Of a stretch of 64,000 nt of DNA, positions 1 to 64,000 are shown one piece after another. Position numbers and translations under genes: made by a program. Source of the DNA: Spirochaeta cellobiosiphila DSM 17781 (lineage in GTDB: Bacteria > Spirochaetota > Spirochaetia > DSM-17781); contig NZ_AUFW01000017.1 of NCBI RefSeq assembly GCF_000426705.1, forward strand, positions 62,001 to 126,000, given 5' to 3'. Within the stretch, counting starts at the first letter, position 1. Each line of letters opens with the position of its first letter. The notes under the pieces are model-generated. The model had not been told where the DNA came from, made no database searches, and was given only the letters and a program-made list of their open reading frames with translations.

Positions 1-1
1 C

Positions 2-226
2 TTATTATCTTTTTTGTTATTGAAAGAATCTGAAGATAAAAACTTAATACTCAATCAAAGTTCTGGTGCTGGTCCTTTCAAATTGAATAGGGGTGCACAG
101 AAAATAATTGAGTATAATTTGTATGATGACAGTAGTGCCAATAAAAAACAAAGGCGTGGTTGGAAGATACTCAACTACCTTGCAACTCAATTTTTTGAAC
201 CCATGTTAAGGAAAAAAGATTTTTAA
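2..226 (+). CDS. C-terminal end of an unidentified protein (truncated by window edge)
   Basis: The reading frame is open from the first bases, so only the last 74 codons of a gene that begins upstream are seen. The fragment is polar and basic, ending in a run rich in aromatic and basic residues (GWKILNYLATQFFEPMLRKKDF region), with no motif I recognise. Its stop codon TAA overlaps the ATG of the following ATP-grasp gene by one base, so the two are probably cotranscribed and may share a pathway. A TTG inside the fragment could be read as a start, but nothing supports an independent 70-residue gene. Confidence 0.55.
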   Translation, partial: LLSFLLLKESEDKNLILNQSSGAGPFKLNRGAQKIIEYNLYDDSSANKKQRRGWKILNYLATQFFEPMLRKKDF

Positions 227-1374
227 TGAATATACTCCTCACAGGAGCCAGAGCTCCTTATACCTTAGATTTAGGCAGAAGATTATCCGCATTAAGACAT
301 AACATCTATTATGCGGATAGCTATTACCTGGCTTTGAGTCGATTTTCCAATACAGGACGAGCCTTTATAAAACTACCTTCTCCACGGTACAAGACAGAAT
401 CCTTTGTCCAAACATTAAAAGATAGTCTTATTAAATTTGATATTGATTGTCTTATTCCCACATGTGAAGAAATATTTTATATTGCACAAAACAGGTCAAG
501 GCTTCCTAAGAATGTAAATATTTTTTGCGATAGTTTTGATACTTTAAATCTCCTACATAATAAATATTCTTTTATAAAATTAGCCAAAAAAATAAGTCAT
601 AAGAATATTAAAATACCTAATACCATCCTGATTAATAAGACCAGTGATATAGAGGATTTTATTGACCATGATAAAAATTGGATTTTAAAACCAGTATATT
701 CTCGCTTTGGAGAAAGCGTTTTATCCCTTAACGATTTAAAACAAAAAAAGCTTCCTCAAATCACGGTTGAGAATCCTTGGATAGCACAAGAGTACATTAA
801 GGGTGAAGAGTATTGTTCCTATACAGTAATTCAACATGGTAATATTAAAGCTCATACAGTATATAAATCTCAATATCGAGCAGGAGGAGCTTCTACATTT
901 TTTGAACATTATCAAATTAGTGTTCTTGAAAAATGGATTGAAAAACTTGTTACTAATATGGGATTTCATGGTCAGATAGCTTTTGACTTTATCAAAACAG
1001 AAGAGGGTTATTACTATCCTATAGAATGCAATCCCCGAATGACCTCAGGATTTCATATTCTATGCCAATCCTCTCATTTAGATACTGTTTATATAGATCA
1101 GGAATCTGAAAGAATTTATCCTCTTCAAAAAGCGAATAAAATTGCCTTAGCCATGAAAATCTTCAATAGAAAAAATAACACACAATTTAAAGAGGATTTT
1201 AGACGTTCACGAGATGTCATATCCAGTCCCACTGATAGGTTTCCTGAATGGGGACAATATCTATCCTATTCCGGTTTACTTTTGAAAGCCCTGTTCAAAC
1301 AAATAAGCCCCATTGAAGCAAGTGTAGAAGATATTGCTTTTAGTCCCCTCATAATAGCAGACTCAGACCATTAA
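226..1374 (+). CDS. ATP-grasp superfamily ligase (carbamoyl-phosphate-synthase-like fold)
   Basis: A 382-residue protein with an N-terminal pre-ATP-grasp nucleotide-type fold starting NILLTGARAPYTLDLGR, followed by the ATP-grasp half: WILKPVYSRFG carries the ATP-binding lysine and FDFI...YYYPIECNPRMTSG the metal-binding Glu/Asn/Arg strand. Enzymes of this family join a carboxylate to an amine or other nucleophile through an acyl phosphate. The start ATG shares a base with the stop of the preceding gene. The 3' end runs 26 bp into the convergent ketosynthase gene, which places it beside the biosynthetic cassette on the other strand. Substrate cannot be predicted; a role in the same pathway is inference from position. 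Confidence 0.8.
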   Translation: MNILLTGARAPYTLDLGRRLSALRHNIYYADSYYLALSRFSNTGRAFIKLPSPRYKTESFVQTLKDSLIKFDIDCLIPTCEEIFYIAQNRSRLPKNVNIFCDSFDTLNLLHNKYSFIKLAKKISHKNIKIPNTILINKTSDIEDFIDHDKNWILKPVYSRFGESVLSLNDLKQKKLPQITVENPWIAQEYIKGEEYCSYTVIQHGNIKAHTVYKSQYRAGGASTFFEHYQISVLEKWIEKLVTNMGFHGQIAFDFIKTEEGYYYPIECNPRMTSGFHILCQSSHLDTVYIDQESERIYPLQKANKIALAMKIFNRKNNTQFKEDFRRSRDVISSPTDRFPEWGQYLSYSGLLLKALFKQISPIEASVEDIAFSPLIIADSDH

Positions 1375-2278
1375 TGGTTAAACCTGCTGCCGTTCCTAAC
1401 AACAAGATACAATCCCCTTCTTTGACAAGAGAATTATCCAGTGCTTGACTAAGCATATAAGGAACAGAAACCGCTACCATATTTCCATAATCAGCTACAT
1501 TATCAATGTATTTATCCTGAGGAATATTCAGTCGCTTCATTATAAAACTAAGGGCTTTACTCGCTTGATGAGGGATAACCTTATCAAAACTCTCAAGAGG
1601 GATTCCCCCTTCTGCCACATAATCCTTACAAAAAAGACTGACCTTGCTTATCGTAAAACGGAGAGCTTCTCTACCTTTCATATCAAATAAATAGTCTTGT
1701 AAGCGAGAAGGATCAAAGTGTTGGCCTTGCAAGTTACTTAAGCCTCCTCTGATTTCCGTATGATGAGCGCCTTCCCCCCAAGTATTTTCCTTGGCAAACA
1801 TAACACCTTTGTTCTTATCTGTTTTACTTATGATAAAAGCTGCTGCAGCATCACTGAATAGTTCATAACTTTCTTTTTGATCTTTGTTTAAACCTTGAGA
1901 AGGGACTTCAGCAGATACAATTAACACTTTTGCATATCTTCCCGCTTCTATAAGATAGGATATTGTATCTAGCGCAGTAATAAAACTAGTACAGGAAGTA
2001 TTAATATCCATACAAGGGATAGGTTTACTCGACCCTAACATTTCACTAATAAGAGAAGATGTAGACGGTATGGGCTGATACCCAACTGCACTGGCGAAGA
2101 CAATTAGGTCTATCTCATCTAAAGACAATCCTGCTCTATTAAGAGCTATGGTAATAGCATCAATCGTTAAGTTCTTATGATCTTGTCCTTCTCCCAACCA
2201 GAAACGCCTTTGCTCGCCAAAACGAATCATCCTTTGGCCGAGAGAGGTGCCATGTCCTAAGATTTCTAATTTATTCAT
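1349..2278 (-). CDS. 3-oxoacyl-ACP synthase III-like (thiolase-fold) condensing enzyme
   Basis: A 309-residue KAS III/OleA-type condensing enzyme, a little shorter than FabH or OleA (about 320-350). The catalytic triad is complete: Cys96 in DINTSCTSF, His237 in IPHQASKAL and Asn266 in DYGNMVAVSVP. It would condense an acyl thioester with another acyl thioester or malonyl-ACP. It is the last gene of the minus-strand operon; its ATG overlaps the stop of the adenylating-enzyme gene as ATGA. No acyl carrier protein gene is next to it, and it is not in a fab cluster, so a specialised product is more likely than housekeeping fatty acid initiation. FabH itself is the alternative. Confidence 0.85.
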   Translation of the reverse strand: MNKLEILGHGTSLGQRMIRFGEQRRFWLGEGQDHKNLTIDAITIALNRAGLSLDEIDLIVFASAVGYQPIPSTSSLISEMLGSSKPIPCMDINTSCTSFITALDTISYLIEAGRYAKVLIVSAEVPSQGLNKDQKESYELFSDAAAAFIISKTDKNKGVMFAKENTWGEGAHHTEIRGGLSNLQGQHFDPSRLQDYLFDMKGREALRFTISKVSLFCKDYVAEGGIPLESFDKVIPHQASKALSFIMKRLNIPQDKYIDNVADYGNMVAVSVPYMLSQALDNSLVKEGDCILLLGTAAGLTINGLSLLL

Positions 2279-3552
2279 AATCTTTTTATCCTTTTCAACT
2301 TTTGAGTAATGCGATGTTCATATTTTTTTATATCTAATTGAGGTTGTACAATCTGGAATTGATTCATTAACTTACAAAACTCTTCTTTGACAGAGCCCCA
2401 ATTGTCATCGTCTTCCCATTCTATGTAAAATACAATTAATTCTTCATCTACCTGAATGACCTGATACTGTTTGATACCATCTACATATAATAAAGTACGC
2501 CGAATCATATCTGGATATAATTTGACTTTTCCTCCACCTATTTGATCAAAGATAAAGATATCATCTTCTCGTCCCTCGATCTTATCTAAAGCCATAAAGG
2601 AACTACCACATTTACACTTTGTACTAGACTCCACTAATATATCATTAAGCCTGTACCTTATGATGGGTTGGGATTTTCTAGTAAAATCAGTAATGATTGG
2701 AATAAATCTTCCTGAACCAAGATCCTCTTTTTCAATAAATACAATATCTTCATTAAGATGAATTTTCCCCTCCTGACAGGTAAAACCTAGAAAACCTTCT
2801 GTGCTTTGATAGACCTGATGAATGTGCTTTTGCTGGAACACATTACAAAGTTCTTCTGCATCTTCTTTCTCTAAAACTTCTGCCACGGATATTACTTTAT
2901 TAAAGGTAAGAGGAAGCTTTCCCCCACGAATGTATTCAGCCAAAACAATTAATACTGAAGGAGGAGCAACAAGGATATTTGCTTTGAAATTCAACAAGTG
3001 CTCTATATGCTCATCCATTTTTTGATAGATATCATAGTAATGAAATGAGATACCAGGAGCATTCACATTTTCATACAGATTACTGTTGGCTCTTAGAAAA
3101 AAAGCTATACGAAAGGGAAAACCTTTTGGTGGAAGCATTCTTGCTAAGATAGCCCCTGTCCAAAGATCCATTTCTTTTTTGCTAGTAATAAATAATCCTC
3201 TATGGTCAGAAGTTCCTGATGATAATCCCACAGTGATATTATGATAAGTAGGAGAAAATTCTCTATTTCTTTCTGCAGCCAAAGCCAAATTAAAAGCTTC
3301 ATCCTTGGTTATATCAATGGTTACAAGGTCATTAAATCGTTCCATCATTTTTCTTTTATTCATGAGGGGAAGATCTGTAAAACGATGGATTATGTCTTTA
3401 CCGAATATTCTATAAAAAGAAGACTTCTTACATAGATAATGTAAATGTTTCTCTAAACGCTTTTTCTGTAATAGTTTTAATTTTTCCAAACTATAAAGAC
3501 CGGGATTTTTATACCTAAAGTAGGATTTTAAAATGACAAAAGGATTACTCAT
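2275..3552 (-). CDS. F390 synthetase/phenylacetate-CoA ligase-like adenylate-forming enzyme
   Basis: About 425 residues, of the coenzyme F390 synthetase-related clade of adenylating enzymes. The P-loop is SSGTSDHRG, followed by YQSTEG and YRLNDIL (adenylate-binding core) and IEGREDD before the small C-terminal domain; a CKC pair may bind a metal. It would activate a carboxylate as an acyl-AMP. I chose the ATG at 3552, which overlaps the stop of the preceding metallo-hydrolase gene as ATGA and has GAGG seven bases upstream; a TTG at 3558 is also in frame. In Ole pathways the equivalent position is taken by OleC, another adenylate-forming enzyme that closes a beta-lactone; equivalence here is inference. 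Confidence 0.82.
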   Translation of the reverse strand: MSNPFVILKSYFRYKNPGLYSLEKLKLLQKKRLEKHLHYLCKKSSFYRIFGKDIIHRFTDLPLMNKRKMMERFNDLVTIDITKDEAFNLALAAERNREFSPTYHNITVGLSSGTSDHRGLFITSKKEMDLWTGAILARMLPPKGFPFRIAFFLRANSNLYENVNAPGISFHYYDIYQKMDEHIEHLLNFKANILVAPPSVLIVLAEYIRGGKLPLTFNKVISVAEVLEKEDAEELCNVFQQKHIHQVYQSTEGFLGFTCQEGKIHLNEDIVFIEKEDLGSGRFIPIITDFTRKSQPIIRYRLNDILVESSTKCKCGSSFMALDKIEGREDDIFIFDQIGGGKVKLYPDMIRRTLLYVDGIKQYQVIQVDEELIVFYIEWEDDDNWGSVKEEFCKLMNQFQIVQPQLDIKKYEHRITQKLKRIKRL

Positions 3553-4346
3553 AAACAAACCTCTTCTTGCCCATGGGAAGTTAATATTTGAAGAGTATCG
3601 TCTTCATTTATCAAAGTTTTTATTTTTTGTATGGTTGTAACATACTCATGGTAGTTATACTGAATCTTTCTAGCTATACGCTTTAAATTCACATCTAAAA
3701 GATCGACTCCCCAAGAAGCATCAGTAATATAAAAGATGTGTTTCTCTGGTAGATAAATTCCCATATGCCCTCTGGCATGGCCGGGAAGATCAATTAACCA
3801 AAGGGAATTATCTTCCCACAAATCATATCCAACAAAGCCTTTCAATGGGCTTTGATCATTTAACTCATAGGTCGTTGTACGCTCAGATAAATCAGAAGGC
3901 AGGTGTTCTTTAAAAACAGCCTCCTTTAAATGATATTTCCCAATATTTCCATACGCTTTTGAAGACATTATTATTGGAATATGAGGAAGGGCTCTTAGAT
4001 TCCCGATGTGATCAGGATGCAAATGAGTTACTATGATTTGTTGAATATCATCGACCCCAATGCCATCCCCCCTTAACTGTTTAACAATACTATTATCCCT
4101 TTTATAAAAAGTAGGATTAATTAGTCGATACAGGAAGGCTTTATAATGATAAGACATTATATAAGGACCATACCCAGTATCAACCAATACCTTTCCATAT
4201 TGACTATGCTCTATAAGCAAAGTTTTTGCAGGAAAGGAGCGTATCTCTTTTTTGGCATCAATAAAGACTCTATTCATGTGGTTATTACAATAACCACATT
4301 CGTATATTTTTATTCTACTTATCTTGTTCTTTATACCACTTGGCAT
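3549..4346 (-). CDS. metallo-beta-lactamase-fold hydrolase, lactonase-type active site
   Basis: A 265-residue MBL-fold enzyme with a full dinuclear metal site: THLHPDH (His108, His110, Asp112, His113), the GHARGH segment (His194), ITDASWG (Asp209) and TSHG (His258). This HxHxDH-H-D-H layout is the one seen in AHL lactonases and glyoxalase-II-like hydrolases, so a cyclic ester or thioester is a reasonable substrate guess. I chose the ATG at 4346, with AAGGA about ten bases upstream; a TTG at 4367 is an alternative. The gene overlaps the end of the reductase gene by about 32 bp, showing tight translational coupling inside the operon. Confidence 0.85.
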   Translation of the reverse strand: MPSGIKNKISRIKIYECGYCNNHMNRVFIDAKKEIRSFPAKTLLIEHSQYGKVLVDTGYGPYIMSYHYKAFLYRLINPTFYKRDNSIVKQLRGDGIGVDDIQQIIVTHLHPDHIGNLRALPHIPIIMSSKAYGNIGKYHLKEAVFKEHLPSDLSERTTTYELNDQSPLKGFVGYDLWEDNSLWLIDLPGHARGHMGIYLPEKHIFYITDASWGVDLLDVNLKRIARKIQYNYHEYVTTIQKIKTLINEDDTLQILTSHGQEEVCL

Positions 4347-5313
4347 AGATATCCATTCCTTCTTCAACAGATATTAATGGCTTATAATCTAATATTTTTT
4401 CTGCTTTAGATATATCAAGAGTTTGACTATAACCCAAGGTTATTAATGTATATAAAGTTACCGGAGGTTCTTCATATATCTTGAAGAATTTATACCAAGC
4501 TTCTATAGCGCTAACAATAAGTTTAAAAAGAGGCAGCGGTAACTTTAAAAATTTGACAGGTTTATTTATTTTATTCATAAACATGGTAATCATTTGTTTA
4601 AAAGTCATAGGCTCACCGTTAGTGATATTAAATATTTGAGTATTTACATTATCTTTTATTAAAGCAAGATAGATGGAATAAGATACATTATCCACATATG
4701 TGATATCCATCAAGTTTTTACCAGACCTTATTAAGGGAATACCTTGTTTATCATTGGCTTCCATTAAACGGGGAATCAAACTGGTATCTCCTATACCAAA
4801 TAAACCTCGTGGTCTAATAATCGTCCATTCAAAGGATGGATTTATCTGGCTTTTAATAAGAGTTTCAGCCATGCGTTTGCTTTTTATATAATAATTGAAT
4901 GGCTTCCCGGTAATTATACGTTCCTCAGGTATATCAAACTGATTTTCTGGCGAACAATAAATACTTGGAGAAGAAATATAAATGAGACGCTTGATTTCTA
5001 ATTCTTCGCAGATTTTAAGAATATTCTGCGTACCCTGTACATTACAATGATAAAAGTCATCCCACTTTCCCCATAGGGTAGACAAAGCAGCAGCATGAAT
5101 TACATGGGTACACCCTAAAGCTGCTTTACGTAATTCTTCTATATCTAATAAATCACCTTGATAAAATTGGGTCAAAGTCGATTTTAACAAATTTCCCTTA
5201 ATGGAATTACGACCAAAGGCATGAATAATAATGTTATGTTCTTCTAATAATTTAATGAGCGAGCTACCTAAAAATCCAGTAGCTCCTGTAACTAATACTT
5301 TCATTTCTGACAT
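4315..5313 (-). CDS. NAD(P)-dependent 3-beta-HSD/OleD-like reductase (extended SDR)
   Basis: About 332 residues. The N-terminal VTGATGFLG nucleotide-binding motif, the HAAALSTLWG..YHCNVQGT stretch and the YYIKSK active-site Tyr/Lys mark an extended short-chain dehydrogenase of the 3-beta-hydroxysteroid dehydrogenase/isomerase family. The middle motif resembles OleD, the NADPH-dependent 2-alkyl-3-ketoacid reductase of long-chain olefin synthesis. Together with a ketosynthase and an adenylating enzyme this suggests reduction of a beta-keto intermediate. Start candidates are TTG 5349 (directly after the ATPase stop), ATG 5313 and ATG 5304; none has a clear ribosome-binding site. A sugar-nucleotide epimerase is a less likely alternative. 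Confidence 0.82.
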   Translation of the reverse strand: MSEMKVLVTGATGFLGSSLIKLLEEHNIIIHAFGRNSIKGNLLKSTLTQFYQGDLLDIEELRKAALGCTHVIHAAALSTLWGKWDDFYHCNVQGTQNILKICEELEIKRLIYISSPSIYCSPENQFDIPEERIITGKPFNYYIKSKRMAETLIKSQINPSFEWTIIRPRGLFGIGDTSLIPRLMEANDKQGIPLIRSGKNLMDITYVDNVSYSIYLALIKDNVNTQIFNITNGEPMTFKQMITMFMNKINKPVKFLKLPLPLFKLIVSAIEAWYKFFKIYEEPPVTLYTLITLGYSQTLDISKAEKILDYKPLISVEEGMDIYAKWYKEQDK

Positions 5314-5351
5314 GGAATGCAATATAACACTATATAGAAGCCACAGCAACT

Positions 5352-6935
5352 TTATGCAGTATGATAAGGCATAAGAAGAGGAGCTTCTTTTCCAAGATCA
5401 ATCCAAGGAACATTATATAAATCAGTTAATGCCTTAGGACTTAAAACAGATTTAACTTTTCCATAATTGGTAACAGATCCGTTATTCATAAGAATAACTT
5501 CATCTGCATATCGACAAGCCTGCCAAGGATCATGGAGAACCATTATAACTGTTGTCCCGAATGTTTTATTTAATTTTTTTACACATTCCAAAACATCAAC
5601 CTGACTTTTTAAATCTAAGAAACTAGTTGGCTCATCAAGAACGATCATATCAGATTGCTGAACCAAAAGGCGAGCAAAGCGAACGCGCTGTTGCTGACCA
5701 CCACTAAGGGAATGAATATCAGTTTTCTTATACTCCAACATATTCACAGTAGACAGAGCTTCATCAATTAAAGCTCTATCAGTTCTGTTCCATTGATCAT
5801 ACCAATGGTTATGTCGATAACGTCCTAACTGAACATATTCGATGACACTACAGTATTCTGGTAAATCTTCTTGTTGATACAGCATGGCTATTTTGGCTGC
5901 TCTTTTATGAGCATTTAATGTTCTAGTGTCTATATTATTTAATAAAATTTCACCAGATTGAGGATGGAGATCAGCAATCAGACCTTTAAGAAGGGTAGAT
6001 TTTCCACACCCGTTGGGACCAAGAATTACCGTTATAGTCCCTTGCTTTATTTCTAAGTTCAATTCATTGATGATAGTCTGGTCACCATATCCAAGCTTAA
6101 CATTATTAAATGTCAGGGAGGAAGGAAAAGAATCATCAGTAGACTTTTGAATGGTCTGGTTATTAATAGGAAGAATGATAGGAAGATTATTAGGGGCATT
6201 AGTTTTATACTCTTCACACGCTGTAGAATATAATCGGCTCATCAAAGAAGAATTAAATATATCATTACCCTTACCAAAAGCCATAACGTCTCCATTTGCC
6301 ATGGCAATAACATTATGGGCTAATAGGGAAGCTTCATTCAAATCATGGAGAACTACTATAACAGTTTTGTTTTCTATATGACACAAGTCATCAATTAGTT
6401 GGAGTATCTCATGACGATGGTTGATATCTAAATAGGTAGTAGGTTCATCTAATAATAATATCTCCGTGTCTTGAGCTAAAGCCATTGCTATCCAGGCCCT
6501 CTGTCTTTGCCCTCCTGATAATTCATCAATAGGTTTATCAGCTAATTCCATTAATCCTGCTATAGACAAGGCTTTATTAATGGCTACTTCATCCGAATCC
6601 TGGAGATTCTGAAAAATACCCATATAAGGATATCGACCTCGTTTAACCAATTCTTTTACAGTAGTCTGGATTTGCTGACTACTTATCTGTGGTAGGAAAC
6701 CAAGCTTTCGTGCGTATTCACTTGGTTTATATTGACTTATGTCTTTACCATTCAGATAGATATATCCTTGTTTCATGGGCAGCAACTTAGCGATAGCCCT
6801 AAGTAAAGTACTCTTACCAGAACCATTCGGTCCTATTAAGCAGGTTATTTCTCCACTACTGATTCTCTGGTTTAATTCCTTTATTATTTGCTTTTGCCCA
6901 TATCCTGTAGACAAGTCATTAATATCAAGATTCAT
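5352..6935 (-). CDS. siderophore/cobalamin-type ABC transporter, two FecE-like ATPases fused in one chain
   Basis: A 527-residue protein with two complete FecE/BtuD-type ATPase domains in tandem. Domain 1 has Walker A GPNGSGKST (35-43), signature LSGGQ (139-143) and LLLDEP; domain 2 has GPNGCGKST (304-312), LSGGQ (408-412) and VLDEP. A roughly 30-residue linker joins them. FecE proteins are usually about 260 residues and act as homodimers, so this chain would form the whole nucleotide-binding pair. Neither half shows a lost motif. It lies two bases after the upstream permease gene and is followed directly by the reductase gene, so importer and biosynthesis genes are in one transcript. Confidence 0.93.
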   Translation of the reverse strand: MNLDINDLSTGYGQKQIIKELNQRISSGEITCLIGPNGSGKSTLLRAIAKLLPMKQGYIYLNGKDISQYKPSEYARKLGFLPQISSQQIQTTVKELVKRGRYPYMGIFQNLQDSDEVAINKALSIAGLMELADKPIDELSGGQRQRAWIAMALAQDTEILLLDEPTTYLDINHRHEILQLIDDLCHIENKTVIVVLHDLNEASLLAHNVIAMANGDVMAFGKGNDIFNSSLMSRLYSTACEEYKTNAPNNLPIILPINNQTIQKSTDDSFPSSLTFNNVKLGYGDQTIINELNLEIKQGTITVILGPNGCGKSTLLKGLIADLHPQSGEILLNNIDTRTLNAHKRAAKIAMLYQQEDLPEYCSVIEYVQLGRYRHNHWYDQWNRTDRALIDEALSTVNMLEYKKTDIHSLSGGQQQRVRFARLLVQQSDMIVLDEPTSFLDLKSQVDVLECVKKLNKTFGTTVIMVLHDPWQACRYADEVILMNNGSVTNYGKVKSVLSPKALTDLYNVPWIDLGKEAPLLMPYHTA

Positions 6936-6937
6936 AT

Positions 6938-7948
6938 CTATTCCTTAGTTCTGATCAACAGATAGAGAAAGTAAGGTGCTCCTATACCTGCAATAACAGT
7001 ACCGACAGGAAGACCTTCGGGAAGTACATTTTGAACAAATATATCAGCTACTAAAACCATAATAGCCCCTAGATTTGCACATAATATTAGAGAGCCTATA
7101 TCGATTGCCTTGCTTAACATTCTGCTAATTCGAGGAACAATCAATGCAACAAAAGAAATCGGTCCAGCCACAGAAACTGCAACAGCACTCGATAGACTGG
7201 CAAGAATTAAAGCCATTAGCTGATACCTCCTAACAGCCAGCCCGATTGATGTTGCAGTCTGACTACCCACTTGTAGTAACCGCAACTGTCGTTGAATGAT
7301 TCCAATTAAGAAAAGAAGAGGAAAAACCAAAAGTAATAACTTTATGTCATTCCAATTGGAAGTATAGAGACTTCCTACCATCCATCGATAGGAAGCATTT
7401 ACATCATGGATATTACCTTTTACTAATAGATAATTAACAAGAGCTGTGAATAAAGCATTGAAGCCTATACCAACTAATATCAATTTTAAGGGATTTATAA
7501 TATCCCTTGATGACAAAAAATAAACCAACAAGGCTGTCAACATAGAGGCCACAAAAGCCACAAAAGGAATAAATGAGGAAGACAATCCTGAAATGATTAT
7601 TAATACAACAGCTGCACTAGCACCTGTATTTATACCCACAATATCAGGGGAAGCTAAGGGATTCTTGAGCAAGGTCTGGAATACCATTCCTGATAATGAA
7701 AAAGCCATCCCCACTAAGATAGCTGATAAAATACGGGGCAAACGTAATCCACGAACAATAAAGATTGTTCTTTTATCAGATAATCCTAATATTCCATCAA
7801 TTACTTCTTTTAGACTTAAACCTAAAGACCCGAGAGAAGACGCCCATATAGCCAACACTAATAAAACAATAAAAGAAAAAATTATTAATAGCCATTGCCT
7901 ACTTTTTATCCGAAAAGAGACAGGTCCTATACTAATATACTTGATCAT
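6938..7948 (-). CDS. FecCD-family iron-siderophore-type ABC permease
   Basis: A 336-residue polytopic inner-membrane protein of the FecCD/BtuC family, with the characteristic GLRLPRILSAILVGMAFSLSG segment near residues 65-85, LASPDIVGINTG, and GPISFVALIVPRISR in the C-terminal half. About nine to ten hydrophobic segments are visible, as in BtuC-type permeases. The start ATG overlaps the stop of the preceding permease as ATGA. Together with the other FecCD protein it would form a heterodimeric channel for a metal-chelate or related cofactor. Confidence 0.92.
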   Translation of the reverse strand: MIKYISIGPVSFRIKSRQWLLIIFSFIVLLVLAIWASSLGSLGLSLKEVIDGILGLSDKRTIFIVRGLRLPRILSAILVGMAFSLSGMVFQTLLKNPLASPDIVGINTGASAAVVLIIISGLSSSFIPFVAFVASMLTALLVYFLSSRDIINPLKLILVGIGFNALFTALVNYLLVKGNIHDVNASYRWMVGSLYTSNWNDIKLLLLVFPLLFLIGIIQRQLRLLQVGSQTATSIGLAVRRYQLMALILASLSSAVAVSVAGPISFVALIVPRISRMLSKAIDIGSLILCANLGAIMVLVADIFVQNVLPEGLPVGTVIAGIGAPYFLYLLIRTKE

Positions 7949-8937
7949 TCGAATTTCAACCTCCGGCTGGAAGCTATCATTATTAAAAGAGGTGCACCGA
8001 TCATTGCTGTAACAATTCCCACTTGAACTTCTGATGGAACAGCGATTATACGTCCAATAGTATCGGCTAACAATAGAAAAGCAGGTCCTTGTATTATAGA
8101 TAAGACCATGATCTGTCGATAGTTAGTTCCTATCATTTTACGTGCTATATGAGGGACTGCCAGACCAACAAAGGCAATTGGCCCTGCTATACTTACAGAA
8201 CTTGCAGCAAGACAAACAGCGAAAACAGAGGTCAATAGACGAACAGATTTAGAATTCATCCCAATACTTTTAGCTCTCTCTTCTCCCATATTTAGGATGT
8301 TGATTCTAGGAGCCAATATAAATAGCCCCAGTGTGGATATTAAATTAATAGGTAACAAATGGTAGAAGTAATTCACATTTCTACCACTTATAGAGCCAAC
8401 AAGCCAGAATCTAAACTGGTCCAGGATTTCCTGATTCAATAAAAGAAGTCCTGAGGTCCAAGCACTTAACAAAGAACTAACAACAACACCAGCCAATACC
8501 ATTTTAGAAGGGGATACAACAGAATTACCTGCCATTGCTATCGCTAATACAATAAGAAGTGTTACAACTCCCCCTACAAAGGCGATTAAGAACAGACCAA
8601 AAGCATTTATAGGAGAAAGGAGTTGATACCCTAATACTATAGCAAATGCAGCGCCATTGTTGACTCCTAAGATAGAAGGTCCACTCAAGGGGTTATTCGT
8701 AATACCTTGTGTAGCAGCACCAGCTAGAGCAAGAGACATCCCAACTCCCAATCCAATAATTGTTCTGGGAATACGTAAATCGTGAATAACAATGTGCTCA
8801 TATATCTGGGCATTAAAATGCAAAAGAGCCTCCCATAACTGATGAAAAGTTATGGGAAGAGTTCCAATAGTAATACTAAGCCAAATAGCAATTAAAAGAA
8901 CAACCAAGTTCAATATATATAATTTTACAATTTTCAA
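7945..8937 (-). CDS. FecCD-family iron-siderophore-type ABC permease
   Basis: A 330-residue FecCD-type permease with LRIPRTIIGLGVGMSLALAG, NPLSGPSILGVNNG and GPIAFVGLAVPHIAR motifs. It begins with TTG, 20 bases after the stop of the binding-protein gene, with only a weak GAGTGG as ribosome-binding site; no better in-frame ATG is present. It pairs with the next permease gene. Its motif sequences match the family at all the usual places, so it should be functional. Confidence 0.92.
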   Translation of the reverse strand: MKIVKLYILNLVVLLIAIWLSITIGTLPITFHQLWEALLHFNAQIYEHIVIHDLRIPRTIIGLGVGMSLALAGAATQGITNNPLSGPSILGVNNGAAFAIVLGYQLLSPINAFGLFLIAFVGGVVTLLIVLAIAMAGNSVVSPSKMVLAGVVVSSLLSAWTSGLLLLNQEILDQFRFWLVGSISGRNVNYFYHLLPINLISTLGLFILAPRINILNMGEERAKSIGMNSKSVRLLTSVFAVCLAASSVSIAGPIAFVGLAVPHIARKMIGTNYRQIMVLSIIQGPAFLLLADTIGRIIAVPSEVQVGIVTAMIGAPLLIMIASSRRLKFE

Positions 8938-8959
8938 AGGACCACTCTGTTGTTCTTAT

Positions 8960-9991
8960 CTATCTCATGTTTTCAGGAACTAGGGTTTCAGGATCACCAT
9001 CAATGGCAGCTTCTAAAGCAGGTACTAACTCATCCAAGGCATAATCAATGCTAAGAGGACTAGCAAAAGAAAAGGCTCCACCTAGTAACTTACCGACAAA
9101 AAACTCACGTCCTTCTGTTGTTGCTTTTAATGTCTTGCGTAAAGTGAATTGTCTCATTGCTTCAAGACCTTTTGCCCCTACACCTATCCAAATAATAACA
9201 TCTGTATCAAGAAGATCCATTCGTTCTTCACTAAAACTAAGATAGAACTTTTCACCTGCAATCTCATCATATTCAGGAGGGATAATAAAGCCAAGTTCTG
9301 TTAATAAACGGCTACGACTATCAGCTGAAGCATAAGCACCTAATTCATTCTGAAAAACAAAAGCTATTGCTGCTGTAGCACCTTGAAATTGGGGATGGCT
9401 ATTTTTAATAGAGTCAAATCGATCTTCAATATAGGACACAACCTCTTCTGCTTTCTCTGCTTTCCCAACGACTTGTCCCATTATCCTAGTCTCAACCTGC
9501 CATGGAGTTCCATAATCAACATAATCAGCAGGTTGAGCAATAACAGGTGCGATTTGTGACAAAGTGTCATATTCTTTCTGGGTCATTCCTGAAGAAACTC
9601 CCACAATAAGATCAGGATTCAAAGAGGCTATTATTTCAAAATTTAATTCACGTGAGGACAGCACATAAGGAGGATCACTGTCTCCTAACGCTTCTTGAGC
9701 CCAAGGCCATAAAGAATTCGGATAGTCACCATACCAATCTCTGATAGCAATAGGAACAACACCTAAAGCAAGAAGAGCTTCATGTTCTGTATACCCAACA
9801 GAGACAATTCTAGTGGGTTGGGACTCTATAGTAGTGCTTCCATACTTGTGATCTATAGTAAGAGGAAACCCCTTGGAGAGAAGGTTCCCCTTCTCTGTAA
9901 CATCAGTACGTTCTTTATCACCGTTAGCAAATACGTTCATAGATATAGTTAATAATGCTGTAAATATAATTAATGATTTAGAAAAATTCAT
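8960..9991 (-). CDS. iron-siderophore-type substrate-binding protein
   Basis: A 343-residue FepB/FecB-type periplasmic binding protein. A Sec signal peptide (MNFSKSLIIFTALLTISMN) ends in VFANGDKE, cleaved by signal peptidase I rather than lipidated since no lipobox Cys is present. The mature part has QPTRIVSVGYTEHEALLALG, the RDWYGDYPNSLWPWAQ segment common in one FecB subgroup, and LNPDLIVG. I chose ATG 9991 because GGAG lies five bases upstream; a GTG at 9997 is in frame. It is the first gene of the eight-gene operon and its promoter is visible just upstream. The ligand is unknown; a ferric siderophore is the default inference. Confidence 0.92.
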   Translation of the reverse strand: MNFSKSLIIFTALLTISMNVFANGDKERTDVTEKGNLLSKGFPLTIDHKYGSTTIESQPTRIVSVGYTEHEALLALGVVPIAIRDWYGDYPNSLWPWAQEALGDSDPPYVLSSRELNFEIIASLNPDLIVGVSSGMTQKEYDTLSQIAPVIAQPADYVDYGTPWQVETRIMGQVVGKAEKAEEVVSYIEDRFDSIKNSHPQFQGATAAIAFVFQNELGAYASADSRSRLLTELGFIIPPEYDEIAGEKFYLSFSEERMDLLDTDVIIWIGVGAKGLEAMRQFTLRKTLKATTEGREFFVGKLLGGAFSFASPLSIDYALDELVPALEAAIDGDPETLVPENMR

Positions 9992-10005
9992 ATACACTCC
10001 TAACT

Positions 10006-10041
10006 GATATAGTTTATACAGCTTAACTATAGTTAAAGCAA
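10006..10041 (-). promoter_or_regulatory. promoter of the importer/biosynthesis operon with palindromic operator
   Basis: On the minus strand there is a -35-like TTGCTT (10041-10036), a spacer of exactly 17 bases, and a -10-like TATAAA (10018-10013), followed by the binding-protein start with its own ribosome-binding site. The spacer holds a perfect 14-bp palindrome, TTAACTATAGTTAA (10023-10036), which also covers the end of the -35. A palindrome between the two hexamers is the classic position for a dimeric repressor. The sequence does not match the usual Fur box, so the regulator is unknown. Confidence 0.55.
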
Positions 10042-10081
10042 GAGGTCTATGGCAATGCTAATTATGATTTAATGGTAGGAG

Positions 10082-10108
10082 TTAAGACCTCAATTTTTGA
10101 GGTCTTAA
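10082..10108. terminator. 12-bp perfect inverted repeat between two minus-strand genes
   Basis: TTAAGACCTCAA (10082-10093) and its exact complement TTGAGGTCTTAA (10097-10108) flank a three-base loop. It sits just downstream of the esterase-like gene (minus strand, ending at 10120) and upstream of the operon promoter. It could end the esterase transcript, but no strong T run follows the stem on either strand, so it may instead be an mRNA-stabilising hairpin or a protein site. Confidence 0.5.
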
Positions 10109-10119
10109 TCAAATTTATA

Positions 10120-11409
10120 CTAATTTATGGACTTATTAAGAGGAAGGATGTATAAAACATCCCCATCTACAAGATTCGTTCCTGGCAAATACTTTTGAAC
10201 AACTTCACCACCATTAACTGTTACTGCAAAATCATCATCATTTAAAACAGCAATAGTATTATCATCCATTATCCATATTCCTTCTAATTTATCATGGGGA
10301 TAATGATTGGGAAGTTCTTTTACAAGGTCAATAACTAGTTCTTTTGACACGAATTTAATGCCAGCAGCTTTGAGATCTTCATAAGAACACTCTTCGATTG
10401 TTTTACCTTGAATCAATAAACCATTTGGATCATTAGCATCAGAACTAGAGATATCTGTAGCATGAGAAATATCGATTTTATATATTAACTTTTGTGCCTC
10501 TTTTTCACCAGAAAAGGCTCCATCCCGTTCAACGACTAAAAACTCAGTATCAGAAATAGACTCAATCTCTGAATTAGAGTTCCAAGGTTTATCCTGTTTA
10601 TATAAGTACTGTTTTGTTTCACTAGTGGCTAAATTAAAAGTGACAATCCTAATGACAGTGTTATTTGTTACGCCTTTCTTATTAGGATTATATAGTGTTG
10701 ACTGCATTATCCCCACTAAAGTACTTTTATCTGGGGTTATGGTTAAACCTTCCATACCCCTATTGGCTCGCCTTTTGGCAAAAACAGCAGGAAGATGTCT
10801 ATATCCTGTATTAACACCAATAGGGGAAATCCGCTCAATCTCAAAACCATTTTTATTGTAATGAACTAAGTGGGGACCATACTCATCGCTTATCCAGAAT
10901 TCACCATTTTTTAAAGCAACTAAACCTTCTCCATCTAAACCATAATCATCAAAAGAAAGGATATTACCTTGATTATCATATGGGATTTCCCCTGTAGAGC
11001 CTCGCCCTTCTGGATTAGGGATTCCCGTGATAGGGACACCATTAGGATCTTTTAATAATATTTCCTTTTTTAATATTACAGTACCATCTTTTCTTAACTG
11101 AAAGAGTCCGATTCTCGGCGTGTAATCAGGAACAGGAAATTTCTTCCCTTTACCAGCCTTTCCAATATAAGTGACATTAGGCCCTCTGTCGGTTAATGCA
11201 TAAAAGTAATTTGATTTGGAAGGATGTGCTGTGGCTGCAGAACCATACCCTCCTTTTCTTATTTCTGTTCCATTAGGTAATGTGTTTAAAACGGAATAAG
11301 GAAGAATTACTCCATCAGAATGGATAGAACTTGGATCTATTTGATTGGATGTCCTACAGGAAAACAATAAACTGCTTATAACGATTAATATAAGAAATAG
11401 TGCTTTCAT
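10120..11409 (-). CDS. esterase-like activity of phytase family lipoprotein
   Basis: A 429-residue exported lipoprotein. The N-terminus MKALFLILIVISSLLFSC is a signal peptide with a lipobox ending at Cys18. The mature part fits the phytase-like esterase family (beta-propeller type): ALTDRGPNVTY, NPEGRGSTGE, EGLVALKNGEFWISDEYGPHLVHYN, RGMEGLTITPDKSTL and KLEGIWIMDDNTIAVLNDDDF. Members are secreted or surface proteins of uncertain substrate. It is separated from the importer operon by a hairpin and promoter, so I take it as a single-gene unit. Confidence 0.85.
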   Translation of the reverse strand: MKALFLILIVISSLLFSCRTSNQIDPSSIHSDGVILPYSVLNTLPNGTEIRKGGYGSAATAHPSKSNYFYALTDRGPNVTYIGKAGKGKKFPVPDYTPRIGLFQLRKDGTVILKKEILLKDPNGVPITGIPNPEGRGSTGEIPYDNQGNILSFDDYGLDGEGLVALKNGEFWISDEYGPHLVHYNKNGFEIERISPIGVNTGYRHLPAVFAKRRANRGMEGLTITPDKSTLVGIMQSTLYNPNKKGVTNNTVIRIVTFNLATSETKQYLYKQDKPWNSNSEIESISDTEFLVVERDGAFSGEKEAQKLIYKIDISHATDISSSDANDPNGLLIQGKTIEECSYEDLKAAGIKFVSKELVIDLVKELPNHYPHDKLEGIWIMDDNTIAVLNDDDFAVTVNGGEVVQKYLPGTNLVDGDVLYILPLNKSIN

Positions 11410-11508
11410 TATAGCCCCTTGTAAATAAATATTGAGACGATACTACTTTATTAACAGAACATATTTTATTTATTTACCATTAATAATTCATTAGTTCTCA
11501 AGAACAGT

Positions 11509-11536
11509 GTTGTATGATCAATATCGATCATACAAC
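11509..11536. terminator. 11-bp inverted repeat downstream of the formate channel gene
   Basis: GTTGTATGATC (11509-11519) and GATCATACAAC (11526-11536) form a perfect 11-bp stem with a six-base loop, just after the focA-type stop codon. It is not followed by a clear T run on the minus strand, so it is either a weak terminator or a 3' stabilising hairpin of the formate channel mRNA. Confidence 0.45.
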
Positions 11537-11544
11537 ATTTAAAC

Positions 11545-12354
11545 TTATTTATTTTTGACCATCCAGTAATAGAGAGTTCCCACAAAAAAAGATCCACCCA
11601 CAATATTTCCTAATGTAACAATACCCAAACTTTTTAAAGTGTTACCTAAGGTAAGCAAGGCAAAATGGTCACCATCTGGATGGAAAATCTTTGTTATTAG
11701 TCCAGCTGGTAAAAAATACATATTAGCAATACTATGCTCAAAACTTGATGCGACAAAAGCCATTACGGGAAAGAATATTGCCCAGACTTTTCCAGAAACT
11801 TCTTCTGAAGCTGTAGCCATGAGAACCGCCAAACAAACTAACCAATTGGCCATTATTCCTCGCACAAACATCTGTATTCCCGTAATCCCCGCTTTGGATT
11901 CTGCGATTTTCATAGCCGTGTAACCAACTTCTCCATGATAAAGTCCACTAACAACGACTAGGAGCAAGACCAGAAACAATGCCCCCAAAAGGTTGCTAAA
12001 CCAAACAACAACCCAGTTATTAAGCATTTGAGGAAGGGTTACTTTTTTCTCATAAACAGCTAGAGGAATAAGGCAATTGCTCGTAAACAACTGAGATCCT
12101 CCAATAACGACTAACATTAAGCCAACTGAGAATACAGCACCAAAAATAATTTTCTTTAATCCGTAAAATACTGGTACACCAGCAACCTCCCAACCTGTTG
12201 AAGCAACAATGGAAAGGTGTGACGCCATTGAAATATAGGCCCCAGCTAAAAAACCTGACAAGATTAGTAAACCTATTTTTGTAGAGGCCTTTTTCTCTAC
12301 TGAACTAGTCAGATTTAAAACTAATTCCTTTGTATTAAGTGATTTACTCAACAC
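11545..12354 (-). CDS. formate/nitrite transporter family channel (FocA-like)
   Basis: A 269-residue FNT-family membrane protein with six hydrophobic segments. Family-type stretches include GFLAGAYISMASHLS, GGSQLFTSNCLIPLAVYEKK, NWVVVWFSNLLGALFLV and SSFEHSIANMYFLPAGL, the last containing the His of the FocA pore. The start is GTG at 12354 with GGAG upstream. It is divergent from pflB-pflA, and in many fermenters FocA exports the formate that pyruvate formate-lyase makes; that role is strongly implied here. An FNR-like box lies in the shared upstream region. Confidence 0.92.
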   Translation of the reverse strand: MLSKSLNTKELVLNLTSSVEKKASTKIGLLILSGFLAGAYISMASHLSIVASTGWEVAGVPVFYGLKKIIFGAVFSVGLMLVVIGGSQLFTSNCLIPLAVYEKKVTLPQMLNNWVVVWFSNLLGALFLVLLLVVVSGLYHGEVGYTAMKIAESKAGITGIQMFVRGIMANWLVCLAVLMATASEEVSGKVWAIFFPVMAFVASSFEHSIANMYFLPAGLITKIFHPDGDHFALLTLGNTLKSLGIVTLGNIVGGSFFVGTLYYWMVKNK

Positions 12355-12393
12355 ATTCTCCTTTTAATAAAGCTCGTATCTACAGAATTGAGA

Positions 12394-12407
12394 TTGATTG
12401 AGATCAT
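12394..12407. promoter_or_regulatory. FNR-like box between focA and pflB
   Basis: TTGATTGAGATCAT matches the FNR consensus TTGAT-N4-ATCAA at 9 of 10 fixed positions. It is centred about 47 bp upstream of the formate channel start and about 92 bp upstream of pflB. These genes are classic anaerobic FNR targets in enterobacteria. The site is read directly from sequence; its use is inference. Confidence 0.5.
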
Positions 12408-12424
12408 TATTGTGTAGATATTTG

Positions 12425-12449
12425 ACCAAGAAAACATTATGTTCTTGGT
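12425..12449 (+). promoter_or_regulatory. bulged inverted repeat in the pflB leader
   Basis: ACCAAGAAAACA (12425-12436) pairs with TGTTCTTGGT (12440-12449) apart from a two-base bulge, leaving a three-base loop. It lies 44 bases before the pflB start and would be either a hairpin in the leader or an operator next to the promoter. Function unknown. Confidence 0.35.
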
Positions 12450-12492
12450 AAGATTTTTAAGATTTTTACCTATTAGCATAAGGGGCGAAAAC

Positions 12493-14718
12493 ATGCAAGC
12501 TTGGAAAGATTTTATTGGTGGTAACTGGCAGTTCAAAATTGATGTTCGTGAATTCATTCAAAAGAACTACACGCCATACGAAGGAGACGATAGTTTCCTA
12601 ACAGGTCCTACAGAAAGGACAGAAAAACTTTGGGGCAAGATTTGTGACTTAGTTGAAGAAGAAAGAAAGAATGGTATTTTAGATGCAGAAACAGCAACTC
12701 CTTCAACAGTCATCAGCCACGGTGCCGGATACGTGGACAAGGATCTTGAACAAATCGTAGGTTATCAGACTGATAAACCACTTAAAAGAGCAATAATGCC
12801 AAAAGGTGGTTTACGAGTTGTAAAAGGTGCATTGGAATCTTATGGTTATAAGTTAGATCCTGTTGTTGAAGAAATATACAGTAAACACAGAACAACTCAT
12901 AATGATGGGGTTTTTGCAGCTTATACAGAAGACATAATGAAGGCTCGTAGATCTGGTGTATTAACAGGATTACCTGATGCCTATGGACGTGGACGAATTA
13001 TCGGTGACTATAGAAGAGTAGCGCTCTATGGTGTAGACCGATTAATCGAAGACAAAAAAGAAAAGAAAGAAGCTTACGATACTCCTAACATGACTACTAC
13101 CAATATCATGAGCCGAGAGGAAATATCAGAGCAAATCAAGAGTTTAGAAGATTTAAAGACAATGGCAGGCTTCTATGGTTTTGACATCTCTGTTCCTGCA
13201 ACAAATGCAAAAGAAGCGATTCAATGGACATATTTCGCTTACCTAGCGGCTATCAAAGATCAGGATGGTGCTGCCATGTCAATTGGTCGTGTATCATCTT
13301 TCTTAGATATTTATATCGAAAGAGATATAGCATCCGGTGTTTTAACAGAACAAGATGCTCAAGAATTAATGGATCACTTTGTAATGAAGTTACGAATGGT
13401 TAGATTCTTAAGAACACCAGCGTATAATGATCTGTTCTCTGGGGATCCTACCTGGGTGACAGAAGCTATTGGGGGTATGGGAGTTGATGGACGAACACTA
13501 GTTACAAAAAACAGTTTCCGAGTCCTTCACACTCTTACTAACTTAGGACCAGCACCAGAACCTAACTTAACAGTTCTTTGGACACCAAGACTTCCTCAAG
13601 GTTTCAAAGACTTTGCTTCCAAAATGTCTATACAGACTTCAGCCATTCAGTATGAAAACGATTGTTTAATGCGTACTTATTATGGTGATGACTATGCTAT
13701 CGCATGTTGTGTGTCAGCCATGAAAGTCGGTAAGCAAATGCAGTTCTTTGGGGCTAGAGCTAACTTAGCAAAGGCTTTGCTTTATGCCATCAATGGTGGT
13801 AAAGATGAAAAGAGTGGAGTACAAGTTGGACCAGCTTTTCTTCCCATAACAAGTGAATATCTTGACTATAATGAAGTAAAAGAAAGATTTGATGCAGTAT
13901 TAGATTGGTTAGCAGAACTTTATATGAAAACTCTTAATATCATTCATTATATGCATGACAAATACAATTATGAGTCTCTTCAAATGGCCCTTCACGACAG
14001 AGAGATTCATAGAACAATGGCTTGTGGTATTGCCGGTTTATCTGTAGCAGCTGACTCTCTATCTTCTATAAAATATGGAAAAGTAAAGGTTATCCGAAAT
14101 GAAGAAGGATTGGCTGTAGATTATGAAGTAGAACAAGAATACCCAGCATATGGCAACAATGATGATCGCGTTGACCAAATAGCCGTAAACCTTGTTGAAA
14201 GTTTTATGGATAGATTAAGAAAGCAAAAAACTTATAGAAATGCTGAACCTACCCAATCAATCTTAACCATCACAAGTAATGTAGTATATGGTAAGAAAAC
14301 AGGTTCTACTCCTGATGGACGAAAAGCTGGATCTCCTTTTGGACCAGGGGCAAACCCTATTCATGGAAGAGATACACATGGAGCATTGGCTGCCTTTGCT
14401 TCTGTAGCAAAGTTACCCTATGAACATGCAAGTGATGGGATTTCCTATACTTTCAGCATCGTACCTAAAGCTTTAGGAAAATCAGATGATGAACAAGTTC
14501 AGAATCTAATTAAGTTGATGGATGGCTACTTCCTGGAAGGTGGTCACCATGTAAACATTAATGTACTTAATAGAGAAACTCTTCTAGATGCAATGGATCA
14601 TCCAGAAAAGTATCCACAGCTTACCATCCGAGTATCTGGTTATGCTGTTAACTTTATTAAGCTAACAAGAGAACAACAGGAAGATGTTGTTTCTAGAACA
14701 TTCCACTCAATGATGTAA
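12493..14718 (+). CDS. pflB: pyruvate formate-lyase
   Basis: A 741-residue glycyl-radical enzyme converting pyruvate and CoA to acetyl-CoA and formate. The adjacent catalytic cysteines are Cys405-Cys406 in [11 protein letters not shown], and the radical glycine is Gly716 in [11 protein letters not shown] near the C-terminus, as in E. coli PflB. The start ATG at 12493 has AGGGG ten bases upstream and gives [13 protein letters not shown]; an ATG at 12439 in the same frame would add 18 unlikely residues. pflA follows after six bases. The full set (formate channel, lyase, activase) implies anaerobic mixed-acid fermentation. Confidence 0.98.
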
Positions 14719-14724
14719 GGAATT

Positions 14725-15459
14725 ATGAAAGGACGAATACTAACATACGAATCCCTTGGGATGGTGGACGGACCAGGTTTACGCTTTATTGCTTTTCTTC
14801 AAGGTTGTCCCCTGCGTTGCTTGTATTGTCATAACCCAGACAGCTGGTCTCCTAAAGGAGGCCGGCTTGTTGACTCTGAAGATGTCGTAGCAGAAGCAAT
14901 GAAATACCGTAACTGGATGACTGGTGGTGGAGGACTGACCCTAAGTGGAGGAGAACCTCTCATGCAGCCAGAATTCACCAAAGCCATATTGGATAGAACC
15001 AGAGAAAAAGGAATTCATACTGCCTTAGACACTTCAGGGTTCGGTCCACTACATAAAACAAAACCAGTGTTGGCTTCAGCTGATTTAATATTATTTGATA
15101 TCAAGACAATGAATGAAGATCTTCATAAAAAATTAACAGGTGTTGATCAGAATCAAACATTTCCTGCACTGGATTATTTAGTAGAAATCAACAAACCTCT
15201 ATGGGTAAGACACGTATTAGTACCAGGTTTAACTGACAATGAATCAGATTTAATCGCACTCCGAGATAAACTTCTCAAGTTACCTAATTTGAAACGTTTT
15301 GATCTATTACCTTTCCATAAAATGGGTGAAGAAAAGTGGGAAGAGGTTAATAGGAAATACACCCTAAAAGATACACAGACACCTTTGCCAGAGCAAGTAG
15401 CAAAGATAAACAGTATTTTCACAGAAGCAGGCTTACCAGTTGGCAAAGCTATAGATTAG
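14725..15459 (+). CDS. pflA: pyruvate formate-lyase activating enzyme
   Basis: A 244-residue radical SAM enzyme with the CPLRCLYCHNP cluster motif (CxxxCxxC) near residues 28-35 and the GGGLTLSGGEPLMQ SAM-binding stretch. It makes the glycyl radical on PflB using S-adenosylmethionine and a 4Fe-4S cluster. It begins six bases after pflB, so both are translated from one mRNA. Length matches the E. coli enzyme (246). Confidence 0.97.
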   Translation: MKGRILTYESLGMVDGPGLRFIAFLQGCPLRCLYCHNPDSWSPKGGRLVDSEDVVAEAMKYRNWMTGGGGLTLSGGEPLMQPEFTKAILDRTREKGIHTALDTSGFGPLHKTKPVLASADLILFDIKTMNEDLHKKLTGVDQNQTFPALDYLVEINKPLWVRHVLVPGLTDNESDLIALRDKLLKLPNLKRFDLLPFHKMGEEKWEEVNRKYTLKDTQTPLPEQVAKINSIFTEAGLPVGKAID

Positions 15460-15510
15460 ACAAAAAACTGAACATCAACTAAATTTCAGATTTTCATATT
15501 TACTCTCTAT

Positions 15511-15545
15511 ACCCCAAGGTTCTCCGCCAAAAAGAGGCCTGGGGT
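15511..15545. terminator. hairpin between convergent pflA and nadA
   Basis: ACCCC/AGG pairs with CCT/GGGGT across a loop of about 18 bases (one bulged A), in the 95-bp gap between two convergent genes. T-rich sequence follows on the plus strand (TATTTTATC). It is a plausible, rather weak, bidirectional terminator. Confidence 0.5.
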
Positions 15546-15554
15546 TATTTTATC

Positions 15555-16565
15555 TTATCTACTTTTTACTGCCAGCATTTTCTCAATAGACCCTTTGGCT
15601 TTTTCTATCATATCTTGATCAAGTTCTACTTGGGGTTCTAAAGAAGTTAGTGACTTTAAAATCTTAGGTAAGGTAATTCTTTTCATATGAGGGCACAAGT
15701 TACATGGTCTAATGAATTGGACATCCGGTGTATTTGCAGCAACATTATCACTCATTGAACACTCTGTAACCATAAGAACCTTTGCTGGCTTCTTCTCTTT
15801 CACAAATGAGATCATCCCACTAGTGGATCCAGCATAATCGGCGGCCTCAACAACCTCAGAAGGACATTCAGGGTGGGCAATGACAACTAAGTCTTTATAG
15901 GACTCTTTATAATCTAATATTTCCTTTGCCGTAAACCGTTCATGAACTTCACAACTTCCTGGCCATGTTATCAATTTTTTACCTGTTTCTTTTTGAATAT
16001 TAGCTGCCAAGTATTGATCTGGTAGGAATAAAATTTCATCTGCGTCAAGAGATTCTACTACCTCTTTAGCATTACCACTGGTACAGCAAATATCGACTTC
16101 TGCTTTGACAGCAGCAGAGGTATTAACATAAGTTACAACAGGGACACCAGGATACTTTTTTCTAAGAGCTCTTACATCTTCCGGCGTAATGGATTCTGCC
16201 AAAGAACAGCCTGCATCAAGATCTGGGATTAAAACCGTTTTGGAAGGATTTAATATCTTTACAGTTTCAGCCATAAAATGAACCCCACAAAGAACCACAA
16301 TATCAGCTTTAATATTCACAGCTTCTCGTGCTAAAGCTAAAGAATCACCAGTAATATCTGCTATTCCATGAAAAATCTCGGGTGTCATATAATTATGAGC
16401 TAAAATCACAGCATTCTTTTCTTTCTTTAGTTGATTTATTTTGTGAATAAAAGGCGCATAAACAGGCCACTCAAAAGGAGGAATCACATCTTTAACCTTT
16501 TGATAGATATCATCGGTAGCTTTTTTAATTTCGTCTGTATATTCTAAGTCGCCAATATTCATCAT
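15555..16565 (-). CDS. nadA: quinolinate synthase A
   Basis: A 336-residue NadA. It condenses iminoaspartate with dihydroxyacetone phosphate to quinolinate for NAD synthesis and holds a 4Fe-4S cluster. Conserved stretches are AVILAHNYMTPEI, DITGDSLALAREA, VLCGVHFMAETVKIL, HPECPSEVVEAAD and the C-terminal PCNLCPHMKRITL; Cys in the first, the ICCTSGNA and the last segment are the cluster ligands. AGGAG lies four bases before the first ATG. No nadB or nadC is adjacent. Confidence 0.96.
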   Translation of the reverse strand: MMNIGDLEYTDEIKKATDDIYQKVKDVIPPFEWPVYAPFIHKINQLKKEKNAVILAHNYMTPEIFHGIADITGDSLALAREAVNIKADIVVLCGVHFMAETVKILNPSKTVLIPDLDAGCSLAESITPEDVRALRKKYPGVPVVTYVNTSAAVKAEVDICCTSGNAKEVVESLDADEILFLPDQYLAANIQKETGKKLITWPGSCEVHERFTAKEILDYKESYKDLVVIAHPECPSEVVEAADYAGSTSGMISFVKEKKPAKVLMVTECSMSDNVAANTPDVQFIRPCNLCPHMKRITLPKILKSLTSLEPQVELDQDMIEKAKGSIEKMLAVKSR

Positions 16566-16604
16566 AAACTCCTAAGTATTACCTCAAAAATATATACATT
16601 TTTT

Positions 16605-16642
16605 TATACATCTTCAACTACAGCTCCACTATAATACAGTAT
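16605..16642 (+). promoter_or_regulatory. promoter giving a probably leaderless transcript
   Basis: A perfect TATAAT (16630-16635) ends seven bases before the ATG at 16643, so transcription should start at or next to the start codon. A -35-like TATACA (16605-16610) is 19 bases upstream of the -10. No ribosome-binding site lies before the ATG. Confidence 0.5.
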
Positions 16643-17326
16643 ATGAAGATTAAGAATATGTGGTTGTGGCCTATTGGTATTCTCGTTATTCCCATGGCAA
16701 TTTTCATCTCAATATCTCTATATATTAATTCTTTTCAAAAAGTTGAAGCATTGTTTGTTCTGACAATAAATGTCTTTCTATGCATATCAGTATATAGAAA
16801 TAGCAAGCTTGGTATCCAGTTAGAGGAGAAAGAGAAACAAATGGCTCGCCTCAAAGGGCAGTCACCAAAATCATTGAAAACTGATTTTATTAACGAACTC
16901 AAACAGGAAAAGTTTGAATACATAGATCCTGAAACGGGTTTATTAAATAATGGAGCTTGTCATTTTTTTCTAAATAGGGCAGCACAACTAGCCAAGAGTT
17001 TAAGCAAAGACTTCGCCATCGTCTATATTTCCCCACCAAGAGAGGTCCCTCAGTCGACTATTGCGGAATTAGGATTAGCCCTAAAAAAGACGATAAGAGA
17101 TACAGATCTGGCCTTTCATATAGAGGAAAAAGAGTTTTTGCTGGGACTAGAAGGCTGCTCTAAAAATGGTGCAGAGTTCTTTATGAAAAGACTTTTTAAT
17201 CAATGGCACAAACATATAGATATCAATTGGGGATGTTCCCTATTAGGTCCAGATAACTATGAATTAATATATACTTTAGTGGAAGAAGCAAAGGAACAAA
17301 TGAATAGTTTTAGACAAGAGAAGTAA
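16643..17326 (+). CDS. membrane protein with degenerate GGDEF domain
   Basis: A 227-residue protein with two N-terminal membrane segments (about 8-28 and 36-51), a short coiled linker and a C-terminal GGDEF-type fold. The DPETGLLNN motif (95-103) is the start of a diguanylate cyclase domain, but the active-site loop reads HIEEKEFLLGLEG, with EEKEF (161-165) where GGDEF should be. The loss of both glycines and the metal Asp predicts no cyclase activity; it may bind nucleotide or partner proteins. It converges with, and overlaps by 17 bp, the histidine kinase gene. Confidence 0.75.
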   Translation: MKIKNMWLWPIGILVIPMAIFISISLYINSFQKVEALFVLTINVFLCISVYRNSKLGIQLEEKEKQMARLKGQSPKSLKTDFINELKQEKFEYIDPETGLLNNGACHFFLNRAAQLAKSLSKDFAIVYISPPREVPQSTIAELGLALKKTIRDTDLAFHIEEKEFLLGLEGCSKNGAEFFMKRLFNQWHKHIDINWGCSLLGPDNYELIYTLVEEAKEQMNSFRQEK

Positions 17327-18299
17327 GATCATTCTTTGACCACACAAATCGATAAACGGTGCCCTTATCCTGTCTAGTTTCTACTAGTCCTTGTAATTGT
17401 TCAATTACAGAGTTAATTAAAGATAAGCCCAAAGACTCCTTGTCTATACTATGTTTATTAAAACCAGAACCATCATCTCCAAGACTCATTTCAATCTTAT
17501 CACCACGATCTTTTAGTAAAATAGTTATTTTTCCTTTTGATCTACCAATGAAAGCATACTTATAAGAATTGGTTACTACTTCATTCACAAGTAAACCAAG
17601 CATAACAGCGTGTTGAATAGGCATAATTAAAGACTCAATATCTAAGTCAAGTAAAATTTCTTTTTCATCTGGAGATAACGAAGATTGTAAATGTATTACC
17701 AAATCTGTTAAATACTGTGACATATCTACATGATCTAGTTGTTGACTGTTTTGTAACTTATCGTGAACTAGAGCGATCGATTGCATACGTTTAAGCAAGG
17801 TATTTGTGCAGGCACCTTCTTCATTCTGAAAGGCCTCAACTTCCATTAAACCAATAAGGATACTTAGATGATTTTTAACCCTGTGATGCATTTCTTTAAC
17901 TAATAAATTCTTTTGGTTGATAGTTTCGGCGTGTCTTTCTATTTCATCTTGGAGGCGTTTATAGAAACCACTGAAATATCCCAGGATAGAGCCAGTAATC
18001 AAACCACTGAGCCAGGCCATAAAAAGACTCTCTGGAGCCCAATCCGGATGTCCCATAATAAGGAATAAAATATAATTAATAGGTAATCCAAAGAAACCAG
18101 TGATAGCACCACCAGGAAGTTCAAACAGAGCGGCACCAACAAACAATGGGATCAAAGCCAGGAAGTTAATACTTACATGAAACGTATTGGCACCTAACAA
18201 AAATAATAGTGTAAATATCACATATGTCATGATGAGTATCATTACCTTCTGCCTAACACTAAACCTGTTATGCCAGCGGAATAGAAAATCATCAATCAT
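17310..18299 (-). CDS. membrane sensor histidine kinase (HisKA_2/HWE-like type)
   Basis: A 329-residue kinase. About four to five membrane helices fill residues 17-120, followed by a short coiled coil and the dimerisation/phosphoacceptor helix EMHHRVKNHLSILIGL with the phospho-His. The ATPase domain has N box VNEVVTNSYKYAF, G1 box DDGSGF and GLSLINSVIEQL. All motifs needed for kinase activity are present. The N-terminal half looks like an integral membrane sensor without a large periplasmic domain. No cognate regulator is adjacent. Confidence 0.87.
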   Translation of the reverse strand: MIDDFLFRWHNRFSVRQKVMILIMTYVIFTLLFLLGANTFHVSINFLALIPLFVGAALFELPGGAITGFFGLPINYILFLIMGHPDWAPESLFMAWLSGLITGSILGYFSGFYKRLQDEIERHAETINQKNLLVKEMHHRVKNHLSILIGLMEVEAFQNEEGACTNTLLKRMQSIALVHDKLQNSQQLDHVDMSQYLTDLVIHLQSSLSPDEKEILLDLDIESLIMPIQHAVMLGLLVNEVVTNSYKYAFIGRSKGKITILLKDRGDKIEMSLGDDGSGFNKHSIDKESLGLSLINSVIEQLQGLVETRQDKGTVYRFVWSKNDLTSLV

Positions 18300-18343
18300 T
18301 TTAATAAACTACCTCTATTCATATATTGATCCTAGGAGCATAA

Positions 18344-18370
18344 AAAAACCAGCCCTTGAGGCTGGTTTTT
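18344..18370 (-). terminator. intrinsic terminator of trxB
   Basis: AAAAACCAGCC (18344-18354) and GGCTGGTTTTT (18360-18370) make an 11-bp stem with a five-base loop. On the minus strand the stem is followed by a T run, ending the trxB transcript; the T run on the plus strand would make it bidirectional. Confidence 0.85.
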
Positions 18371-18386
18371 AATTTGAAATGCCAGT

Positions 18387-19334
18387 TTATTCATGTTCAG
18401 ATAAATATCTCTCTGCTTCTAAAGCAGCCATACAACCAGAACCAGCGGCAGTGACTGCTTGCCTGAATTTGTGATCCTGCACATCTCCACAAGCAAAAAC
18501 ACCTTCAACAGAAGTATAGGTAGAACCAGGAGTGGTTTTTATATATCCGGTTTCATCCATATCCAGTTGACCATTAAGAAAATCAGTGTTTGGTTTATGT
18601 CCAATAGCATAGAACAATCCACTAGAGGGAATGGTTTCTTCCTCACCAGTTTTATTATTCTTGATCTTCATACTTCCCAGAATATTTTCACCAATCGCTT
18701 CGACAGCATTAGTATTCCACTTTATCTCAATTTTGGGATTATCAAAAACTCTCTGCTGCATAGCCTTACTAGCTCGTAATTCATCCCTACGAACAAGCAT
18801 AGTAACCTTACTACCAAATTTAGATAAATACTGGGCTTCTTCACAAGCCGTATCTCCCCCACCAATAACAACAAGAGGTTTTTCACGAAATATTGGTAAA
18901 GCACCATCACATACAGCACAGGCTGATATACCTTTTTGCCAATAAGTATCTTCACCGGGAAGACTTAATCTCTTGGCTGTAGCTCCAGTAGCTATAATTA
19001 TCGTCTCAGCTTTATACTCTTCTGATGCTGTAGATACAACAAATGGTTTTTTGCTGAAATCAACACTTTCGATAGTTTCTGTTTTAATTCGTGTACCATA
19101 CTTAACAGATTGGTCTCTCATTTTTTGCATCAATTCCATGCCGCCCATACCATCAGGGAAACCTGGAAAATTTTCAATCTCCGTTGTTGTAGTTAATTGA
19201 CCGCCGGGAGCGACTCCACCAGCCATAAAACCTTCAAACATCAGAGGTTTTAGTTCTGCTCGTGCTGCATAGATGGCAGCTGTATGACCTGCGGGTCCTG
19301 AACCAATAATTATTACCTTTTCTACGTCAGACAT
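18387..19334 (-). CDS. trxB: thioredoxin reductase
   Basis: A 315-residue flavoenzyme passing electrons from NADPH to thioredoxin. The FAD motif GSGPAGHTAAIYAARA is N-terminal, the redox pair is CAVC in SACAVCDGALP, the NADPH motif is GGGDTACEEA, and the C-terminal GVFACGDV closes the FAD site. ATG 19334 is preferred because AGGAG lies six bases upstream; the frame extends two codons further. A strong terminator follows, so it appears monocistronic. Confidence 0.96.
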   Translation of the reverse strand: MSDVEKVIIIGSGPAGHTAAIYAARAELKPLMFEGFMAGGVAPGGQLTTTTEIENFPGFPDGMGGMELMQKMRDQSVKYGTRIKTETIESVDFSKKPFVVSTASEEYKAETIIIATGATAKRLSLPGEDTYWQKGISACAVCDGALPIFREKPLVVIGGGDTACEEAQYLSKFGSKVTMLVRRDELRASKAMQQRVFDNPKIEIKWNTNAVEAIGENILGSMKIKNNKTGEEETIPSSGLFYAIGHKPNTDFLNGQLDMDETGYIKTTPGSTYTSVEGVFACGDVQDHKFRQAVTAAGSGCMAALEAERYLSEHE

Positions 19335-19397
19335 GAACATCTCCTATTGATATATGAATAATATAATAAGAAAGTAACGTCAAGAAATTAATAGATA

Positions 19398-21188
19398 TTA
19401 CATATGACCTTTCATATATTTAATTAGCATATTCAGAAACACTCTATCTCGTCTTGTTATTTCACTTTTACTATAATAGCAATGGTACCAAATACATACA
19501 AAGCGTTGAGTCACATAATTCTTAGGGAGAGTAAGTTCAACTCTATCAGCCCATTCAGACCAACCTATAACTGATGGACCAGGAATACCATTATTCTTAG
19601 CCATTTTGATTAGCTTTTCAACCTTACTGGTTTTGATAGTTTTACCAATTATGTAAGCAATTAGCATTAGAATACAAAAAATAAAAAGAACTATTAATAT
19701 TGTCATAATGAAGGGGAGAGAAACATAGGCATTAGATGAGGGAACAGCCTTCTCAACATTTAGAGGTGTAGGATCAATAATCACCCACTTATTGGATTCA
19801 TCCCATACTTCAACCCAAGCATGAGATTGACTACCTGAAATATAGGATTTTCCCGATTCTGATAAGATTGTTAAAAAACCCGTCACATATCGACAAGGAA
19901 TTCCTTCTTTTCTAGCTAACAAGATGAACAATGTAGCAAAATGAACACAAAACCCTCTCTTATTATCAATAAACTTATCGATAATATTCTGATTTCCATA
20001 ATAAGTACTTATATCATAAATATATTCTGAATGAAGATATTTTAAGATTGCATCAATAATGTCTTTTTGACTACCTTCATTAGAGAACGAAGGTATGGAA
20101 CGAGAGGACTCCCATCGAGTTATTGAGTCAGCAGGTTTTGGAGGTGGATATTCCATTTTTGTTGGATAAAAACGTAACTCATCTCCACGTAAAAAAGGAG
20201 GATCTACCTTCCAACCACTTGAATTCTGCCCTATTATGCTTCTACCAGTAACCTTAGGTTTCATTCCAGAAATTTGTGGCAAAGCACTACAAAAATCACT
20301 TTCAATCTGCAATAAAAATTGTTCATTGCCCTCCTCTCTTACAGGAATCCAGTCTTTCGAGTCCTCTGGTGCCATGTGCCATTCTGAATGCGAGTAAGAC
20401 TCATAAGCTTCCATTCGTAGATAGACTGTTTTATTAGGAGGACCTGATAGGGAAAAATACCTTTGATTGGATAACAAAGGTCTTCTTCCTGATAATTCGG
20501 AGTTCATAAAATAAGCATATCCCGGCTGTTCTTGTAATAAGGGAAAACCTGGCCATAACTTCAACACAATATTTTCTATTCGAGGTAGTGACAAAGAAGG
20601 GAAATAGGGACGAGGATCAGGATTAATCACATAGAATACTGCACTGAAAACCAGTGCAAATATCATAGGGAGTAATAAACTAAAAACATAATCCTTAAGT
20701 AAACCAGAACTAATTTGAGCGTAATTTTTCTTAATCACATAAATGAGACAGGGCAACAAAAACAATAAGAAATACCAATATTCAAGTAAAAAAAACAAAG
20801 TAATTCCTGTCATAGCCCAATAAGTCCATACAGCCATCCATTTCCAAGAAAAAGAATCAATTACAACAAACAAAATGAATGTATATATCAAGACATAAGT
20901 AAGAACTAAACTAGCAAGAAGACCACCAACAGGGCGATGTACTAGATAGGATTTCCAAACGGCAAGTGCGGAAGCTGGTGTTAATTGAATGCCCATAAAT
21001 AATATCAGGAATCCAAAGATGATTATGATATACGATGATATGTTAGAGAGTCTTGATGGAAAGAAAAATGTTACCGAAAAGAATGTACCTAGCAATAAGA
21101 AAATAAATGGTATAGAACGAAAACATATTAAGCACCAAAACAAAATAGTAAACCACAGAATTAACAACTTGAGACTTCTACCGCTCAT
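19398..21188 (-). CDS. TgpA-like membrane transglutaminase-domain protein
   Basis: A 596-residue membrane protein: a block of membrane helices in residues 1-190, an extracytoplasmic transglutaminase-like domain, a further helix near 490-515 and a cytoplasmic tail. The catalytic triad is visible as Cys in GFCVHFATLF, His in SHAWVEVWD and Asp in IIDPTP. It is the last gene of a MoxR-DUF58-TgpA operon, a common association with the start ATG overlapping the DUF58 stop as ATGA. The function of such operons is poorly defined; protein folding or envelope assembly roles are proposed. Confidence 0.87.
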   Translation of the reverse strand: MSGRSLKLLILWFTILFWCLICFRSIPFIFLLLGTFFSVTFFFPSRLSNISSYIIIIFGFLILFMGIQLTPASALAVWKSYLVHRPVGGLLASLVLTYVLIYTFILFVVIDSFSWKWMAVWTYWAMTGITLFFLLEYWYFLLFLLPCLIYVIKKNYAQISSGLLKDYVFSLLLPMIFALVFSAVFYVINPDPRPYFPSLSLPRIENIVLKLWPGFPLLQEQPGYAYFMNSELSGRRPLLSNQRYFSLSGPPNKTVYLRMEAYESYSHSEWHMAPEDSKDWIPVREEGNEQFLLQIESDFCSALPQISGMKPKVTGRSIIGQNSSGWKVDPPFLRGDELRFYPTKMEYPPPKPADSITRWESSRSIPSFSNEGSQKDIIDAILKYLHSEYIYDISTYYGNQNIIDKFIDNKRGFCVHFATLFILLARKEGIPCRYVTGFLTILSESGKSYISGSQSHAWVEVWDESNKWVIIDPTPLNVEKAVPSSNAYVSLPFIMTILIVLFIFCILMLIAYIIGKTIKTSKVEKLIKMAKNNGIPGPSVIGWSEWADRVELTLPKNYVTQRFVCIWYHCYYSKSEITRRDRVFLNMLIKYMKGHM

Positions 21189-22381
21189 ATTAACTCCTCA
21201 AGTTGTTCCTTACTGTTATTTATAACACTGAAATGATCAGCCCCTTGATTACGCTCTTGTATAAAAGAAATAATTTCCTCAGATGGTAGCCTAGATATCG
21301 CATATATCCAATGACTATTCCCATTATTGTACTCTCTACTCGTATCAACCAGAGAATATATATCATTCGATAGCCCTATTAGAAAACGTTTAGAATAGGA
21401 ACTCATTCTAAAATATTTACTTACAATATGCATACTTTTCTCTGGTGAAAAACATATCTCAAGGGAGTGATTTATAAAATCCTGTATATCATCCTGACTA
21501 GAAAATATAACCTCCCTAATCTCTGGCATTGGTATCAATAGCACCAAAGGAATGTGATTATTTACAAAGTAATCTAACAGTGCAAACAGTACTTCAATTA
21601 AGCAATCCTGATCAGCCCATTCTTCTAAATTCTTTATATCATTTCGATAGGCAAAAGTATCAAATATCAAGCAAACGCCTTCAGTCAATTCTTGTTCATA
21701 CATTTTAATCACAGCCTGATTTCTGTAGAGCCACCTCTTCCAATCAAAACGATTTAAAGGATCACCCCATTTATACTCTTCCATATAAGCAAACAAACTA
21801 AAATTATTCTGAATACCTATAGCATTACTTAATTGCCCCTCAGAGAACCCAAGATATCTGAGAGTGTAGTGAGTGAACGTAAGGAGACGAGGATAGACAT
21901 AAAAAGTTCTCTGCCATATGGATATTTTAAAACAAAATATTCCCCAATGATCTTGGATAACTATTGTAGATAACCCAAGAACATATATACCTCTATAAGG
22001 ACAGCTAACCTTATATTGTTTCTTTATTGATCTACCGGGACTTAATGTGATTTTAAAATCTTCAAGCTCTTGTTTTAAGTAGGGATGAACTTTCTTGAAA
22101 TGAGCTGTAATAATGACAGAACTTAAAGCCCCACTATTCTCAATTAATAGTTTGTACTGGACTTCATCACCTTTACAAAGATGTTCCTTACTAAAATTTT
22201 GAGTATATCGAATACTTAAATATGAATATAAAGTAAAGAAAAATAGAGAGACTGGATAAAAGAAAAATATTCCCTTAACGACTAAGCCAAGGACCCCAGA
22301 CATAAAGGGTAGTCTATCAATTATAATTAAAAAAAGTATGTATATAAAATAAGCTAATAACCTTGCTTTTGTTATTATCAA
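21185..22381 (-). CDS. DUF58 domain protein (MoxR-associated)
   Basis: A 398-residue protein with two N-terminal membrane segments (about 7-55), a beta-rich stretch, and the DUF58 motif YKWGDPLNRFDWKRWLYRN followed by a von Willebrand A-like half with LIFDTFAYRND. It starts with TTG overlapping the MoxR stop as TTGA. These proteins are encoded next to MoxR ATPases and transglutaminases and probably work as a complex with them. Confidence 0.85.
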   Translation of the reverse strand: MIITKARLLAYFIYILFLIIIDRLPFMSGVLGLVVKGIFFFYPVSLFFFTLYSYLSIRYTQNFSKEHLCKGDEVQYKLLIENSGALSSVIITAHFKKVHPYLKQELEDFKITLSPGRSIKKQYKVSCPYRGIYVLGLSTIVIQDHWGIFCFKISIWQRTFYVYPRLLTFTHYTLRYLGFSEGQLSNAIGIQNNFSLFAYMEEYKWGDPLNRFDWKRWLYRNQAVIKMYEQELTEGVCLIFDTFAYRNDIKNLEEWADQDCLIEVLFALLDYFVNNHIPLVLLIPMPEIREVIFSSQDDIQDFINHSLEICFSPEKSMHIVSKYFRMSSYSKRFLIGLSNDIYSLVDTSREYNNGNSHWIYAISRLPSEEIISFIQERNQGADHFSVINNSKEQLEELI

Positions 22382-23325
22382 CGGTTTAAACCCGTAGGAA
22401 GAGGAATCTTTTTAAGTATGTCATCTAATAATTCCCTCTTGGAATGAGAACCTAAAGTAATTGTTTGTTTAAATATTATTCTATGTTCTAAAACAAGATG
22501 AGAGGTAAATATAAGATCTTCAGGTATAACAAAATCTCTACCTTTTATAAAGGCAATACCCTGGCTGGCTTTTTTCCAATGAATCAAAGCTCTAGGACTT
22601 AAAGGTAGTACTACATGAGGAGAATTTCGTGTAGCTTGAGCAACATCTATCATATAATCCATTAAGTCCTGCTTGAACGTTTGTAATTCACATTTTTTCT
22701 GCAGTTCTAACAGAATTTCTGTTGTTAAAATGGGTTCAATATTATCTAAAGGATTATTCTTGATACCATAGATATTTAATATCTTTTTTTCTTCTTCTTT
22801 ACTTGGATATCCTAAGGATATCTTCAGTCCAAACCTATCAGCCTGAGCCTCTGGTATTTCATAAGTTCCTGAAAAAGAATTAGGGTTTTGAGTAGCAATA
22901 ACAAGAAATGGTTCAGGAAGAGATATAGTTCTACCATCAATAGTAACAAAACCTTCCTGCATGGCTTCCAGAAGCCCTGATTGTGTTCTAGGAGAAGCTC
23001 TATTGATTTCATCTCCTAATATTAATTGATGAAACAACGCTCCCTGTAAGAACGAAAAGTTGCCCGTATTCTTATCCAATACATTCATACCAATTAAATC
23101 ACCTGGGAGGATATCCGGAGTAAATTGGATCCTCCCAAAATCAAGACTGCTTGCTCTTGCAAAAGCTTTAACTAAAGTAGTTTTACCTATCCCAGGATTA
23201 TCTTCAATTAATAAATGCAAGCCACTAATCAAGGACAATAAAACTATTTCAATATGAGAACGTGAACCCAGATATACTTCTTCGACTTTTTTTATTAAAT
23301 CTTCTAAAATAAATTCGGACATCAT
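22378..23325 (-). CDS. MoxR-family AAA+ ATPase
   Basis: A 315-residue AAA+ protein. Walker A is EDNPGIGKTTL, Walker B LILGDEINRASP, sensor 1 IATQNP, and the C-terminal lid has LSPRALIHWKKASQ. MoxR proteins act as chaperone-like ATPases that insert cofactors or mature partner proteins carrying VWA domains; the DUF58 protein encoded just downstream is the likely partner. It is the first gene of the three-gene operon, with GAGGA upstream of the start. Confidence 0.93.
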   Translation of the reverse strand: MMSEFILEDLIKKVEEVYLGSRSHIEIVLLSLISGLHLLIEDNPGIGKTTLVKAFARASSLDFGRIQFTPDILPGDLIGMNVLDKNTGNFSFLQGALFHQLILGDEINRASPRTQSGLLEAMQEGFVTIDGRTISLPEPFLVIATQNPNSFSGTYEIPEAQADRFGLKISLGYPSKEEEKKILNIYGIKNNPLDNIEPILTTEILLELQKKCELQTFKQDLMDYMIDVAQATRNSPHVVLPLSPRALIHWKKASQGIAFIKGRDFVIPEDLIFTSHLVLEHRIIFKQTITLGSHSKRELLDDILKKIPLPTGLNR

Positions 23326-23423
23326 TATATAATCCTCTAAGGAAAGGCTATTAAAGCTCTACTTTTATTCTTGATAGTTTTTTTTAATTTGGCAAGTTAT
23401 TATTAAATAAGAGATTATAGGAT

Positions 23424-24107
23424 ATGGATTTTATGTTACAGAATTTGAATACGAATATTGATACATCATGGTATACCCTACTAGAAGAAGAAATGAGCAA
23501 GACATATTTTAATAAATTAACTCAATACGTTCAGGAGGAATACAAATCAAAAACAATATATCCACCTAATGAGGAGATTTTTGCAGCCTTTGATTATTGC
23601 CCTGTTGATAAAACAAAGGTGGTTATATTGGGCCAAGACCCTTATCATGGACCAAACCAGGCACATGGTTTATGTTTTTCTGTAAAAGACCCTACCCCTT
23701 GTCCTCCTAGCTTAAAGAATATTTATAAAGAAATACAAAGTGATCTAGGTCAGGGAATACCTCATTCAGGGGATTTAACACGTTGGGCAAAACAAGGAGT
23801 TTTATTACTCAATGCAACCCTAACGGTACAGGCCGCAAAAGCAGGGTCGCATCAAAAAAAAGGATGGGAAGAATTCACAGATACAGCGATAAATAAATTG
23901 CAAGAGACTAAAGACAACATAGTCTTTCTACTCTGGGGTAGTTATGCACAAAAAAAAGGGCAAATGATTGATAGACAAAGACATTTGGTTCTAGAAGCAC
24001 CACACCCCTCCCCCTTATCTGCCCATAGAGGTTTCTTTGGATGTAGACATTTCAGTAAAACAAACACTTATCTAGTACAACACAATAAGAGCCCTATTCT
24101 TTGGTAA
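23424..24107 (+). CDS. ung: uracil-DNA glycosylase
   Basis: A 227-residue family 1 UDG, which removes uracil from DNA. The water-activating motif is GQDPYHGPNQAHGLCFS, the uracil pocket LLLNATLTV, and the DNA-intercalation loop HPSPLSAHRGFFGC. ATGs at 23424 and 23433 are both possible starts; AGGA is close to both. Its 3' end overlaps the convergent phosphatase gene by 14 bp. Confidence 0.96.
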   Translation: MDFMLQNLNTNIDTSWYTLLEEEMSKTYFNKLTQYVQEEYKSKTIYPPNEEIFAAFDYCPVDKTKVVILGQDPYHGPNQAHGLCFSVKDPTPCPPSLKNIYKEIQSDLGQGIPHSGDLTRWAKQGVLLLNATLTVQAAKAGSHQKKGWEEFTDTAINKLQETKDNIVFLLWGSYAQKKGQMIDRQRHLVLEAPHPSPLSAHRGFFGCRHFSKTNTYLVQHNKSPILW

Positions 24108-24885
24108 GTAACTCTAACAACAATTGATGTAATCGCCGATTCGTTGCAACAATGGGGCCCCTTTTTAAATCGGGATTCTCTCCATTGTAGTCACTTAACT
24201 GTCCACCGGCTTCTTCCAGTATTAAGGAAGCAGCAGCATAATCCCAAGGGCTCAATTCATATTCCCAGAACATATCTGCTCTACCAGCAGCAACATACAC
24301 AATATCAATGGCCGCAGAACCAAACCTTCGTAATCCTAATATATCATGACTAAACAAAGTCTCAATCTGACGTAAAGCTCGTTTCATTTTATCACCCCGA
24401 TCATAATAAAACCCGGTAATAGCCATGGATGTTTTTAATACATTCTGCTCGCTTACTTTTATAGGTCTCCCGTTTAGATAAGCCCCTCCTCCCCTAATAG
24501 AACTAAACAACTCTTTTCGGCTAGGATCATACACAACGCCAACGACAACTTGACCTTTAAAAGCAAGTGCAATACTTACACTATATTGTGGTAACCCTCT
24601 TGAAAAGTTGTTTGTTCCATCTAAAGGATCAATAATCCATGTATAGGGAGATTCCGTTACAGTATAATGTTGTTCCTCTCCTTGAATATTGTGATCAGGG
24701 AAATGATGGTGTATCATTGTTGAAATTAATTTTTCTGCTTCCAAATCTGATTCAGTAACCAGATCATAATTCAGTCCTTTCGATTCAATACGAAAGGTTC
24801 CTTTACTCTGGAATTTTTTATGTAATTTCCCAGCTTTCAAAGCTGCTTTTATTGCTAATTTATAGAATTGTCTATTCTTGGACAT
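24094..24885 (-). CDS. inositol monophosphatase family protein
   Basis: A 263-residue lithium-sensitive phosphatase fold. Metal ligands are in GEEQ (motif 1), WIIDPLDGTNNF (motif 2) and SPWDYAAASLILEEAGG (motif 3), all intact. Substrate could be inositol phosphate, another sugar phosphate, or PAP (CysQ type); the sequence does not decide. It appears to be a single-gene unit. Confidence 0.92.
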   Translation of the reverse strand: MSKNRQFYKLAIKAALKAGKLHKKFQSKGTFRIESKGLNYDLVTESDLEAEKLISTMIHHHFPDHNIQGEEQHYTVTESPYTWIIDPLDGTNNFSRGLPQYSVSIALAFKGQVVVGVVYDPSRKELFSSIRGGGAYLNGRPIKVSEQNVLKTSMAITGFYYDRGDKMKRALRQIETLFSHDILGLRRFGSAAIDIVYVAAGRADMFWEYELSPWDYAAASLILEEAGGQLSDYNGENPDLKRGPIVATNRRLHQLLLELLTKE

Positions 24886-25002
24886 TTAATTCCCCTTCAT
24901 AATATACATGAATAAAGTAATGTAATGCAGATGCAATGACAATAGATCTGATCTTGATTAATACAATACTTATCCTCTATTCTCTGACTATAAGGAGTCT
25001 TG

Positions 25003-25191
25003 ATGGATCAAAATAAAAAAGAATTGGACATGGACAATTTCGATAGAATACAAAGCCATATAAGTGATCAGATTATTGGTCTTATTAATGGAAAATTCCA
25101 AGAAATAGGTTATAACGAACTTGACCTCAGGAAAAACAATTTGCTTACATCGATCCGAGAATTAGAAAATTTAGTTAGGGGATATTTGTAA
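25003..25191 (+). CDS. small hypothetical protein, 62 residues
   Basis: A short acidic, helical protein (MDQNKKELDMDNFDRIQSH at the start) with leucines spaced for a coiled coil and no signal peptide or known domain. An AAGGAG ends five bases before the ATG at 25003, which strongly supports translation. It stands alone between the phosphatase promoter region and the riboswitch. I do not recognise the family. Confidence 0.6.
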   Translation: MDQNKKELDMDNFDRIQSHISDQIIGLINGKFQEIGYNELDLRKNNLLTSIRELENLVRGYL

Positions 25192-25375
25192 AATATTTCC
25201 TTCCTATTCTCTTATCATACTTACTTATAAATTATTTTTATTAACATCCAGAGGCCGTAGCAAAACAATTATTACTAGAGCTTCTAACAACCCAGTAGAA
25301 ATGAAACTTTTATATTTCTTATCAATCTCCATTGACTTAAGCACTAATAATTCGCTTTAATGTTTAGCAGATAAT

Positions 25376-25495
25376 GCGTAAGGGAGCTATGGCGACATGG
25401 CTGAGAGGGAATAACAGATTTCCGACCTTTGACCAGATGCGGATAATACCGACGATGGAAACGTTGCCGAATTATACATAGGTTTATCCTTACGC
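25376..25495 (+). promoter_or_regulatory. TPP riboswitch (THI element)
   Basis: The conserved core is present: GGGAGC, GGCTGAGAGGG (pyrimidine-sensing helix), then GACC..TGA..GATGCGGATAATACCG (pyrophosphate-sensing helix) and a GATGGAA close to the usual AGGGA. It precedes a thiamine-binding protein and a ThiXYZ-like transporter, as expected. GCGTAAGG (25376-25383) can pair with CCTTACGC (25488-25495) to close the domain, further downstream than the usual P1 partner. CCTTA (25488-25492) can instead pair with TAAGG of the ribosome-binding site (25503-25507), so control of translation is likely. Confidence 0.88.
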
Positions 25496-25514
25496 TATTG
25501 AATAAGGAGTATCT

Positions 25515-25805
25515 ATGCCCATCATTAACTTAAGCCTTCAGATTCTTCCGACAACAGAAGTTTCACAGATTTATCCTACAGTAGATAAGGTAATCGATTT
25601 AATCAAATCATCAGGAGTGAAATATGTGGTAGGTCCTATGGAAACTACCATGGAAGGGGATATGGATGTCCTTTTTGATATAGCTAAGCAAGCTCACTAT
25701 ATATGCAGTCAAGCTGGAGCAGATAGCGTTGTAGCTATAATTAAAACTCATTATAGACCTGGTAGTGATGTGACAATGGAAGAGAAGATTGGCAAATATC
25801 ATTAA
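25515..25805 (+). CDS. thiamine-binding protein, MTH1187/YkoF family
   Basis: A 96-residue cytoplasmic protein of the MTH1187 family, with the typical NLSLQILP start, VKYVVGPMETTMEG and the DSVVAIIKTHYR strand. Such proteins form tetramers that bind thiamine or its pyrimidine moiety. AAGGAG lies five bases before the ATG, and a TPP riboswitch covers the leader. The next gene starts inside its last codons, so it belongs to the transporter operon. Confidence 0.88.
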   Translation: MPIINLSLQILPTTEVSQIYPTVDKVIDLIKSSGVKYVVGPMETTMEGDMDVLFDIAKQAHYICSQAGADSVVAIIKTHYRPGSDVTMEEKIGKYH

Positions 25806-26523
25806 AGCGGTTTTAGTGCTTTTATGGGAGCTGTCTTGTCGAGTCTTCCATGTCCCTGAGTACATTATTCCTGCTCCAAGCCAAATAGTATATCAAATGT
25901 GGATCAACAGGTATTTGTTAGTTGATCATACGATGACAACATCCTTTGTTGCTCTACTAGGTTTGGCTTTTGCCATTCCTTCAGGAATACTAATAGCTCT
26001 CTTAATGGATTTATCACTACGACTAAAAAATATCTTGTATCCCTTTTTAGTTATTAGCCAAACGATACCTATTGTTTTTATTTATCCCTTACTTCTCATT
26101 TGGTTTGGCTTCGGGTTGTCACCAAAGGTTATTGTTGTTTTTTTGGTTTGTTTTTTCCCCATCGCAGTAAATGTATATAAAGGGTTCCAACATACATCAG
26201 AAGAATTACTTGATCTACTTAGATCCATGAATGCATCCACATGGTATCTCTATACAAAAGTTAAATGGCCAGGATCCTTACCGGATTTTATGAGTGGTTT
26301 AAAGATTACCCTTACCTATTCTCTAATGGGTGCTGTCATTGGTGAATGGTTAGGAGCCAGTAAAGGCTTAGGCGTTTATATGATTAGATCCTATAAAACC
26401 TTTAACACAGCAGGAGTCTTTGCTGCTATATCAATTATCGTAATTATGACTCTTGTCTTATTTAAAATTGTAGAAATATTTGAACATCGTTTCCTAGCCT
26501 GGAAATACATTAATAAGGAGTAG
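25789..26523 (+). CDS. thiX: ABC permease for thiamine precursor (ThiX-like)
   Basis: A 244-residue SsuC/TauC-type permease with six hydrophobic segments and the EAA loop (STWYLYTKVKWPGSLPDFMSGLKI). It starts with TTG, overlapping the thiamine-binding protein gene by 17 bp. Between the riboswitch-controlled binding protein and a THI5-like solute receptor it is best read as the membrane part of a hydroxymethylpyrimidine-precursor importer. Confidence 0.87.
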   Translation: MANIIKAVLVLLWELSCRVFHVPEYIIPAPSQIVYQMWINRYLLVDHTMTTSFVALLGLAFAIPSGILIALLMDLSLRLKNILYPFLVISQTIPIVFIYPLLLIWFGFGLSPKVIVVFLVCFFPIAVNVYKGFQHTSEELLDLLRSMNASTWYLYTKVKWPGSLPDFMSGLKITLTYSLMGAVIGEWLGASKGLGVYMIRSYKTFNTAGVFAAISIIVIMTLVLFKIVEIFEHRFLAWKYINKE

Positions 26524-26525
26524 CT

Positions 26526-27494
26526 ATGAAAATCAAACTATCATTTTATTTAATTATTTGTTCGCTTATCATTACTTCATGTAACAATAAACAAGAACTT
26601 ACTAAAGTAACAACTGTTCTAGATTGGACAGTGAACACCAATCAGACTGGTTTGTATGTAGCCAAAGAAAAAGGATACTTCAAAGAGGAAGGTCTGGATG
26701 TGGATATCCAATTCCCTCCAGAAATGGGTGCTGATGCTGTTATTGCTTCAGGACAAGCTGATTATGGTGTCAGTTACCAAGAGAACATAACATTTGCGAG
26801 AGCATCGCAAATTCCTATAGTTGCTATTGCAGCAGTCATTCAGCACAATACCAGTGGCTTTGCGGCAAGATCAACAACCGGAATATCACGTCCCAAACAC
26901 TTTGAAGGGAAAAGATATGGAGGGTGGGGAAGTCCAGTTGAAGAGGCAACCTTAAAAGCATTAATGGATAAAGACAATGGAGATTATAGCAAGGTTGAAA
27001 ACATCTCCTTAGGAACAATGGACTTCTTCTCTGCCACGGAAAAAAGCATAGATTTTTCTTGGATTTTTGAAGGTTGGGATGGAATTGCCTCTCAAGTTAA
27101 GGGCATTGATATTAATTATATTCCCTTAGTTCAATATGACAAAGCCCTAGATTATTACACACCAGTATTAGCCACAAGTGAAAACAAAATAAAGAACAAT
27201 CCGGACCAAGTAAAAGCCTTCCTCAAAGCGGTTTCAAAAGGATATGAGTTTTCCATCAAAAACCCCCAAGAAGCTGCTAACATACTTCTTAAATATGCAC
27301 CTGAATTAGATAGAGAATTGGTAATTGAAAGTCAGAAATACCTTGCAGACAAGTATCAGGCAGAAGCAAGCCAATGGGGTCATATGAAATTATCCGTTTG
27401 GACAAATTATAAAAACTGGTTATTGGACAGAAATCTACTTTCAAAAGATATTGATGAATCTCAGGCTTTTACTAACGAGTATCTTCCCAGATGA
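26526..27494 (+). CDS. thiY: NMT1/THI5-like substrate-binding lipoprotein (ThiY-like)
   Basis: A 322-residue lipoprotein: signal peptide MKIKLSFYLIICSLIITSC with lipobox Cys19. The mature protein is a type II binding fold of the NMT1/THI5 family, with LDWTVNTNQTGLYVAKEKGYFKEEGLDV, DYGVSYQEN and GFAARSTTGI. ThiY proteins bind formylaminopyrimidine or related HMP precursors. It lies two bases after the permease gene and overlaps the ATPase gene as ATGA. Confidence 0.9.
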   Translation: MKIKLSFYLIICSLIITSCNNKQELTKVTTVLDWTVNTNQTGLYVAKEKGYFKEEGLDVDIQFPPEMGADAVIASGQADYGVSYQENITFARASQIPIVAIAAVIQHNTSGFAARSTTGISRPKHFEGKRYGGWGSPVEEATLKALMDKDNGDYSKVENISLGTMDFFSATEKSIDFSWIFEGWDGIASQVKGIDINYIPLVQYDKALDYYTPVLATSENKIKNNPDQVKAFLKAVSKGYEFSIKNPQEAANILLKYAPELDRELVIESQKYLADKYQAEASQWGHMKLSVWTNYKNWLLDRNLLSKDIDESQAFTNEYLPR

Positions 27495-28225
27495 GTGATT
27501 ATCTCCAGGTAAAGCAAATAGCCTATTCTTATCCTCAAACCAATGTGATTGATGATCTATCTTTTACTATAAAAAAAGGAGATATAGTTACCATATTAGG
27601 TCCCTCTGGCTGTGGAAAAAGTACTTTCTTTAACATATTAACTGGTCAACTCAACTTACAGAAAGGAAGTCTGTGGATCAATAATAGACAGATAAAGAAT
27701 TTAAAAGGGCATGTGGGATTCATGCCTCAAAAAGATTTGCTTTTACCCTGGAGAACAATTAGATCTAATCTTAAGATACCAGAAGAACTTAGAACTGAGC
27801 CCCTTGATATTGATATTAGCGCCCTGATAACACAATTTGGTCTGGAAGATTTCATTGATTCTTATCCCCACCAGCTATCTGGTGGAATGAGGCAAAGAGC
27901 AGCTTTATTACGAACATATTTGTTTAATCAAGATTTCCTGTTATTAGATGAACCTTTTGGTGCATTAGATGCTTTTACAAGACATGAGATGCAAAGCTGG
28001 TTGTATTCAACCATCAAAAAACTAAACAGTACAGTATTAATGATTACCCATGATGTAGATGAAGCTCTCTTATTAGCTGATAGTATTATATTACTAGACA
28101 ATAGACCTACAAAAATCATTAGACAGTTGCAGATAAACTATTCAACAAAACGTTCACAAATCTTAACAACAACAAATGAGTTCAACAACTATAAAAAACA
28201 AATCCTGGAAATCTTAGGGTTTTAG
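27491..28225 (+). CDS. thiZ: ABC ATPase for thiamine precursor (ThiZ-like)
   Basis: A 244-residue ATPase of the SsuB/TauB type: Walker A GPSGCGKST, Q loop FMPQKDLLLPW, signature LSGGMRQR, Walker B LLLDEPFGALD and ITHDVDEAL. It completes the riboswitch-controlled transporter operon. The stop codon is one base away from the stop of the convergent AEC transporter gene. Confidence 0.92.
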   Translation: MSDYLQVKQIAYSYPQTNVIDDLSFTIKKGDIVTILGPSGCGKSTFFNILTGQLNLQKGSLWINNRQIKNLKGHVGFMPQKDLLLPWRTIRSNLKIPEELRTEPLDIDISALITQFGLEDFIDSYPHQLSGGMRQRAALLRTYLFNQDFLLLDEPFGALDAFTRHEMQSWLYSTIKKLNSTVLMITHDVDEALLLADSIILLDNRPTKIIRQLQINYSTKRSQILTTTNEFNNYKKQILEILGF

Positions 28226-28226
28226 G

Positions 28227-29162
28227 CTAACTGCCTAATACCCTAAGTATTGAAATCCAAAAAGTAAAAGTGACAATGGAAAATAATGTGGTAAAACTGA
28301 CTATCTCACCAGCTATTTTACCATCCCCTCCCATTGTTCTAGCCATGACAAAACTGGCAACAGCCGTTGGACTACCAGCGGTAATAACCATGGAAGCCAA
28401 TACAACACCCCTTATACCAAACCTCCAGCTTACTCCTAACACAACAGCAGGAAGAACTATTAACTTGATAGCCGAAGCACCCATCCATATCACCTTGCTA
28501 GAATCAAGATCTTTTAATTCCAATGAAGCCCCTATTCCAATTAAAGCAAGAGGTAGAGTTAATTGGGATAGATAAGACATAGTATCAAAAGCAAACATAG
28601 GAATACTGATATGAAATATTCCTATAGGCAAGCCTAATATCACTCCCCATATCAGTGGATTTTTTACTACTTTGATAGCCACTTCTTTGAATATGTTCTG
28701 AGACTCATCACTTGAACCTCTGCTTAACAATATTATGGCAAACAGATTATACAAAGGCATAATTACAGCAAGGAGTACTGCACCTACCTGTAGAGCCTCA
28801 TATCCAAAACTTTTCTCCGTGACGGCAAAACCAATGATAGCAATATTGCTTCTAAAGGCCCCCTGCACAAAAGTAGAACGTTTGGGCCCCTCCAACTGAT
28901 AAGAAAAAATCCAGGAAAAGATAACTATCAAAGTTGTTACAACTGCAAAAATAATAATGCCTTGATATAAGGCAGAAGGAATAGTCTCTATCTGAGACAT
29001 TTTCTGAAAAATCATAACAGGCATTGCGACTTTGAAAACAATATTTGAGGATTCTTTAACAAAGGTCTCACCGATGATTCTTGTCTGTTTTAATATTAGT
29101 CCTATTATAATCATAAAAAAAATAGGACAGACTTTAGCCAATGCAAAAACAAGTACTTCCAT
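28227..29162 (-). CDS. AEC family transporter
   Basis: A 311-residue membrane protein of the auxin efflux carrier/malate permease family with about ten helices: FFMIIIGLILKQTRII at the start, FVQGAFRSNIAIIGFAV in the middle and GVVLASMVITAGSPTAVASFVMA near the end. Substrates of such carriers are organic acids such as malate or malonate. Its start overlaps the last base of the aldo/keto reductase stop, so the two may be cotranscribed. Confidence 0.88.
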   Translation of the reverse strand: MEVLVFALAKVCPIFFMIIIGLILKQTRIIGETFVKESSNIVFKVAMPVMIFQKMSQIETIPSALYQGIIIFAVVTTLIVIFSWIFSYQLEGPKRSTFVQGAFRSNIAIIGFAVTEKSFGYEALQVGAVLLAVIMPLYNLFAIILLSRGSSDESQNIFKEVAIKVVKNPLIWGVILGLPIGIFHISIPMFAFDTMSYLSQLTLPLALIGIGASLELKDLDSSKVIWMGASAIKLIVLPAVVLGVSWRFGIRGVVLASMVITAGSPTAVASFVMARTMGGDGKIAGEIVSFTTLFSIVTFTFWISILRVLGS

Positions 29163-29995
29163 TAACTGCGAACCTCCAAGATGTTTTTTACAATTTTTAC
29201 ATTTTCCCTTACATGAGAGGCATCAACTGAACTGACTAAAATCTGAGAGACTTTAGGTGTCTCAAGAATAAATTTAAAGGCGTATTCTAAGTAATCTTCT
29301 CTCTCAAGAAATACTTTTACCTGCTGCCTTATTTTTTCACTATTATATAGAGGATTCCGGCGACGTACTTCTTTTTTAGTCGTTTTATAATCCCATGGAA
29401 TCTCACCACTTAAGAATCCTTGAGCTAATGGACTATAACTCCATAAGGTCTGTTTATTTGTCATTAACTTACCCAGTCTTTCTATAATGTTTGAATTTAG
29501 ATAATTATATTCATATTGATAAAAATCTATTTCTGCTGATAACTCTGAATGAACCACTTCGTTGATGTCATAATTGGATATTCCAATGTTTTTAATAAGC
29601 TTTTGTTCTCGTAGATCCAATAATATGGAAAGAGCACTATCTAAAGAATATCGACTATCTGGCCAATGAATAAAGAGAGTATCGACAAAATCACGTTTAA
29701 GTCTTTTTAAAGATTGCTCCAGTCCACGATAAATAGCCGACTCAGATAAATCATGATAAAAACGTTGGCTATCATCCCAATACAATCCACATTTGGTTGA
29801 TATATGGCAATGATGTCCCTTTAAAAGACTACCTAAATACTCTTCTGATTTCCCGTAACCATAAGCAGGAGCCGTGTCAAATAATTCAATACCGGACTCA
29901 CAAGCACAAATGACAGCCTCAATAGCTTTTTTGTGATCAACATGTCTCCATCCATGACCTCCTAACTTCCAGGCTCCATAACCAAGAGGAAACAT
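29162..29995 (-). CDS. aldo/keto reductase
   Basis: A 277-residue NADPH-dependent oxidoreductase of the AKR (beta/alpha)8 family. The active-site tyrosine is in FDTAPAYGYGKSEEYLG, with Lys in ISTKCG and His in LFIHWPDS; LKNIGISNYD and YSPLAQGFLSGEI are family landmarks. AGGAG-type sequence precedes the ATG. Substrate unknown. Confidence 0.9.
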   Translation of the reverse strand: MFPLGYGAWKLGGHGWRHVDHKKAIEAVICACESGIELFDTAPAYGYGKSEEYLGSLLKGHHCHISTKCGLYWDDSQRFYHDLSESAIYRGLEQSLKRLKRDFVDTLFIHWPDSRYSLDSALSILLDLREQKLIKNIGISNYDINEVVHSELSAEIDFYQYEYNYLNSNIIERLGKLMTNKQTLWSYSPLAQGFLSGEIPWDYKTTKKEVRRRNPLYNSEKIRQQVKVFLEREDYLEYAFKFILETPKVSQILVSSVDASHVRENVKIVKNILEVRS

Positions 29996-30066
29996 TTCTT
30001 TCTCCTTTATTTCTCCTTAAGCTTGTCGTACAGTTATAATCATAATAAACAAAAAAGGATACTCTA

Positions 30067-31011
30067 TTGCGTTTGTATAATCCTGTACTTTATCAGGGCA
30101 AAAATAAAAAAGCTCCCTATTTTGAAGGTTGGTATTACAAATTAACAGAACCAAAGAGCGCATCAACCTTGGCTATCATTCCTGGTATTACAAAAGGCAA
30201 GAATCCTCATTCATTCATACAAGTAATTCATGGATCTTCTGGTAAGACCTGGTATAATCGCTATACTGTGGATGATTTCTCATGGACAGATAAACCTTTC
30301 ACTATTCATATAGGACCTAATGAATTTGCAAGAAATTACATAAGTCTTAGCTTAATTGAGCCTAGTATATCAGGAACCTTATATTTTACAGAACTCAAGC
30401 CTTATCCAGGGCATTTATTGTCACCTGGTATAATGGGACCGTTTTCTTTCTTACCATTCATGGAGTGCTATCATGGTGTCATATCAATGGATCATATGAT
30501 TACTGGAAACCTTGATTTTGATAATCATAAAATCAACTTTACAGGAGGACGTGGTTATATAGAAAAAGACTGGGGACGTTCCTTTCCCTCTAGCTGGGTT
30601 TGGATTCAGGGCAATCAATTTTCTGAAGAAGGAAACTCCCTTTTGTTTTCCTTGGCCCGTATCCCTTGGATTGGTAATAATTTCAATGGCTTTATTTGCT
30701 TTCTCTTATGTGAAAATCAATTGTATACTTTCAACACTTACAACAAAAGCAAGATATCTATCCTTGAACATACAGCAGATCACATTACTATATTAATCAC
30801 CCGTAAAAAATGGTCATTACAGATAACAGCTAAACCACAATCCTTAGGTTGCCTGCAAGCGCCTGTAGAGGGCAATATGAATCGTACAATAAAAGAGTCT
30901 TGCAATGCCTTTATTGAATATAGTTTTAAGAGAGAAGATACACTTCTATCTTACGATAAATGTAAATCAGGAGGTTGTGAAATCAGTGGAGATACTAGTT
31001 TAATTTTTTAA
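30067..31011 (+). CDS. tocopherol cyclase-like protein
   Basis: A 314-residue protein of the tocopherol-cyclase-like family: YNPVLYQGKNKKAPYFEGWYYKL at the start, PHSFIQVIHG, then the GRGYIEKDWGRSFPSSWVWIQGN motif typical of the family. It starts with TTG, with AAAGGA five to six bases upstream. In plants and cyanobacteria the family makes tocopherol; members in other bacteria have no assigned role and are probably lipid or prenyl-quinol modifying or binding proteins. The 3' end overlaps the convergent gene by 17 bp. Confidence 0.85.
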   Translation: MRLYNPVLYQGKNKKAPYFEGWYYKLTEPKSASTLAIIPGITKGKNPHSFIQVIHGSSGKTWYNRYTVDDFSWTDKPFTIHIGPNEFARNYISLSLIEPSISGTLYFTELKPYPGHLLSPGIMGPFSFLPFMECYHGVISMDHMITGNLDFDNHKINFTGGRGYIEKDWGRSFPSSWVWIQGNQFSEEGNSLLFSLARIPWIGNNFNGFICFLLCENQLYTFNTYNKSKISILEHTADHITILITRKKWSLQITAKPQSLGCLQAPVEGNMNRTIKESCNAFIEYSFKREDTLLSYDKCKSGGCEISGDTSLIF

Positions 31012-31576
31012 GTCGTTTAATAAAGAACATGGGATTTTTTTCTAATAATAAATGAAGCTGTTCAAAACTTTCCTTGGGTTCACTGGCAGCACCTGACAGG
31101 ATAAGTACTTTCTGATGCCATTTAAACCATAAGTAATGCTGTTGATGCTGATATCCAAGAGCACCTTTATTGATTAACTGTCGATCCAGATACGAAGCTA
31201 GATTGATATGATTATCTGTTCCTGTTAGATAATAAATGTCTGTGGGGGTGATATACATAACCATACGTTTAAAACCTTCAGCCATACAATCATCATGACG
31301 AAAACCTTCTAATTTAATACGATATGACCCCAGACTAATATCGTATCCTGATTTACGGAGTTCATTCCTAAAGTCTATTACTTCCTTTCGAATTTCCCTT
31401 AGGACATCAGGATTATTACGTTGTTGTTCTAAAGACCAACGCCAGTTTCGTAACCTTCTCTCAAATTGGTTGAATATAGGTAAAGAGGACAAAAACATTG
31501 TTGTATCACCTAACAATGTCCATACAGAACTAAATTCATCCTGTATTCTAACTATAATACGGTTTAAACTTGCCAT
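30995..31576 (-). CDS. protein of unknown function, about 193 residues
   Basis: I do not recognise the family. The protein is mixed and basic, with no signal peptide; a central stretch FERRLRNWRWSLEQQRNN is probably helical and the second half (GSYRIKLEGFRHDDCMAEGFKRMVMYITP) beta-rich. ATG 31576 is chosen because the frame upstream of it (up to 31633) would run into the divergent phosphodiesterase gene and its promoter; AGGGG lies only two bases before this ATG, so the start is uncertain. Confidence 0.6.
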   Translation of the reverse strand: MASLNRIIVRIQDEFSSVWTLLGDTTMFLSSLPIFNQFERRLRNWRWSLEQQRNNPDVLREIRKEVIDFRNELRKSGYDISLGSYRIKLEGFRHDDCMAEGFKRMVMYITPTDIYYLTGTDNHINLASYLDRQLINKGALGYQHQQHYLWFKWHQKVLILSGAASEPKESFEQLHLLLEKNPMFFIKRLKKLN

Positions 31577-31597
31577 TTCCCCTAAGCCTTGTAAAAT
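31570..31597 (+). promoter_or_regulatory. promoter of the phosphodiesterase gene, probably leaderless
   Basis: TTGCCA (31570-31575, five of six matches to the -35) and TAAAAT (31592-31597, five of six to the -10) are 16 bases apart. The -10 ends six bases before the ATG at 31604 and there is no ribosome-binding site, so the mRNA should begin at the start codon. Confidence 0.6.
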
Positions 31598-31603
31598 AAA
31601 ACT

Positions 31604-32329
31604 ATGCGATATCTTGTAGTCTCTGACATACATTCTAATTATGAAGCATTTTCCACAGTCATCAATACAACAAAGGGAAGTTGGGATAAAATTTTATGCT
31701 TAGGAGACATCACAGGATATGGACCAAATCCTAATGAATGTATCCAACTTCTTTTAAATTATCCGCACATTGCAATATCAGGGAATCATGATGCTGCGAT
31801 AACAGGAAAACTATCTATAGACTCTTTCAACTTATACGCGCAACAAGCTGTCAATATCAATAGAAAATTATTAAGTTCTGATGGAAAGGACTATTTGCTA
31901 CAGCTAGAACCTGTTTATGATGACAATTCAGCCACATATGTACATGGAGGCTTAAATAATCCTCTTATGGAATATATTTTAACAGAGCAATCAATTGCTT
32001 CAAACTATTTGAACATGCCCCATAATCGATTGTTTTATGGACACACCCATGTTCCTGTTATATTTGCATACAATAACAATACCCTTGAAGGAACAAAAGG
32101 AACCCCCAAGATCTGGACACTACACAAAACATCTAAATATATGATTAACCCTGGTAGCGTTGGACAACCAAGAGATAGGGACTCACGAGCTTCCTTTGGA
32201 ATCTGGGATAGGGATAACTCCACATGGGAATTTAAAAAAGTCCAGTATGATATAAGAACAACACAGCAAAAAATGATGAGACTGGGCTGCCAACCTCATC
32301 TCTATGAACGTCTATTAAAAGGGATTTAA
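31604..32329 (+). CDS. calcineurin-like metallophosphoesterase (YfcE/MJ0936-like)
   Basis: A 241-residue phosphodiesterase with the metal motifs in order: SDIHSN, CLGDITGYG, GNHDAAI, THVP after GH (YGHTHVP) and PGSVGQPRD. All ligands are present, so it should be active on phosphodiesters; the cellular substrate is unknown. Its stop codon lies in a TTAA shared with the stop of the convergent lipoprotein gene. Confidence 0.92.
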   Translation: MRYLVVSDIHSNYEAFSTVINTTKGSWDKILCLGDITGYGPNPNECIQLLLNYPHIAISGNHDAAITGKLSIDSFNLYAQQAVNINRKLLSSDGKDYLLQLEPVYDDNSATYVHGGLNNPLMEYILTEQSIASNYLNMPHNRLFYGHTHVPVIFAYNNNTLEGTKGTPKIWTLHKTSKYMINPGSVGQPRDRDSRASFGIWDRDNSTWEFKKVQYDIRTTQQKMMRLGCQPHLYERLLKGI

Positions 32330-32595
32330 TTCTCTTCTACCACAACGAGAGCATTATAAATAATAACTCTCTTACCATTTAAATCAAATAGTACTTTATT
32401 GCCATACTCATTTGTTTGGACATCTATCTTCCCTTTATATTGGGATATTAATTCTCCATTAGCAGAATATACACTTACTGTTCGATTTAAGCCCCCAGCA
32501 TATTCACTAGTAAAGGTTTTAACATTGCGTTGAAAACTCTCAGAACATGACATCAATATAAAACTGATAAGTATAACGAAACCTACTTTTTTCAT
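32326..32595 (-). CDS. small lipoprotein of unknown function
   Basis: An 89-residue lipoprotein: MKKVGFVILISFILMSC is a signal peptide with lipobox Cys17, followed by about 70 residues of beta-rich sequence (NRTVSVYSANGELISQYKGK). I chose ATG 32595, preceded by GGAGG eleven bases upstream; a GTG at 32613 would place unneeded residues before the signal. Family not recognised. Confidence 0.72.
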   Translation of the reverse strand: MKKVGFVILISFILMSCSESFQRNVKTFTSEYAGGLNRTVSVYSANGELISQYKGKIDVQTNEYGNKVLFDLNGKRVIIYNALVVVEEN

Positions 32596-32624
32596 AAGAC
32601 ATTTATCCTCCACTCCTTTATAAT
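32596..32624 (+). promoter_or_regulatory. promoter of the RNase HII-like gene, probably leaderless
   Basis: A perfect TATAAT (32619-32624) ends seven bases before the ATG at 32632; AAGACA (32596-32601) is a four-of-six -35 at a 17-base spacing. No ribosome-binding site precedes the ATG. The promoter sits in the 36-bp gap to the divergent lipoprotein gene. Confidence 0.58.
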
Positions 32625-32631
32625 AACATAT

Positions 32632-33540
32632 ATGACAATATATGGCATTGATGAAGCAGCATTGGGACCTATTTTAGGACCTTATACTGCAGCTGTTTCA
32701 GGTTTTACTACAGAAGGTACAATTCCTTTAAGAGAAATTCTAAAGGACATCTGGTTTGATACAGCGCCCAAAGATCCTCTCTGCTTGGTCTGTGACTCCA
32801 AAAAATTATATTCCCCAGACAAGGGCATAGAAGAACTAGAACAGACAGTACTTTGTTTTTTTTATCTACTTATGGGCAGGCTTCCTGACTCCTTTAATGA
32901 CTTTCTACTACATTTAGGATCAACTACTTATGAATCTATCCCCTGGCTTCATAATGATATTAAACTTCCTCTCCATGAGAACAATGAACATCTAATGGAA
33001 AGAGCACAAAAATTATCTGTCTATCTCCAATCTCTTAATGTTCACCTAAAACAAATTAAGCTCCAGTTTGTTCCTGCTCTGACCTTCAATCAGACTCTAC
33101 AGAAATATCCCAACAAGGGCAGGACGACTCAGATTCTATTAAGCCCCTTGTTTCCAAAAGTACACAAAGACATAACAATAATTATAGATAAACAGGGAGG
33201 TAGACGATTCTATGGAGATTGGCTTCTTGAATTGTACCCACATCAGAGTATTAGGGCCTTTCAAGAAGGTCAGTTACGCAGCTCTTATGAAGTAGGACAA
33301 GCAAACATTACTTTTGAACAAAAGGCTGATGATCAGTTTTTTGCTACAGCCCTATCGTCACTTTTTGCTAAGTATGCTAGAGAAGTAGCTATGCATCAAT
33401 TTAATCACTACTGGCAGAATCATTATCCTCATTTACAGAAAACTGCGGGATATCCCCAAGACGGTAAACGTTTTATTAAAGAGCTAAGTGAATATCAAAA
33501 TATTGAGGAGATTCTGCCTATACTTGTGAGAGCTAAATAG
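32632..33540 (+). CDS. divergent RNase HII-like protein
   Basis: A 302-residue protein with the RNase H2 fold signature in order: GIDEAALGPILGPY (Asp7, Glu8), CDSKKLYSP (55-62), IIIDKQGGRR (Asp186), KADDQFFATALSSLFAKYARE (Asp233) and a C-terminal TAGYPQDG. The four acidic residues of the RNase HII active site are kept. However, the DEAGRGP motif that reads the ribose 2'-OH is DEAALGP here, and about 80-100 extra residues separate the second and third motifs (RNase HII is about 200-220 residues). It is probably a paralogue with a changed substrate rather than the housekeeping enzyme. It is first in a run with the Fic-like, phosphate transporter and avtA genes. Confidence 0.72.
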   Translation: MTIYGIDEAALGPILGPYTAAVSGFTTEGTIPLREILKDIWFDTAPKDPLCLVCDSKKLYSPDKGIEELEQTVLCFFYLLMGRLPDSFNDFLLHLGSTTYESIPWLHNDIKLPLHENNEHLMERAQKLSVYLQSLNVHLKQIKLQFVPALTFNQTLQKYPNKGRTTQILLSPLFPKVHKDITIIIDKQGGRRFYGDWLLELYPHQSIRAFQEGQLRSSYEVGQANITFEQKADDQFFATALSSLFAKYAREVAMHQFNHYWQNHYPHLQKTAGYPQDGKRFIKELSEYQNIEEILPILVRAK

Positions 33541-33551
33541 AAGGATAGGTA

Positions 33552-34202
33552 ATGAATAAATATAAAGGCTTTGACCTCAAAGCAATTGAAAAAAACTTCA
33601 AGCATTTTCAGAAAAATTTTGATCATATTAATGATAATTTGGAAATGAGACGAGAAGACTTTACAAAAACTATCATAAGTCAACTAATGGAAGGTTATGA
33701 ATTCCTAAACAGCTTATGGTCTCGTGACATTGACTTATTCAGCTTATCTGGTCTCTATAATATGCTTGAATTGAATCATATTGTACTCTGTGGAACAGAT
33801 AAACGAGTGAGGCGAGAACACTATCAACACCTAGAAACTACCAGAAAAAATTTCCAATCACGTATACAACCAATATATGACTGGTACAAACGCAATGCCC
33901 TTAAACACAACCCCTACAAAATAGCAGCTCAATACTACGGCCAAGCTTTAAGCTTCCCTCAACTATTCTTTGAAGGAAACCATCGAACAGAAAATATGAT
34001 TGTTAATTACTACTTACTAAACAAAGGACTTCCTCCTTATATTATTCATATAGACACGGCCATTGAATATTTAAATGTTTCCTCACGGATTAAATTTAGT
34101 GATAAAGATAAAATGGGAGAAGGATTTAAACGTATAAAACATACGAAAGACTTTAGAAAATTTATTGAAACCCATGGTAATAACGAGTATCTCAAGGAGT
34201 AA
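33552..34202 (+). CDS. Fic-like protein with degenerate active site
   Basis: A 216-residue, mostly helical protein. The segment SFPQLFFEGNHRTENMIVNY (135-154) followed by LLNKGLPPYII resembles the Fic motif HxFx(D/E)GNGRxxR and its following helix. Phe, Glu, Gly, Asn and Arg are kept, but the catalytic His is Gln137 and the second Gly is His144. If it is a Fic protein it is unlikely to transfer AMP in the usual way. It begins 11 bases after the RNase HII-like gene and ends seven bases before the Na/Pi gene. Assignment to Fic is by motif reading only. Confidence 0.55.
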   Translation: MNKYKGFDLKAIEKNFKHFQKNFDHINDNLEMRREDFTKTIISQLMEGYEFLNSLWSRDIDLFSLSGLYNMLELNHIVLCGTDKRVRREHYQHLETTRKNFQSRIQPIYDWYKRNALKHNPYKIAAQYYGQALSFPQLFFEGNHRTENMIVNYYLLNKGLPPYIIHIDTAIEYLNVSSRIKFSDKDKMGEGFKRIKHTKDFRKFIETHGNNEYLKE

Positions 34203-34208
34203 GTAGTA

Positions 34209-35870
34209 ATGTTTGCCTATTTAATATACGCCATTGGAGGACTTGGCATATTTCTCTATGGAATGAAGATGCTCTCTGATAGCTTATATAAGACAACAGG
34301 AAGCAGAATCCGTAATTATATACAGACGTTTGCCGGTCATCCTATTAAGGGAATATTAACGGGATTACTTATTACATCTATCATTCAATCCTCATCTGCT
34401 ACTACGGTAATGCTCATTAGTCTTGTCAATGCAGGGTTACTAAATTTAACTCAGTCGATAGCAGTGATAATGGGTGCTAACATAGGAACAACCTTCACAG
34501 CCTGGATTGTGTCCTTACTGGGATTCCAAATCAACATCACAAGTGTTGCCTTACCAGCAATTGCTCTAAGTCTGCCCTTTTACTTTAGCAAAAGGGATAA
34601 GTTAAATGAGATAAGCAGAATATTTCTTGGATTTGGTTTGTTGTTTCTGGGACTGGGAGAGATGAAAGATGCAGTTCAGAATTTAACAAGCAATATTATG
34701 GCTATAGACTTTATACACTCCATAACAGGATATGGATTCTTTTCAAGAATCTTATTCGTTTTAATTGGAGGAGCCTTTACTATTTTATTACAATCATCAA
34801 GTGCGGCAATGACCGTAACCCTGACCTTTGCTTATAATCGTTGGATCAACTTTGATATGGCAGCAGCACTCATCATTGGGGAAAATATTGGAACAACAGT
34901 TACAGCCTATCTGGCCTCAGTAGAAATGAATAGAGAAGCAAAACGAGCTGCTAGAGCACATTTCTTATTCAATACCTTTGGAGCCTTGTGGATGGTCATT
35001 TTTCTAACACCTTTCTTAAAATTAATCGACCAAATTGTACCTGGTAGTCCGGAAAACAGGTTAAATATAAATTTTCACTTAGCAGCCTTCCATACCCTAT
35101 TTAACGTCACTAATGTATTCATTACAGTATGGTTCATTCCAATAATTGCCCAGATAACTGATTATATGATTATTAAAAAGGAATCAGAACCTAGTAATTA
35201 CAGAGTTCCCTTTATCCGTAATAATTTACCAGACCGTGCAGATATTAACCTTATTAATGCCCGAAAAGAAGTAGGGCGCATGTCCCAAATGGTTTCAGAC
35301 CTAACGATGCTATTTTTGGATATGATTGATGCTGATAAAGAGAAAGGGGAAGTATTATTTAAGAAAATACGCAAACTGGAAAACTATACTGACGAGATGG
35401 AACAAGAACTGTCCCTATTCTTATCAGAGTGCACTATGGATAATCTTTCAGAACCCCAGCGTAAAGAAATAACTAGTTTGTCACGTATCATTGTCGAATT
35501 GGAAAGTGTTGCTGATGCCAGTTTGAAAGCGGCTAGCTATTTGATGAAAAAAAGACGGAAATCTCTTAACTTTCATCAAGAATCACTCAAACAAATAACG
35601 GAATATTCTTTTCAAATCCTTGATTTCCTAAGATATAATACAGATCTCCTAAACCAGCAATTGCAAGAAAACTCATTAGATATAGCGAATATGATGGAGA
35701 AAGCCATTAATGAGAATCGTAGTCGTTTAACTAAGATATCCAGAAAAGAAATCAAAGCAGGTGGAGACCTTAAAGGAGAATTGACCTTTATGGAAATCAT
35801 TCGACAACTTGAACATATTGGTGACTACTGCCTCAATATTGCTCAGGCAAATCATAAAAAAGAAGAGTAA
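34209..35870 (+). CDS. Na/Pi cotransporter family protein with PhoU-like domain
   Basis: A 553-residue inner-membrane protein of the NptA/YjbB type. Two inverted Na/Pi repeats are marked by QSSSATTVM and QSSSAAMTV in the first 320 residues. The C-terminal 200 residues are a helical PhoU-like cytoplasmic domain. It would import or export phosphate with sodium. It lies seven bases after the Fic-like gene and six before avtA. Confidence 0.93.
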   Translation: MFAYLIYAIGGLGIFLYGMKMLSDSLYKTTGSRIRNYIQTFAGHPIKGILTGLLITSIIQSSSATTVMLISLVNAGLLNLTQSIAVIMGANIGTTFTAWIVSLLGFQINITSVALPAIALSLPFYFSKRDKLNEISRIFLGFGLLFLGLGEMKDAVQNLTSNIMAIDFIHSITGYGFFSRILFVLIGGAFTILLQSSSAAMTVTLTFAYNRWINFDMAAALIIGENIGTTVTAYLASVEMNREAKRAARAHFLFNTFGALWMVIFLTPFLKLIDQIVPGSPENRLNINFHLAAFHTLFNVTNVFITVWFIPIIAQITDYMIIKKESEPSNYRVPFIRNNLPDRADINLINARKEVGRMSQMVSDLTMLFLDMIDADKEKGEVLFKKIRKLENYTDEMEQELSLFLSECTMDNLSEPQRKEITSLSRIIVELESVADASLKAASYLMKKRRKSLNFHQESLKQITEYSFQILDFLRYNTDLLNQQLQENSLDIANMMEKAINENRSRLTKISRKEIKAGGDLKGELTFMEIIRQLEHIGDYCLNIAQANHKKEE

Positions 35871-35876
35871 AAACTT

Positions 35877-37145
35877 ATGGAGTGGTCTGATTTTGGTAAA
35901 AAACTAACTAAAAGCTCGGGTATTCTAGAACTAATGGATGATCTAAGTGATCAAACTATTGATACCCCATATATGCTAGGTGGAGGGAATCCAGGTTCTA
36001 TTCCTGAAGTTGATGCTCTATGGCATCAACGTATGGAACAAATATTGAAACAGGGAAGTGTTTTTGAGAAAGCATTAACCCAGTATGATGCTCCAGATGG
36101 AAACCTCCAGTATCGAGAATCGATCGCCCAATTAATGAGAAAGCAATATGGTTGGAACCTTACCCAAGATAATATAGTTATAACAAATGGAAGCCAAAGT
36201 GCATTCTTTATTCTCTTCAATCTCCTGTCAGGCCAATACACAACGAAAGGACGTATAACAAACAAAAAGATATTACTCCCTTTAATGCCCGAATACATTG
36301 GATATGCAGATCAAGGAATTGGGGAAGATCATTTTGTGGCCATACCACCCAAGATTACCCTAATGGGAGAACATCAATTTAAATACCATATTGATTTTGA
36401 ATCAATACACATAGATGACAGTATCTCTGCCATTTGTATTTCCCGTCCAACCAATCCTACAGGAAATGTAATCACAGATAAAGAATTACTACATTTAAAT
36501 CAATTAGCCCAAAAACATAACATTCCTTTACTTATTGATAATGCCTATGGCTCTCCCTTTCCTAATATCATTTTTACAGACACCAATCCTATATGGAATG
36601 ATAATATTATTATGGGATTTAGTTTAAGTAAACTCGGACTCCCTTCTGCAAGAACCGGAATTATTATTGCAAAGCCTGATATTATTAAAGCTATATCCTC
36701 AGTTAATGCGATTATGAGTTTGGCTAATACGACGATTGGACAATTATTAACTTCAGAAATAATCAAGTCGGGTCAAATCATTGAAATATCAAAATCTTAT
36801 ATAAAGCCCTATTATAAAGAAAAATCAAAAGAAGCTCAGCATTATATAGAGAAATATTTTCATGATTTACCTTATCGCATACACCTAAGCCAAGGGGCTA
36901 TATTCTTATGGCTTTGGCTCCCCAATATGGGGATAGACACAATGGAGCTATATAAACGACTTAAGCCCAAAGGGGTCGTTATCGTACCAGGACGTTATTT
37001 TTTCTTTGGATCAAACATAAGTTACGCCCAGAACAGACATGTTCATGAATGTATTCGTATCAATTTTGCTCAGCCTCCTTCTGTCATTGAAGAAGGAATT
37101 AGGATAATTGCAGAGGAAGTTAGGCTAATGAAAAGCAATGCTTAA
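35877..37145 (+). CDS. avtA: valine--pyruvate aminotransferase
   Basis: A 422-residue PLP enzyme closely following E. coli AvtA: FGKKLTKSSGILELMDDL, YMLGGGNPGSIPE, LTQDNIVITNGSQSAFF, PEYIGYADQG, SRPTNPTGNVITD and the PLP lysine in MGFSLSKLGLPSARTG. It interconverts valine or 2-oxoisovalerate with alanine and pyruvate. Its stop shares a TTAA with the stop of the convergent slyX gene. No other branched-chain genes are near. Confidence 0.95.
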   Translation: MEWSDFGKKLTKSSGILELMDDLSDQTIDTPYMLGGGNPGSIPEVDALWHQRMEQILKQGSVFEKALTQYDAPDGNLQYRESIAQLMRKQYGWNLTQDNIVITNGSQSAFFILFNLLSGQYTTKGRITNKKILLPLMPEYIGYADQGIGEDHFVAIPPKITLMGEHQFKYHIDFESIHIDDSISAICISRPTNPTGNVITDKELLHLNQLAQKHNIPLLIDNAYGSPFPNIIFTDTNPIWNDNIIMGFSLSKLGLPSARTGIIIAKPDIIKAISSVNAIMSLANTTIGQLLTSEIIKSGQIIEISKSYIKPYYKEKSKEAQHYIEKYFHDLPYRIHLSQGAIFLWLWLPNMGIDTMELYKRLKPKGVVIVPGRYFFFGSNISYAQNRHVHECIRINFAQPPSVIEEGIRIIAEEVRLMKSNA

Positions 37146-37348
37146 TAATGGGGTGGCCTTTGATCTGCTGGTTTAGAATCATCTGCAAGATCCTCTAAAT
37201 CTTTAAGCTTTTTCTTCATCTTCTCTATCATTAACGCTTGTTGACTCAACAATTTTTGCTGTTCATAAATTTGTTTACTTAGTTCCTCAATGACCTGTTC
37301 TTGATATGATAATGTCACTTCTAATTTATCAACTCTATCTTCTAACAT
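37142..37348 (-). CDS. slyX: SlyX family protein
   Basis: A 68-residue coiled-coil protein: heptad leucines through DRVDKLEVTLSYQEQVIEEL and the C-terminal RPPHY that closes nearly all SlyX proteins. Function is unknown in the family. It starts eight bases after the MATE gene stop, on the same strand. Confidence 0.88.
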   Translation of the reverse strand: MLEDRVDKLEVTLSYQEQVIEELSKQIYEQQKLLSQQALMIEKMKKKLKDLEDLADDSKPADQRPPHY

Positions 37349-37356
37349 CTTACCTC

Positions 37357-38757
37357 CTACTCTGTTCTAGCCAACAACCATTTTCGGCTATAGTATCCAC
37401 CATGAATAATGAAAGAATGAAACAACTGATATAAACCAAAGCCCAGCCAAATATAATAAATATTACCTGGAACTATAATGCTAGCTAAATAAGAAAAACC
37501 AATAATAAAAACAACATTAGTAAACATTTCACTCAATAACACAAATTTTGACCACCCATTAGATACAAAAATAAGCTCATAGGAGAAGCCCAGTATTTCT
37601 ATAAAATAAAAAGGAGCAAAGAAGTGCAAAGCCTTAGCAATCACAGCAATAGTATCTCCTTCTGAAGAGAAGGCTCTAGCCATTACTTCAGGGAAAAAGA
37701 AGAAAGCAATAAAGACTAACATACCAACAATATAAGCGAATACCTTACTCGTTCTAGCATAGCGAATGGCCTGGTCTGTGTTCTTTTCACCTAAAGCATT
37801 TCCAACATGTATAGAGGCAGCTAGACCAAAACCACCAACCAGAGTTTTATTGATCCGAAAAGAACTGAAGACTACATGAGTAGCCGCTAAGTAAGCAGAT
37901 CCTACATTCCCGACAAAAGACTCAAATATCATCAATACAATAAAAGCTGTACCATTTTGTAAGGCAATGGGATAAGCCAATCGAAAGATATTTTGCATCA
38001 TTTTGAAGTTCATCTTTTTAAAATGAAAGACTTCATATTTCGCAAAATATTTATCAATCTTTAGTACTGTTAATAAAAATATTAAAGCAATACATTGACT
38101 TATTAATGTACCTAACGCGGCACCAGTGATTCCCAACTGAGGAAATATTCCTTTACCAAATATTAAAAAGTAATTTAGAACAATATTTAGAACATTAGAT
38201 AAGATACTTGATATCATTACATAGCGTGGTCTATGAACAGCACCCAAAAAACGTTGCATAACCGCACTTAACCCTAAAGGTAGAAAAGTCCATCTAAGGA
38301 TTCTAATATATTCTAAAGCTATAGTCCTAATGTTATCATCCTTAAGAAGGATCGTCATAAAGAATGGAGCAGACAAAGACAAAAACATAGCAATAAGAGC
38401 TATAGTTGAAACCAACAAAATGCCGTTATCCAAAACAAGCCCGACAAGCGTTAAGTCTGGTTGAGGTTTAAGTTTTTCATTTCCTTCACGTCGTGTACAT
38501 ACAGCTTGCACTCCACTTCCCAAAGGCCACAACATCGTATTGAAAACCCATATGAATAAACCTGCCATGGCTAAAGCCGCTAGAGAATCACTTCCCTGTT
38601 GATAATGGCCCATCATCATTGAGTCAGTTACCTGATGAAAATAATTACTTAATCGACTAAAGAGTAATGGAATACCCATCAATAATATAGTTTTGAACTC
38701 ATATCGCCTTTTCATTGATGATTTTTTACATCTATTCCTTTGAAATAACAACCCCAT
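37357..38757 (-). CDS. MATE family efflux transporter
   Basis: A 466-residue polytopic membrane protein with twelve hydrophobic segments. The N-terminal GIPLLFSRLSNYFHQVTDSMMMGHY and the GITGAALGTLISQCIALIFLL segment are MATE-like. Such proteins export cationic drugs or metabolites using Na+ or H+. The first ATG (38757) and the in-frame ATG 14 codons on (MKRRYEFK) both lack a good ribosome-binding site, so the start is unsure. Confidence 0.9.
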   Translation of the reverse strand: MGLLFQRNRCKKSSMKRRYEFKTILLMGIPLLFSRLSNYFHQVTDSMMMGHYQQGSDSLAALAMAGLFIWVFNTMLWPLGSGVQAVCTRREGNEKLKPQPDLTLVGLVLDNGILLVSTIALIAMFLSLSAPFFMTILLKDDNIRTIALEYIRILRWTFLPLGLSAVMQRFLGAVHRPRYVMISSILSNVLNIVLNYFLIFGKGIFPQLGITGAALGTLISQCIALIFLLTVLKIDKYFAKYEVFHFKKMNFKMMQNIFRLAYPIALQNGTAFIVLMIFESFVGNVGSAYLAATHVVFSSFRINKTLVGGFGLAASIHVGNALGEKNTDQAIRYARTSKVFAYIVGMLVFIAFFFFPEVMARAFSSEGDTIAVIAKALHFFAPFYFIEILGFSYELIFVSNGWSKFVLLSEMFTNVVFIIGFSYLASIIVPGNIYYIWLGFGLYQLFHSFIIHGGYYSRKWLLARTE

Positions 38758-38795
38758 ATTGAATAATGGCTAAGTCCTAAGTACTATAGTAACCT

Positions 38796-40598
38796 GTGAA
38801 GAAGTTAATAATTATACCGATGTCTTCTGTCGCTCTTCTAATACTTCTCTATGTACTATTTAATTTATACATTCAGTACTATCTACTTCCACAAAAATGG
38901 AATGAAGTAAAATCAAAGGCACTCGAACAAGATATAAATATTGAAACAGACTCTTTTAAATATCACTTTCCCAATAAGGTAATATTTCAGAAAATGTCTG
39001 TGAATTGGAAAGACAAACTCCTTTATATCAGTGATAAATCAACAGTTCTTTTAAAATCTACAGCTGTTGATAGCATTGTCATACCCATGGCGGATATTAG
39101 TTATAGACATGGCTCAACACATTTACAAATGAGAGCTGCTTTAATCTTCAAAAACAAGGACAAGCCTGAACTTCAAGTAACCACACTAAATACAAAACAT
39201 ATAATAAATATGGAATATGATAAGGCGAAGAGAAGTATTCATGCCCGTGGGAATATAGAAGATTTTATATTTCCGAAGGCAGACATCACTCTAGTTAAAA
39301 GTCTCTATGATATTAAAGTGAGTGATATTGATCTAAGTTCATCCATAAAGGCAAACTGGGCAGTGGATCTTAACTCACTGCAAATCCGATATCCCTTAAT
39401 AGCTAATGATATTATTGAAACAGAGGACCTAAAATTATCAGGTCCTGTTCATATATCCTATAACAACAATTATCAAATTAATGATATTACAATCAACAAT
39501 ATGTCACTCATATTAAATGATTTAAAGTCACAAATTGATGTCCGTTACAAAGAAGGGAACCTTCTGTTAAAGGCAACAATACCTGAAACCAAAATACAGA
39601 CAATAATAGATTCTATACCAGAAGCTATTGCCGGTTCCATTAAACAGATGAAGGTTGAAGGGGATTTCAAATGGTCGGGGAGTTATAATATACCTCTTAA
39701 CAATATAAGTAAAATGACTGTACAAAGTAATCCCATAGTAAAAGATTTTAGAGTGCTGAAAATTCCTGATAACATTGATGTCTTCAAGCTTAACAACTCA
39801 TTTACCTATGATATCAGTTCTTCATCCACGAAACATCACTTATCAATACCAGCTTACAAAGATGTGAGTATGGAATGGATGGATAAAGTATCAGAGCATA
39901 CACGAAAGCAAAATCAGTACTGGAGAGATTACGCACAAAAAAAAGCATCCTCAAAACCCCAAGTCATAGACAAAATGATCTCCAAAACAGGTATTGATGA
40001 TGAATACAAATTTGTAAGATTAGAAGAAATGTCTGAATGGATACCTAAAGCAGTACTCACTGGGGAAGACGGAGATTTCTTCTTTCACAACGGAATTAAC
40101 TGGTTAACATTAAAACAGGCCCTAGAAAAGAATATGGAAGAAGGTGAAGTTCAACTGGGAGCCAGCACAATAACAATGCAGCTAATAAAGAATTTGTTTT
40201 TAACACAAGAAAGAACTATTTCAAGAAAACTTCAAGAGGCTTTCCTCGTATACCTAGTAGAGTTACAGGCTGGAATACTAAAGGAAAGGATATTAGAACT
40301 CTATCTTAATGTCGTCGAATTTGGTCCTGATATCCATGGAATATATCAAGCATCACACCACTTTTTTAACAAAGACCCCAAAGATATAACCATAGGGGAA
40401 GCCGTTTACTTGACCAGTATTCTTCCAGCTCCTTCAAGTTATTACAGTATCTATGAATCAGGGCAAATATCATCCTCGTGGTTTAAGCACATGAAATACT
40501 ACTTCCTGGTGATGCTACAAAGACAACGAATTACTCAGGAACAATACGACAAAGCCATAGAAAAGCCTCCTCTATTCTATAAGGATTTAGATAAATAA
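38796..40598 (+). CDS. GT51 peptidoglycan glycosyltransferase with long N-terminal periplasmic domain
   Basis: A 600-residue protein. One N-terminal membrane helix (5-27) is followed by about 370 residues of beta-rich sequence that I do not recognise. The C-terminal 190 residues are a GT51 domain: GEDGDFFFHNGINW (first catalytic Glu), GASTITMQLIKNLFLTQERTISRKLQEA and KERILELYLNVVEFG (second Glu). There is no transpeptidase domain, so it would polymerise lipid II only. The start is GTG; a TATAGT hexamer ends five bases before it, and no ribosome-binding site is visible. Confidence 0.88.
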   Translation: MKKLIIIPMSSVALLILLYVLFNLYIQYYLLPQKWNEVKSKALEQDINIETDSFKYHFPNKVIFQKMSVNWKDKLLYISDKSTVLLKSTAVDSIVIPMADISYRHGSTHLQMRAALIFKNKDKPELQVTTLNTKHIINMEYDKAKRSIHARGNIEDFIFPKADITLVKSLYDIKVSDIDLSSSIKANWAVDLNSLQIRYPLIANDIIETEDLKLSGPVHISYNNNYQINDITINNMSLILNDLKSQIDVRYKEGNLLLKATIPETKIQTIIDSIPEAIAGSIKQMKVEGDFKWSGSYNIPLNNISKMTVQSNPIVKDFRVLKIPDNIDVFKLNNSFTYDISSSSTKHHLSIPAYKDVSMEWMDKVSEHTRKQNQYWRDYAQKKASSKPQVIDKMISKTGIDDEYKFVRLEEMSEWIPKAVLTGEDGDFFFHNGINWLTLKQALEKNMEEGEVQLGASTITMQLIKNLFLTQERTISRKLQEAFLVYLVELQAGILKERILELYLNVVEFGPDIHGIYQASHHFFNKDPKDITIGEAVYLTSILPAPSSYYSIYESGQISSSWFKHMKYYFLVMLQRQRITQEQYDKAIEKPPLFYKDLDK

Positions 40599-40677
40599 TT
40601 GATTTTCTAATTTTTATAATGATAATTAATAGAATGGAGCTATTATTTATGCACATATCGTCGGATATTGGATTCAT

Positions 40678-41043
40678 ATGAAAAACATTCTTCTTGTAGA
40701 GGATGAAGTCCTCATAGGACTAGACTTAAAGATGAAACTTTTATCCAAAGGATATAATGTTTGTGGGCAGGTTGATACAGGAGAGGAAGCGATACAACAG
40801 GCTCTACAGATAAACCCTGACTTGATTATATGTGATATAAGATTAAAGGGAGAACTATCAGGAATAGAAGCAATTAAGAGTCTACGGGAACAAGGATTCC
40901 TGGGTAAAGTAATCTTTTTGTCTGGGTACGGTGATAAGAAAATCCGTGAAGAAGCAAGTAAGGTAGAACCTACAGCTTATTTAGTAAAACCAGTCAAATA
41001 TGAGGACCTTTTCACAGAGGTAAAACAAGCTCTTAATTTGTAA
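40678..41043 (+). CDS. single-domain response regulator
   Basis: A 121-residue CheY-like receiver: acidic pair VEDE near residue 8-10, phospho-acceptor Asp53 in LIICDIRL, Thr/Ser position in VIFLSGYGD and Lys in LVKPVKY. It has no output domain. The type (LLVEDEVLIGLDLKMKL) is often the partner of HisKA_2 kinases, and the kinase at 17.3-18.3 kb or the receiver-kinase at 54.7 kb could be its source of phosphate; that is inference. The tyrosine phosphatase gene follows after 11 bases. Confidence 0.9.
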   Translation: MKNILLVEDEVLIGLDLKMKLLSKGYNVCGQVDTGEEAIQQALQINPDLIICDIRLKGELSGIEAIKSLREQGFLGKVIFLSGYGDKKIREEASKVEPTAYLVKPVKYEDLFTEVKQALNL

Positions 41044-41054
41044 CATGAGGCAAT

Positions 41055-41849
41055 ATGTCATTAAATTTAAAACTCCATAGAGAAAGAACTGTTCCACTGG
41101 AAGGTGTTCTAAATATGCGAGACATTGGTGGTTTACCTACCGATGAAGGTCGATGGATACGTACTAATTTACTTTATAGATCGGCAGCATTAAATAAAAC
41201 AACAAGATTAGATAGAGAAGAAATATCGAGAAGAAAGATAAAAAAAATTATTGATTTTCGAGACAACAAAGAAATTCGAAAACAAGACAGGCTCCCCAAA
41301 GAAACGGCTTACAAACATTACCCTATAGAAGTAGCAGGAATAGATCTAAAAAGAGAATTCCTTCAGGTCATAAGAGGAAAGGCTTCTGGAAATCCTGAAG
41401 ATTTTCTGGTAAAGGTTGGACAAATCTTGGTTAAGAAATACTCTGTTACTTATAGTAAATGGTTAAATGATATCATAGATCATCCACATAAAAACTTACC
41501 TCAAATATATCACTGTGCGGCTGGTAAAGACAGAACAGGATTTGGAACCGCTCTAATATACAAATTACTGGGAGTAGGAGATGACCTCATTATGGAGGAT
41601 TATCTCCTGTCAAATTTGTTTTTAGATTCTTTTATAGAGCATAATATGTTTAAAGCTAAATTGCTTTCCCTGTTTTATAGGTTTGATCCTGAAATGATAA
41701 GACCACTCACAGAAGTCCGCCCCTCTTATCTCAAAGAAGCTTTTAAGACCATTTACAAGGACTATGGAAGTTTTAAAGAGTATGCTTCAAAGATTCTCCT
41801 TATCGATGAATATAAACAGGGACGACTCAAAGAAATCTTTCTAGAATAA
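41055..41849 (+). CDS. tyrosine-protein phosphatase (Y_phosphatase3 type)
   Basis: A 264-residue phosphatase of the LipA/DSP-like group. The P-loop is HCAAGKDRTGFG with catalytic Cys and Arg, and the N-terminal NMRDIGGLPT..WIRTNLLYRSAAL is typical. Substrate may be phosphotyrosine or phosphoinositide. It is probably cotranscribed with the receiver gene before it. Its stop is immediately next to the stop of the convergent EamA gene, with no bases between. Confidence 0.9.
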   Translation: MSLNLKLHRERTVPLEGVLNMRDIGGLPTDEGRWIRTNLLYRSAALNKTTRLDREEISRRKIKKIIDFRDNKEIRKQDRLPKETAYKHYPIEVAGIDLKREFLQVIRGKASGNPEDFLVKVGQILVKKYSVTYSKWLNDIIDHPHKNLPQIYHCAAGKDRTGFGTALIYKLLGVGDDLIMEDYLLSNLFLDSFIEHNMFKAKLLSLFYRFDPEMIRPLTEVRPSYLKEAFKTIYKDYGSFKEYASKILLIDEYKQGRLKEIFLE

Positions 41850-42284
41850 CTAATGTTTAAGAGCCAATACAAGAACGCCCCCAGCAACCATAGCTATACC
41901 TATCCAATCTTTTATTGGGGGACGTTCTCCTAAAAATATAAAGGCAAACAGGGCTATAAGAACAAGACTGGATTTGTCTACAGGAGCTACTTTAGAAGCA
42001 TCCCCTATTTGAAGAGCTCTAAAATAGCAAACCCAGGATACACCAGTAGCCAGGGCTGACAAGCCAAGGAATATCCAAGTCTTCAAAGATAAGCTCTCCA
42101 GATTAGTCCATTTCTTTGTACCCCAAACATATACAGCCAATATAACAACGATAAAACAGGTTCTTATCAGAGTTGCCATGTCGGAATTTATATTCTGTAT
42201 ACCAATCTTAGCAAAAATAGCCGTTAATGCAGCGAATATAGCAGAGAGAATAGCCCACATAAACCATGAAGATGTTTGAAACAT
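41850..42284 (-). CDS. single-repeat EamA transporter
   Basis: A 144-residue membrane protein with five hydrophobic segments covering one EamA repeat (WAILSAIFAALTAIFAKIG at the start, FLGERPPIKDWIGIAMVAGG near the end). Larger DMT transporters have two such repeats; proteins of this 140-residue size exist as a stand-alone family and should work as dimers, so this is not a truncation. Confidence 0.88.
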   Translation of the reverse strand: MFQTSSWFMWAILSAIFAALTAIFAKIGIQNINSDMATLIRTCFIVVILAVYVWGTKKWTNLESLSLKTWIFLGLSALATGVSWVCYFRALQIGDASKVAPVDKSSLVLIALFAFIFLGERPPIKDWIGIAMVAGGVLVLALKH

Positions 42285-42327
42285 ATTAATATGATAATTA
42301 ATTTATTGGGCTATATGCAATACTAAA

Positions 42328-43281
42328 TTACTTGGCACTAGCTTTGTTTAATAAAATAACATCATCTTCATCCAAATGCAGATTCACAGCGTTAACCATA
42401 GTATCAATATGAGTATCTTTGGTAGCACTTGCAATAGGAGCAGTAACAAGCGGATTATTAATCAACCAGGCCAAGGACACAGCAGCTTGTGTAGTGTTAT
42501 GCTTTTGAGACACCCTATCTAAAGCACTAAGTATGGCTTTTCCTCTATCATCAAAATATTCTTTGATCCCTCCACCTCTGGCAGTCTTATTAAAATCTTC
42601 ATCACTCCTGTATTTACCAGTTAAGAATCCTGATGCTAGAGACCAGTAGGGAAAGACACTAAATTCATACTCTTTAGCAAGGGGGGCATATTGTTGCTCA
42701 AAACCTTCACGAACCACTAGGTTATAGTGAGGCTGTAATGCCACATATTTAGGAAGATTTTCCTTGTCAGCAATATTCATTGTTTTGGTTAATCGTTCAG
42801 GACTTATATTCGAAGCAGCTATATATCTTACTTTACCTGCTTTAATTAGCTCATCATAAGCAGATAAGGTTTCTTCAACAGGGGTTATCTCGTCATCAAA
42901 ATGAGTGTAATACAGGTCAATATAATCAGTCTTTAAGCGTTTTAAGCTTTTATCAATAGCACTAAGAATGTGTGATTTACTGGTATCCTTAGGATGCACA
43001 CTACTGGCCCCACCTACTTTTGTCGCAATAATGATATCCTCACGGTTATTCCGTGATTTCATCCAATTACCAATAATTGTTTCTGATTCACCACCAGCAC
43101 TATTATGAGCCCAGTGGGAATATATATCAGCAGTATCAATGAAGTTAAAACCACTATCTACAAACTTATCCAATATTCCAAAGGATTGTTTTTCATCCAG
43201 TGTCCAACCAAAGACATTACCACCAAGATTGATAGGTGATATTAGTAAATCAGTATTATTTATTTTCATTCTCTTACTCAT
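42328..43281 (-). CDS. aldo/keto reductase
   Basis: A 317-residue AKR of the YajO/Tas-like group. FIDTADIYSHWAHNSAGGESE holds the catalytic Tyr, IIATKVGG the Lys and LYYTHFDDE the His; AASNISPERLTK and QPHYNLVVRE follow. ATG 43281 is preferred because GAGGAG lies five bases upstream; the frame extends seven codons further. Substrate unknown. Confidence 0.92.
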   Translation of the reverse strand: MSKRMKINNTDLLISPINLGGNVFGWTLDEKQSFGILDKFVDSGFNFIDTADIYSHWAHNSAGGESETIIGNWMKSRNNREDIIIATKVGGASSVHPKDTSKSHILSAIDKSLKRLKTDYIDLYYTHFDDEITPVEETLSAYDELIKAGKVRYIAASNISPERLTKTMNIADKENLPKYVALQPHYNLVVREGFEQQYAPLAKEYEFSVFPYWSLASGFLTGKYRSDEDFNKTARGGGIKEYFDDRGKAILSALDRVSQKHNTTQAAVSLAWLINNPLVTAPIASATKDTHIDTMVNAVNLHLDEDDVILLNKASAK

Positions 43282-43404
43282 TATAACTCCTCTAGTATCC
43301 AAGTTAACAATTTATTTCATAGAGTCAAATAATGATGTCTAAAGCTGAGATGTATGAAAGAGGAAAGAGGTTCTCTGGAAGAAAACAGAATTAATAAAGG
43401 ATAA

Positions 43405-43431
43405 GAGCAGATAGTATAACCCTATCTGCTC
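43405..43431 (-). terminator. hairpin downstream of purA
   Basis: GAGCAGATAG (43405-43414) and CTATCTGCTC (43422-43431) form a perfect 10-bp stem with a seven-base loop, 12 bases past the purA stop. On the minus strand it is followed by TTATCCTTT, a modest T-rich tail. Confidence 0.65.
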
Positions 43432-43442
43432 TCTTAATAAAT

Positions 43443-44714
43443 TTATCGAATAATAATATCATCCCGTTTGGATCCAACGGAAATATAAGTAATAGGACAA
43501 CCAATAAGTTCTTCTATCTTATTAGTATAGTCCTGTGCTTCCTGAGGTAAATCTTCAAACTTCCTAATATGGGATATATCACACTTCCAACCTTTCATAG
43601 TTTCAATGACAGGAGTGGCTCTTTCTAAGTCACTAAACGTGGGAAAATCATGTATCACGTCTTTACCTAATTTATAGGCAACACAAAGAGGAATTTCGTC
43701 AAGATAACCCAAGACATCAAGAAGAGATAATACAACGTCTGTTGTCCCCTGTAGTTCACAACCATATTTGGTAGCTACAACATCAAACCACCCCATTCTC
43801 CTGGGCCGTCCTGTCGTAGCTCCATACTCACCATCATCTCCCCCTTTAGAACGTAGCTGGTCAGCTTCATCTCCGAAGATTTCAGAGACAAAAGGACCCG
43901 CACCAACACAGCTTGAATAGGCTTTAACAACAGTTATCACTTTTTCAAGACTTCTTGCAGGCAATCCTGTACTTACAGGAGCAAAAGAAGCTAAAGGACT
44001 AGAAGATGTCGTCATGGGATAGATACCATGATCAGGGTCTTTAAGAGCTCCTAATTGACCTTCCATTAGTATGTTTTTATCAAGATTATCAAGTAAAAGT
44101 TTTCTTGTATCACAGGTAAACCTTTTAATTTCCTGCCCTAATTGATACAAGTAATCTGTTATCGTAACAGCTTCTAACTTTGTCGTTTTATAGCAATATT
44201 CCATTAGAATATTTTTCTTCTCAATATTACGTTTAACTTTGTCTAATAAGCTATCATAATCAAACAAGTCTGCTACTTGAATACCAATCTTTAAGTACTT
44301 ATCTGAATAAAAAGGAGCCATTCCGCTCTTGGTAGATCCAAACTGTTTTGCACCTAACCTTTCTTCTTCCAACTTATCCAATAATATATGATGAGGTAGC
44401 ACAACTTGTGCACGATGACTTATTTTAATATTTGGTTCTGGAACGCTTCGACTTATTAACTCTTTATATTCCTTTAAAAAAGCTTCGATATTAACAGCAA
44501 CACCAGTGGCCAAGACATTGGTGGTGTTTGGATTAAACACTCCCGATGGCAGTAGATGAAGTTGGAACTTACCATATTCATTAATTATTGTATGACCAGC
44601 ATTATTACCCCCTTGAAAACGTACAACAAAGTCCGCCTCCTGTGCTAATAAATCTGTAATCTTACCTTTTCCTTCATCACCCCAGTTGGCACCAACTACA
44701 GCGCTTACACTCAT
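43443..44714 (-). CDS. purA: adenylosuccinate synthetase
   Basis: A 423-residue PurA, which joins IMP and aspartate using GTP in AMP synthesis. The GTP-binding loop NWGDEGKGKITD, the switch GGNNAGHTI, the IMP site GSTKSGMAP and GRPRRMGWFD, and the C-terminal YISVGSKRDD are present. ATG 44714 has AAGGAG six bases upstream. It is divergent from the LysR-type regulator gene, 99 bp away. Confidence 0.96.
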   Translation of the reverse strand: MSVSAVVGANWGDEGKGKITDLLAQEADFVVRFQGGNNAGHTIINEYGKFQLHLLPSGVFNPNTTNVLATGVAVNIEAFLKEYKELISRSVPEPNIKISHRAQVVLPHHILLDKLEEERLGAKQFGSTKSGMAPFYSDKYLKIGIQVADLFDYDSLLDKVKRNIEKKNILMEYCYKTTKLEAVTITDYLYQLGQEIKRFTCDTRKLLLDNLDKNILMEGQLGALKDPDHGIYPMTTSSSPLASFAPVSTGLPARSLEKVITVVKAYSSCVGAGPFVSEIFGDEADQLRSKGGDDGEYGATTGRPRRMGWFDVVATKYGCELQGTTDVVLSLLDVLGYLDEIPLCVAYKLGKDVIHDFPTFSDLERATPVIETMKGWKCDISHIRKFEDLPQEAQDYTNKIEELIGCPITYISVGSKRDDIIIR

Positions 44715-44813
44715 ATTGAACTCCTTAATCACAAAAACAACGCCCTAGTATAAAAGCAATTATAATGATTAGTATAATTGATATTAATTATGGGAGGCAT
44801 AAGTAGAAGTTAT

Positions 44814-45701
44814 ATGAATATTAGTTGGGAATGGTACAAAGTATTTTATCATGTTGCTAGTGAACAGAGTATATCTAGAGCGGCCTCTTTACTACATATA
44901 TCTCAACCAGCAGTTAGCCAAACAATTAAACAAATGGAAGAAGACATTGGCTTCTCCCTTTTCATTCGCACACCTAAAGGGGTAACCCTTACAGAACAAG
45001 GAAAAGGGTTATATACCTCTATCAACCAAACCTTTCATACTATCAAAAGTGCCGAATCCAAATTAGAGGAGCTCAATAATTCGCATACAGGTGCCATTCG
45101 TTTTGGAGCTAGTGACACACTTTGTTCACATTACTTAATTGACTACCTGAAGCAATACAGAAAGGAACATCCTAAAGTTAGACTTCATGTCTATAACATG
45201 ACGACTGATCAAATCATTCATTCCTTACAAAAAGGTGAAATTGATCTTGGATTTATAAACTTGCCTAATAAGCTAAATGAAAACATCGAACTGCAGAATA
45301 TTAAAACTCTTCAAGACTGTTTTATCTGTGGAGAACAATTCAAAGATCACTTTAAAGAACCTGTTCCTTTACAGTATTTAACCCGGTACCCACTAATATT
45401 ACTGGAAGAAGGAACCAATATGCGTCGATTTATTGATCAATATTTTTCCAGTAATAAAGTTGAATGCAAACCAGAATTGGAGTTGGGCAGTATTGATATG
45501 TTAACGAAATTTGCTGCTGCTGATTTCGGAATATCCTTTGTAACAAAGGATTTTATAGAAAAAGAATTGTCTACAAAAGAAGTATACATGGTTAATGTGA
45601 AGGAACCGATTCCTTCACGTTCTATAGGTATCATTAAAATCAAAGATATTGTCTTAACAAATACTGTGAAGGAATTTTATGAAATATTTACTAAAAACTA
45701 A
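44814..45701 (+). CDS. LysR-family transcriptional regulator
   Basis: A 295-residue LTTR. The winged helix-turn-helix is at the N-terminus (SISRAASLLHISQPAVSQTIKQMEE) and the co-inducer domain begins at GAIRFGASDTLCSHYL. ATG 44814 gives the usual MNISWEWYK beginning but GGGAGG is 16 bases away; ATG 44790 is an alternative lying 11 bases after a TATAAT (44773-44778). LTTRs commonly control a divergent gene, which here is purA, but purA control by LysR would be unusual. Confidence 0.9.
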   Translation: MNISWEWYKVFYHVASEQSISRAASLLHISQPAVSQTIKQMEEDIGFSLFIRTPKGVTLTEQGKGLYTSINQTFHTIKSAESKLEELNNSHTGAIRFGASDTLCSHYLIDYLKQYRKEHPKVRLHVYNMTTDQIIHSLQKGEIDLGFINLPNKLNENIELQNIKTLQDCFICGEQFKDHFKEPVPLQYLTRYPLILLEEGTNMRRFIDQYFSSNKVECKPELELGSIDMLTKFAAADFGISFVTKDFIEKELSTKEVYMVNVKEPIPSRSIGIIKIKDIVLTNTVKEFYEIFTKN

Positions 45702-45741
45702 GGGATTTATTGAATCTAACAGTACTTGAGTTCCTATCTTC

Positions 45742-46257
45742 TTAATTACCATGTTCAACCCAGATTAAGTTCTCTACCAGGATTCCTGCTTTCTGTGCTA
45801 AGTTCAGATATTTACTTCTTAGCTCTTCAGGAATAGTTTTATTACGAGATAAAATCCACATATATTCTGTATTTTTGCCAATCACAAGGGCGTAGCTGTA
45901 ATCATTATCAACACTTATAATGTTATATTCAGAATAGAAGGGACCAAAGAATGAGACCTTCAAAGCACCGTTTCGAATATCTGTCTGGAATTTAGCCTTT
46001 CCTTTTGCCACCTTCCACTTATCTTTTTCAAAATCATAACCCCTATTCACTACTTTTATCTTTCCATTATTTTTAAGAGAATATTCTGCTGTTGTATTAT
46101 TTAATCCCTTTTCAAAATAGAAATCTAATCGGGCGATCTCATACCACTTCCCCATGTATTTACCCACATCCAGTTGGTCTATAGGTTTCACTCCATTGGG
46201 AATGGCATACACAAAGTCACTGATAAGAATCATGATACTAAGAAATACAATTTTCAT
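45742..46257 (-). CDS. lipocalin (Blc-like)
   Basis: A 171-residue exported lipocalin. A signal peptide (first 18 residues, ending VYA) lacks a lipobox Cys, so it would be periplasmic rather than lipidated like E. coli Blc. The lipocalin motif GKWYEIARLDFYFEKGLNN is followed by NRGYDFEKDKWKVAKGKAKF and YMWILSRNKTIPE. Bacterial lipocalins bind lysophospholipids or fatty acids in envelope repair. Confidence 0.9.
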   Translation of the reverse strand: MKIVFLSIMILISDFVYAIPNGVKPIDQLDVGKYMGKWYEIARLDFYFEKGLNNTTAEYSLKNNGKIKVVNRGYDFEKDKWKVAKGKAKFQTDIRNGALKVSFFGPFYSEYNIISVDNDYSYALVIGKNTEYMWILSRNKTIPEELRSKYLNLAQKAGILVENLIWVEHGN

Positions 46258-46430
46258 TTTTATTCTCCTTGAAGGAATATAGAAAACTTATAGATTTAAT
46301 TATATTCATTATAAAACAAATAATGATGCTCTTATTCGATTCTCTTGATAAGGCCAGCATTAAAAAGTCTCCCCTATATCAGAATGACGATAAACTTATA
46401 TTCTACCTTTATCCACCTAGATTAATTGAA

Positions 46431-46436
46431 TATAAT
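46431..46436 (+). promoter_or_regulatory. -10 hexamer of a probably leaderless promoter
   Basis: A perfect TATAAT ends eight bases before the ATG at 46445. No convincing ribosome-binding site is present between them. I see no strong -35. Confidence 0.4.
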
Positions 46437-46444
46437 GAAAGCCT

Positions 46445-47161
46445 ATGTTAATAAAAATAGCACTAAACGGAGCCCGTGCAAAATCAGAACATCCTCATAT
46501 TCCTCAGTCTTTACAAGAAATTCACCAAGAAGTAAGTGAACTTTACAAGCGGGGTAATAATGTATTTCATATTCACTGCTATGATGTTGCAGGAAACGAA
46601 AGCCTATCCTCATCGGATGTAACTAAATTAATAACTACCATTAAAGAAGTGTCAAAGGATATTAAAATAGGAATAAGTTCTGGAGATTGGATTGAACCTA
46701 ATATAACCAAGAGACTTGAACACATTAGATCTTGGCAGATCTGCCCAGATTTTATATCCGTTAATTTCATTGAGGATAATGTAACAGATGTCGTACAGGC
46801 ATTGATAGAAAAAGGTGTTTATATTGAAGCTGGATTAGACACTTTAGAAGCAGCTAATAGATTTATAGAAAGTCCCTATGTCTCCTCCTGTTATAGAATT
46901 TTAATTGAAACAGATGAAGTTGATATGGAAAGAACAATAAACACTATTGAAGGAATTGAAGAACTATTAGATCAGCATAATATAAAGACACCACGCTTAC
47001 TCCATGGCTTTAACAAGACAGCATGGCCTGTATTACGATTAGCAAAAGAAAAAGGTTATGATACTAGGATTGGAATGGAAGACACCCTCTACTTTGAAAA
47101 TGGTAGAAGAGCCAAAAACAATATTGAATTATTTGAAGAAGCAGAAAGATTATTAATCTGA
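46445..47161 (+). CDS. BKACE family (3-keto-5-aminohexanoate cleavage) protein, short form
   Basis: A 238-residue TIM-barrel protein of the beta-keto acid cleavage enzyme family: ALNGARAKSEHPHIP (substrate loop), NVFHIHCYD (the two zinc His), IGISSGDW and the C-terminal HGFNKTAWPVL. BKACE enzymes use acetyl-CoA to cleave beta-keto acids. It is shorter than Kce (about 275-310). No pathway partner is adjacent. Confidence 0.82.
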   Translation: MLIKIALNGARAKSEHPHIPQSLQEIHQEVSELYKRGNNVFHIHCYDVAGNESLSSSDVTKLITTIKEVSKDIKIGISSGDWIEPNITKRLEHIRSWQICPDFISVNFIEDNVTDVVQALIEKGVYIEAGLDTLEAANRFIESPYVSSCYRILIETDEVDMERTINTIEGIEELLDQHNIKTPRLLHGFNKTAWPVLRLAKEKGYDTRIGMEDTLYFENGRRAKNNIELFEEAERLLI

Positions 47162-47262
47162 AAATAAACTCAACGATTTAAACTCTATCTTCCTTTTCCA
47201 ATGAATAGTAACTCTGCCATCTAGTGCAACAAGTCACATTATTTTAACATTTGTGACCGAGT

Positions 47263-47700
47263 CTATCTTTTCCACAACATCAAAACTTCATTTTCTTCTG
47301 TATCAGGATCAACCGTTTCTTCTATTATATTAAAACCTTTTGATTGATAAAAAGCTTTCGACTTGGTATTTTTGCTATAAACCTTTAAAGAAAGTTGTTT
47401 TTTAATAGCTTTGACATGATTTAATAAATCACTGCCTATTCCTTTACCTTGATATTCTATCCTAACAAATATGGCCGCTAAATAATTGTCAATTAATGAG
47501 ACAAAGCCTACAATCTGTTCATTGTGAATAGCTATATATGTTTCCGATTGAGGAATATACTTTTTTTCCATAATGTCTCTGTTATTAGCCCAATATTCTT
47601 TTGCAATAAACTTGTGAGCATCTAGGGATACTTCATACCAGATATCTACTATGGCAGGAATATCATTTGGTGTAAAATCCCGGATTATGATGTTATTCAT
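47263..47700 (-). CDS. GNAT family N-acetyltransferase
   Basis: A 145-residue acetyltransferase. The acetyl-CoA motif is RIEYQGKGIGSDLLNHVK, and the C-terminal KAFYQSKGFNIIEE matches GNAT motif B. It resembles YjaB. ATG 47700 has GGAGG five bases upstream and lies inside the last codons of the preceding AAA gene (8-bp overlap). Substrate unknown. Confidence 0.9.
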   Translation of the reverse strand: MNNIIIRDFTPNDIPAIVDIWYEVSLDAHKFIAKEYWANNRDIMEKKYIPQSETYIAIHNEQIVGFVSLIDNYLAAIFVRIEYQGKGIGSDLLNHVKAIKKQLSLKVYSKNTKSKAFYQSKGFNIIEETVDPDTEENEVLMLWKR

Positions 47701-48256
47701 TTGGACCTCCATTTTGTATTGTGTTGACTATAAATAGTGCTCTGTCAGAACTGCTAACTTTTGGGATCTCTATTGTCTGGTATCCTAGTTCATTATATAT
47801 ATCACAAACTCTTTCTCCAAAATCAGAAGCCTGTTGATAGGTCATCTTTCGTTCCTCATCTGTGCAGTATATATCCTGCCATCCTTTAAAGAAAAAAACA
47901 ATTGGATTGTAGGTGTACTGTTTTGCTGCTTTATAATAGATACCAGTATCTAAACCAAACAACTCTGCGTAAGCAATCAAGTCAGGTATACCTCTGTCAT
48001 AAATAATACAATTACTTTGAAAGTCCCTATTATTCTTATAATAAGAAGTGGCTCGTGAAAGCATTAATTGTGTAAATAAATCAGAGTCCTCTTCAGGAAC
48101 ACCTGTAGCTGATATTAATCGTTGCTCGGTTAATATCTCTCTTGCCGGTTCAGGAATACATTTAATATTCTTTTGTTCTAGTGATCTTATTACAGTTGAT
48201 TTGCCACCGCCCATGGCTCCTGTTAAAATGAAGTAGTTAGATTTCTCTATAGGCAT
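47693..48256 (-). CDS. AAA_28-type ATP/GTP-dependent kinase-like protein
   Basis: A 187-residue P-loop protein of the AAA_28 family (NadR/Ttd14-like). Walker A is TGAMGGGKSTV, followed by CIPEPAREIL, CIIYDRGIPDLIAYAEL and the ERKMTYQQASDFGERVCDIY lid. Many such genes sit beside GNAT genes as here; the substrate is not known. The GNAT gene overlaps its end. Confidence 0.85.
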   Translation of the reverse strand: MPIEKSNYFILTGAMGGGKSTVIRSLEQKNIKCIPEPAREILTEQRLISATGVPEEDSDLFTQLMLSRATSYYKNNRDFQSNCIIYDRGIPDLIAYAELFGLDTGIYYKAAKQYTYNPIVFFFKGWQDIYCTDEERKMTYQQASDFGERVCDIYNELGYQTIEIPKVSSSDRALFIVNTIQNGGPNE

Positions 48257-48543
48257 AAGTATACTCCTTGTGGTTTATTGTTATATTTGGAATACCTAAA
48301 TTCAGATTTTTGAGGGGTTTGTTGTATTTATATACCTTGAATCAATTGAAGTGATTTTTGAACATCAAACAAAAGGGCATCTATGTTTAATGACGAGATA
48401 GGCACGACCTAAATGAATTTAACATTGAATAGAAATATTGTCCATTCTTATTCCTTCCATCAAAAATAAGGTCCTGTATAATAAGATTGTATTAAATTAT
48501 TCGATGTAATAAGATCCTAGAATATGATTAAATCGAGGTAACC
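48257..48543. other. intergenic region, no gene seen
   Basis: This AT-rich 287-bp gap separates divergent genes and should hold the promoters of both. I see no reading frame with a ribosome-binding site, no RNA gene motif and no long repeat. Confidence 0.5.
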
Positions 48544-49791
48544 ATGATTGAAGTAAAATATAATTGGACAAAGGGTATAATCAGCCACAAATTAGAATGC
48601 CTTATCAATAACATAAAAGAAAGAGACCATATTCAAATAGATACAACTATACTGGATGAAAACCGTCAGAAATGGATTAGCCAAATAAGCTTAGAGGCAA
48701 AGGATAATCACTATAGTTTTACCATCGATGATATTGTTCGGAATGCAAGTTTTGATCGTATTTATAGTAAACACTTATTTGACAATTTAGGCTTCAAAAT
48801 TTATGAAAACATGAAGAAAAAAAATATCACTGCTGAAAACTACACAGCAAGTTTCGTAAAATTAAATGATAGTAATTTAATCCTTGATATTAGAATTACA
48901 ATCAATAACCAACAAATTGATTACAGAAAAATCAATTGCCAATTAAAATCAGCGGATATATCAACAATGGTGATTAAAGATGATTTTATTGGCAAGTATT
49001 ATTACAAAGAAAAGACAAAGCGCCCGACTCTTGTCATTCTTGGTGGATCTATGGGTGATTTATTCTGGAGTGAACAATATGCCGCCCTTCTAAGTAATGA
49101 AGGTTATAATACACTGGCCTTATCCTATTTTAGCTATAAAGGTGTGAACAATCAGCCTAGAACCTTAACAGAAATAAACCTTGAGTATTTTCACAAATCT
49201 ATTAATTGGCTAATCGACAGGGAAGAAACCTTAGGAAACAAAACTGGCCTGATAGGTCTATCAAAGGGAGGGGAATTAGCTCTTCTACTAGGATCTATAT
49301 ACAAGGATAAAATCAATTCTATCATCGCTATATCTCCAAGTTCTTATTGCTTTGAAGGAGCTTATTTGGGTAAGAATAAAAATATAGGATCTTGGAAGTT
49401 ACAGAATAAAGAGCTGGCCTTTTTAAAATACCCGAACAATACAAAACTTAACCTCTTTATGGAACCAGGCTATTTGTTAGATATACATAAAAAGGCCATT
49501 GAAGAAGCTAATACCCATGATCTTGAAAAGGCCAGAATTAAAGTTGAAGATATACAAGCCCCTACATTAATAGTCAGTGGATCAAAAGATTTGACCTGGC
49601 CGTCTTCTATAATGTGTAAGGATATGGAAGGGAAGAATACATTAATTAACTGGGTAAATTATGAAAATGCTGGTCATATTTTTAACATTCCCCATGTCCC
49701 ACCCCTTCTTGAATCAAAAAAGCAAGATAAAGAAGAGTGTTACAAGGCCAATACAGATTTGTGGGAACAAGTAATAAATCATCTAAAATAA
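48544..49791 (+). CDS. acyl-CoA thioesterase/BAAT-like alpha/beta hydrolase
   Basis: A 415-residue protein with an N-terminal beta-sandwich like the bile-acid-CoA transferase domain (1-130) and a C-terminal alpha/beta hydrolase. The nucleophile elbow is GLIGLSKGGELAL, followed by PTLIVSGSKDLTWPS (acid residue) and NAGHIFNIP (His). Members hydrolyse acyl-CoA or transfer the acyl group to amino acids. In this group the nucleophile is Ser or Cys; Ser here. Monocistronic. Confidence 0.85.
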   Translation: MIEVKYNWTKGIISHKLECLINNIKERDHIQIDTTILDENRQKWISQISLEAKDNHYSFTIDDIVRNASFDRIYSKHLFDNLGFKIYENMKKKNITAENYTASFVKLNDSNLILDIRITINNQQIDYRKINCQLKSADISTMVIKDDFIGKYYYKEKTKRPTLVILGGSMGDLFWSEQYAALLSNEGYNTLALSYFSYKGVNNQPRTLTEINLEYFHKSINWLIDREETLGNKTGLIGLSKGGELALLLGSIYKDKINSIIAISPSSYCFEGAYLGKNKNIGSWKLQNKELAFLKYPNNTKLNLFMEPGYLLDIHKKAIEEANTHDLEKARIKVEDIQAPTLIVSGSKDLTWPSSIMCKDMEGKNTLINWVNYENAGHIFNIPHVPPLLESKKQDKEECYKANTDLWEQVINHLK

Positions 49792-50041
49792 GCTATATTC
49801 CCCTTACCTAAGAACGTAGAGACTCCTAGAAGAATACTAAAGCTCAAAAAAGAAATCGATCATTTCGAAGTTGATGACTTGATTTTATACACATGGATTA
49901 AAAGAAAAGCTTGTTTTCTTTGTTACCATACACAAGACTTTTTCTTGACAGCGCATTAGTCCAACAACTAGATTTTAATAATAAACGAATTGATTGAATA
50001 TGCACTGAATCTGGTTAGTCGCGACTGTTGAGATTTATATA

Positions 50042-50067
50042 TTAACAGTACCCCTGGTTACTGTTAA
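50042..50067 (+). promoter_or_regulatory. 9-bp inverted repeat upstream of the MCP gene
   Basis: TTAACAGTA (50042-50050) and TACTGTTAA (50059-50067) are perfect inverted copies separated by eight bases, just before the GGGAG ribosome-binding site (50072-50077). It could be a dimeric regulator site or a leader hairpin. The outer TTAAC/GTTAA matches the palindrome at the 10-kb operon promoter, which may be chance. The rest of the 49792-50084 gap shows no gene. Confidence 0.45.
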
Positions 50068-50084
50068 ATATAGGGAGTTTTTGT

Positions 50085-51320
50085 ATGAAGAAAAATAGAT
50101 TTATTCAGATTACCATTATAGGTCTTGTTATGAATTTAATAATCGTCTTATCGCTACAGCTGGCTCTGGGGCAAAAGCTAACAGATCTTTATATTTTGGC
50201 TCCCATACTTGCAGGAAGCTATCTTATCTCTATCATAGGAATGTTTAAAAATTATTTTGAAACGTACAATTGGTTCGCTCAGCTATTGGATCACATGGAA
50301 CAACCTATTTCAGTTACAGATCTGAATATGAACTGGACTTTTATTAACAAACCCGTAGAGGATATGCTCAAAAAGAAAAGAAAGGAATCACTCGGAAAAC
50401 ATTGTTCTAATTGGGGCGCAAAAATATGTAATACCAAGGATTGTGGAGTCCATTGCCTCAGAAAAGGCCGAGACGAAACCCTTTTCGACCAATTTGGAAT
50501 GAATTTTCATGTGGAGACTAGTTTCCTTACTAATCTAAGGGGACGTAAAATAGGTCATATTGAAGTGGTCACTGATATTACAGAGAAAACACAACTAAGG
50601 AAGCTTAAGGATAAACTAAGTTCTGATGTGAATGAACATATTGAGGGATTAACCAGTGGAGCTTCTCAATTAGCTGCCGCATCAGAAGAGGTGAGTGCGT
50701 CGGTTGAGCAAATCACTTCAACAATAGAAATGAATGCCGATTATTCAAGTAATACAGAAATAAATGCGAGAAACTCTGAAAAAGAAGCAGATAGCACAAG
50801 ACAGGCAGTAGAAGATTCGATACAAGCAGTAAATAGGATTGTTGTAAAGAATGCAATTATTCAAGACATAGCTAGGCAGACCAATATGCTTGCCTTAAAT
50901 GCAGCAATAGAAGCCGCCCAAGCTGGTGAAGTGGGGAAAGGATTTGCCGTTGTAGCTGGAGAAGTTAAAAAACTTGCAGAAACAAGTCAGAAAGCCGCTA
51001 ATGAAATCGAAACGGTCACTAAAGAAATGGTGAGTGTATCACAAAATGCAGCGGAAAGTCTGGATAGACTAATCTCAAATATCAAAGAAACGGTACATCA
51101 AGTTGCTAATATTAATTCAGCCAGTCAAGAACAGAGGAAAGGAATGTCCCAAATAAGTGCAGCAGTTGTTGGAGTCGCAGACTTCGCTCAGCAATCAAAT
51201 GAAATCTCTCAGAACCTTGAATTAGTATTTCAGGAATTGGAACAGTTTGGTAGAAATAATAACACTAAAGCAATTGAATCTTCTAAACCAGTAATAGCAT
51301 TATCCTCACCAGCAGAGTAA
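50085..51320 (+). CDS. methyl-accepting chemotaxis protein with Cys-rich PAS domain
   Basis: A 411-residue chemoreceptor. Two membrane helices (7-30 and 36-54) with almost no periplasmic loop are followed by a cytoplasmic PAS domain ([15 protein letters not shown] onward) and the MCP signalling hairpin, whose tip is [19 protein letters not shown]. The PAS domain contains four cysteines in [18 protein letters not shown], which could hold a metal, an iron-sulphur cluster or haem, so redox or energy sensing is a reasonable inference. No HAMP domain is evident. Confidence 0.93.
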
Positions 51321-51388
51321 ATTCATTTTACTTGGGATCTATAGAGGAAGAGAGAAGAAATGTACCAATAAGAGATCTCTGATTAGTG

Positions 51389-52525
51389 TCAATGCAACTG
51401 TATTTTTCTTCTAATCTTATTATACGAAATTACAATTATATAAGAGGTAATAACGGTTAGTATGAAAACAAAAACTATTTTGATCTCAGGACTTATTTGA
51501 TTCATTCGTATAAATATGATTGAAAATAGTATGGTCATATCTAAATGTATAACATACACACCAAATGAATACCTTGATAAAATATCAGAGAAAAAGGTCT
51601 TTGTATCAAAAAACTGTTTACCAATGGATAGAAAAATAAGCAGATAATATGTGCAAATCAAATATCTCATAAAGCTTATTGATAAAAGCAATAATGAAGA
51701 ATTTTGTGAGTTCACATAAACATAGAACAATAAATATAATAGTGTAAATCCTATTGATATAGTCAGGTGTATCAACGGCTTTCTCAAGGTGCTCATTTTA
51801 TATATCCATCCATTTGAATATGATCGTACTCCAAAAATAAAAAAAGCAATATATGGGATAATTCTTGAAATCTGAAATTGTATTATTGAAATTGCAAACC
51901 ATTTATCTTCAAAGAGGGAATAAAACAGAAAATAGCCTAAGGAGGAAATGATAACTAATAAAATGATATCTGTTACAAAACTCTTTACTACATTCTTTCT
52001 TATGTGATGTATTTTTTTGAACAATATAAAACCAAAAAAGAAGTAAAATAACAAAGATAGAAACCAGAAATGGTAATGTGAAAAAAAGTTTTGTGACCCG
52101 GACCTGTCCTGTATAATCATTTGTTTGTAATAGGATAGAGTATTGCTTATTAAAGCAATGTTGTTGTCCCTTTGAAACTGAATAACATTCACAAGAAAGG
52201 GATTTAAAAATAATACCCCCATGAGCCAAGGAAACATCAGATTCTTAATTTTTTTGATAAAGAACTGTAAGCTATTACATTTCATAAACGAAGGATATGC
52301 AAAATATCCTGCAATGAAAAAAAGGATACACATAAGCATGATATCCAATGATCCAGCTAAAATATCAGCTATTACTGATTTTTGATTGTCGACGACTATC
52401 CACCATTTATCTGAATTAGCAGAATACGCCAACACAACATGGAGAAGGATCACAAGTAATACTACTGTTGCACGTATATTGTTGAAAAAATAAGTAGAGT
52501 CATTTTGTCTATTAGTTTCAATCAT
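51389..52525 (-). CDS. membrane acyltransferase 3 family protein
   Basis: A 378-residue protein with about ten membrane helices and the family start NNIRATVVLLVILLHVVLAY, whose Arg/His positions are typical of acyltransferase 3 (OpgC/OafA type) proteins. YGFGVYVIHL-type sequence (RYSFGVYVIHLDMTILF) near the C-terminus also fits. They move acyl groups onto surface polysaccharides or glucans. No glycan genes are adjacent. Confidence 0.85.
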   Translation of the reverse strand: MIETNRQNDSTYFFNNIRATVVLLVILLHVVLAYSANSDKWWIVVDNQKSVIADILAGSLDIMLMCILFFIAGYFAYPSFMKCNSLQFFIKKIKNLMFPWLMGVLFLNPFLVNVIQFQRDNNIALISNTLSYYKQMIIQDRSGSQNFFSHYHFWFLSLLFYFFFGFILFKKIHHIRKNVVKSFVTDIILLVIISSLGYFLFYSLFEDKWFAISIIQFQISRIIPYIAFFIFGVRSYSNGWIYKMSTLRKPLIHLTISIGFTLLYLLFYVYVNSQNSSLLLLSISFMRYLICTYYLLIFLSIGKQFFDTKTFFSDILSRYSFGVYVIHLDMTILFSIIFIRMNQISPEIKIVFVFILTVITSYIIVISYNKIRRKIQLH

Positions 52526-52577
52526 AATTCTATTATTAAGGAGAGTGTGAATTATTTCATTAACATAGGTTTAGAGA

Positions 52578-53236
52578 TCATCTCATACTTTTTCGTATAC
52601 GACTTAAAGCAACAGGTGTAATACCCAGATAAGAGGCAATATGATACTGTTTAACACGATTGGCTAAGGCAGGATACCTTTTTAAAAATGTTTATAACGT
52701 GTTTCAGCATTATCAGATAATAACTCCCGTTCTCTCTTTTCTTTCTCGACAAACAATAATTCAATGTAGCGAGAATTAACTATTTGCCAGTAAGAATCAC
52801 TTTGTATCTGTTTTTGGTAATCATTAAAGGTAATATAAATAAGGTCGGATGTTTCAAGGGCCTGAATTCCGAACCATGATTTTCTGTTTTCAAGAAAGGC
52901 TGAAAATGCTGATAACATACTCCCCTTTCCTCGAAATACAAGGATTTTTTCACTACCATCATCAGATATATAATAGACACGAAAAAGTCCATTCGCAATA
53001 AAAGCTAATTTATCAGGAGTAGTATCAATGTGAACAAAATGCTCTCCAGAATTGATACGCTGATATTTTAATATTGATAGGCCTGTTTTTACTTTCTCAT
53101 AGGGAAGGACAGCTAATTGATTTAACATTTGATAAAATGATAATAGCCAGCTTTGCAGATTATTTTCAGAGATATCATACTTTGGATCAATTCTCTTATA
53201 CAAAACTTGGATATAATCACGAATTAAGTCTTCCAT
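52578..53236 (-). pseudogene. Crp/Fnr-family regulator interrupted by a -1 frameshift
   Basis: Frame one encodes a cyclic-nucleotide-binding-like domain (YQRINSGEHFVHIDTTPDKLAFIANGLFRVYY...) ending at TAA at 52682 after RYKHF. A one-base shift at the TTTTTAAAAA tract (about 52680-52690) lets the protein run on as LKRYPALANRVKQYHIASYLG, then ITPVALSRIRKSMR, the expected HTH recognition helix, to a stop at 52578-52580, about 219 residues in total. One T appears to be missing from a T run. It may be a true mutation, a sequencing error, or slippage-based expression. Confidence 0.85.
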
Positions 53237-53366
53237 ATAATTATATTAGTTGCTAAGCCTTATTAATTCTACATAAAAAAGAAGGGACTCCCACCTGGGC
53301 TTTAGAACTTAAAACGACAGACTTCAAAGACACATTATTCATTTTCTAGTGTACAAAACACCGATT

Positions 53367-53490
53367 TTGCTTACTAGGTTTTGCTCTTTTGCTTACTTAG
53401 TTTCATCCGTTTGCCTACGAGGTTTTGACCATTTGCTTATTAGGTTTACTTGAAACTCAATAAGCAAAATCACCAATTTCAAGTAAGCAA
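53367..53490. repeat. four 22-bp tandem repeats with two matching inverted copies
   Basis: Four direct units start at 53367, 53389, 53411 and 53433, each beginning TTGCTTA or TTGCCTA with a 22-base period and consensus TTGCTTACTAGGTTT. Two inverted copies follow: AATAAGCAA (53459-53467) is the exact complement of TTGCTTATT in unit 4, and AAGTAAGCAA (53481-53490) of TTGCTTACTT in unit 2, giving nested hairpins. No coding frame with a start site covers it. It lies in a 350-bp gap between the broken regulator and the M42 peptidase gene. Confidence 0.8.
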
Positions 53491-53592
53491 AAGCCACCTT
53501 TTGAGCCTTAAGAAATGCTCAAAGAGCATAACCTTCTGGCTTTCTCTAATTGACCTGTTTCTTTGTTGGCATTTATTGTTCCTAATTCTGGA

Positions 53593-54588
53593 CTATAGAA
53601 TATAAGCACGCAGAATTTTGTAGGTTTGTTCTATTCCTCTGATGTGAGTACGCTCCCATCCATGGGAAGCATTCACCCCAGGACCTACTAAGGCGACTCT
53701 ATAATCTTTACCTGCTCCTAATGCAGATTGTCCATCACTTCCATAAAAGGGAAAGATATCAACAACATAATCTACATTATGGGCGATAGCGGCGGCTTTA
53801 AGTTCTTTGGTCAATCCATAGTTAAATGGACCTGTTGAGTCCTTAGCACAGATGGAGACATGAGTTTCTTTTCCTTCACAACCTTCCCCAACAACACCCA
53901 TGTCCACCACAATCATATCTGCAGTATGAGGTAAAATTGCAAAGCCCTGTCCTGTTTCTTCTGTGACATTAAAGTAGAAATAGATATCCCTATCAGATTT
54001 ATAAGGGCTGAACTCTTCAATCAAAGCCATCATAACTGCTGCAGAGGCCTTATCATCTAAGTGACGTGACTTGACGAAGCCTTCCTGAATATCAAAAGCT
54101 GGATCCAGGCTTATAAAATCTCCAGGAAGAATGAGCTCCTTTAATAATTCTCCTTCTTGAGGTAGATAATCCACCCGAACTTGGAGATCACTAAACTTTA
54201 GGACATGATCCTTAAGCTTACTATTTACATGAACTGCTGGATTTTTGGGGAGTATAGTACCTTTGAAGATTTTCTTATCCGTATGAATACTACAGTAATT
54301 ACCTAAAATGTAGTTAGCAGGATAACCACCAATTGGTGTTAGCTCAATATAATCGGATACTCCACTGACCATCGCTCCCAAGGTATCAATATGACTGGCA
54401 AGAATAAGAGGTTCCTTAACGGCCTTTTCAGCCTTTAAGGTCACGATAACGGAACCTTTGTGAAGCTTCTGAACATCCAGATTCTTTTGTTTAGCCCAGT
54501 TATATATATAATTCGCAGCCTGATCTGTCATACCTGTGGGAGAAGGTATATTAATCAGAGTTTTGAGTTTGTCTAATATGTTTTCCAT
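53593..54588 (-). CDS. M42 family metallopeptidase
   Basis: A 331-residue aminopeptidase/deblocking enzyme. Metal ligands: ASHIDTLG (His), SRHLDDKAS (Asp), FNVTEETGQG (Glu pair), VVDMGVVG (Asp) and NASHGWERTH (His). The N-terminal LKTLINIPSPTGMTDQAANYI is typical. ATG 54588 is preferred; a TTG nine codons upstream is in frame, and neither has a clear ribosome-binding site. Confidence 0.93.
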   Translation of the reverse strand: MENILDKLKTLINIPSPTGMTDQAANYIYNWAKQKNLDVQKLHKGSVIVTLKAEKAVKEPLILASHIDTLGAMVSGVSDYIELTPIGGYPANYILGNYCSIHTDKKIFKGTILPKNPAVHVNSKLKDHVLKFSDLQVRVDYLPQEGELLKELILPGDFISLDPAFDIQEGFVKSRHLDDKASAAVMMALIEEFSPYKSDRDIYFYFNVTEETGQGFAILPHTADMIVVDMGVVGEGCEGKETHVSICAKDSTGPFNYGLTKELKAAAIAHNVDYVVDIFPFYGSDGQSALGAGKDYRVALVGPGVNASHGWERTHIRGIEQTYKILRAYIL

Positions 54589-54661
54589 ATAATAATAATA
54601 TTGTTTTTTTGACAATTAACATAGGACAAATTAGGATAAGTTAGGTGGGAGCATCCCTTTA

Positions 54662-55708
54662 TTGAAAGATACCATATTTATCATTGACGACGCAGACACC
54701 AATATTGACTTATTGGAACTCATGCTGGAACAGGAAGATTACAATACTCTATCAGCCAAAAGCGGTAAAGAAGCCCTTCGTCGTATGGATACGAACATTC
54801 CAGATCTCATTCTTCTGGACATCCAGATGCCCTTTATGGATGGCTTTGAAACCTGTAGGCTCATTAAGGACAATCCCAAGTTAACAACAGTTCCGATTAT
54901 ATTCATGAGCGGATTGGCAGATACAGAAGATAAAGTCAAAGGTTTCCGTGCGGGTGCTGTAGACTATGTAACCAAACCATTTGAGACCGAGGAACTCTTG
55001 GCTCGAATCAATACACATCTTACCCTTAAAAAGCTTCAAGACAAACAAGTCAAACTAACCGCAAACCTAGAAAGTCAGATAAAAAAACGAACACAGAAGA
55101 TAGAGAAGGCTCTCGAGGAAAGAGATATAATGCTTCACGAAATACATCACCGAGTGAAGAATAATCTTCAAGTCATCTTGAGTCTTCTAAATCTTCAACA
55201 ACAGGATATAGAGAATGAACACTGCCAGAAGGTATTAGGTGAAAGCTGTGGACGTATCCAGTCTATGGCACTGATCCATGAACTCATCTATGAATCTGAA
55301 GACTTAGGCAGTGTGAGCCTTATGAGCTATCTGCATAATTTATTTGAATACATTATATCTGGTCGACAGGGAGATTCTATTGGGCTTAAATTCGAGGCTA
55401 TTGATGCTAATATAGGAATCGAACAATTGGTTCCCCTGGGCCTATTGGTTAATGAAATTATCAACATTCTAGCAAATCATAATGTCGAACTTGAACAATA
55501 TTTTCTACTAGACTGTCTTGTCTATCAGATCCATGACAGAATCTATCTAGAGATATCCGATCAAAGGGTACGGCAAACGGAATTTGATAAGTCTGAGGAA
55601 TCCCTTAAATTCATGATTATTGAAGCTCTTACCCTTCAATTAAGAGGACAGATTGAATACAGTCTTCACCCTCTTCTTGGGTTTAAACTATCTTTTCCTT
55701 TAGAATAA
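54662..55708 (+). CDS. receiver plus HisKA_2 protein with degenerate ATPase domain
   Basis: A 348-residue hybrid. The N-terminal receiver is intact: Asp9-Asp10, Asp53 in LLDIQMP and Lys105 in VTKPFE. A coiled coil leads to MLHEIHHRVKNNLQVILSLLNL with the phospho-His (162/163). The following ATPase-like part keeps VPLGLLVNEI but then lacks the N-box Asn/Lys, the DxGxG box and the glycine lid, so ATP binding is unlikely. It may act as a phosphotransfer dimer, in the way of Spo0B. It starts with TTG, GGGAG about ten bases upstream. Confidence 0.82.
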   Translation: MKDTIFIIDDADTNIDLLELMLEQEDYNTLSAKSGKEALRRMDTNIPDLILLDIQMPFMDGFETCRLIKDNPKLTTVPIIFMSGLADTEDKVKGFRAGAVDYVTKPFETEELLARINTHLTLKKLQDKQVKLTANLESQIKKRTQKIEKALEERDIMLHEIHHRVKNNLQVILSLLNLQQQDIENEHCQKVLGESCGRIQSMALIHELIYESEDLGSVSLMSYLHNLFEYIISGRQGDSIGLKFEAIDANIGIEQLVPLGLLVNEIINILANHNVELEQYFLLDCLVYQIHDRIYLEISDQRVRQTEFDKSEESLKFMIIEALTLQLRGQIEYSLHPLLGFKLSFPLE

Positions 55709-55713
55709 AAAAA

Positions 55714-55733
55714 GGGGACTGTTTCCAGTCCCC
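55714..55733 (-). terminator. intrinsic terminator of the small heat-shock operon
   Basis: GGGGACTG (55714-55721) and CAGTCCCC (55726-55733) form an eight-base-pair GC-rich stem with a four-base loop, followed on the minus strand by seven T. It ends the transcript carrying the heat-shock protein and the tiny ORF, and may also serve the receiver-kinase gene. Confidence 0.85.
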
Positions 55734-55740
55734 ATATATA

Positions 55741-55854
55741 TTAATAACGATTATCTCGTTTGTCTTTTATTAAGCGTATGGCCTTAACCAATTGCTTAGC
55801 AATGGATTCCTTGAAAATATACCCAACAACAACTCCTGGTATGAACCAAAACAT
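55741..55854 (-). CDS. 37-residue single-helix membrane protein (small ORF)
   Basis: Directly after the heat-shock gene, ATG 55854 opens a frame for MFWFIPGVVVGYIFKESIAK, then a basic tail to a stop at 55741-55743. GGGGAGG ends nine bases before the ATG; an ATG at 55863 inside that site is an in-frame alternative. The first 15 residues could form a short membrane helix. It lies between the heat-shock gene stop and the terminator, so it is in the transcript. Family not recognised. Confidence 0.6.
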   Translation of the reverse strand: MFWFIPGVVVGYIFKESIAKQLVKAIRLIKDKRDNRY

Positions 55855-55855
55855 A

Positions 55856-56464
55856 TTAGTCATCCTCCCCTAATATTTGTATTTTGACACCTTCCTTGGT
55901 TTGAAATTCCTCTTTGGCAGGAATCACAACCTTTAGAACCCCATTACGAAATCGCGCACTTACCTTTTCCCTATCGAACTTATCTTCAGGAACATAGTAT
56001 TGTTGTTCCTTGATATCTTTCATCTTTAGACGTCGTTTGAAGTATTTAACACTTTCATCGCCTTCCTCGTCTTCTTTCACTTCAGGGATCTTAGCAGAGA
56101 AGACCATATAGTCCCCAAGGAATTGTAAGTCTATACTGCTTTCATCAAAACCAGCCATTGCGAATTCGAATACCATTTCTCTCTCTTTGGATAGGTATAC
56201 ATTCATTGGTGGATAAGAATAGGTAGGATAGAAATCCATATTGTCATCCCAAGCCCCACTATTCTGTCTACGTCCAGGACCTCTTCCATGATCATGAAAA
56301 GGTCCCTTTCCCCGATCTTTGTTATGTCCTGTGAAGTCACGCATTTTGTCTTCCCAATTGGAAAAATCAAAATCTCCTTTCTCAAAACTATCCTTAACGG
56401 ATTGAGCGGCATCGAACATTTCGTCCATGATTTTTGTTAAATCGATAACAATCTTGTCTTTCAT
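55856..56464 (-). CDS. small heat-shock protein (Hsp20/alpha-crystallin-like)
   Basis: A 202-residue protein: helical N-terminal part, a Gly/Arg/His-rich hinge (residues about 55-75), and an alpha-crystallin-like domain from YPPMNVYLSKEREMVFEFAMAGF to FRNGVLKVVIPAKEE, with the RFRNGVLKV motif of Hsp20 family. These are ATP-independent holdases. ATG 56464 has AAGGAG upstream; twelve further in-frame codons are unlikely. The ribosome-binding site and start lie in a small hairpin that might act as an RNA thermometer. Confidence 0.88.
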   Translation of the reverse strand: MKDKIVIDLTKIMDEMFDAAQSVKDSFEKGDFDFSNWEDKMRDFTGHNKDRGKGPFHDHGRGPGRRQNSGAWDDNMDFYPTYSYPPMNVYLSKEREMVFEFAMAGFDESSIDLQFLGDYMVFSAKIPEVKEDEEGDESVKYFKRRLKMKDIKEQQYYVPEDKFDREKVSARFRNGVLKVVIPAKEEFQTKEGVKIQILGEDD

Positions 56465-56480
56465 AAGATTACTCCTTATG
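56462..56480 (-). promoter_or_regulatory. start-codon hairpin of the small heat-shock gene
   Basis: In the mRNA CAUAAG (56480-56475) pairs with CUUAUG (56467-56462), whose last three bases are the start codon; the loop contains GAG of the AAGGAG site. The six-pair AU-rich stem would be weak and could melt with heat. Confidence 0.4.
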
Positions 56481-56769
56481 TATCTTAGTCCCTTATACAA
56501 GGCGACTGGAAACCCTTTCCGGCGTCTCTACTCTATATAATGCAATTCATATGCCAATATATTACTATTCTCTTAAAAAAAGACTTATATCTTTTTAATA
56601 AAACAATTTAGACAAAACAAGCAAGCCACATAAAGATTCAAGTAAAATCTTATACTTCCCCCAAATATGTGTCACAATTCACCATAAGCCTTTATTAGAG
56701 GTAAAACCTGGGTAATATTGTCGCCTCACTCTTCCACATTAGACAAAATTCTAGTATTTTTAGCTCACT
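56465..56769. other. divergent intergenic region with possible sigma-54-like element
   Basis: The 305-bp gap between the heat-shock and YmdB-like genes has no reading frame or RNA gene that I can support and no CIRCE element. On the minus strand TTGGCATATGAATTGCA (56557-56541) fits the sigma-54 pattern, with GG and GC ten bases apart, about 77 bases before the heat-shock start. AT richness makes chance matches possible. Confidence 0.35.
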
Positions 56770-57585
56770 ATGGGAATGAAAGTACTATTTATCGCCGAAA
56801 TAGTGGGTAAAGCAGGCTTATTCACAGTAAAAAAACTGCTACCCCAACTAAAGGAAGAACATAATATTGATTTTGTCATCGCCAGTGCTGATGGAGTAAC
56901 TGGTGGTTTTGGTATGGGTAAAAACCACTCCATATACCTACGGAAATTAGGTATTGATGTACTTACCACCGGAGAATGTGTATATTATAAGAAAGACATG
57001 GCACCACATATTGCCAAAGCTCCTTATATATTAAGAGGGGCTAACTACCCTGCCACAAATCCGGGAAGGGGTTGGCGTTATTATAATGTTGGTGACAAGA
57101 AGATTGCTGTTGTAAATATATTGGGACAAGCAGGATTCAATAGACTGCATCTAACAAATCCCTTCTTTCTTATTGAAGGGATAGTGGAGAAGATAAAAAA
57201 AGAGACTAATATTATAATAGTCGATTTTCATGCGTCTACAACAGCAGAGAAGACAACAATGTATTACCATTTAGATGGTAAGGTGTCTGCTGTAATTGGA
57301 ACACATACCAAAGCCCAGAGTGCTGATGCGCGTGTTCTTCCTGGTGGCTCCGCAGTAATTTGTGATGCTGGAAGAACAGGAAGTATACAGTCTGTAGGGG
57401 GCTTTGATTCGGATATAGAGATTAAAAAATTCCTTACTGCTATTCCAGAACGATCTGGAGAGGCTTGGGATGGTCTGGAATTGCAGGGTGTTTTGTTGGA
57501 CATCAATGATGATGGCCGGGCAAACTCGATAGACACCTTAAGAATACCATGTAAGGAGGTTCCTGATGGAAAAGGGAGTGATTAA
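56770..57585 (+). CDS. YmdB-like (TIGR00282) metallophosphoesterase with altered metal site
   Basis: A 271-residue protein colinear with B. subtilis YmdB: KVLFIAEIVGKAGLFTVKKLLP at the start, LRGANYP..NPGRGWRYYNV, IIVDFHASTTAEK, GTHTKAQSADARVLPGG and DAGRTGS. Several metal ligands of YmdB are changed: GDIVG reads AEIVG (Glu10), the GEN motif reads ADG, NHTWD reads ECVYY and the second His of GTHTH is Lys. Either it binds metals differently or it is not a phosphodiesterase. The rseC-like gene overlaps its end by 20 bp. Confidence 0.83.
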   Translation: MGMKVLFIAEIVGKAGLFTVKKLLPQLKEEHNIDFVIASADGVTGGFGMGKNHSIYLRKLGIDVLTTGECVYYKKDMAPHIAKAPYILRGANYPATNPGRGWRYYNVGDKKIAVVNILGQAGFNRLHLTNPFFLIEGIVEKIKKETNIIIVDFHASTTAEKTTMYYHLDGKVSAVIGTHTKAQSADARVLPGGSAVICDAGRTGSIQSVGGFDSDIEIKKFLTAIPERSGEAWDGLELQGVLLDINDDGRANSIDTLRIPCKEVPDGKGSD

Positions 57586-57955
57586 TTCCATAGAAGGTAA
57601 CAAAGTTCATCTTACGATGACCAAAGAAGTTGCTTGCTGTGGTCAGGGATGTACTGACAATTGCAATGTAGAGACTTTTGATTTTGAAGCAGTTAACAAC
57701 AAAGGATTGAATTTGGAAGTAGGACAGATGGTTGAGTTCGCGGTCCCCCATGCTTCTACATTGAGAGGATTATTTCTTGTCTTTGTTATACCCTTTGGAT
57801 TGTTTTTCGGCCTATATGCTTTAGTTCCTTCCTTAGGAATTGTTCAGGACGGCTTCAGATTATTAATATCTCTGGCAGGACTTGTAGGAGGCTGGTTATT
57901 AGGTCGGCTTCTTCCGAAGGAAAAGAAACAACCCATTATTATGGATGTTATTTAG
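57566..57955 (+). CDS. RseC/MucC-family positive regulator or SoxR-reducing component
   Basis: A 129-residue membrane protein: an N-terminal domain with three to four cysteines (EVACCGQGCTDNC), then two membrane helices (LFLVFVIPFGLFFGLYAL and LLISLAGLVGGWLLGRLL). RseC proteins are linked to sigma-E control or to Rnf-type electron transfer. AAGGAGG lies six bases before the ATG, inside the previous gene, indicating coupled translation. No rnf genes are near. Confidence 0.87.
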   Translation: MEKGVINSIEGNKVHLTMTKEVACCGQGCTDNCNVETFDFEAVNNKGLNLEVGQMVEFAVPHASTLRGLFLVFVIPFGLFFGLYALVPSLGIVQDGFRLLISLAGLVGGWLLGRLLPKEKKQPIIMDVI

Positions 57956-57983
57956 GCTATCCTCTAGGATAGCCCTTTTTTTT
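57955..57983 (+). terminator. intrinsic terminator after the rseC-like gene
   Basis: GGCTATCCT (57955-57963) and AGGATAGCC (57966-57974) form a strong stem, followed by eight T (57976-57983). The stem begins on the last base of the stop codon. It ends the YmdB-RseC transcript. Confidence 0.9.
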
Positions 57984-58066
57984 ACAAAATATAAACATTT
58001 ATATTTTTTTCACACTAACAACCTTCCATTCTGTATTAATTAGTGACCTTGAGATACACTGCACTA

Positions 58067-59446
58067 TCAATGACACAAAGACGAATACTACTCATTCTGC
58101 TATTAACCATTACCATTAGTGTTTTTGGATCCAGCAATGAGGAACAAATACCATCAACATCAGCCCTTTATTGGGGGACTTTCTTTTGGAATCCTGTTAT
58201 ATGGGGACCTCAGTTAGTAGCCGGTATCGACTACGCTGCTATCTATCCCCAAATGTGGACGCGGCATTTATCTAATCCCTGGGTATGGGACAATGATGAG
58301 TTCTCTGTAAATCAGCTAGGGCACCCCTATCAAGGATCCTTGGCTTATGGATCTGCCAGAGGAGCCGGATGGGATTTTAATCATAGCGTGTATGCTACTA
58401 TGGTCAGTAGTGTGACATGGGAACTCTTTATGGAGAATGAAACCCCTTCTAAAAATGACTTTATTATCACTACTTTAGGAGGAACTGCTTCTGGAGAAAT
58501 TGCCTACCGGTTATCACAGGCGATTCAGGGGCGATTCCGACGAGGGATTCCCGGTATAACAGGTTCAGCTTTATCCTGGACCTTATCTCCCGGTGGAAAT
58601 ATTAGTGACATCATCTATAACCAACCAGATCCTACTAGTCTTGCGCCTTTTCAATATGAAATAGGGGTTGGATATGATGTCACACAGCAAAGTGGTCAAT
58701 CAGCAGACATGTTTTCCAAAGATAAAGACTATAATAACTTGCTATTGAATTATAATATCCATTATGGAGATATCAGAACAAAAACCAAAGTCCCCTATGA
58801 TATATTCAGTGTCGAAGGATTTGCAGGATTCCGTTACAATGATTTCTATGGTTCTTTCTTCAGTAAGGGCTTGTTGTGGGGAACCCCGATGTATATTAAT
58901 AAGCATATGGATAACCTGTTGGGTATCTATATGCATTATGACTTTGTCTATAGTGATGTGTTTAATCTAAGTGCTAACAGCTTAGGTGTAGGTTGGCAAA
59001 ACCAGATTGATAATGTATACATCCAAAGTAACTGGGAATCTTACCTATCATTCTTAGCCCTAGGAAGTTCAGAAAACCTCCACCTTAAAAAGATTGATCA
59101 GATCTATGGAGAACCAGAGGTAGAACGCCGTAGTTATGATATCGGTTTTGGTTCTAATGTGAAGCTGGACTATACGCTACAAGTAAAGCCCATTAATACT
59201 AATCTTTATATGAATAATTACTTTTACTTTATGTACATTTACCCAGAAGCTGTACCCAAAGGTGGTTCTTCCGGGTTTGCGCTTAAAAACAATTGGCAAC
59301 TAGGCTTAGAGAAGATTGTATCTGAAGATACAAAAATATTTCTTAGGTATTATCGCTGGAATAGTGATACTCGATACGAAAATTTGGATAATACCTCATA
59401 TACTCTCGAGGGCCTTCGTTTAGGTATCAGTTATACCTACAATTAA
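58067..59446 (+). CDS. DUF3943 outer-membrane-type protein
   Basis: A 459-residue exported protein. MTQRRILLILLLTITISVFGS is a signal peptide. The mature part begins with YWGTFFWNPVIWGPQLVAGID and includes WVWDNDEFSVNQLGHPYQGSLAYGSAR, the DUF3943 core, then many alternating beta strands and a C-terminal GLRLGISYTYN ending in an aromatic/Asn as in beta-barrels. Function unknown. A TTG at 58043 is in frame upstream but adds residues before the signal peptide. Its stop shares a TTAA with the stop of tag. Confidence 0.85.
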   Translation, partial: SMTQRRILLILLLTITISVFGSSNEEQIPSTSALYWGTFFWNPVIWGPQLVAGIDYAAIYPQMWTRHLSNPWVWDNDEFSVNQLGHPYQGSLAYGSARGAGWDFNHSVYATMVSSVTWELFMENETPSKNDFIITTLGGTASGEIAYRLSQAIQGRFRRGIPGITGSALSWTLSPGGNISDIIYNQPDPTSLAPFQYEIGVGYDVTQQSGQSADMFSKDKDYNNLLLNYNIHYGDIRTKTKVPYDIFSVEGFAGFRYNDFYGSFFSKGLLWGTPMYINKHMDNLLGIYMHYDFVYSDVFNLSANSLGVGWQNQIDNVYIQSNWESYLSFLALGSSENLHLKKIDQIYGEPEVERRSYDIGFGSNVKLDYTLQVKPINTNLYMNNYFYFMYIYPEAVPKGGSSGFALKNNWQLGLEKIVSEDTKIFLRYYRWNSDTRYENLDNTSYTLEGLRLGISYTYN

Positions 59447-60012
59447 AGCTTTTGTACTTCTTTGTATCGATAGCAATCTGTAGTGTGATCATTCACAATA
59501 CCCGTTGCCTGTAGAAAAGAATAAATAATAGTCGTACCAACAAAGGACATTCCTCTTTTCTTAAGGTCCTTGGATATTCTTTCAGACAATTCTGTACTGG
59601 CAGGAACATCAGATAGTTTAGGAAAATTATTCACGATAGGTTTATTATCTACATAATTCCATATGAACCTATCAAAGCTTTTCCATTCTGTCTGTATTTG
59701 AAGAAAAGCCTTTGCATTCTTAATAGCGGATCCTATTTTAAGTTTGTTACGTATGATTCCTTGATTAGCCAATAACTCAGCCACTTTGGCTTCGTCATAT
59801 TGAGCAACAATCTGGGGATCGAAATCATCAAAGGCCTGACGATAAGCCTCTCTTTTACGTAAAACGGTGTACCAGGATAGACCGGCTTGAGCTCCTTCAA
59901 GTATCAAGAATTCAAAGAAGGTACGATCATCATGGACAGGGACACCCCACTCCTGATCATGATATTGAATATAAAGTTCCTTATCTTCCGGAACCCATCC
60001 ACAACGTATCAT
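59443..60012 (-). CDS. tag: DNA-3-methyladenine glycosylase I
   Basis: A 189-residue Tag enzyme removing 3-methyladenine from DNA. MIRCGWVPEDKELYIQYHDQEWGVPVHDD opens with the zinc Cys and the conserved Trp/His, FEFLILEGAQAGLSWYTVLRKR follows, and the C-terminal QATGIVNDHTTDCYR holds the other zinc ligands. Length matches the E. coli enzyme (187). It starts six bases after the ABC-F gene and is probably cotranscribed. Confidence 0.96.
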   Translation of the reverse strand: MIRCGWVPEDKELYIQYHDQEWGVPVHDDRTFFEFLILEGAQAGLSWYTVLRKREAYRQAFDDFDPQIVAQYDEAKVAELLANQGIIRNKLKIGSAIKNAKAFLQIQTEWKSFDRFIWNYVDNKPIVNNFPKLSDVPASTELSERISKDLKKRGMSFVGTTIIYSFLQATGIVNDHTTDCYRYKEVQKL

Positions 60013-60018
60013 AAATAT

Positions 60019-61890
60019 TTACTCCATTTTTTCTGCTAGTTCTTCCCAACGCAATGTGTTTGATTCTATTAATTGATTCACCTGATCATATCGTTCATTC
60101 TTTTGCTGCATAGCCTGGGGATCAATGGAAGAATCAACAAAATCCTCTTCTAATTGGGCTTTCTCCAGTTCCAGTTCTTCTATTAGAGGAAGAAGTTCTT
60201 CAAACTCTTTTTTTTCATTGAAGCTTAAACCTCTCTTTTCTCTTTTCTTAGGCCAATCTGCAGACTTACTTTGTTCCTTCTTGGCCCGGGCTTTTTCCTT
60301 ACGGCTATAATCCCAGTACTCAGTATAGGATCCTGTAAATCCTTGAACATCACCTGAACCATCCAGGACAAAGAGTCCATCTACGACTTTGTCCAGAAAG
60401 TATCTATCATGGGATACCACCAGAACACAACCATCATAGTCCTCAAGAAAGCTTTCCAAAGCTCCCAGAGTATCTATATCCAAATCATTTGTTGGTTCGT
60501 CAAAGATGAGAAAATTAGGACTCCCTAGAAGTACTGTTATTAGTTGCAAACGTCGTCGTTCTCCACCGGACAAAAGCTTGAGTGGTGTTCGGAATTTTTC
60601 TTTTGGGAAGAGGAATTCTTCCAGAAGTTGTCCTGCAGAGACAACCTGGCCTCCAGCTTTTGTTATGGTATCTCCATAGCTTTGAAGATAATCTAATACG
60701 TTTTCATCAGAATCGAGGGATATACTTAATTGATCAAAGTAGCCAAATACAGTGTTCTTGCCTGGATCCACAAATCCTGAATCCGGTTCAATATCACCAA
60801 CAAGGATCTTAAGGAAGGTGGTCTTTCCTACTCCATTGCCCCCAATGAGACCTAAACGTTCTCCTTTTTTGAAAGAATAGTCAAAGGAATTGAGGATGGT
60901 CTTATCACCGAAGGATTTTTCCACATGCTTGAGTTCCAGAACTTTTTTCCCCAAACGTTTCCCTTCAGTAGAGAAATCACTCATAATAGGAGAATCCCCT
61001 TCTTGAGCGTCCATCAGATCATAGGCCCTGGCAATTCTTTTTTTATCCTTAGTTCCCCGTGCTTTTGGTCCGCGACTTAACCATTCCACTTCACGCCTGA
61101 GAATGGTTTTAATCCTTTCTTGTTCCCGGTATTTGATCTGGAGTCTTAGATCTCTTTTTTCAAGATAATATGTATAATTACCATCATAGCGATAAAGCCT
61201 CTGGTCATCGATTTCATAGATGACTGAACATACGTTATTAAGGAAGTACCTATCATGTGTTACTACCACGAGGGACTTCTCTGTTTGCTTGAGGAATTCT
61301 TCTAACCAGATAATAGTAGGAGCATCCAGATGGTTGGTAGGCTCATCCAGAAGGATTAGCTGGGAATCATTAACCAGGACCTGGGCTAAAGAGACCTTTC
61401 GGATCATTCCTCCTGATAACTCCCCCATCTTCTGGGTAACATTTTCAATCCCTAGTCGATTAAGAACGCCTTTTATATTGCTTTCAATAGTCCAGGCATT
61501 AAGGTTATCCATTTGCTCCATTAATTCCTGAAGACGTTCTCCTCCCGGTCTATTTTGAGCGACATCTTCCAGACAGACCTCATATTCTCTAATAGCTGTC
61601 ATTACAGGAGAGTCATCTTTGAATATATGATCCAGTACTGTATCTTGTGAGTCATAATCGGGTTTCTGAGGTAAATAAGACACATGATATCCTTTATTCC
61701 AGGAAATATGCCCCTCATCAGGCTCAATCTTTTGAGCCAGGATTTTTAGTAGAGTCGATTTACCTGTCCCATTGATACCGATAAGAGCAACCTTCTGCCC
61801 CTTCTGGATACCGAAGGACACCCCCTCAAAGAGAACCTTGTCACCAAGGATTTTTGTTATATTGTCAATTGATATTAAGTTTTCAGCCAT
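60019..61890 (-). CDS. ABC-F family ATPase (Uup-like)
   Basis: A 623-residue soluble protein with two ABC domains and no membrane segments. Walker A motifs are GINGTGKST and GGNGVGKTT; signatures LSGGMIRKVSLA and LSGGERRRLQL; both Walker B have DEPTNHLD or DEPTNDLD. The PtIM-like linker (YREQERIKTILRREVEWLSRGPKARG) and a C-terminal coiled coil match Uup rather than EttA. ABC-F proteins act on ribosomes; Uup also affects transposon excision in E. coli. Confidence 0.92.
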   Translation of the reverse strand: MAENLISIDNITKILGDKVLFEGVSFGIQKGQKVALIGINGTGKSTLLKILAQKIEPDEGHISWNKGYHVSYLPQKPDYDSQDTVLDHIFKDDSPVMTAIREYEVCLEDVAQNRPGGERLQELMEQMDNLNAWTIESNIKGVLNRLGIENVTQKMGELSGGMIRKVSLAQVLVNDSQLILLDEPTNHLDAPTIIWLEEFLKQTEKSLVVVTHDRYFLNNVCSVIYEIDDQRLYRYDGNYTYYLEKRDLRLQIKYREQERIKTILRREVEWLSRGPKARGTKDKKRIARAYDLMDAQEGDSPIMSDFSTEGKRLGKKVLELKHVEKSFGDKTILNSFDYSFKKGERLGLIGGNGVGKTTFLKILVGDIEPDSGFVDPGKNTVFGYFDQLSISLDSDENVLDYLQSYGDTITKAGGQVVSAGQLLEEFLFPKEKFRTPLKLLSGGERRRLQLITVLLGSPNFLIFDEPTNDLDIDTLGALESFLEDYDGCVLVVSHDRYFLDKVVDGLFVLDGSGDVQGFTGSYTEYWDYSRKEKARAKKEQSKSADWPKKREKRGLSFNEKKEFEELLPLIEELELEKAQLEEDFVDSSIDPQAMQQKNERYDQVNQLIESNTLRWEELAEKME

Positions 61891-61902
61891 TTGGCTGTCA
61901 GT

Positions 61903-63048
61903 CTACTGCTTTGTATATTTGCTTGTCAAAGAGTTTAGGGTTTCTGCCATTTCATCCAAGCTGACTACCTTATCCAGATGACCTAATTCTTTAGCGACCT
62001 TAGGCATTCCATAGACAATTGAACTTTGCTCATCCTGTCCTATGGTGATCCCCCCTTCCCGGTAGATACGACCTATTTCTCTGGCACCATCTTTGCCCAT
62101 ACCTGTCATAATGACACCCATTGCTCGATTTCCATAATTCTTACCAATGGATTCAAATAATACATCAACACTAGGACGGTGACCATTAACAGCATCACCA
62201 GAGCGAACCTTGGCTATACTGGCAAAACTCATCCTTTCCACTTCTAAGTGTTTATCACCAGGGGCTATCAGAATACGCCCTGCTTTTATCACATCACCAT
62301 CTTGAGCTTCTTTTACTTCAAGGGGACATATTCTGTTCAAGCTATTAGCAAATTCTTCTGTAAATCCTGCAGGCATATGCTGAACAATGAGAATGGGAAC
62401 AGGGAAGTCTTCCCTTAGGTGAGGCAACATATGTCTTAAAGCATTAGGACCTCCTGTAGATATTCCCAACCCAAGGATCTCAAGAACTCCTGGTTCCTTT
62501 CGTCTGGCGATCTTATCTGCCTGGGGCCTGTCGGCCATAGTAATGCCCAGATCCTTCATAAGAGCTTTCTTTTTGTCGGGAATATAACTACTGGATACAG
62601 AAGCAATCTCTTCAGATGTGGCTTCCATTTTCACACCAATGTAATTACCACCATAAGCTATTAATAAATTACAAAGACGCTCTCCCACAACATGAATATC
62701 TTCAGAGATAGATCCAGATGGCTTGGTAATAAAATCACTAGCCCCTAAGTCTAATGCCTCCATGGTTATTCGAGCACCTTTTGTAGCAATGGAGGATAAT
62801 ATAACGACAGGAATTTTTATCCCTAGACGTTTTCGTTCTTGTAGGAATTCAATGCCATTCATCTCAGGCATTTCCAAGTCTAGAACAATGATATCTGGTT
62901 TTAATGAATCTATTTTTTTGAGAGCAAAACGACCATTCATAGCCGTACCTGCTACTTCTAGCTTGTCATTGCCTTCAACAATTTTACTAATGAGATTCCT
63001 CATTAATGCTGAATCATCAGTTACTAGTACGCGTATCTTCTTCGACAC
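61903..63048 (-). CDS. cheB: chemotaxis response regulator protein-glutamate methylesterase
   Basis: A 381-residue CheB. The N-terminal receiver has VTDDSALMRNLI, Asp in IIVLDLEMPEMNGIEF and Lys in DFITKPSG. A linker of about 60 residues leads to the esterase, whose triad is Ser in GISTGGPNALRHML, His in IVQHMPAGF and Asp in TGMGKDGAREI. It demethylates chemoreceptors when phosphorylated. It lies 13 bases after cheR. Confidence 0.96.
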   Translation of the reverse strand: MSKKIRVLVTDDSALMRNLISKIVEGNDKLEVAGTAMNGRFALKKIDSLKPDIIVLDLEMPEMNGIEFLQERKRLGIKIPVVILSSIATKGARITMEALDLGASDFITKPSGSISEDIHVVGERLCNLLIAYGGNYIGVKMEATSEEIASVSSSYIPDKKKALMKDLGITMADRPQADKIARRKEPGVLEILGLGISTGGPNALRHMLPHLREDFPVPILIVQHMPAGFTEEFANSLNRICPLEVKEAQDGDVIKAGRILIAPGDKHLEVERMSFASIAKVRSGDAVNGHRPSVDVLFESIGKNYGNRAMGVIMTGMGKDGAREIGRIYREGGITIGQDEQSSIVYGMPKVAKELGHLDKVVSLDEMAETLNSLTSKYTKQ

Positions 63049-63061
63049 TCAGGACTCCTGT

Positions 63062-63880
63062 TTAATCCAATATTTTTGAGTAAATACAAGCCCAGTCCGT
63101 TTTAAGGAATTGAAATTTCGTATTCATACCAAATAACGGCTCAGAGTGACCTATAAACAAATAGGAGTGGCTATCCAATGCTTGATAAAAGCGATTGACC
63201 ACGGCCTCTTGGGCTGGTTCATCGAAGTATATAAGCACATTCCGGCAAAAGATAATATCCAGATTGGTCAATCCACTGTCATATTTTAGGTTATGATAGT
63301 CGAATTTGATCATTTTTTTGATCTCATCATTGATAACATAACCATCTGCTTTTTGTGTTGTGAATCTTTTTAAGTAATCATCAGGAATACCATTAATACG
63401 CGCCTCTTTGTAGAATCCTTCTTTAGCAGTCATTAATGACTTTAAACTCAAATCAGAAGCTGTTATATCAATAGTAAAATTTGAAGGTAGCTTATCCTTT
63501 AAAACCATGGCTAAAGAATAAGGTTCTTCCCCTGTAGAGCACCCAGCACTCCATAAACGGAATTTGTAATCCCCTTTGGCCTGTTTGCGCTTAACTAAAT
63601 CGGGTATGACGTAATTTTCAAATGTTTCAAAATGGCTTGTATTTCTAAAGAAACGCGTTAGGTTTGTTGTCACAGAGTCAAGCAAACCTTTTAATTCTTC
63701 TGTATCTGAATTAATCTGATCAAAATAGGCTTCCACCGAATCCAAACCAGATTTTTTAAGACGTTCCTTTAACCTAGATTCCAAAATCGTTCTATTCGAT
63801 TCTGAAAAGTGGATACCACTAGAGTTATATATCAAATCACGAAATTTCCCAAAAACTCCGTCGCTTAAGAACTCTGACAT
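63062..63880 (-). CDS. cheR: chemotaxis protein methyltransferase
   Basis: A 272-residue CheR that methylates receptor glutamates using S-adenosylmethionine. The N-terminal helical domain (GVFGKFRDLIYNSSGIHFSE) is followed by the SAM domain, with RLWSAGCSTGEEPYSLAM, ITASDLS, DIIFCRNVLIYFD and LFIGHSEPL. It is upstream of cheB in a two-gene unit; the rest of the che genes are not in the window. The 120 bases after it hold its promoter region and nothing else I can support. Confidence 0.96.
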   Translation of the reverse strand: MSEFLSDGVFGKFRDLIYNSSGIHFSESNRTILESRLKERLKKSGLDSVEAYFDQINSDTEELKGLLDSVTTNLTRFFRNTSHFETFENYVIPDLVKRKQAKGDYKFRLWSAGCSTGEEPYSLAMVLKDKLPSNFTIDITASDLSLKSLMTAKEGFYKEARINGIPDDYLKRFTTQKADGYVINDEIKKMIKFDYHNLKYDSGLTNLDIIFCRNVLIYFDEPAQEAVVNRFYQALDSHSYLFIGHSEPLFGMNTKFQFLKTDWACIYSKILD

Positions 63881-64000
63881 TTAGTATTTCCTATTGTTAT
63901 GGTAATTAAAGTCTAAGTTTTCACATATCTAGTGTCAATCAAAATGTTTTATGAAATTTCCCTATCTCTGTGATACTTTAATACCATGGAATTAATATCC

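Follow-up and report, generated by a model that had tools for sequence, protein, structure and literature searches.

Does a set of biosynthetic enzymes that lies beside an iron-type importer make a compound that the importer then retrieves, or do the two simply share a strand? The question is raised by a window of 64,000 nucleotides from Spirochaeta cellobiosiphila DSM 17781 (contig NZ_AUFW01000017.1, positions 62,001 to 126,000), in which eight minus-strand open reading frames follow one another closely. The original prediction read them as an Ole-like cassette cotranscribed with a metal-chelate importer. The ORF listing bears out the order and positions that it gave, and profile searches with Pfam and NCBIfam return the families that it named, both for the importer (Peripla_BP_2, two FecCD and a double ABC_tran) and for the enzymes (Epimerase/3Beta_HSD, Lactamase_B, TIGR02304 and ACP_syn_III). 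The statement that no gap exceeds about 22 bases holds with the TTG at 5349 as start codon of the reductase, but not with its first ATG, at 5313, which lies 38 bases after the stop codon of the importer ATPase (5352-5354). Likewise, the eight genes are all present, but two members of the set were missed, an ATP-grasp ligase gene and a tandem-GNAT gene.

Four of the enzymes form the core of the cassette. The KAS III-like condensing enzyme (1349..2278, minus strand) is nearest to PRK07204 (NF005541, 266 bits, below the cut-off of 402), and the predicted Cys-His-Asn triad is present (C96, H237 and N266) and kept in all 28 cassette proteins of our alignment. Against the housekeeping FabH model TIGR00747 it scores 156 bits, short of the cut-off of 292, and the genome has a separate housekeeping FabH (C2:10647-11615) that scores 399.5 bits. 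The next gene (2275..3558, minus strand) encodes an adenylate-forming ligase of the PaaK branch that matches TIGR02304, "F390 synthetase-related", at 461.7 bits, above the cut-off of 251.9; SSGTS, YQ.TEG, Y302, D306, G329-R330 and the C-terminal K420 are kept in 27 or 28 of 28 proteins. The third enzyme (3549..4367, minus strand; Lactamase_B profile) is a metallo-beta-lactamase (MBL)-fold hydrolase of the lactonase type with an HxHxDH metal site, in which H115, H117, D119, H120, H197, D216 and H265 are found in 28 of 28, while the top NCBIfam models, those of the AttM/AiiA lactonase equivalogs, all score far under their cut-offs (best 56.7 against 390 bits). The fourth (4315..5349, minus strand) is an extended SDR reductase resembling OleD and 3beta-HSD, with Y154 and K158 kept in all 28 proteins.

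That these four are a genuine unit, as originally predicted, is borne out by other genomes. Our survey comprised 97 loci, including the best 80 of 573 confirmed relatives, which were picked by likeness to the query and are rich in near-identical Streptococcus loci; in 72 of these 97, the F390-like gene is flanked by 5 kb or more in each direction. The four genes occur together, each within 6.5 kb of the F390-like gene, in 93 of the 97. Fourteen of the 80 plasmid records with a match, taken from among the matches listed, were also examined. The TIGR02304 neighbourhoods of Pontibacillus, Paenibacillus, Paraburkholderia, Ketogulonicigenium, Paracoccus, Rhizobium and E. coli records share the same four contiguous genes with the window, but have no adjoining FecCD importer and carry other accessory genes. 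Two F390 relatives (G455 and G245) were rejected as further cassettes of the class, having no other core genes in the stretches examined, which for G455 was a contig of only 7,267 bases. We know of no function for these neighbourhoods of KAS III, NAD(P)-dependent oxidoreductase and MBL fold hydrolase. A biosynthetic core that spans several phyla, E. coli and streptococci among them, is here without a describing paper, under the name of the cassette or of its families, that we could find in open-access full text.

Two plus-strand genes complete the set. The gene for an ATP-grasp ligase-type protein resembling PRK06849 (226..1374; ATP-grasp_3 45.2 bits; NF005315 314 bits, below the cut-off of 406) is convergent with the KAS III gene, the 3' ends overlapping by 26 bases, and K113, K155, D254, E267, N269 and R271 of the protein are conserved in eight of eight sequences. 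A sequence search of the PDB gave no useful match for it; in Foldseek, the predicted structure (m008e325de269) comes nearest to RizA and PylC, with many ATP-grasp enzymes tied by Z. The ATP-grasp start codon overlaps the stop codon (TAATG) of a gene for a tandem-GNAT transferase of the FemX/MprF fold, of which the window holds the 3' end (1..226); most of this 414-codon ORF (L040 14983-16227) lies upstream of the window, starting at C3:60982. The protein aligns with eight homologues at 27-35% identity, and neither a Pfam or NCBIfam family nor a useful PDB match to its profile was found. Its fold is described here from a model of a Bacillus niameyensis homologue about 31% identical to the window protein (pLDDT 76.5), which resembles Sbb17 (Z 16.6; 3.8 A over 259 residues), FemX (Z 16.3; 4.8 A over 285) and MprF (Z 15.3; 3.6 A over 253). 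The tandem-GNAT fold would be common to all of these, but identity is only about 10%, and aminoacyl-tRNA as donor and a lipid as acceptor are putative for the window's enzyme. Tandem GNATs also include plain acetyltransferases. We count the ATP-grasp and tandem-GNAT genes as members of the cassette because several relatives carry both beside the core four.

The genes beside the core vary between loci: glycosyltransferases, a sulfotransferase, DUF3419 with the same GNAT, or a fatty-acid hydroxylase with PAP2. Counted over 546 kb near the core and 861 kb farther out, with queries themselves taken from genes near the core and with near-identical Streptococcus loci inflating the totals, GT28-like matches number 56 within 3 kb of the core (55 on the same strand) versus 1 farther out, and the near and far counts are 8 and 0 for GT21, 13 and 0 for ATP-grasp, 9 and 0 for GNAT, 2 and 0 each for DUF3419 and fatty-acid hydroxylase, and 3 and 0 for the sulfotransferase, which is on the opposite strand. 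None of the head-group genes sought was found in 19 of the 97 loci (again including the best 80 of 573), in part owing to short contigs and thresholds. Close relatives can differ in these genes. The window and G429, a genome of the same class, have ATP-grasp and GNAT, and a Lacrimispora locus (L042) has GT21 instead, yet the three group together in both the F390 and the KAS trees (SH-aLRT 100 for the trio). In Rhizobium and Shinella, DUF3419 replaces ATP-grasp beside the same GNAT, the Shinella assignment coming from a homology scan done in this analysis. DUF3419 is without an assigned function in Pfam and found no useful PDB match by sequence; it may be a BtaA-type aminocarboxypropyl transferase. 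In E. coli, the neighbours include enzymes of a lipid type: PAP2, a fatty-acid hydroxylase and a desaturase.

We suggest that the six genes, the core four with the ATP-grasp and tandem-GNAT genes, encode one pathway leading to an acyl-derived, probably lipid-like, conjugate, a reading of the sequence to which we give somewhat better than even chances. Judging from enzyme class, the KAS III would load an acyl chain onto Cys96 and condense it with an acyl thioester such as malonyl-ACP. The ketone so formed would be reduced by the SDR, and a thioester or lactone would be released by the MBL hydrolase. The acid could be adenylated by the F390-like ligase and passed to an acceptor, and the head group, an amino acid, could be attached by the ATP-grasp ligase together with the transferase of FemX/MprF type. 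Across bacteria, the core four would be constant and the head-group genes swapped. On our best reading, an acyl or lipid core would bear a polar head that is exchangeable and, in this genome, aminoacyl. Its lipid nature is suggested because of the neighbouring genes, glycosyltransferases and others. A wider proposal, which we put forward tentatively and would rate a little below even, is that the cassettes make an undescribed bacterial class of acyl conjugates, in which several lineages combine a constant four-enzyme core with interchangeable heads (sugar, sulfate, the DUF3419 product or aminoacyl), the aminoacyl form here being driven from an iron-importer promoter. If the product is a lipid with an exchangeable head, the lipids of the cell surface or of signalling would include a class that has been overlooked. 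An acyl-CoA-ligase-like gene annotated "F390 synthetase" has been described in a fatty-acid cluster of Desulfotalea, with a suggested role in glycerol attachment (PMC2649909); this annotation does not imply membership of TIGR02304.

The same enzymes could instead build on a short acyl chain, giving not a lipid but a small aminoacylated molecule that diffuses and serves as an antibiotic or signal. Sbb17, the best fold match of the modelled GNAT homologue, is an aminoacyl-tRNA-dependent peptide synthase that acts on a soluble antibiotic, L-amino acid ligases are the nearest enzymes to the ATP-grasp model by Foldseek, and the cassette is patchy in distribution, occurring also on plasmids. However, relatives place the core beside GT21 (HpnI model, 68 bits against a cut-off of 310) and beside fatty-acid hydroxylases and desaturases, and we regard a diffusible product as unlikely.

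A lipid-like conjugate also has to be weighed against the claim that the importer retrieves the product, a small metallophore or signal. The importer consists of a substrate-binding protein (8960..9997; PF01497), FecCD permease 1 (7945..8937; PF01032, 299 bits), FecCD permease 2 (6938..7948; PF01032, 265 bits) and an ATPase with two ABC_tran stretches (5352..6935), all on the minus strand. The solved chains nearest to the binding protein, 4mdy, 7fhm, 4pm4 and 4hmo, are named in the PDB as periplasmic binding, iron-transport or iron-compound-binding proteins; we take 7fhm and 4pm4 to be FecB2, and 4hmo PiaA. In its parts the window's importer matches FecCD-type iron-compound ABC importers, except that its ATPase is a fused double protein. 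Among 78 genomes, none other of the window's family or genus, a search with 19 candidates scored per genome found the fused ATPase at E <= 1e-60 outside the window only in G203.

Several observations are in keeping with re-uptake: the tight same-strand order, where a sequence scan, itself weak evidence, picked out no terminator-like and no promoter-like site at the junction of importer and enzymes (5300-5420), the iron-compound class of the binding protein, and the capacity that an acyl conjugate bearing an amino acid could have to bind metal. Yet a FecCD importer adjoins the cassette in the window itself but not at any of the 96 further loci surveyed (including the best 80 of 573), such that the linkage across genomes expected of metallophore synthesis and uptake was not found. 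The sole other FecCD gene in the 97-locus survey (L038) is some 6 kb upstream, separated from the cassette by repAB and two genes on the opposite strand. G429 has all six genes on one strand with no importer in the 19.9 kb covered, and G203, of the same class, has the importer type with the same fused double ATPase but no F390 match at E <= 1e-20. Elsewhere the neighbours are glycosyltransferases and lipid-type enzymes. Many Streptococcus loci are harder to dismiss fully, with an NMT1-type ABC importer near the cassette (a BPD_transp_1 permease, an NMT1 binding protein and an ATPase; over 91 surveyed loci, the permease was counted in 17 and the binding protein in 16); this importer is of a family other than FecCD, however, and in S. 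sanguinis a ribosomal S4 gene lies between it and the cassette. With FecCD adjoining the cassette in the window only, product re-uptake is therefore not supported; we rejected the importer as a default part of the system and consider the retrieval of a metallophore or signal distinctly improbable. The importer beside the cassette looks like a local arrangement, a warning not to infer function from co-orientation with an importer in a single genome.

The Ole pathway (oleABCD), too, has a condensing enzyme of the KAS III fold, together with an OleD-like SDR and an enzyme that forms adenylates, and OleD-type models are the best NCBIfam matches of the window's reductase (NF042423 199.8 bits, the second 179.6, against cut-offs of 580). 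An oleACD cluster of actinobacterial origin that contains a glycosyltransferase has also been described (PMC7064751). However, OleA carries the signature EPxx[AS]x(14,18)DxxNACL, with catalytic glutamate and proline (PMC7158056), and Glu117-Pro is present in all but two of the OleA sequences aligned in one study (PMC7064751), where the window reads QPIPS, 18 residues and DINTSCT, its Gln68 aligning with OleA Glu117 and glutamine occurring in 27 of 28 sampled cassette proteins. As was predicted, the adenylating enzyme is of a clade other than OleC, its six NCBIfam families at E <= 0.001 being TIGR02304 and PaaK/F390 relatives with no OleC family among them, and the MBL protein occupies the place of OleB; the ATP-grasp and GNAT genes are extra. 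We reject Ole membership, since neither the OleA signature nor an OleC family is matched, and an Ole-like route to a beta-lactone or olefin is very improbable.

Cotranscription of importer and enzymes is plausible from their arrangement, and the iron-compound ABC importer may share with them a promoter near 10,050; we have no evidence for a link between its cargo and the product of the cassette. The candidate promoter, TTGCCA-18-TATAGT (10023..10055, minus strand), lies upstream of the binding protein gene and is a consensus match only, from a scan that is weak, listing 31 promoter-like sites versus 42 in shuffles. It is overlapped by the palindrome TTAACTATAGTTAA, which has one exact match and one site with one mismatch in the genome. 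At up to one mismatch there are 2 sites a strand versus 8 for a backward control, and a metal regulon was rejected because the sites are rarer than those of the control; none can be read from them.

Composition is uninformative as to recent transfer, the GC content of the cassette (about 0.34) falling inside the window range of 0.32-0.41. The F390 and KAS trees were quickly built, with 66 rows in each and only seven of the Streptococcus loci retained beforehand, and the KAS tree had only the genome's own FabH as reference, with no OleA or OleC. At its base, the Ketogulonicigenium KAS and FabH join at SH-aLRT 92, and the deepest split, at 32, leaves the base unresolved. Carriers of the cassette include many Streptococcus species, Lachnospiraceae, fusobacteria, bacilli, rhizobia and E. 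coli, and the core is present in 672 of 5,426 complete E. coli genomes, about one in eight.

The four core enzymes, a KAS III-like enzyme, an SDR-type reductase, an MBL hydrolase and an F390-like ligase (TIGR02304), form a real architecture and are conserved together beyond chance. A scan for the ligase, made with a six-sequence alignment and one genome per species, gave 573 confirmed relatives, and we scored 97 loci: the best 80 of these, 14 plasmid-derived loci, the genomes G429 and G168, and the window. All core genes lay within 6.5 kb of the ligase in 93 of the 97 (80 being the best of the 573 relatives). Two of the four exceptions, L052 and L058, are on contigs shorter than 4 kb, and in L034 the core genes are spread over about 10 kb. 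The fourth, L039, has only the ligase and an ATP-grasp gene; this locus (9857-13445) is on a Pseudomonas amygdali megaplasmid, and the other core genes are not nearby.

The enzymes look functional, judging from alignments of 28 cassette proteins per enzyme (the window and 27 loci picked for diversity), with residue roles as is usual for these families. The Cys-His-Asn triad noticed earlier in KAS III (C96, H237, N266) is kept in all 28, as are H115, H117, D119, H120, H197, D216 and H265 of the MBL hydrolase and Y154 and K158 of the reductase; the adenylation motifs and C-terminal K420 of the ligase are kept in 27 or 28.

By title, the best 80 of the 573 relatives are mostly from Bacillota, and also name Jonesia, Microbacterium, Fusobacterium, Acholeplasma, a Campylobacteraceae MAG and a Saccharibacteria MAG; plasmid records extend the range to alpha-, beta- and gammaproteobacteria. 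A Fusobacterium vincentii record (L032, NZ_CP084075.1, 2.1 Mb) is filed as a plasmid and is possibly a mislabelled chromosome. In Escherichia coli a seven-gene version adjoining narI (L035, 9041-15922) has KAS III, SDR, MBL and F390-like genes and three extra genes, for a PAP2 protein, a sterol-desaturase-type fatty acid hydroxylase and a fatty acid desaturase. It is present in 672 of 5,426 complete genomes, and in 671 of them the match covers 80% or more of its length. Within the phylum of the window, 2 of 392 genomes passed the TIGR02304 cut-off (the window and G168); within its class, 4 of 394 had an F390 relative at E <= 1e-40 (the window, G429, G455 and G245), of which G455 and G245 were rejected as cassettes on the stretches examined, leaving the window and G429. 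The cassette is widespread and is without description in the open-access papers searched, and we consider the cassette itself the interesting part.

The cassette is also larger than originally reported, as an ATP-grasp gene and a GNAT-like gene belong to it. The ATP-grasp gene (226-1374, plus strand) shares 26 bases with the 3' end of the KAS III gene, and is coupled through TAATG to a GNAT-like ORF of 414 codons directly upstream; most of this ORF precedes the window, and its last base is window base 226. K113, K155, D254, E267, N269 and R271 of the ATP-grasp protein are invariant in 8 of 8 proteins. In G429, of the window's own class, the order is GNAT-GRASP-SDR-MBL-F390-KAS, all on one strand; it is KAS-GRASP-SDR-MBL-F390-GNAT in Paenibacillus and KAS-SDR-MBL-F390-GRASP-GNAT in Paraburkholderia. 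Both genes also accompany the core in Bacillus, Ureibacillus, Lederbergia and Metabacillus crassostreae.

Elsewhere, the genes beside the core are, by family, of head-group type. Comparing regions within 3 kb of the core (546 kb) with those farther away (861 kb), we counted 56 matches to GT28-like glycosyltransferases near (55 on the same strand) versus 1 far, 8 versus 0 to GT21-like genes, 13 (12 loci) versus 0 to ATP-grasp genes, and 9 versus 0 to GNAT genes, counts that are inflated by Streptococcus copies and biased to near matches by queries drawn from near genes. Rhodobacterales cassettes carry a divergent sulfotransferase. Those of Rhizobium and Shinella (L141, 6964-13302; L143, 4952-11293) have DUF3419, a family that we take to include the betaine-lipid enzyme BtaA, in place of ATP-grasp, followed by a GNAT gene of the window's family. 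Within the window's clade, Lacrimispora carries a GT21 gene in the place taken by ATP-grasp and GNAT in the window and in G429. A recurrent protein of at most 226 aa with no convincing Pfam match adjoins GT21 in Enterococcus, Fusobacterium and Paenibacillus cassettes (L054, 6260-6937; L110, 7447-8124; also L032, L056 and L114).

An unchanging core whose head varies is the pattern to be expected of a lipid or another acyl acceptor, and this is probably what these neighbourhoods reflect. Against this reading, no sought head-group gene was found in 19 of the 97 loci (80 being the best of 573 relatives). Structure models of GNAT and ATP-grasp are compatible with a putative aminoacyl head here. The model of the GNAT homologue of Bacillus niameyensis (pLDDT 76.5, pTM 0.77) best matched the aminoacyl-tRNA-dependent synthase Sbb17 (Z 16.6, 3.8 A, 259 residues), followed by FemX (Z 16.3) and MprF (Z 15.3). 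For the window ATP-grasp model (pLDDT 77.0), Foldseek placed RizA, an L-amino acid ligase, and PylC on top; by Z, many ATP-grasp enzymes were tied, with a carbamoylphosphate-synthase-like chain first.

The original prediction proposed that the product is taken up again by the adjoining importer (binding protein, two FecCD permeases and a fused double ATPase; 5352-9997, minus strand), a tie against which homologous clusters without the transporter would speak. FecC/FecD homologues were present in 2 of the 97 loci (80 being the best of 573 relatives): the window, where they directly adjoin the cassette, and a Ketogulonicigenium locus, where they are upstream at a distance of about 6 kb, on the far side of repAB and of two genes on the opposite strand. 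As to adjacency, all 96 other loci are clusters of the kind that speaks against the tie, none having a FecCD gene next to the cassette. No importer was found within the 19.9 kb stretch of G429 examined. In G203, which belongs to the same class, there are two importers of the window type with a fused ATPase (41% and 39% identity), one accompanied by a related binding protein, and no F390 match was found at E <= 1e-20. On present sampling, in which no other member of the window's genus or family was among the 78 genomes searched, the FecCD link appears from gene neighbourhoods to be local, and it is functionally unsupported. On the side of synthesis and uptake, another ABC importer (BPD_transp_1 permease, NMT1-type binding protein and ATPase) is near Streptococcus cassettes; of 91 loci, 17 have its permease family and 16 that of its binding protein. 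In S. sanguinis it is upstream, beyond a ribosomal S4 gene, and in the S. infantis group it is downstream, beyond a PLD-type gene (NMT1/THI5-type importers of these two kinds of loci: L071, 8447-10982; L085, 4579-7096). We read this importer as probably a chance feature of the streptococcal neighbourhood, but it may be an uptake partner, and it shifts the balance very slightly from the main reading towards that of synthesis and uptake.

Membership in the Ole pathway, suggested by the likeness of the enzymes to OleA, OleC and OleD, is rejected. A passage of PMC7064751 gives Glu117-Pro in all aligned OleA proteins except two, and one of PMC7158056 gives EPxx[AS]x(14,18)DxxNACL as the signature used to find OleA; the window KAS III has QPIPS, 18 residues and DINTSCT, the OleA register with Gln replacing Glu; Gln is at that position in 27 of 28 cassette KAS III proteins (Lys in L041). 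The ligase matches TIGR02304 far above the cut-off, and no OleC-named family in NCBIfam matched it. The reductase retains a distant likeness to OleD, and the two systems may share a logic of condensing, reducing and activating.

In the window, the order and families predicted for the eight minus-strand genes were borne out by the ORFs and profile matches. A run free of gaps over about 22 bases stands if the reductase starts at the TTG at 5349; from the first ATG, at 5313, 38 bases separate it from the importer ATPase stop. A single transcript for importer and enzymes is plausible, on weak ground, because our scan listed neither terminator-like nor promoter-like sites in 5300-5420; the promoter scan gave 31 promoter-like sites versus 42 in shuffles, fewer than expected from shuffling. 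Upstream of the binding protein, a promoter-like site is overlapped by a perfect 14-base palindrome, TTAACTATAGTTAA (10023-10036), which covers the -10 of this candidate promoter and has no other exact copy in the genome. A hairpin of 12 pairs with a T-rich tail (8829-8859, minus strand) is within the FecC permease coding sequence.

Follow-up and report, generated by a model that had tools for sequence, protein, structure and literature searches.

RNase HII, a nearly universal enzyme, initiates the excision of ribonucleotides that have been wrongly placed in DNA, and this locus raises the question of whether a protein that keeps the catalytic acids of that enzyme and alters its GRG loop still does the same job. 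The open reading frame at 32632-33540 (+ strand) of the window, the whole 64,000-nucleotide stretch of the Spirochaeta cellobiosiphila DSM 17781 genome analysed here, starts with ATG and encodes a product of 302 aa. A first-pass annotation had described it as an RNase HII relative without a GRG motif that should cut something else. Our analysis points, with a probability of roughly 70%, to an RNase HII-like type 2 RNase H that replaces RNase HII in one branch of the Spirochaetia and in most Planctomycetota, and whose activity we infer.

Fold and conserved residues

Pfam PF01351 (RNase_HII) matches the 302-aa protein at 33.7 bits (cut-off 25.8, E 4e-8), with the match confined to residues 220-279. 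The NCBIfam RNase HII equivalogs stay far under their cut-offs, TIGR00729 (archaeal type RNase HII) giving 30 bits where 123 are needed, and across the family RNase HII profiles score about 20-40 bits. TIGR00716, the rnhC equivalog, gave no match in the family proteins scanned (P0001, L087 and L143). An AlphaFold2 model based on a 24-member alignment has a mean pLDDT of 93.2, and its best PDB matches in Foldseek are the RNases HII of Methanocaldococcus jannaschii and Thermococcus kodakarensis (1eke, 2dfh, 1io2; E about 1e-7), with RNase H2 subunit A and RNase H3 lower in rank; the model and these matches show an RNase H2-type fold. In the model the protein begins at the catalytic strand and is without an N-terminal TBP-like domain. 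Classical RNases HII of the same class measure 179-210 aa against 302 aa here, and two blocks, at roughly residues 60-117 and 188-229, contain the excess of ~85-90 residues. The features are listed below, with residue correspondences and geometry taken from alignment and Tm standing for Thermotoga maritima RNase H2.

32632..33540, + strand: RNase HII-like protein, 302 aa (open reading frame and translation, PF01351 above cut-off, AlphaFold2 model, PDB fold matches)
32644..32670, + strand: GIDEAALGP, residues 5-13, with D7 and E8 (each 82/82) and the loop that reads [AG]-L-G where RNase HII has G-R-G
32794..32802, + strand: DSK, residues 55-57, K57 corresponding to Tm K47; invariant (82/82)
32809..32982, + strand: insertion 1, about residues 60-117, without counterpart in classical RNase HII (alignment with RNases HII and HIII)
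33187..33213, + strand: D186 and the family motif D[RK]xGGR.xY, residues 186-194, opening insertion 2 (conservation)
33214..33318, + strand: insertion 2, about residues 195-229, helix and strands (AlphaFold2 model, conservation)
33328..33330, + strand: fourth catalytic acid, D233; among 81 members, 33 have Asp and 48 have Glu
33358..33384, + strand: SLFAKYARE, residues 243-251, with K247 (Tm K138) and R250 (Tm R141); invariant (81/81)
33445..33459, + strand: AGYPQ, residues 272-276, with Y274 the counterpart of Tm Tyr163; invariant (81/81)
33529..33531, + strand: R300, aligned to Tm R182 (human R235); invariant (81/81)

Conservation was counted in an alignment of 82 family members, 81 of which reach the C-terminal part. 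Members from the pattern scan described below were found with patterns that hold the motifs, so that motif invariance is biased upward among them, and the protein-based and profile-based member sets are free of this bias. D186, G189 and Y194 are present in 82/82 members and R191 in 81/82; N153 and K162 are likewise invariant (82/82), as are G273 and D277 (81/81). Glu is the fourth acid in most planctomycete members. An hhalign alignment gives P 1e-17 over residues 224-281, AKYARE falling on AKV.RD and AGYPQD on the archaeal SGYPSD. Insertion 1 contains helices at 67-81 and 88-94 in the model. Insertion 2 separates the third catalytic acid from the fourth, with strands at 207-212, 216-221 and 224-229, and its residues E212, S217, Y219 and F228 are kept in 78-80 of 81 members.

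Most of what had first been read from the gene is borne out by these results: its kinship with RNase HII (PF01351, the fold, the acids and DSK), the RNase HII tetrad of Asp7, Glu8, Asp186 and Asp233, with Asp or Glu in the last place, the pairing of AKYARE with AKVTRD, and a length about 90 residues greater. The claim that the GRG motif is missing needs rewording. DEAGRGP has indeed become DEAALGP, but the loop is altered rather than absent, with its second glycine and its surroundings retained: position 10 is Gly in 70/82 members and Ala in 12/82 (Ala in the 302-aa protein), position 11 is Leu in 81/82 (the exception, L143, reads G-Y-G) and position 12 is Gly in 82/82.

Distribution, descent and neighbouring genes

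The 302-aa protein was searched against 395 Spirochaetia genomes. Apart from the window's own genome, relatives turned up in 24 genomes belonging to a single taxonomic family (f26), where the aligned parts are 34-46% identical and a few relatives are fragmentary or split, and G020 has a remote version. Two f9 genomes match only at E 0.003-0.006, and the one inspected (L058) has a classical RNase HII with GRG. A single-sequence scan of GTDB contigs returned no relatives; an alignment-based pattern scan of GTDB contigs returned 234, and the 80 kept come from Spirochaetales, Planctomycetota, two genomes for which no phylum is named, and a single isolate, Desulfoferrobacter suflitae. Planctomycete relatives have about 30% identity to the 302-aa protein, and the family profile strongly matches 133/149 genomes in a drawn sample of Planctomycetota. 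The family is not a product of chance, because it recurs across Spirochaetia (at 33-44% identity) and Planctomycetota and its model reaches a pLDDT of 93. A mobile or defence gene was rejected, because searches of plasmids and viral contigs gave no relatives and no viral fold matched at E<=0.001. A search of the open-access literature, with subscription papers outside its scope, found no description of the family, so the protein apparently belongs to an undescribed one, as the first-pass annotation had supposed.

The G020 member (L057, 1462-2682, - strand), from a Spirochaetia genome of another family, has 406 residues and two much larger insertions, and in the tree it branches apart from the remaining spirochaete members.

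Trees were built from 149-159 aligned core columns. The family forms its own clade with 100% UFBoot; a split with 100% UFBoot holds bacterial and archaeal-type RNase HII together and leaves RNase HIII on the family's side, and AU tests did not reject alternative placements (p 0.15-0.30). Judged from these columns the family appears to be a separate clade, and no sister group is claimed for it. With RNase HII (rnhB, PF01351) it shares the fold, the acid tetrad, DSK, AKxxR[DE], the Tyr of GY.xD and the C-terminal Arg, whereas it has [AG]LG for GRG, the two insertions (~85-90 aa) and D[RK]xGGR.xY following its third acid. RNase HIII (rnhC) has in common with it the RNase H2-type catalytic domain, the GXG loop and, in planctomycete members, Glu as fourth acid. 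Unlike RNase HIII, which is without the junction Tyr, the family keeps Tyr274, and the 302-aa protein lacks the N-terminal domain and a TIGR00716 match. Eukaryotic RNase H2 subunit A shares the catalytic residues, an SGYP.D-like Tyr motif and equivalents of human R186 and R235, but RNASEH2A keeps GRG and its insertions differ from those of the family.

The gene had also been said to lead a run with a Fic-like protein:

33552..34202, + strand: next gene, weakly Fic-like (Fic score of its homologues), starting 11 bp downstream

The gene is there, but the pairing is not conserved and carries no meaning. Its homologues score 16-17 bits on Fic (cut-off 24 bits) and are present, at 40-59% identity, in about 30 Spirochaetia genomes, most of which are without the family; a functional link was rejected for these reasons. 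The protein reads FFEGNHRTEN against the Fic motif HPFxDGNGRTGR, with Gln seemingly in place of the catalytic His, and is perhaps an inactive Fic. Many Spirochaetales members have an upstream ORF that overlaps by 4 bp, and RlmN and acyl-CoA synthetase-like genes downstream, and one planctomycete group has an Lgt-like gene upstream. As these neighbours are lineage-specific only, a conserved neighbourhood or shared pathway was rejected.

RNases H in the same genomes

A PF01351 search of the window's genome (G000, 96% complete) found no second RNase HII/HIII-type gene, so that the search for a separate rnhB proposed in the first-pass annotation leaves this gene as the sole one of RNase HII type. 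Classical RNase HII is carried by 52/60 sampled relatives from the class. It was found by PF01351 in 0/26 Spirochaetia genomes that hold a family or G020 member, and every PF01351 match above noise in these 26 is the family gene. Nine of the 149 Planctomycetota genomes have a strong RNase HII match (L189-L197; genomes G520, G484, G459, G468, G480, G435, G450, G419 and G440), and in these nine genomes the family profile gives nothing but weak matches at the RNase HII itself (Fisher p 1.5e-10, indicative only, since the genomes are related). Eight of these nine RNases HII were inspected and are of archaeal type (SGYPSD-like) with GRG; four scored with TIGR00729. The family and true RNase HII are thus mutually exclusive in the genomes sampled. 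One genome, G010 (96% complete), showed neither RNase HII, RNase HIII nor the family, and an assembly gap is possible there.

A second PF01351 gene is present in 13/20 family-bearing genomes from the pattern scan (Desulfoferrobacter and, for the most part, Planctomycetota). An RNase HII paralogue beside the family was considered for the planctomycetes and rejected, since all 13 extra genes (L149-L161, G396-G414) are RNase HIII by alignment and residues: GAG replaces the GY with its Tyr, DExGKG is seen where the N-terminus is readable, and the three scanned gave 152-169 bits on the rnhC model. Several of these 13 genomes are without detectable RNase HI. RNase HI was found in 18/18 Spirochaetia genomes tested (G000 is among the 18, and 14 of them have a family or G020 member), and RNase HI or HIII in 19/20 pattern-scan genomes. 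In G404 the family is present and neither RNase HI nor HIII was seen, again with a possible assembly gap. Because RNase HI (or HIII) accompanies the family, the activity that these genomes would otherwise miss is that of a junction nuclease. A survey of 353 prokaryote genomes assigned its only planctomycete, and one spirochaete out of five, to the genomes that have RNase HI alone (PMC1950709, Table 2), and a 2025 study of the Planctomycetota reported that rnhB is largely lacking there (PMC11929135).

The altered GRG loop and competing explanations

In structures of Tm RNase H2 with substrate, G21, R22 and G23 contact the junction 2'-OH through their backbone amides and Tyr163 does so through its hydroxyl; Tyr163 also stacks onto the next deoxyribose, phosphates are bound by K47 and K138, and the GRG loop is braced by R141 and R182 (PMC3025331). 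The R22A mutant has unaltered activity on most substrates and a small decrease at a single ribonucleotide, Y163F has a severe effect, and G21S is reduced with Mg2+ and near normal at junctions with Mn2+ (PMC3025331). The counterparts of this junction module, Y274, K57, K247, R250 and R300, are all invariant in the family, and by analogy with Tm the loss of the Arg would be among the least damaging changes possible to it. The altered loop does not support the conclusion that the enzyme should cut something else, because the Arg matters so little and the other junction residues are kept, the Tyr and both loop-bracing arginines among them. That conclusion is opposed as well by the genomes: this is the sole gene of RNase HII type in its own genome, and the family stands in for classical RNase HII across lineages, two facts that suggest the job of RNase HII for it. 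Ala at the place of G21 (12/82 members, including the 302-aa protein) counts against this, as G21S lowers Tm activity.

A nuclease with a different substrate, its new loop reading something besides an RNA-DNA junction, would account for the nearly invariant change of Arg to Leu and for two conserved insertions next to the active site that have invariant residues of their own. It is nevertheless quite unlikely, given a distribution complementary to that of RNase HII, the intact remainder of the junction module, the mild effect of R22A and the absence of any conserved genomic neighbour pointing to another pathway. Mutual exclusion might also be seen if life without RNase HII were tolerated in these lineages and the family had another job.

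Loss of the loop Arg might instead have led to a cutter of hybrids resembling RNase HIII, with little junction activity. RNase HIII too has a GXG loop with a variable middle residue and Glu as fourth acid (PMC4132731), the latter as in most planctomycete members, and the trees put the family beside RNase HIII and not with RNase HII; both the Glu and the tree position are points against replacement. This reading is still unlikely: RNase H3 is marked by the missing junction Tyr and cannot cut junctions (PMC3025331), whereas Tyr274 is invariant in the family, hybrid cutting is already covered by RNase HIII in 13/20 family-bearing genomes and by RNase HI in G000, and the proteins scanned gave no TIGR00716 score. 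Low RNase HII profile scores are what an RNase HII decaying towards loss would give, but catalytic acids, DSK, Lys, Arg and Tyr that are invariant in 81-82 members of two phyla, and a family present in 133 of 149 planctomycete genomes, make decay barely credible.

Replacement of RNase HII by a non-orthologous or very diverged enzyme remains the most economical account, with an activity and substrate that we infer. Such an enzyme would use a two-metal active site formed by D7, E8, D186 and D/E233, and would nick the ribonucleotide-bearing strand 5' of the ribonucleotide at an RNA-DNA junction, single ribonucleotides in DNA included. The 2'-OH would be read by the backbone amides of [AG]-L-G together with Tyr274, with Arg250 and Arg300 probably bracing the loop. 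For the classical minor-groove Arg, which is lost, the likeliest replacement contact would be the D[RK]xGGR.xY loop with the added hairpin by the active site. RNase HI or HIII would handle hybrids, leaving junction and single-ribonucleotide work to the family. More tentatively, at somewhat short of even odds, the family may be a third class of prokaryotic type 2 RNase H, descended apart from RNases HII and HIII and carrying out ribonucleotide excision in Planctomycetota and some Spirochaetia through sensing by D[RK]xGGR.xY and not by the GRG Arg.

The family would fill the RNase HII gap for most of the Planctomycetota and for part of the spirochaetes. It is also a natural test of the GRG loop, in which the Arg has been removed and the Tyr and the bracing arginines kept.
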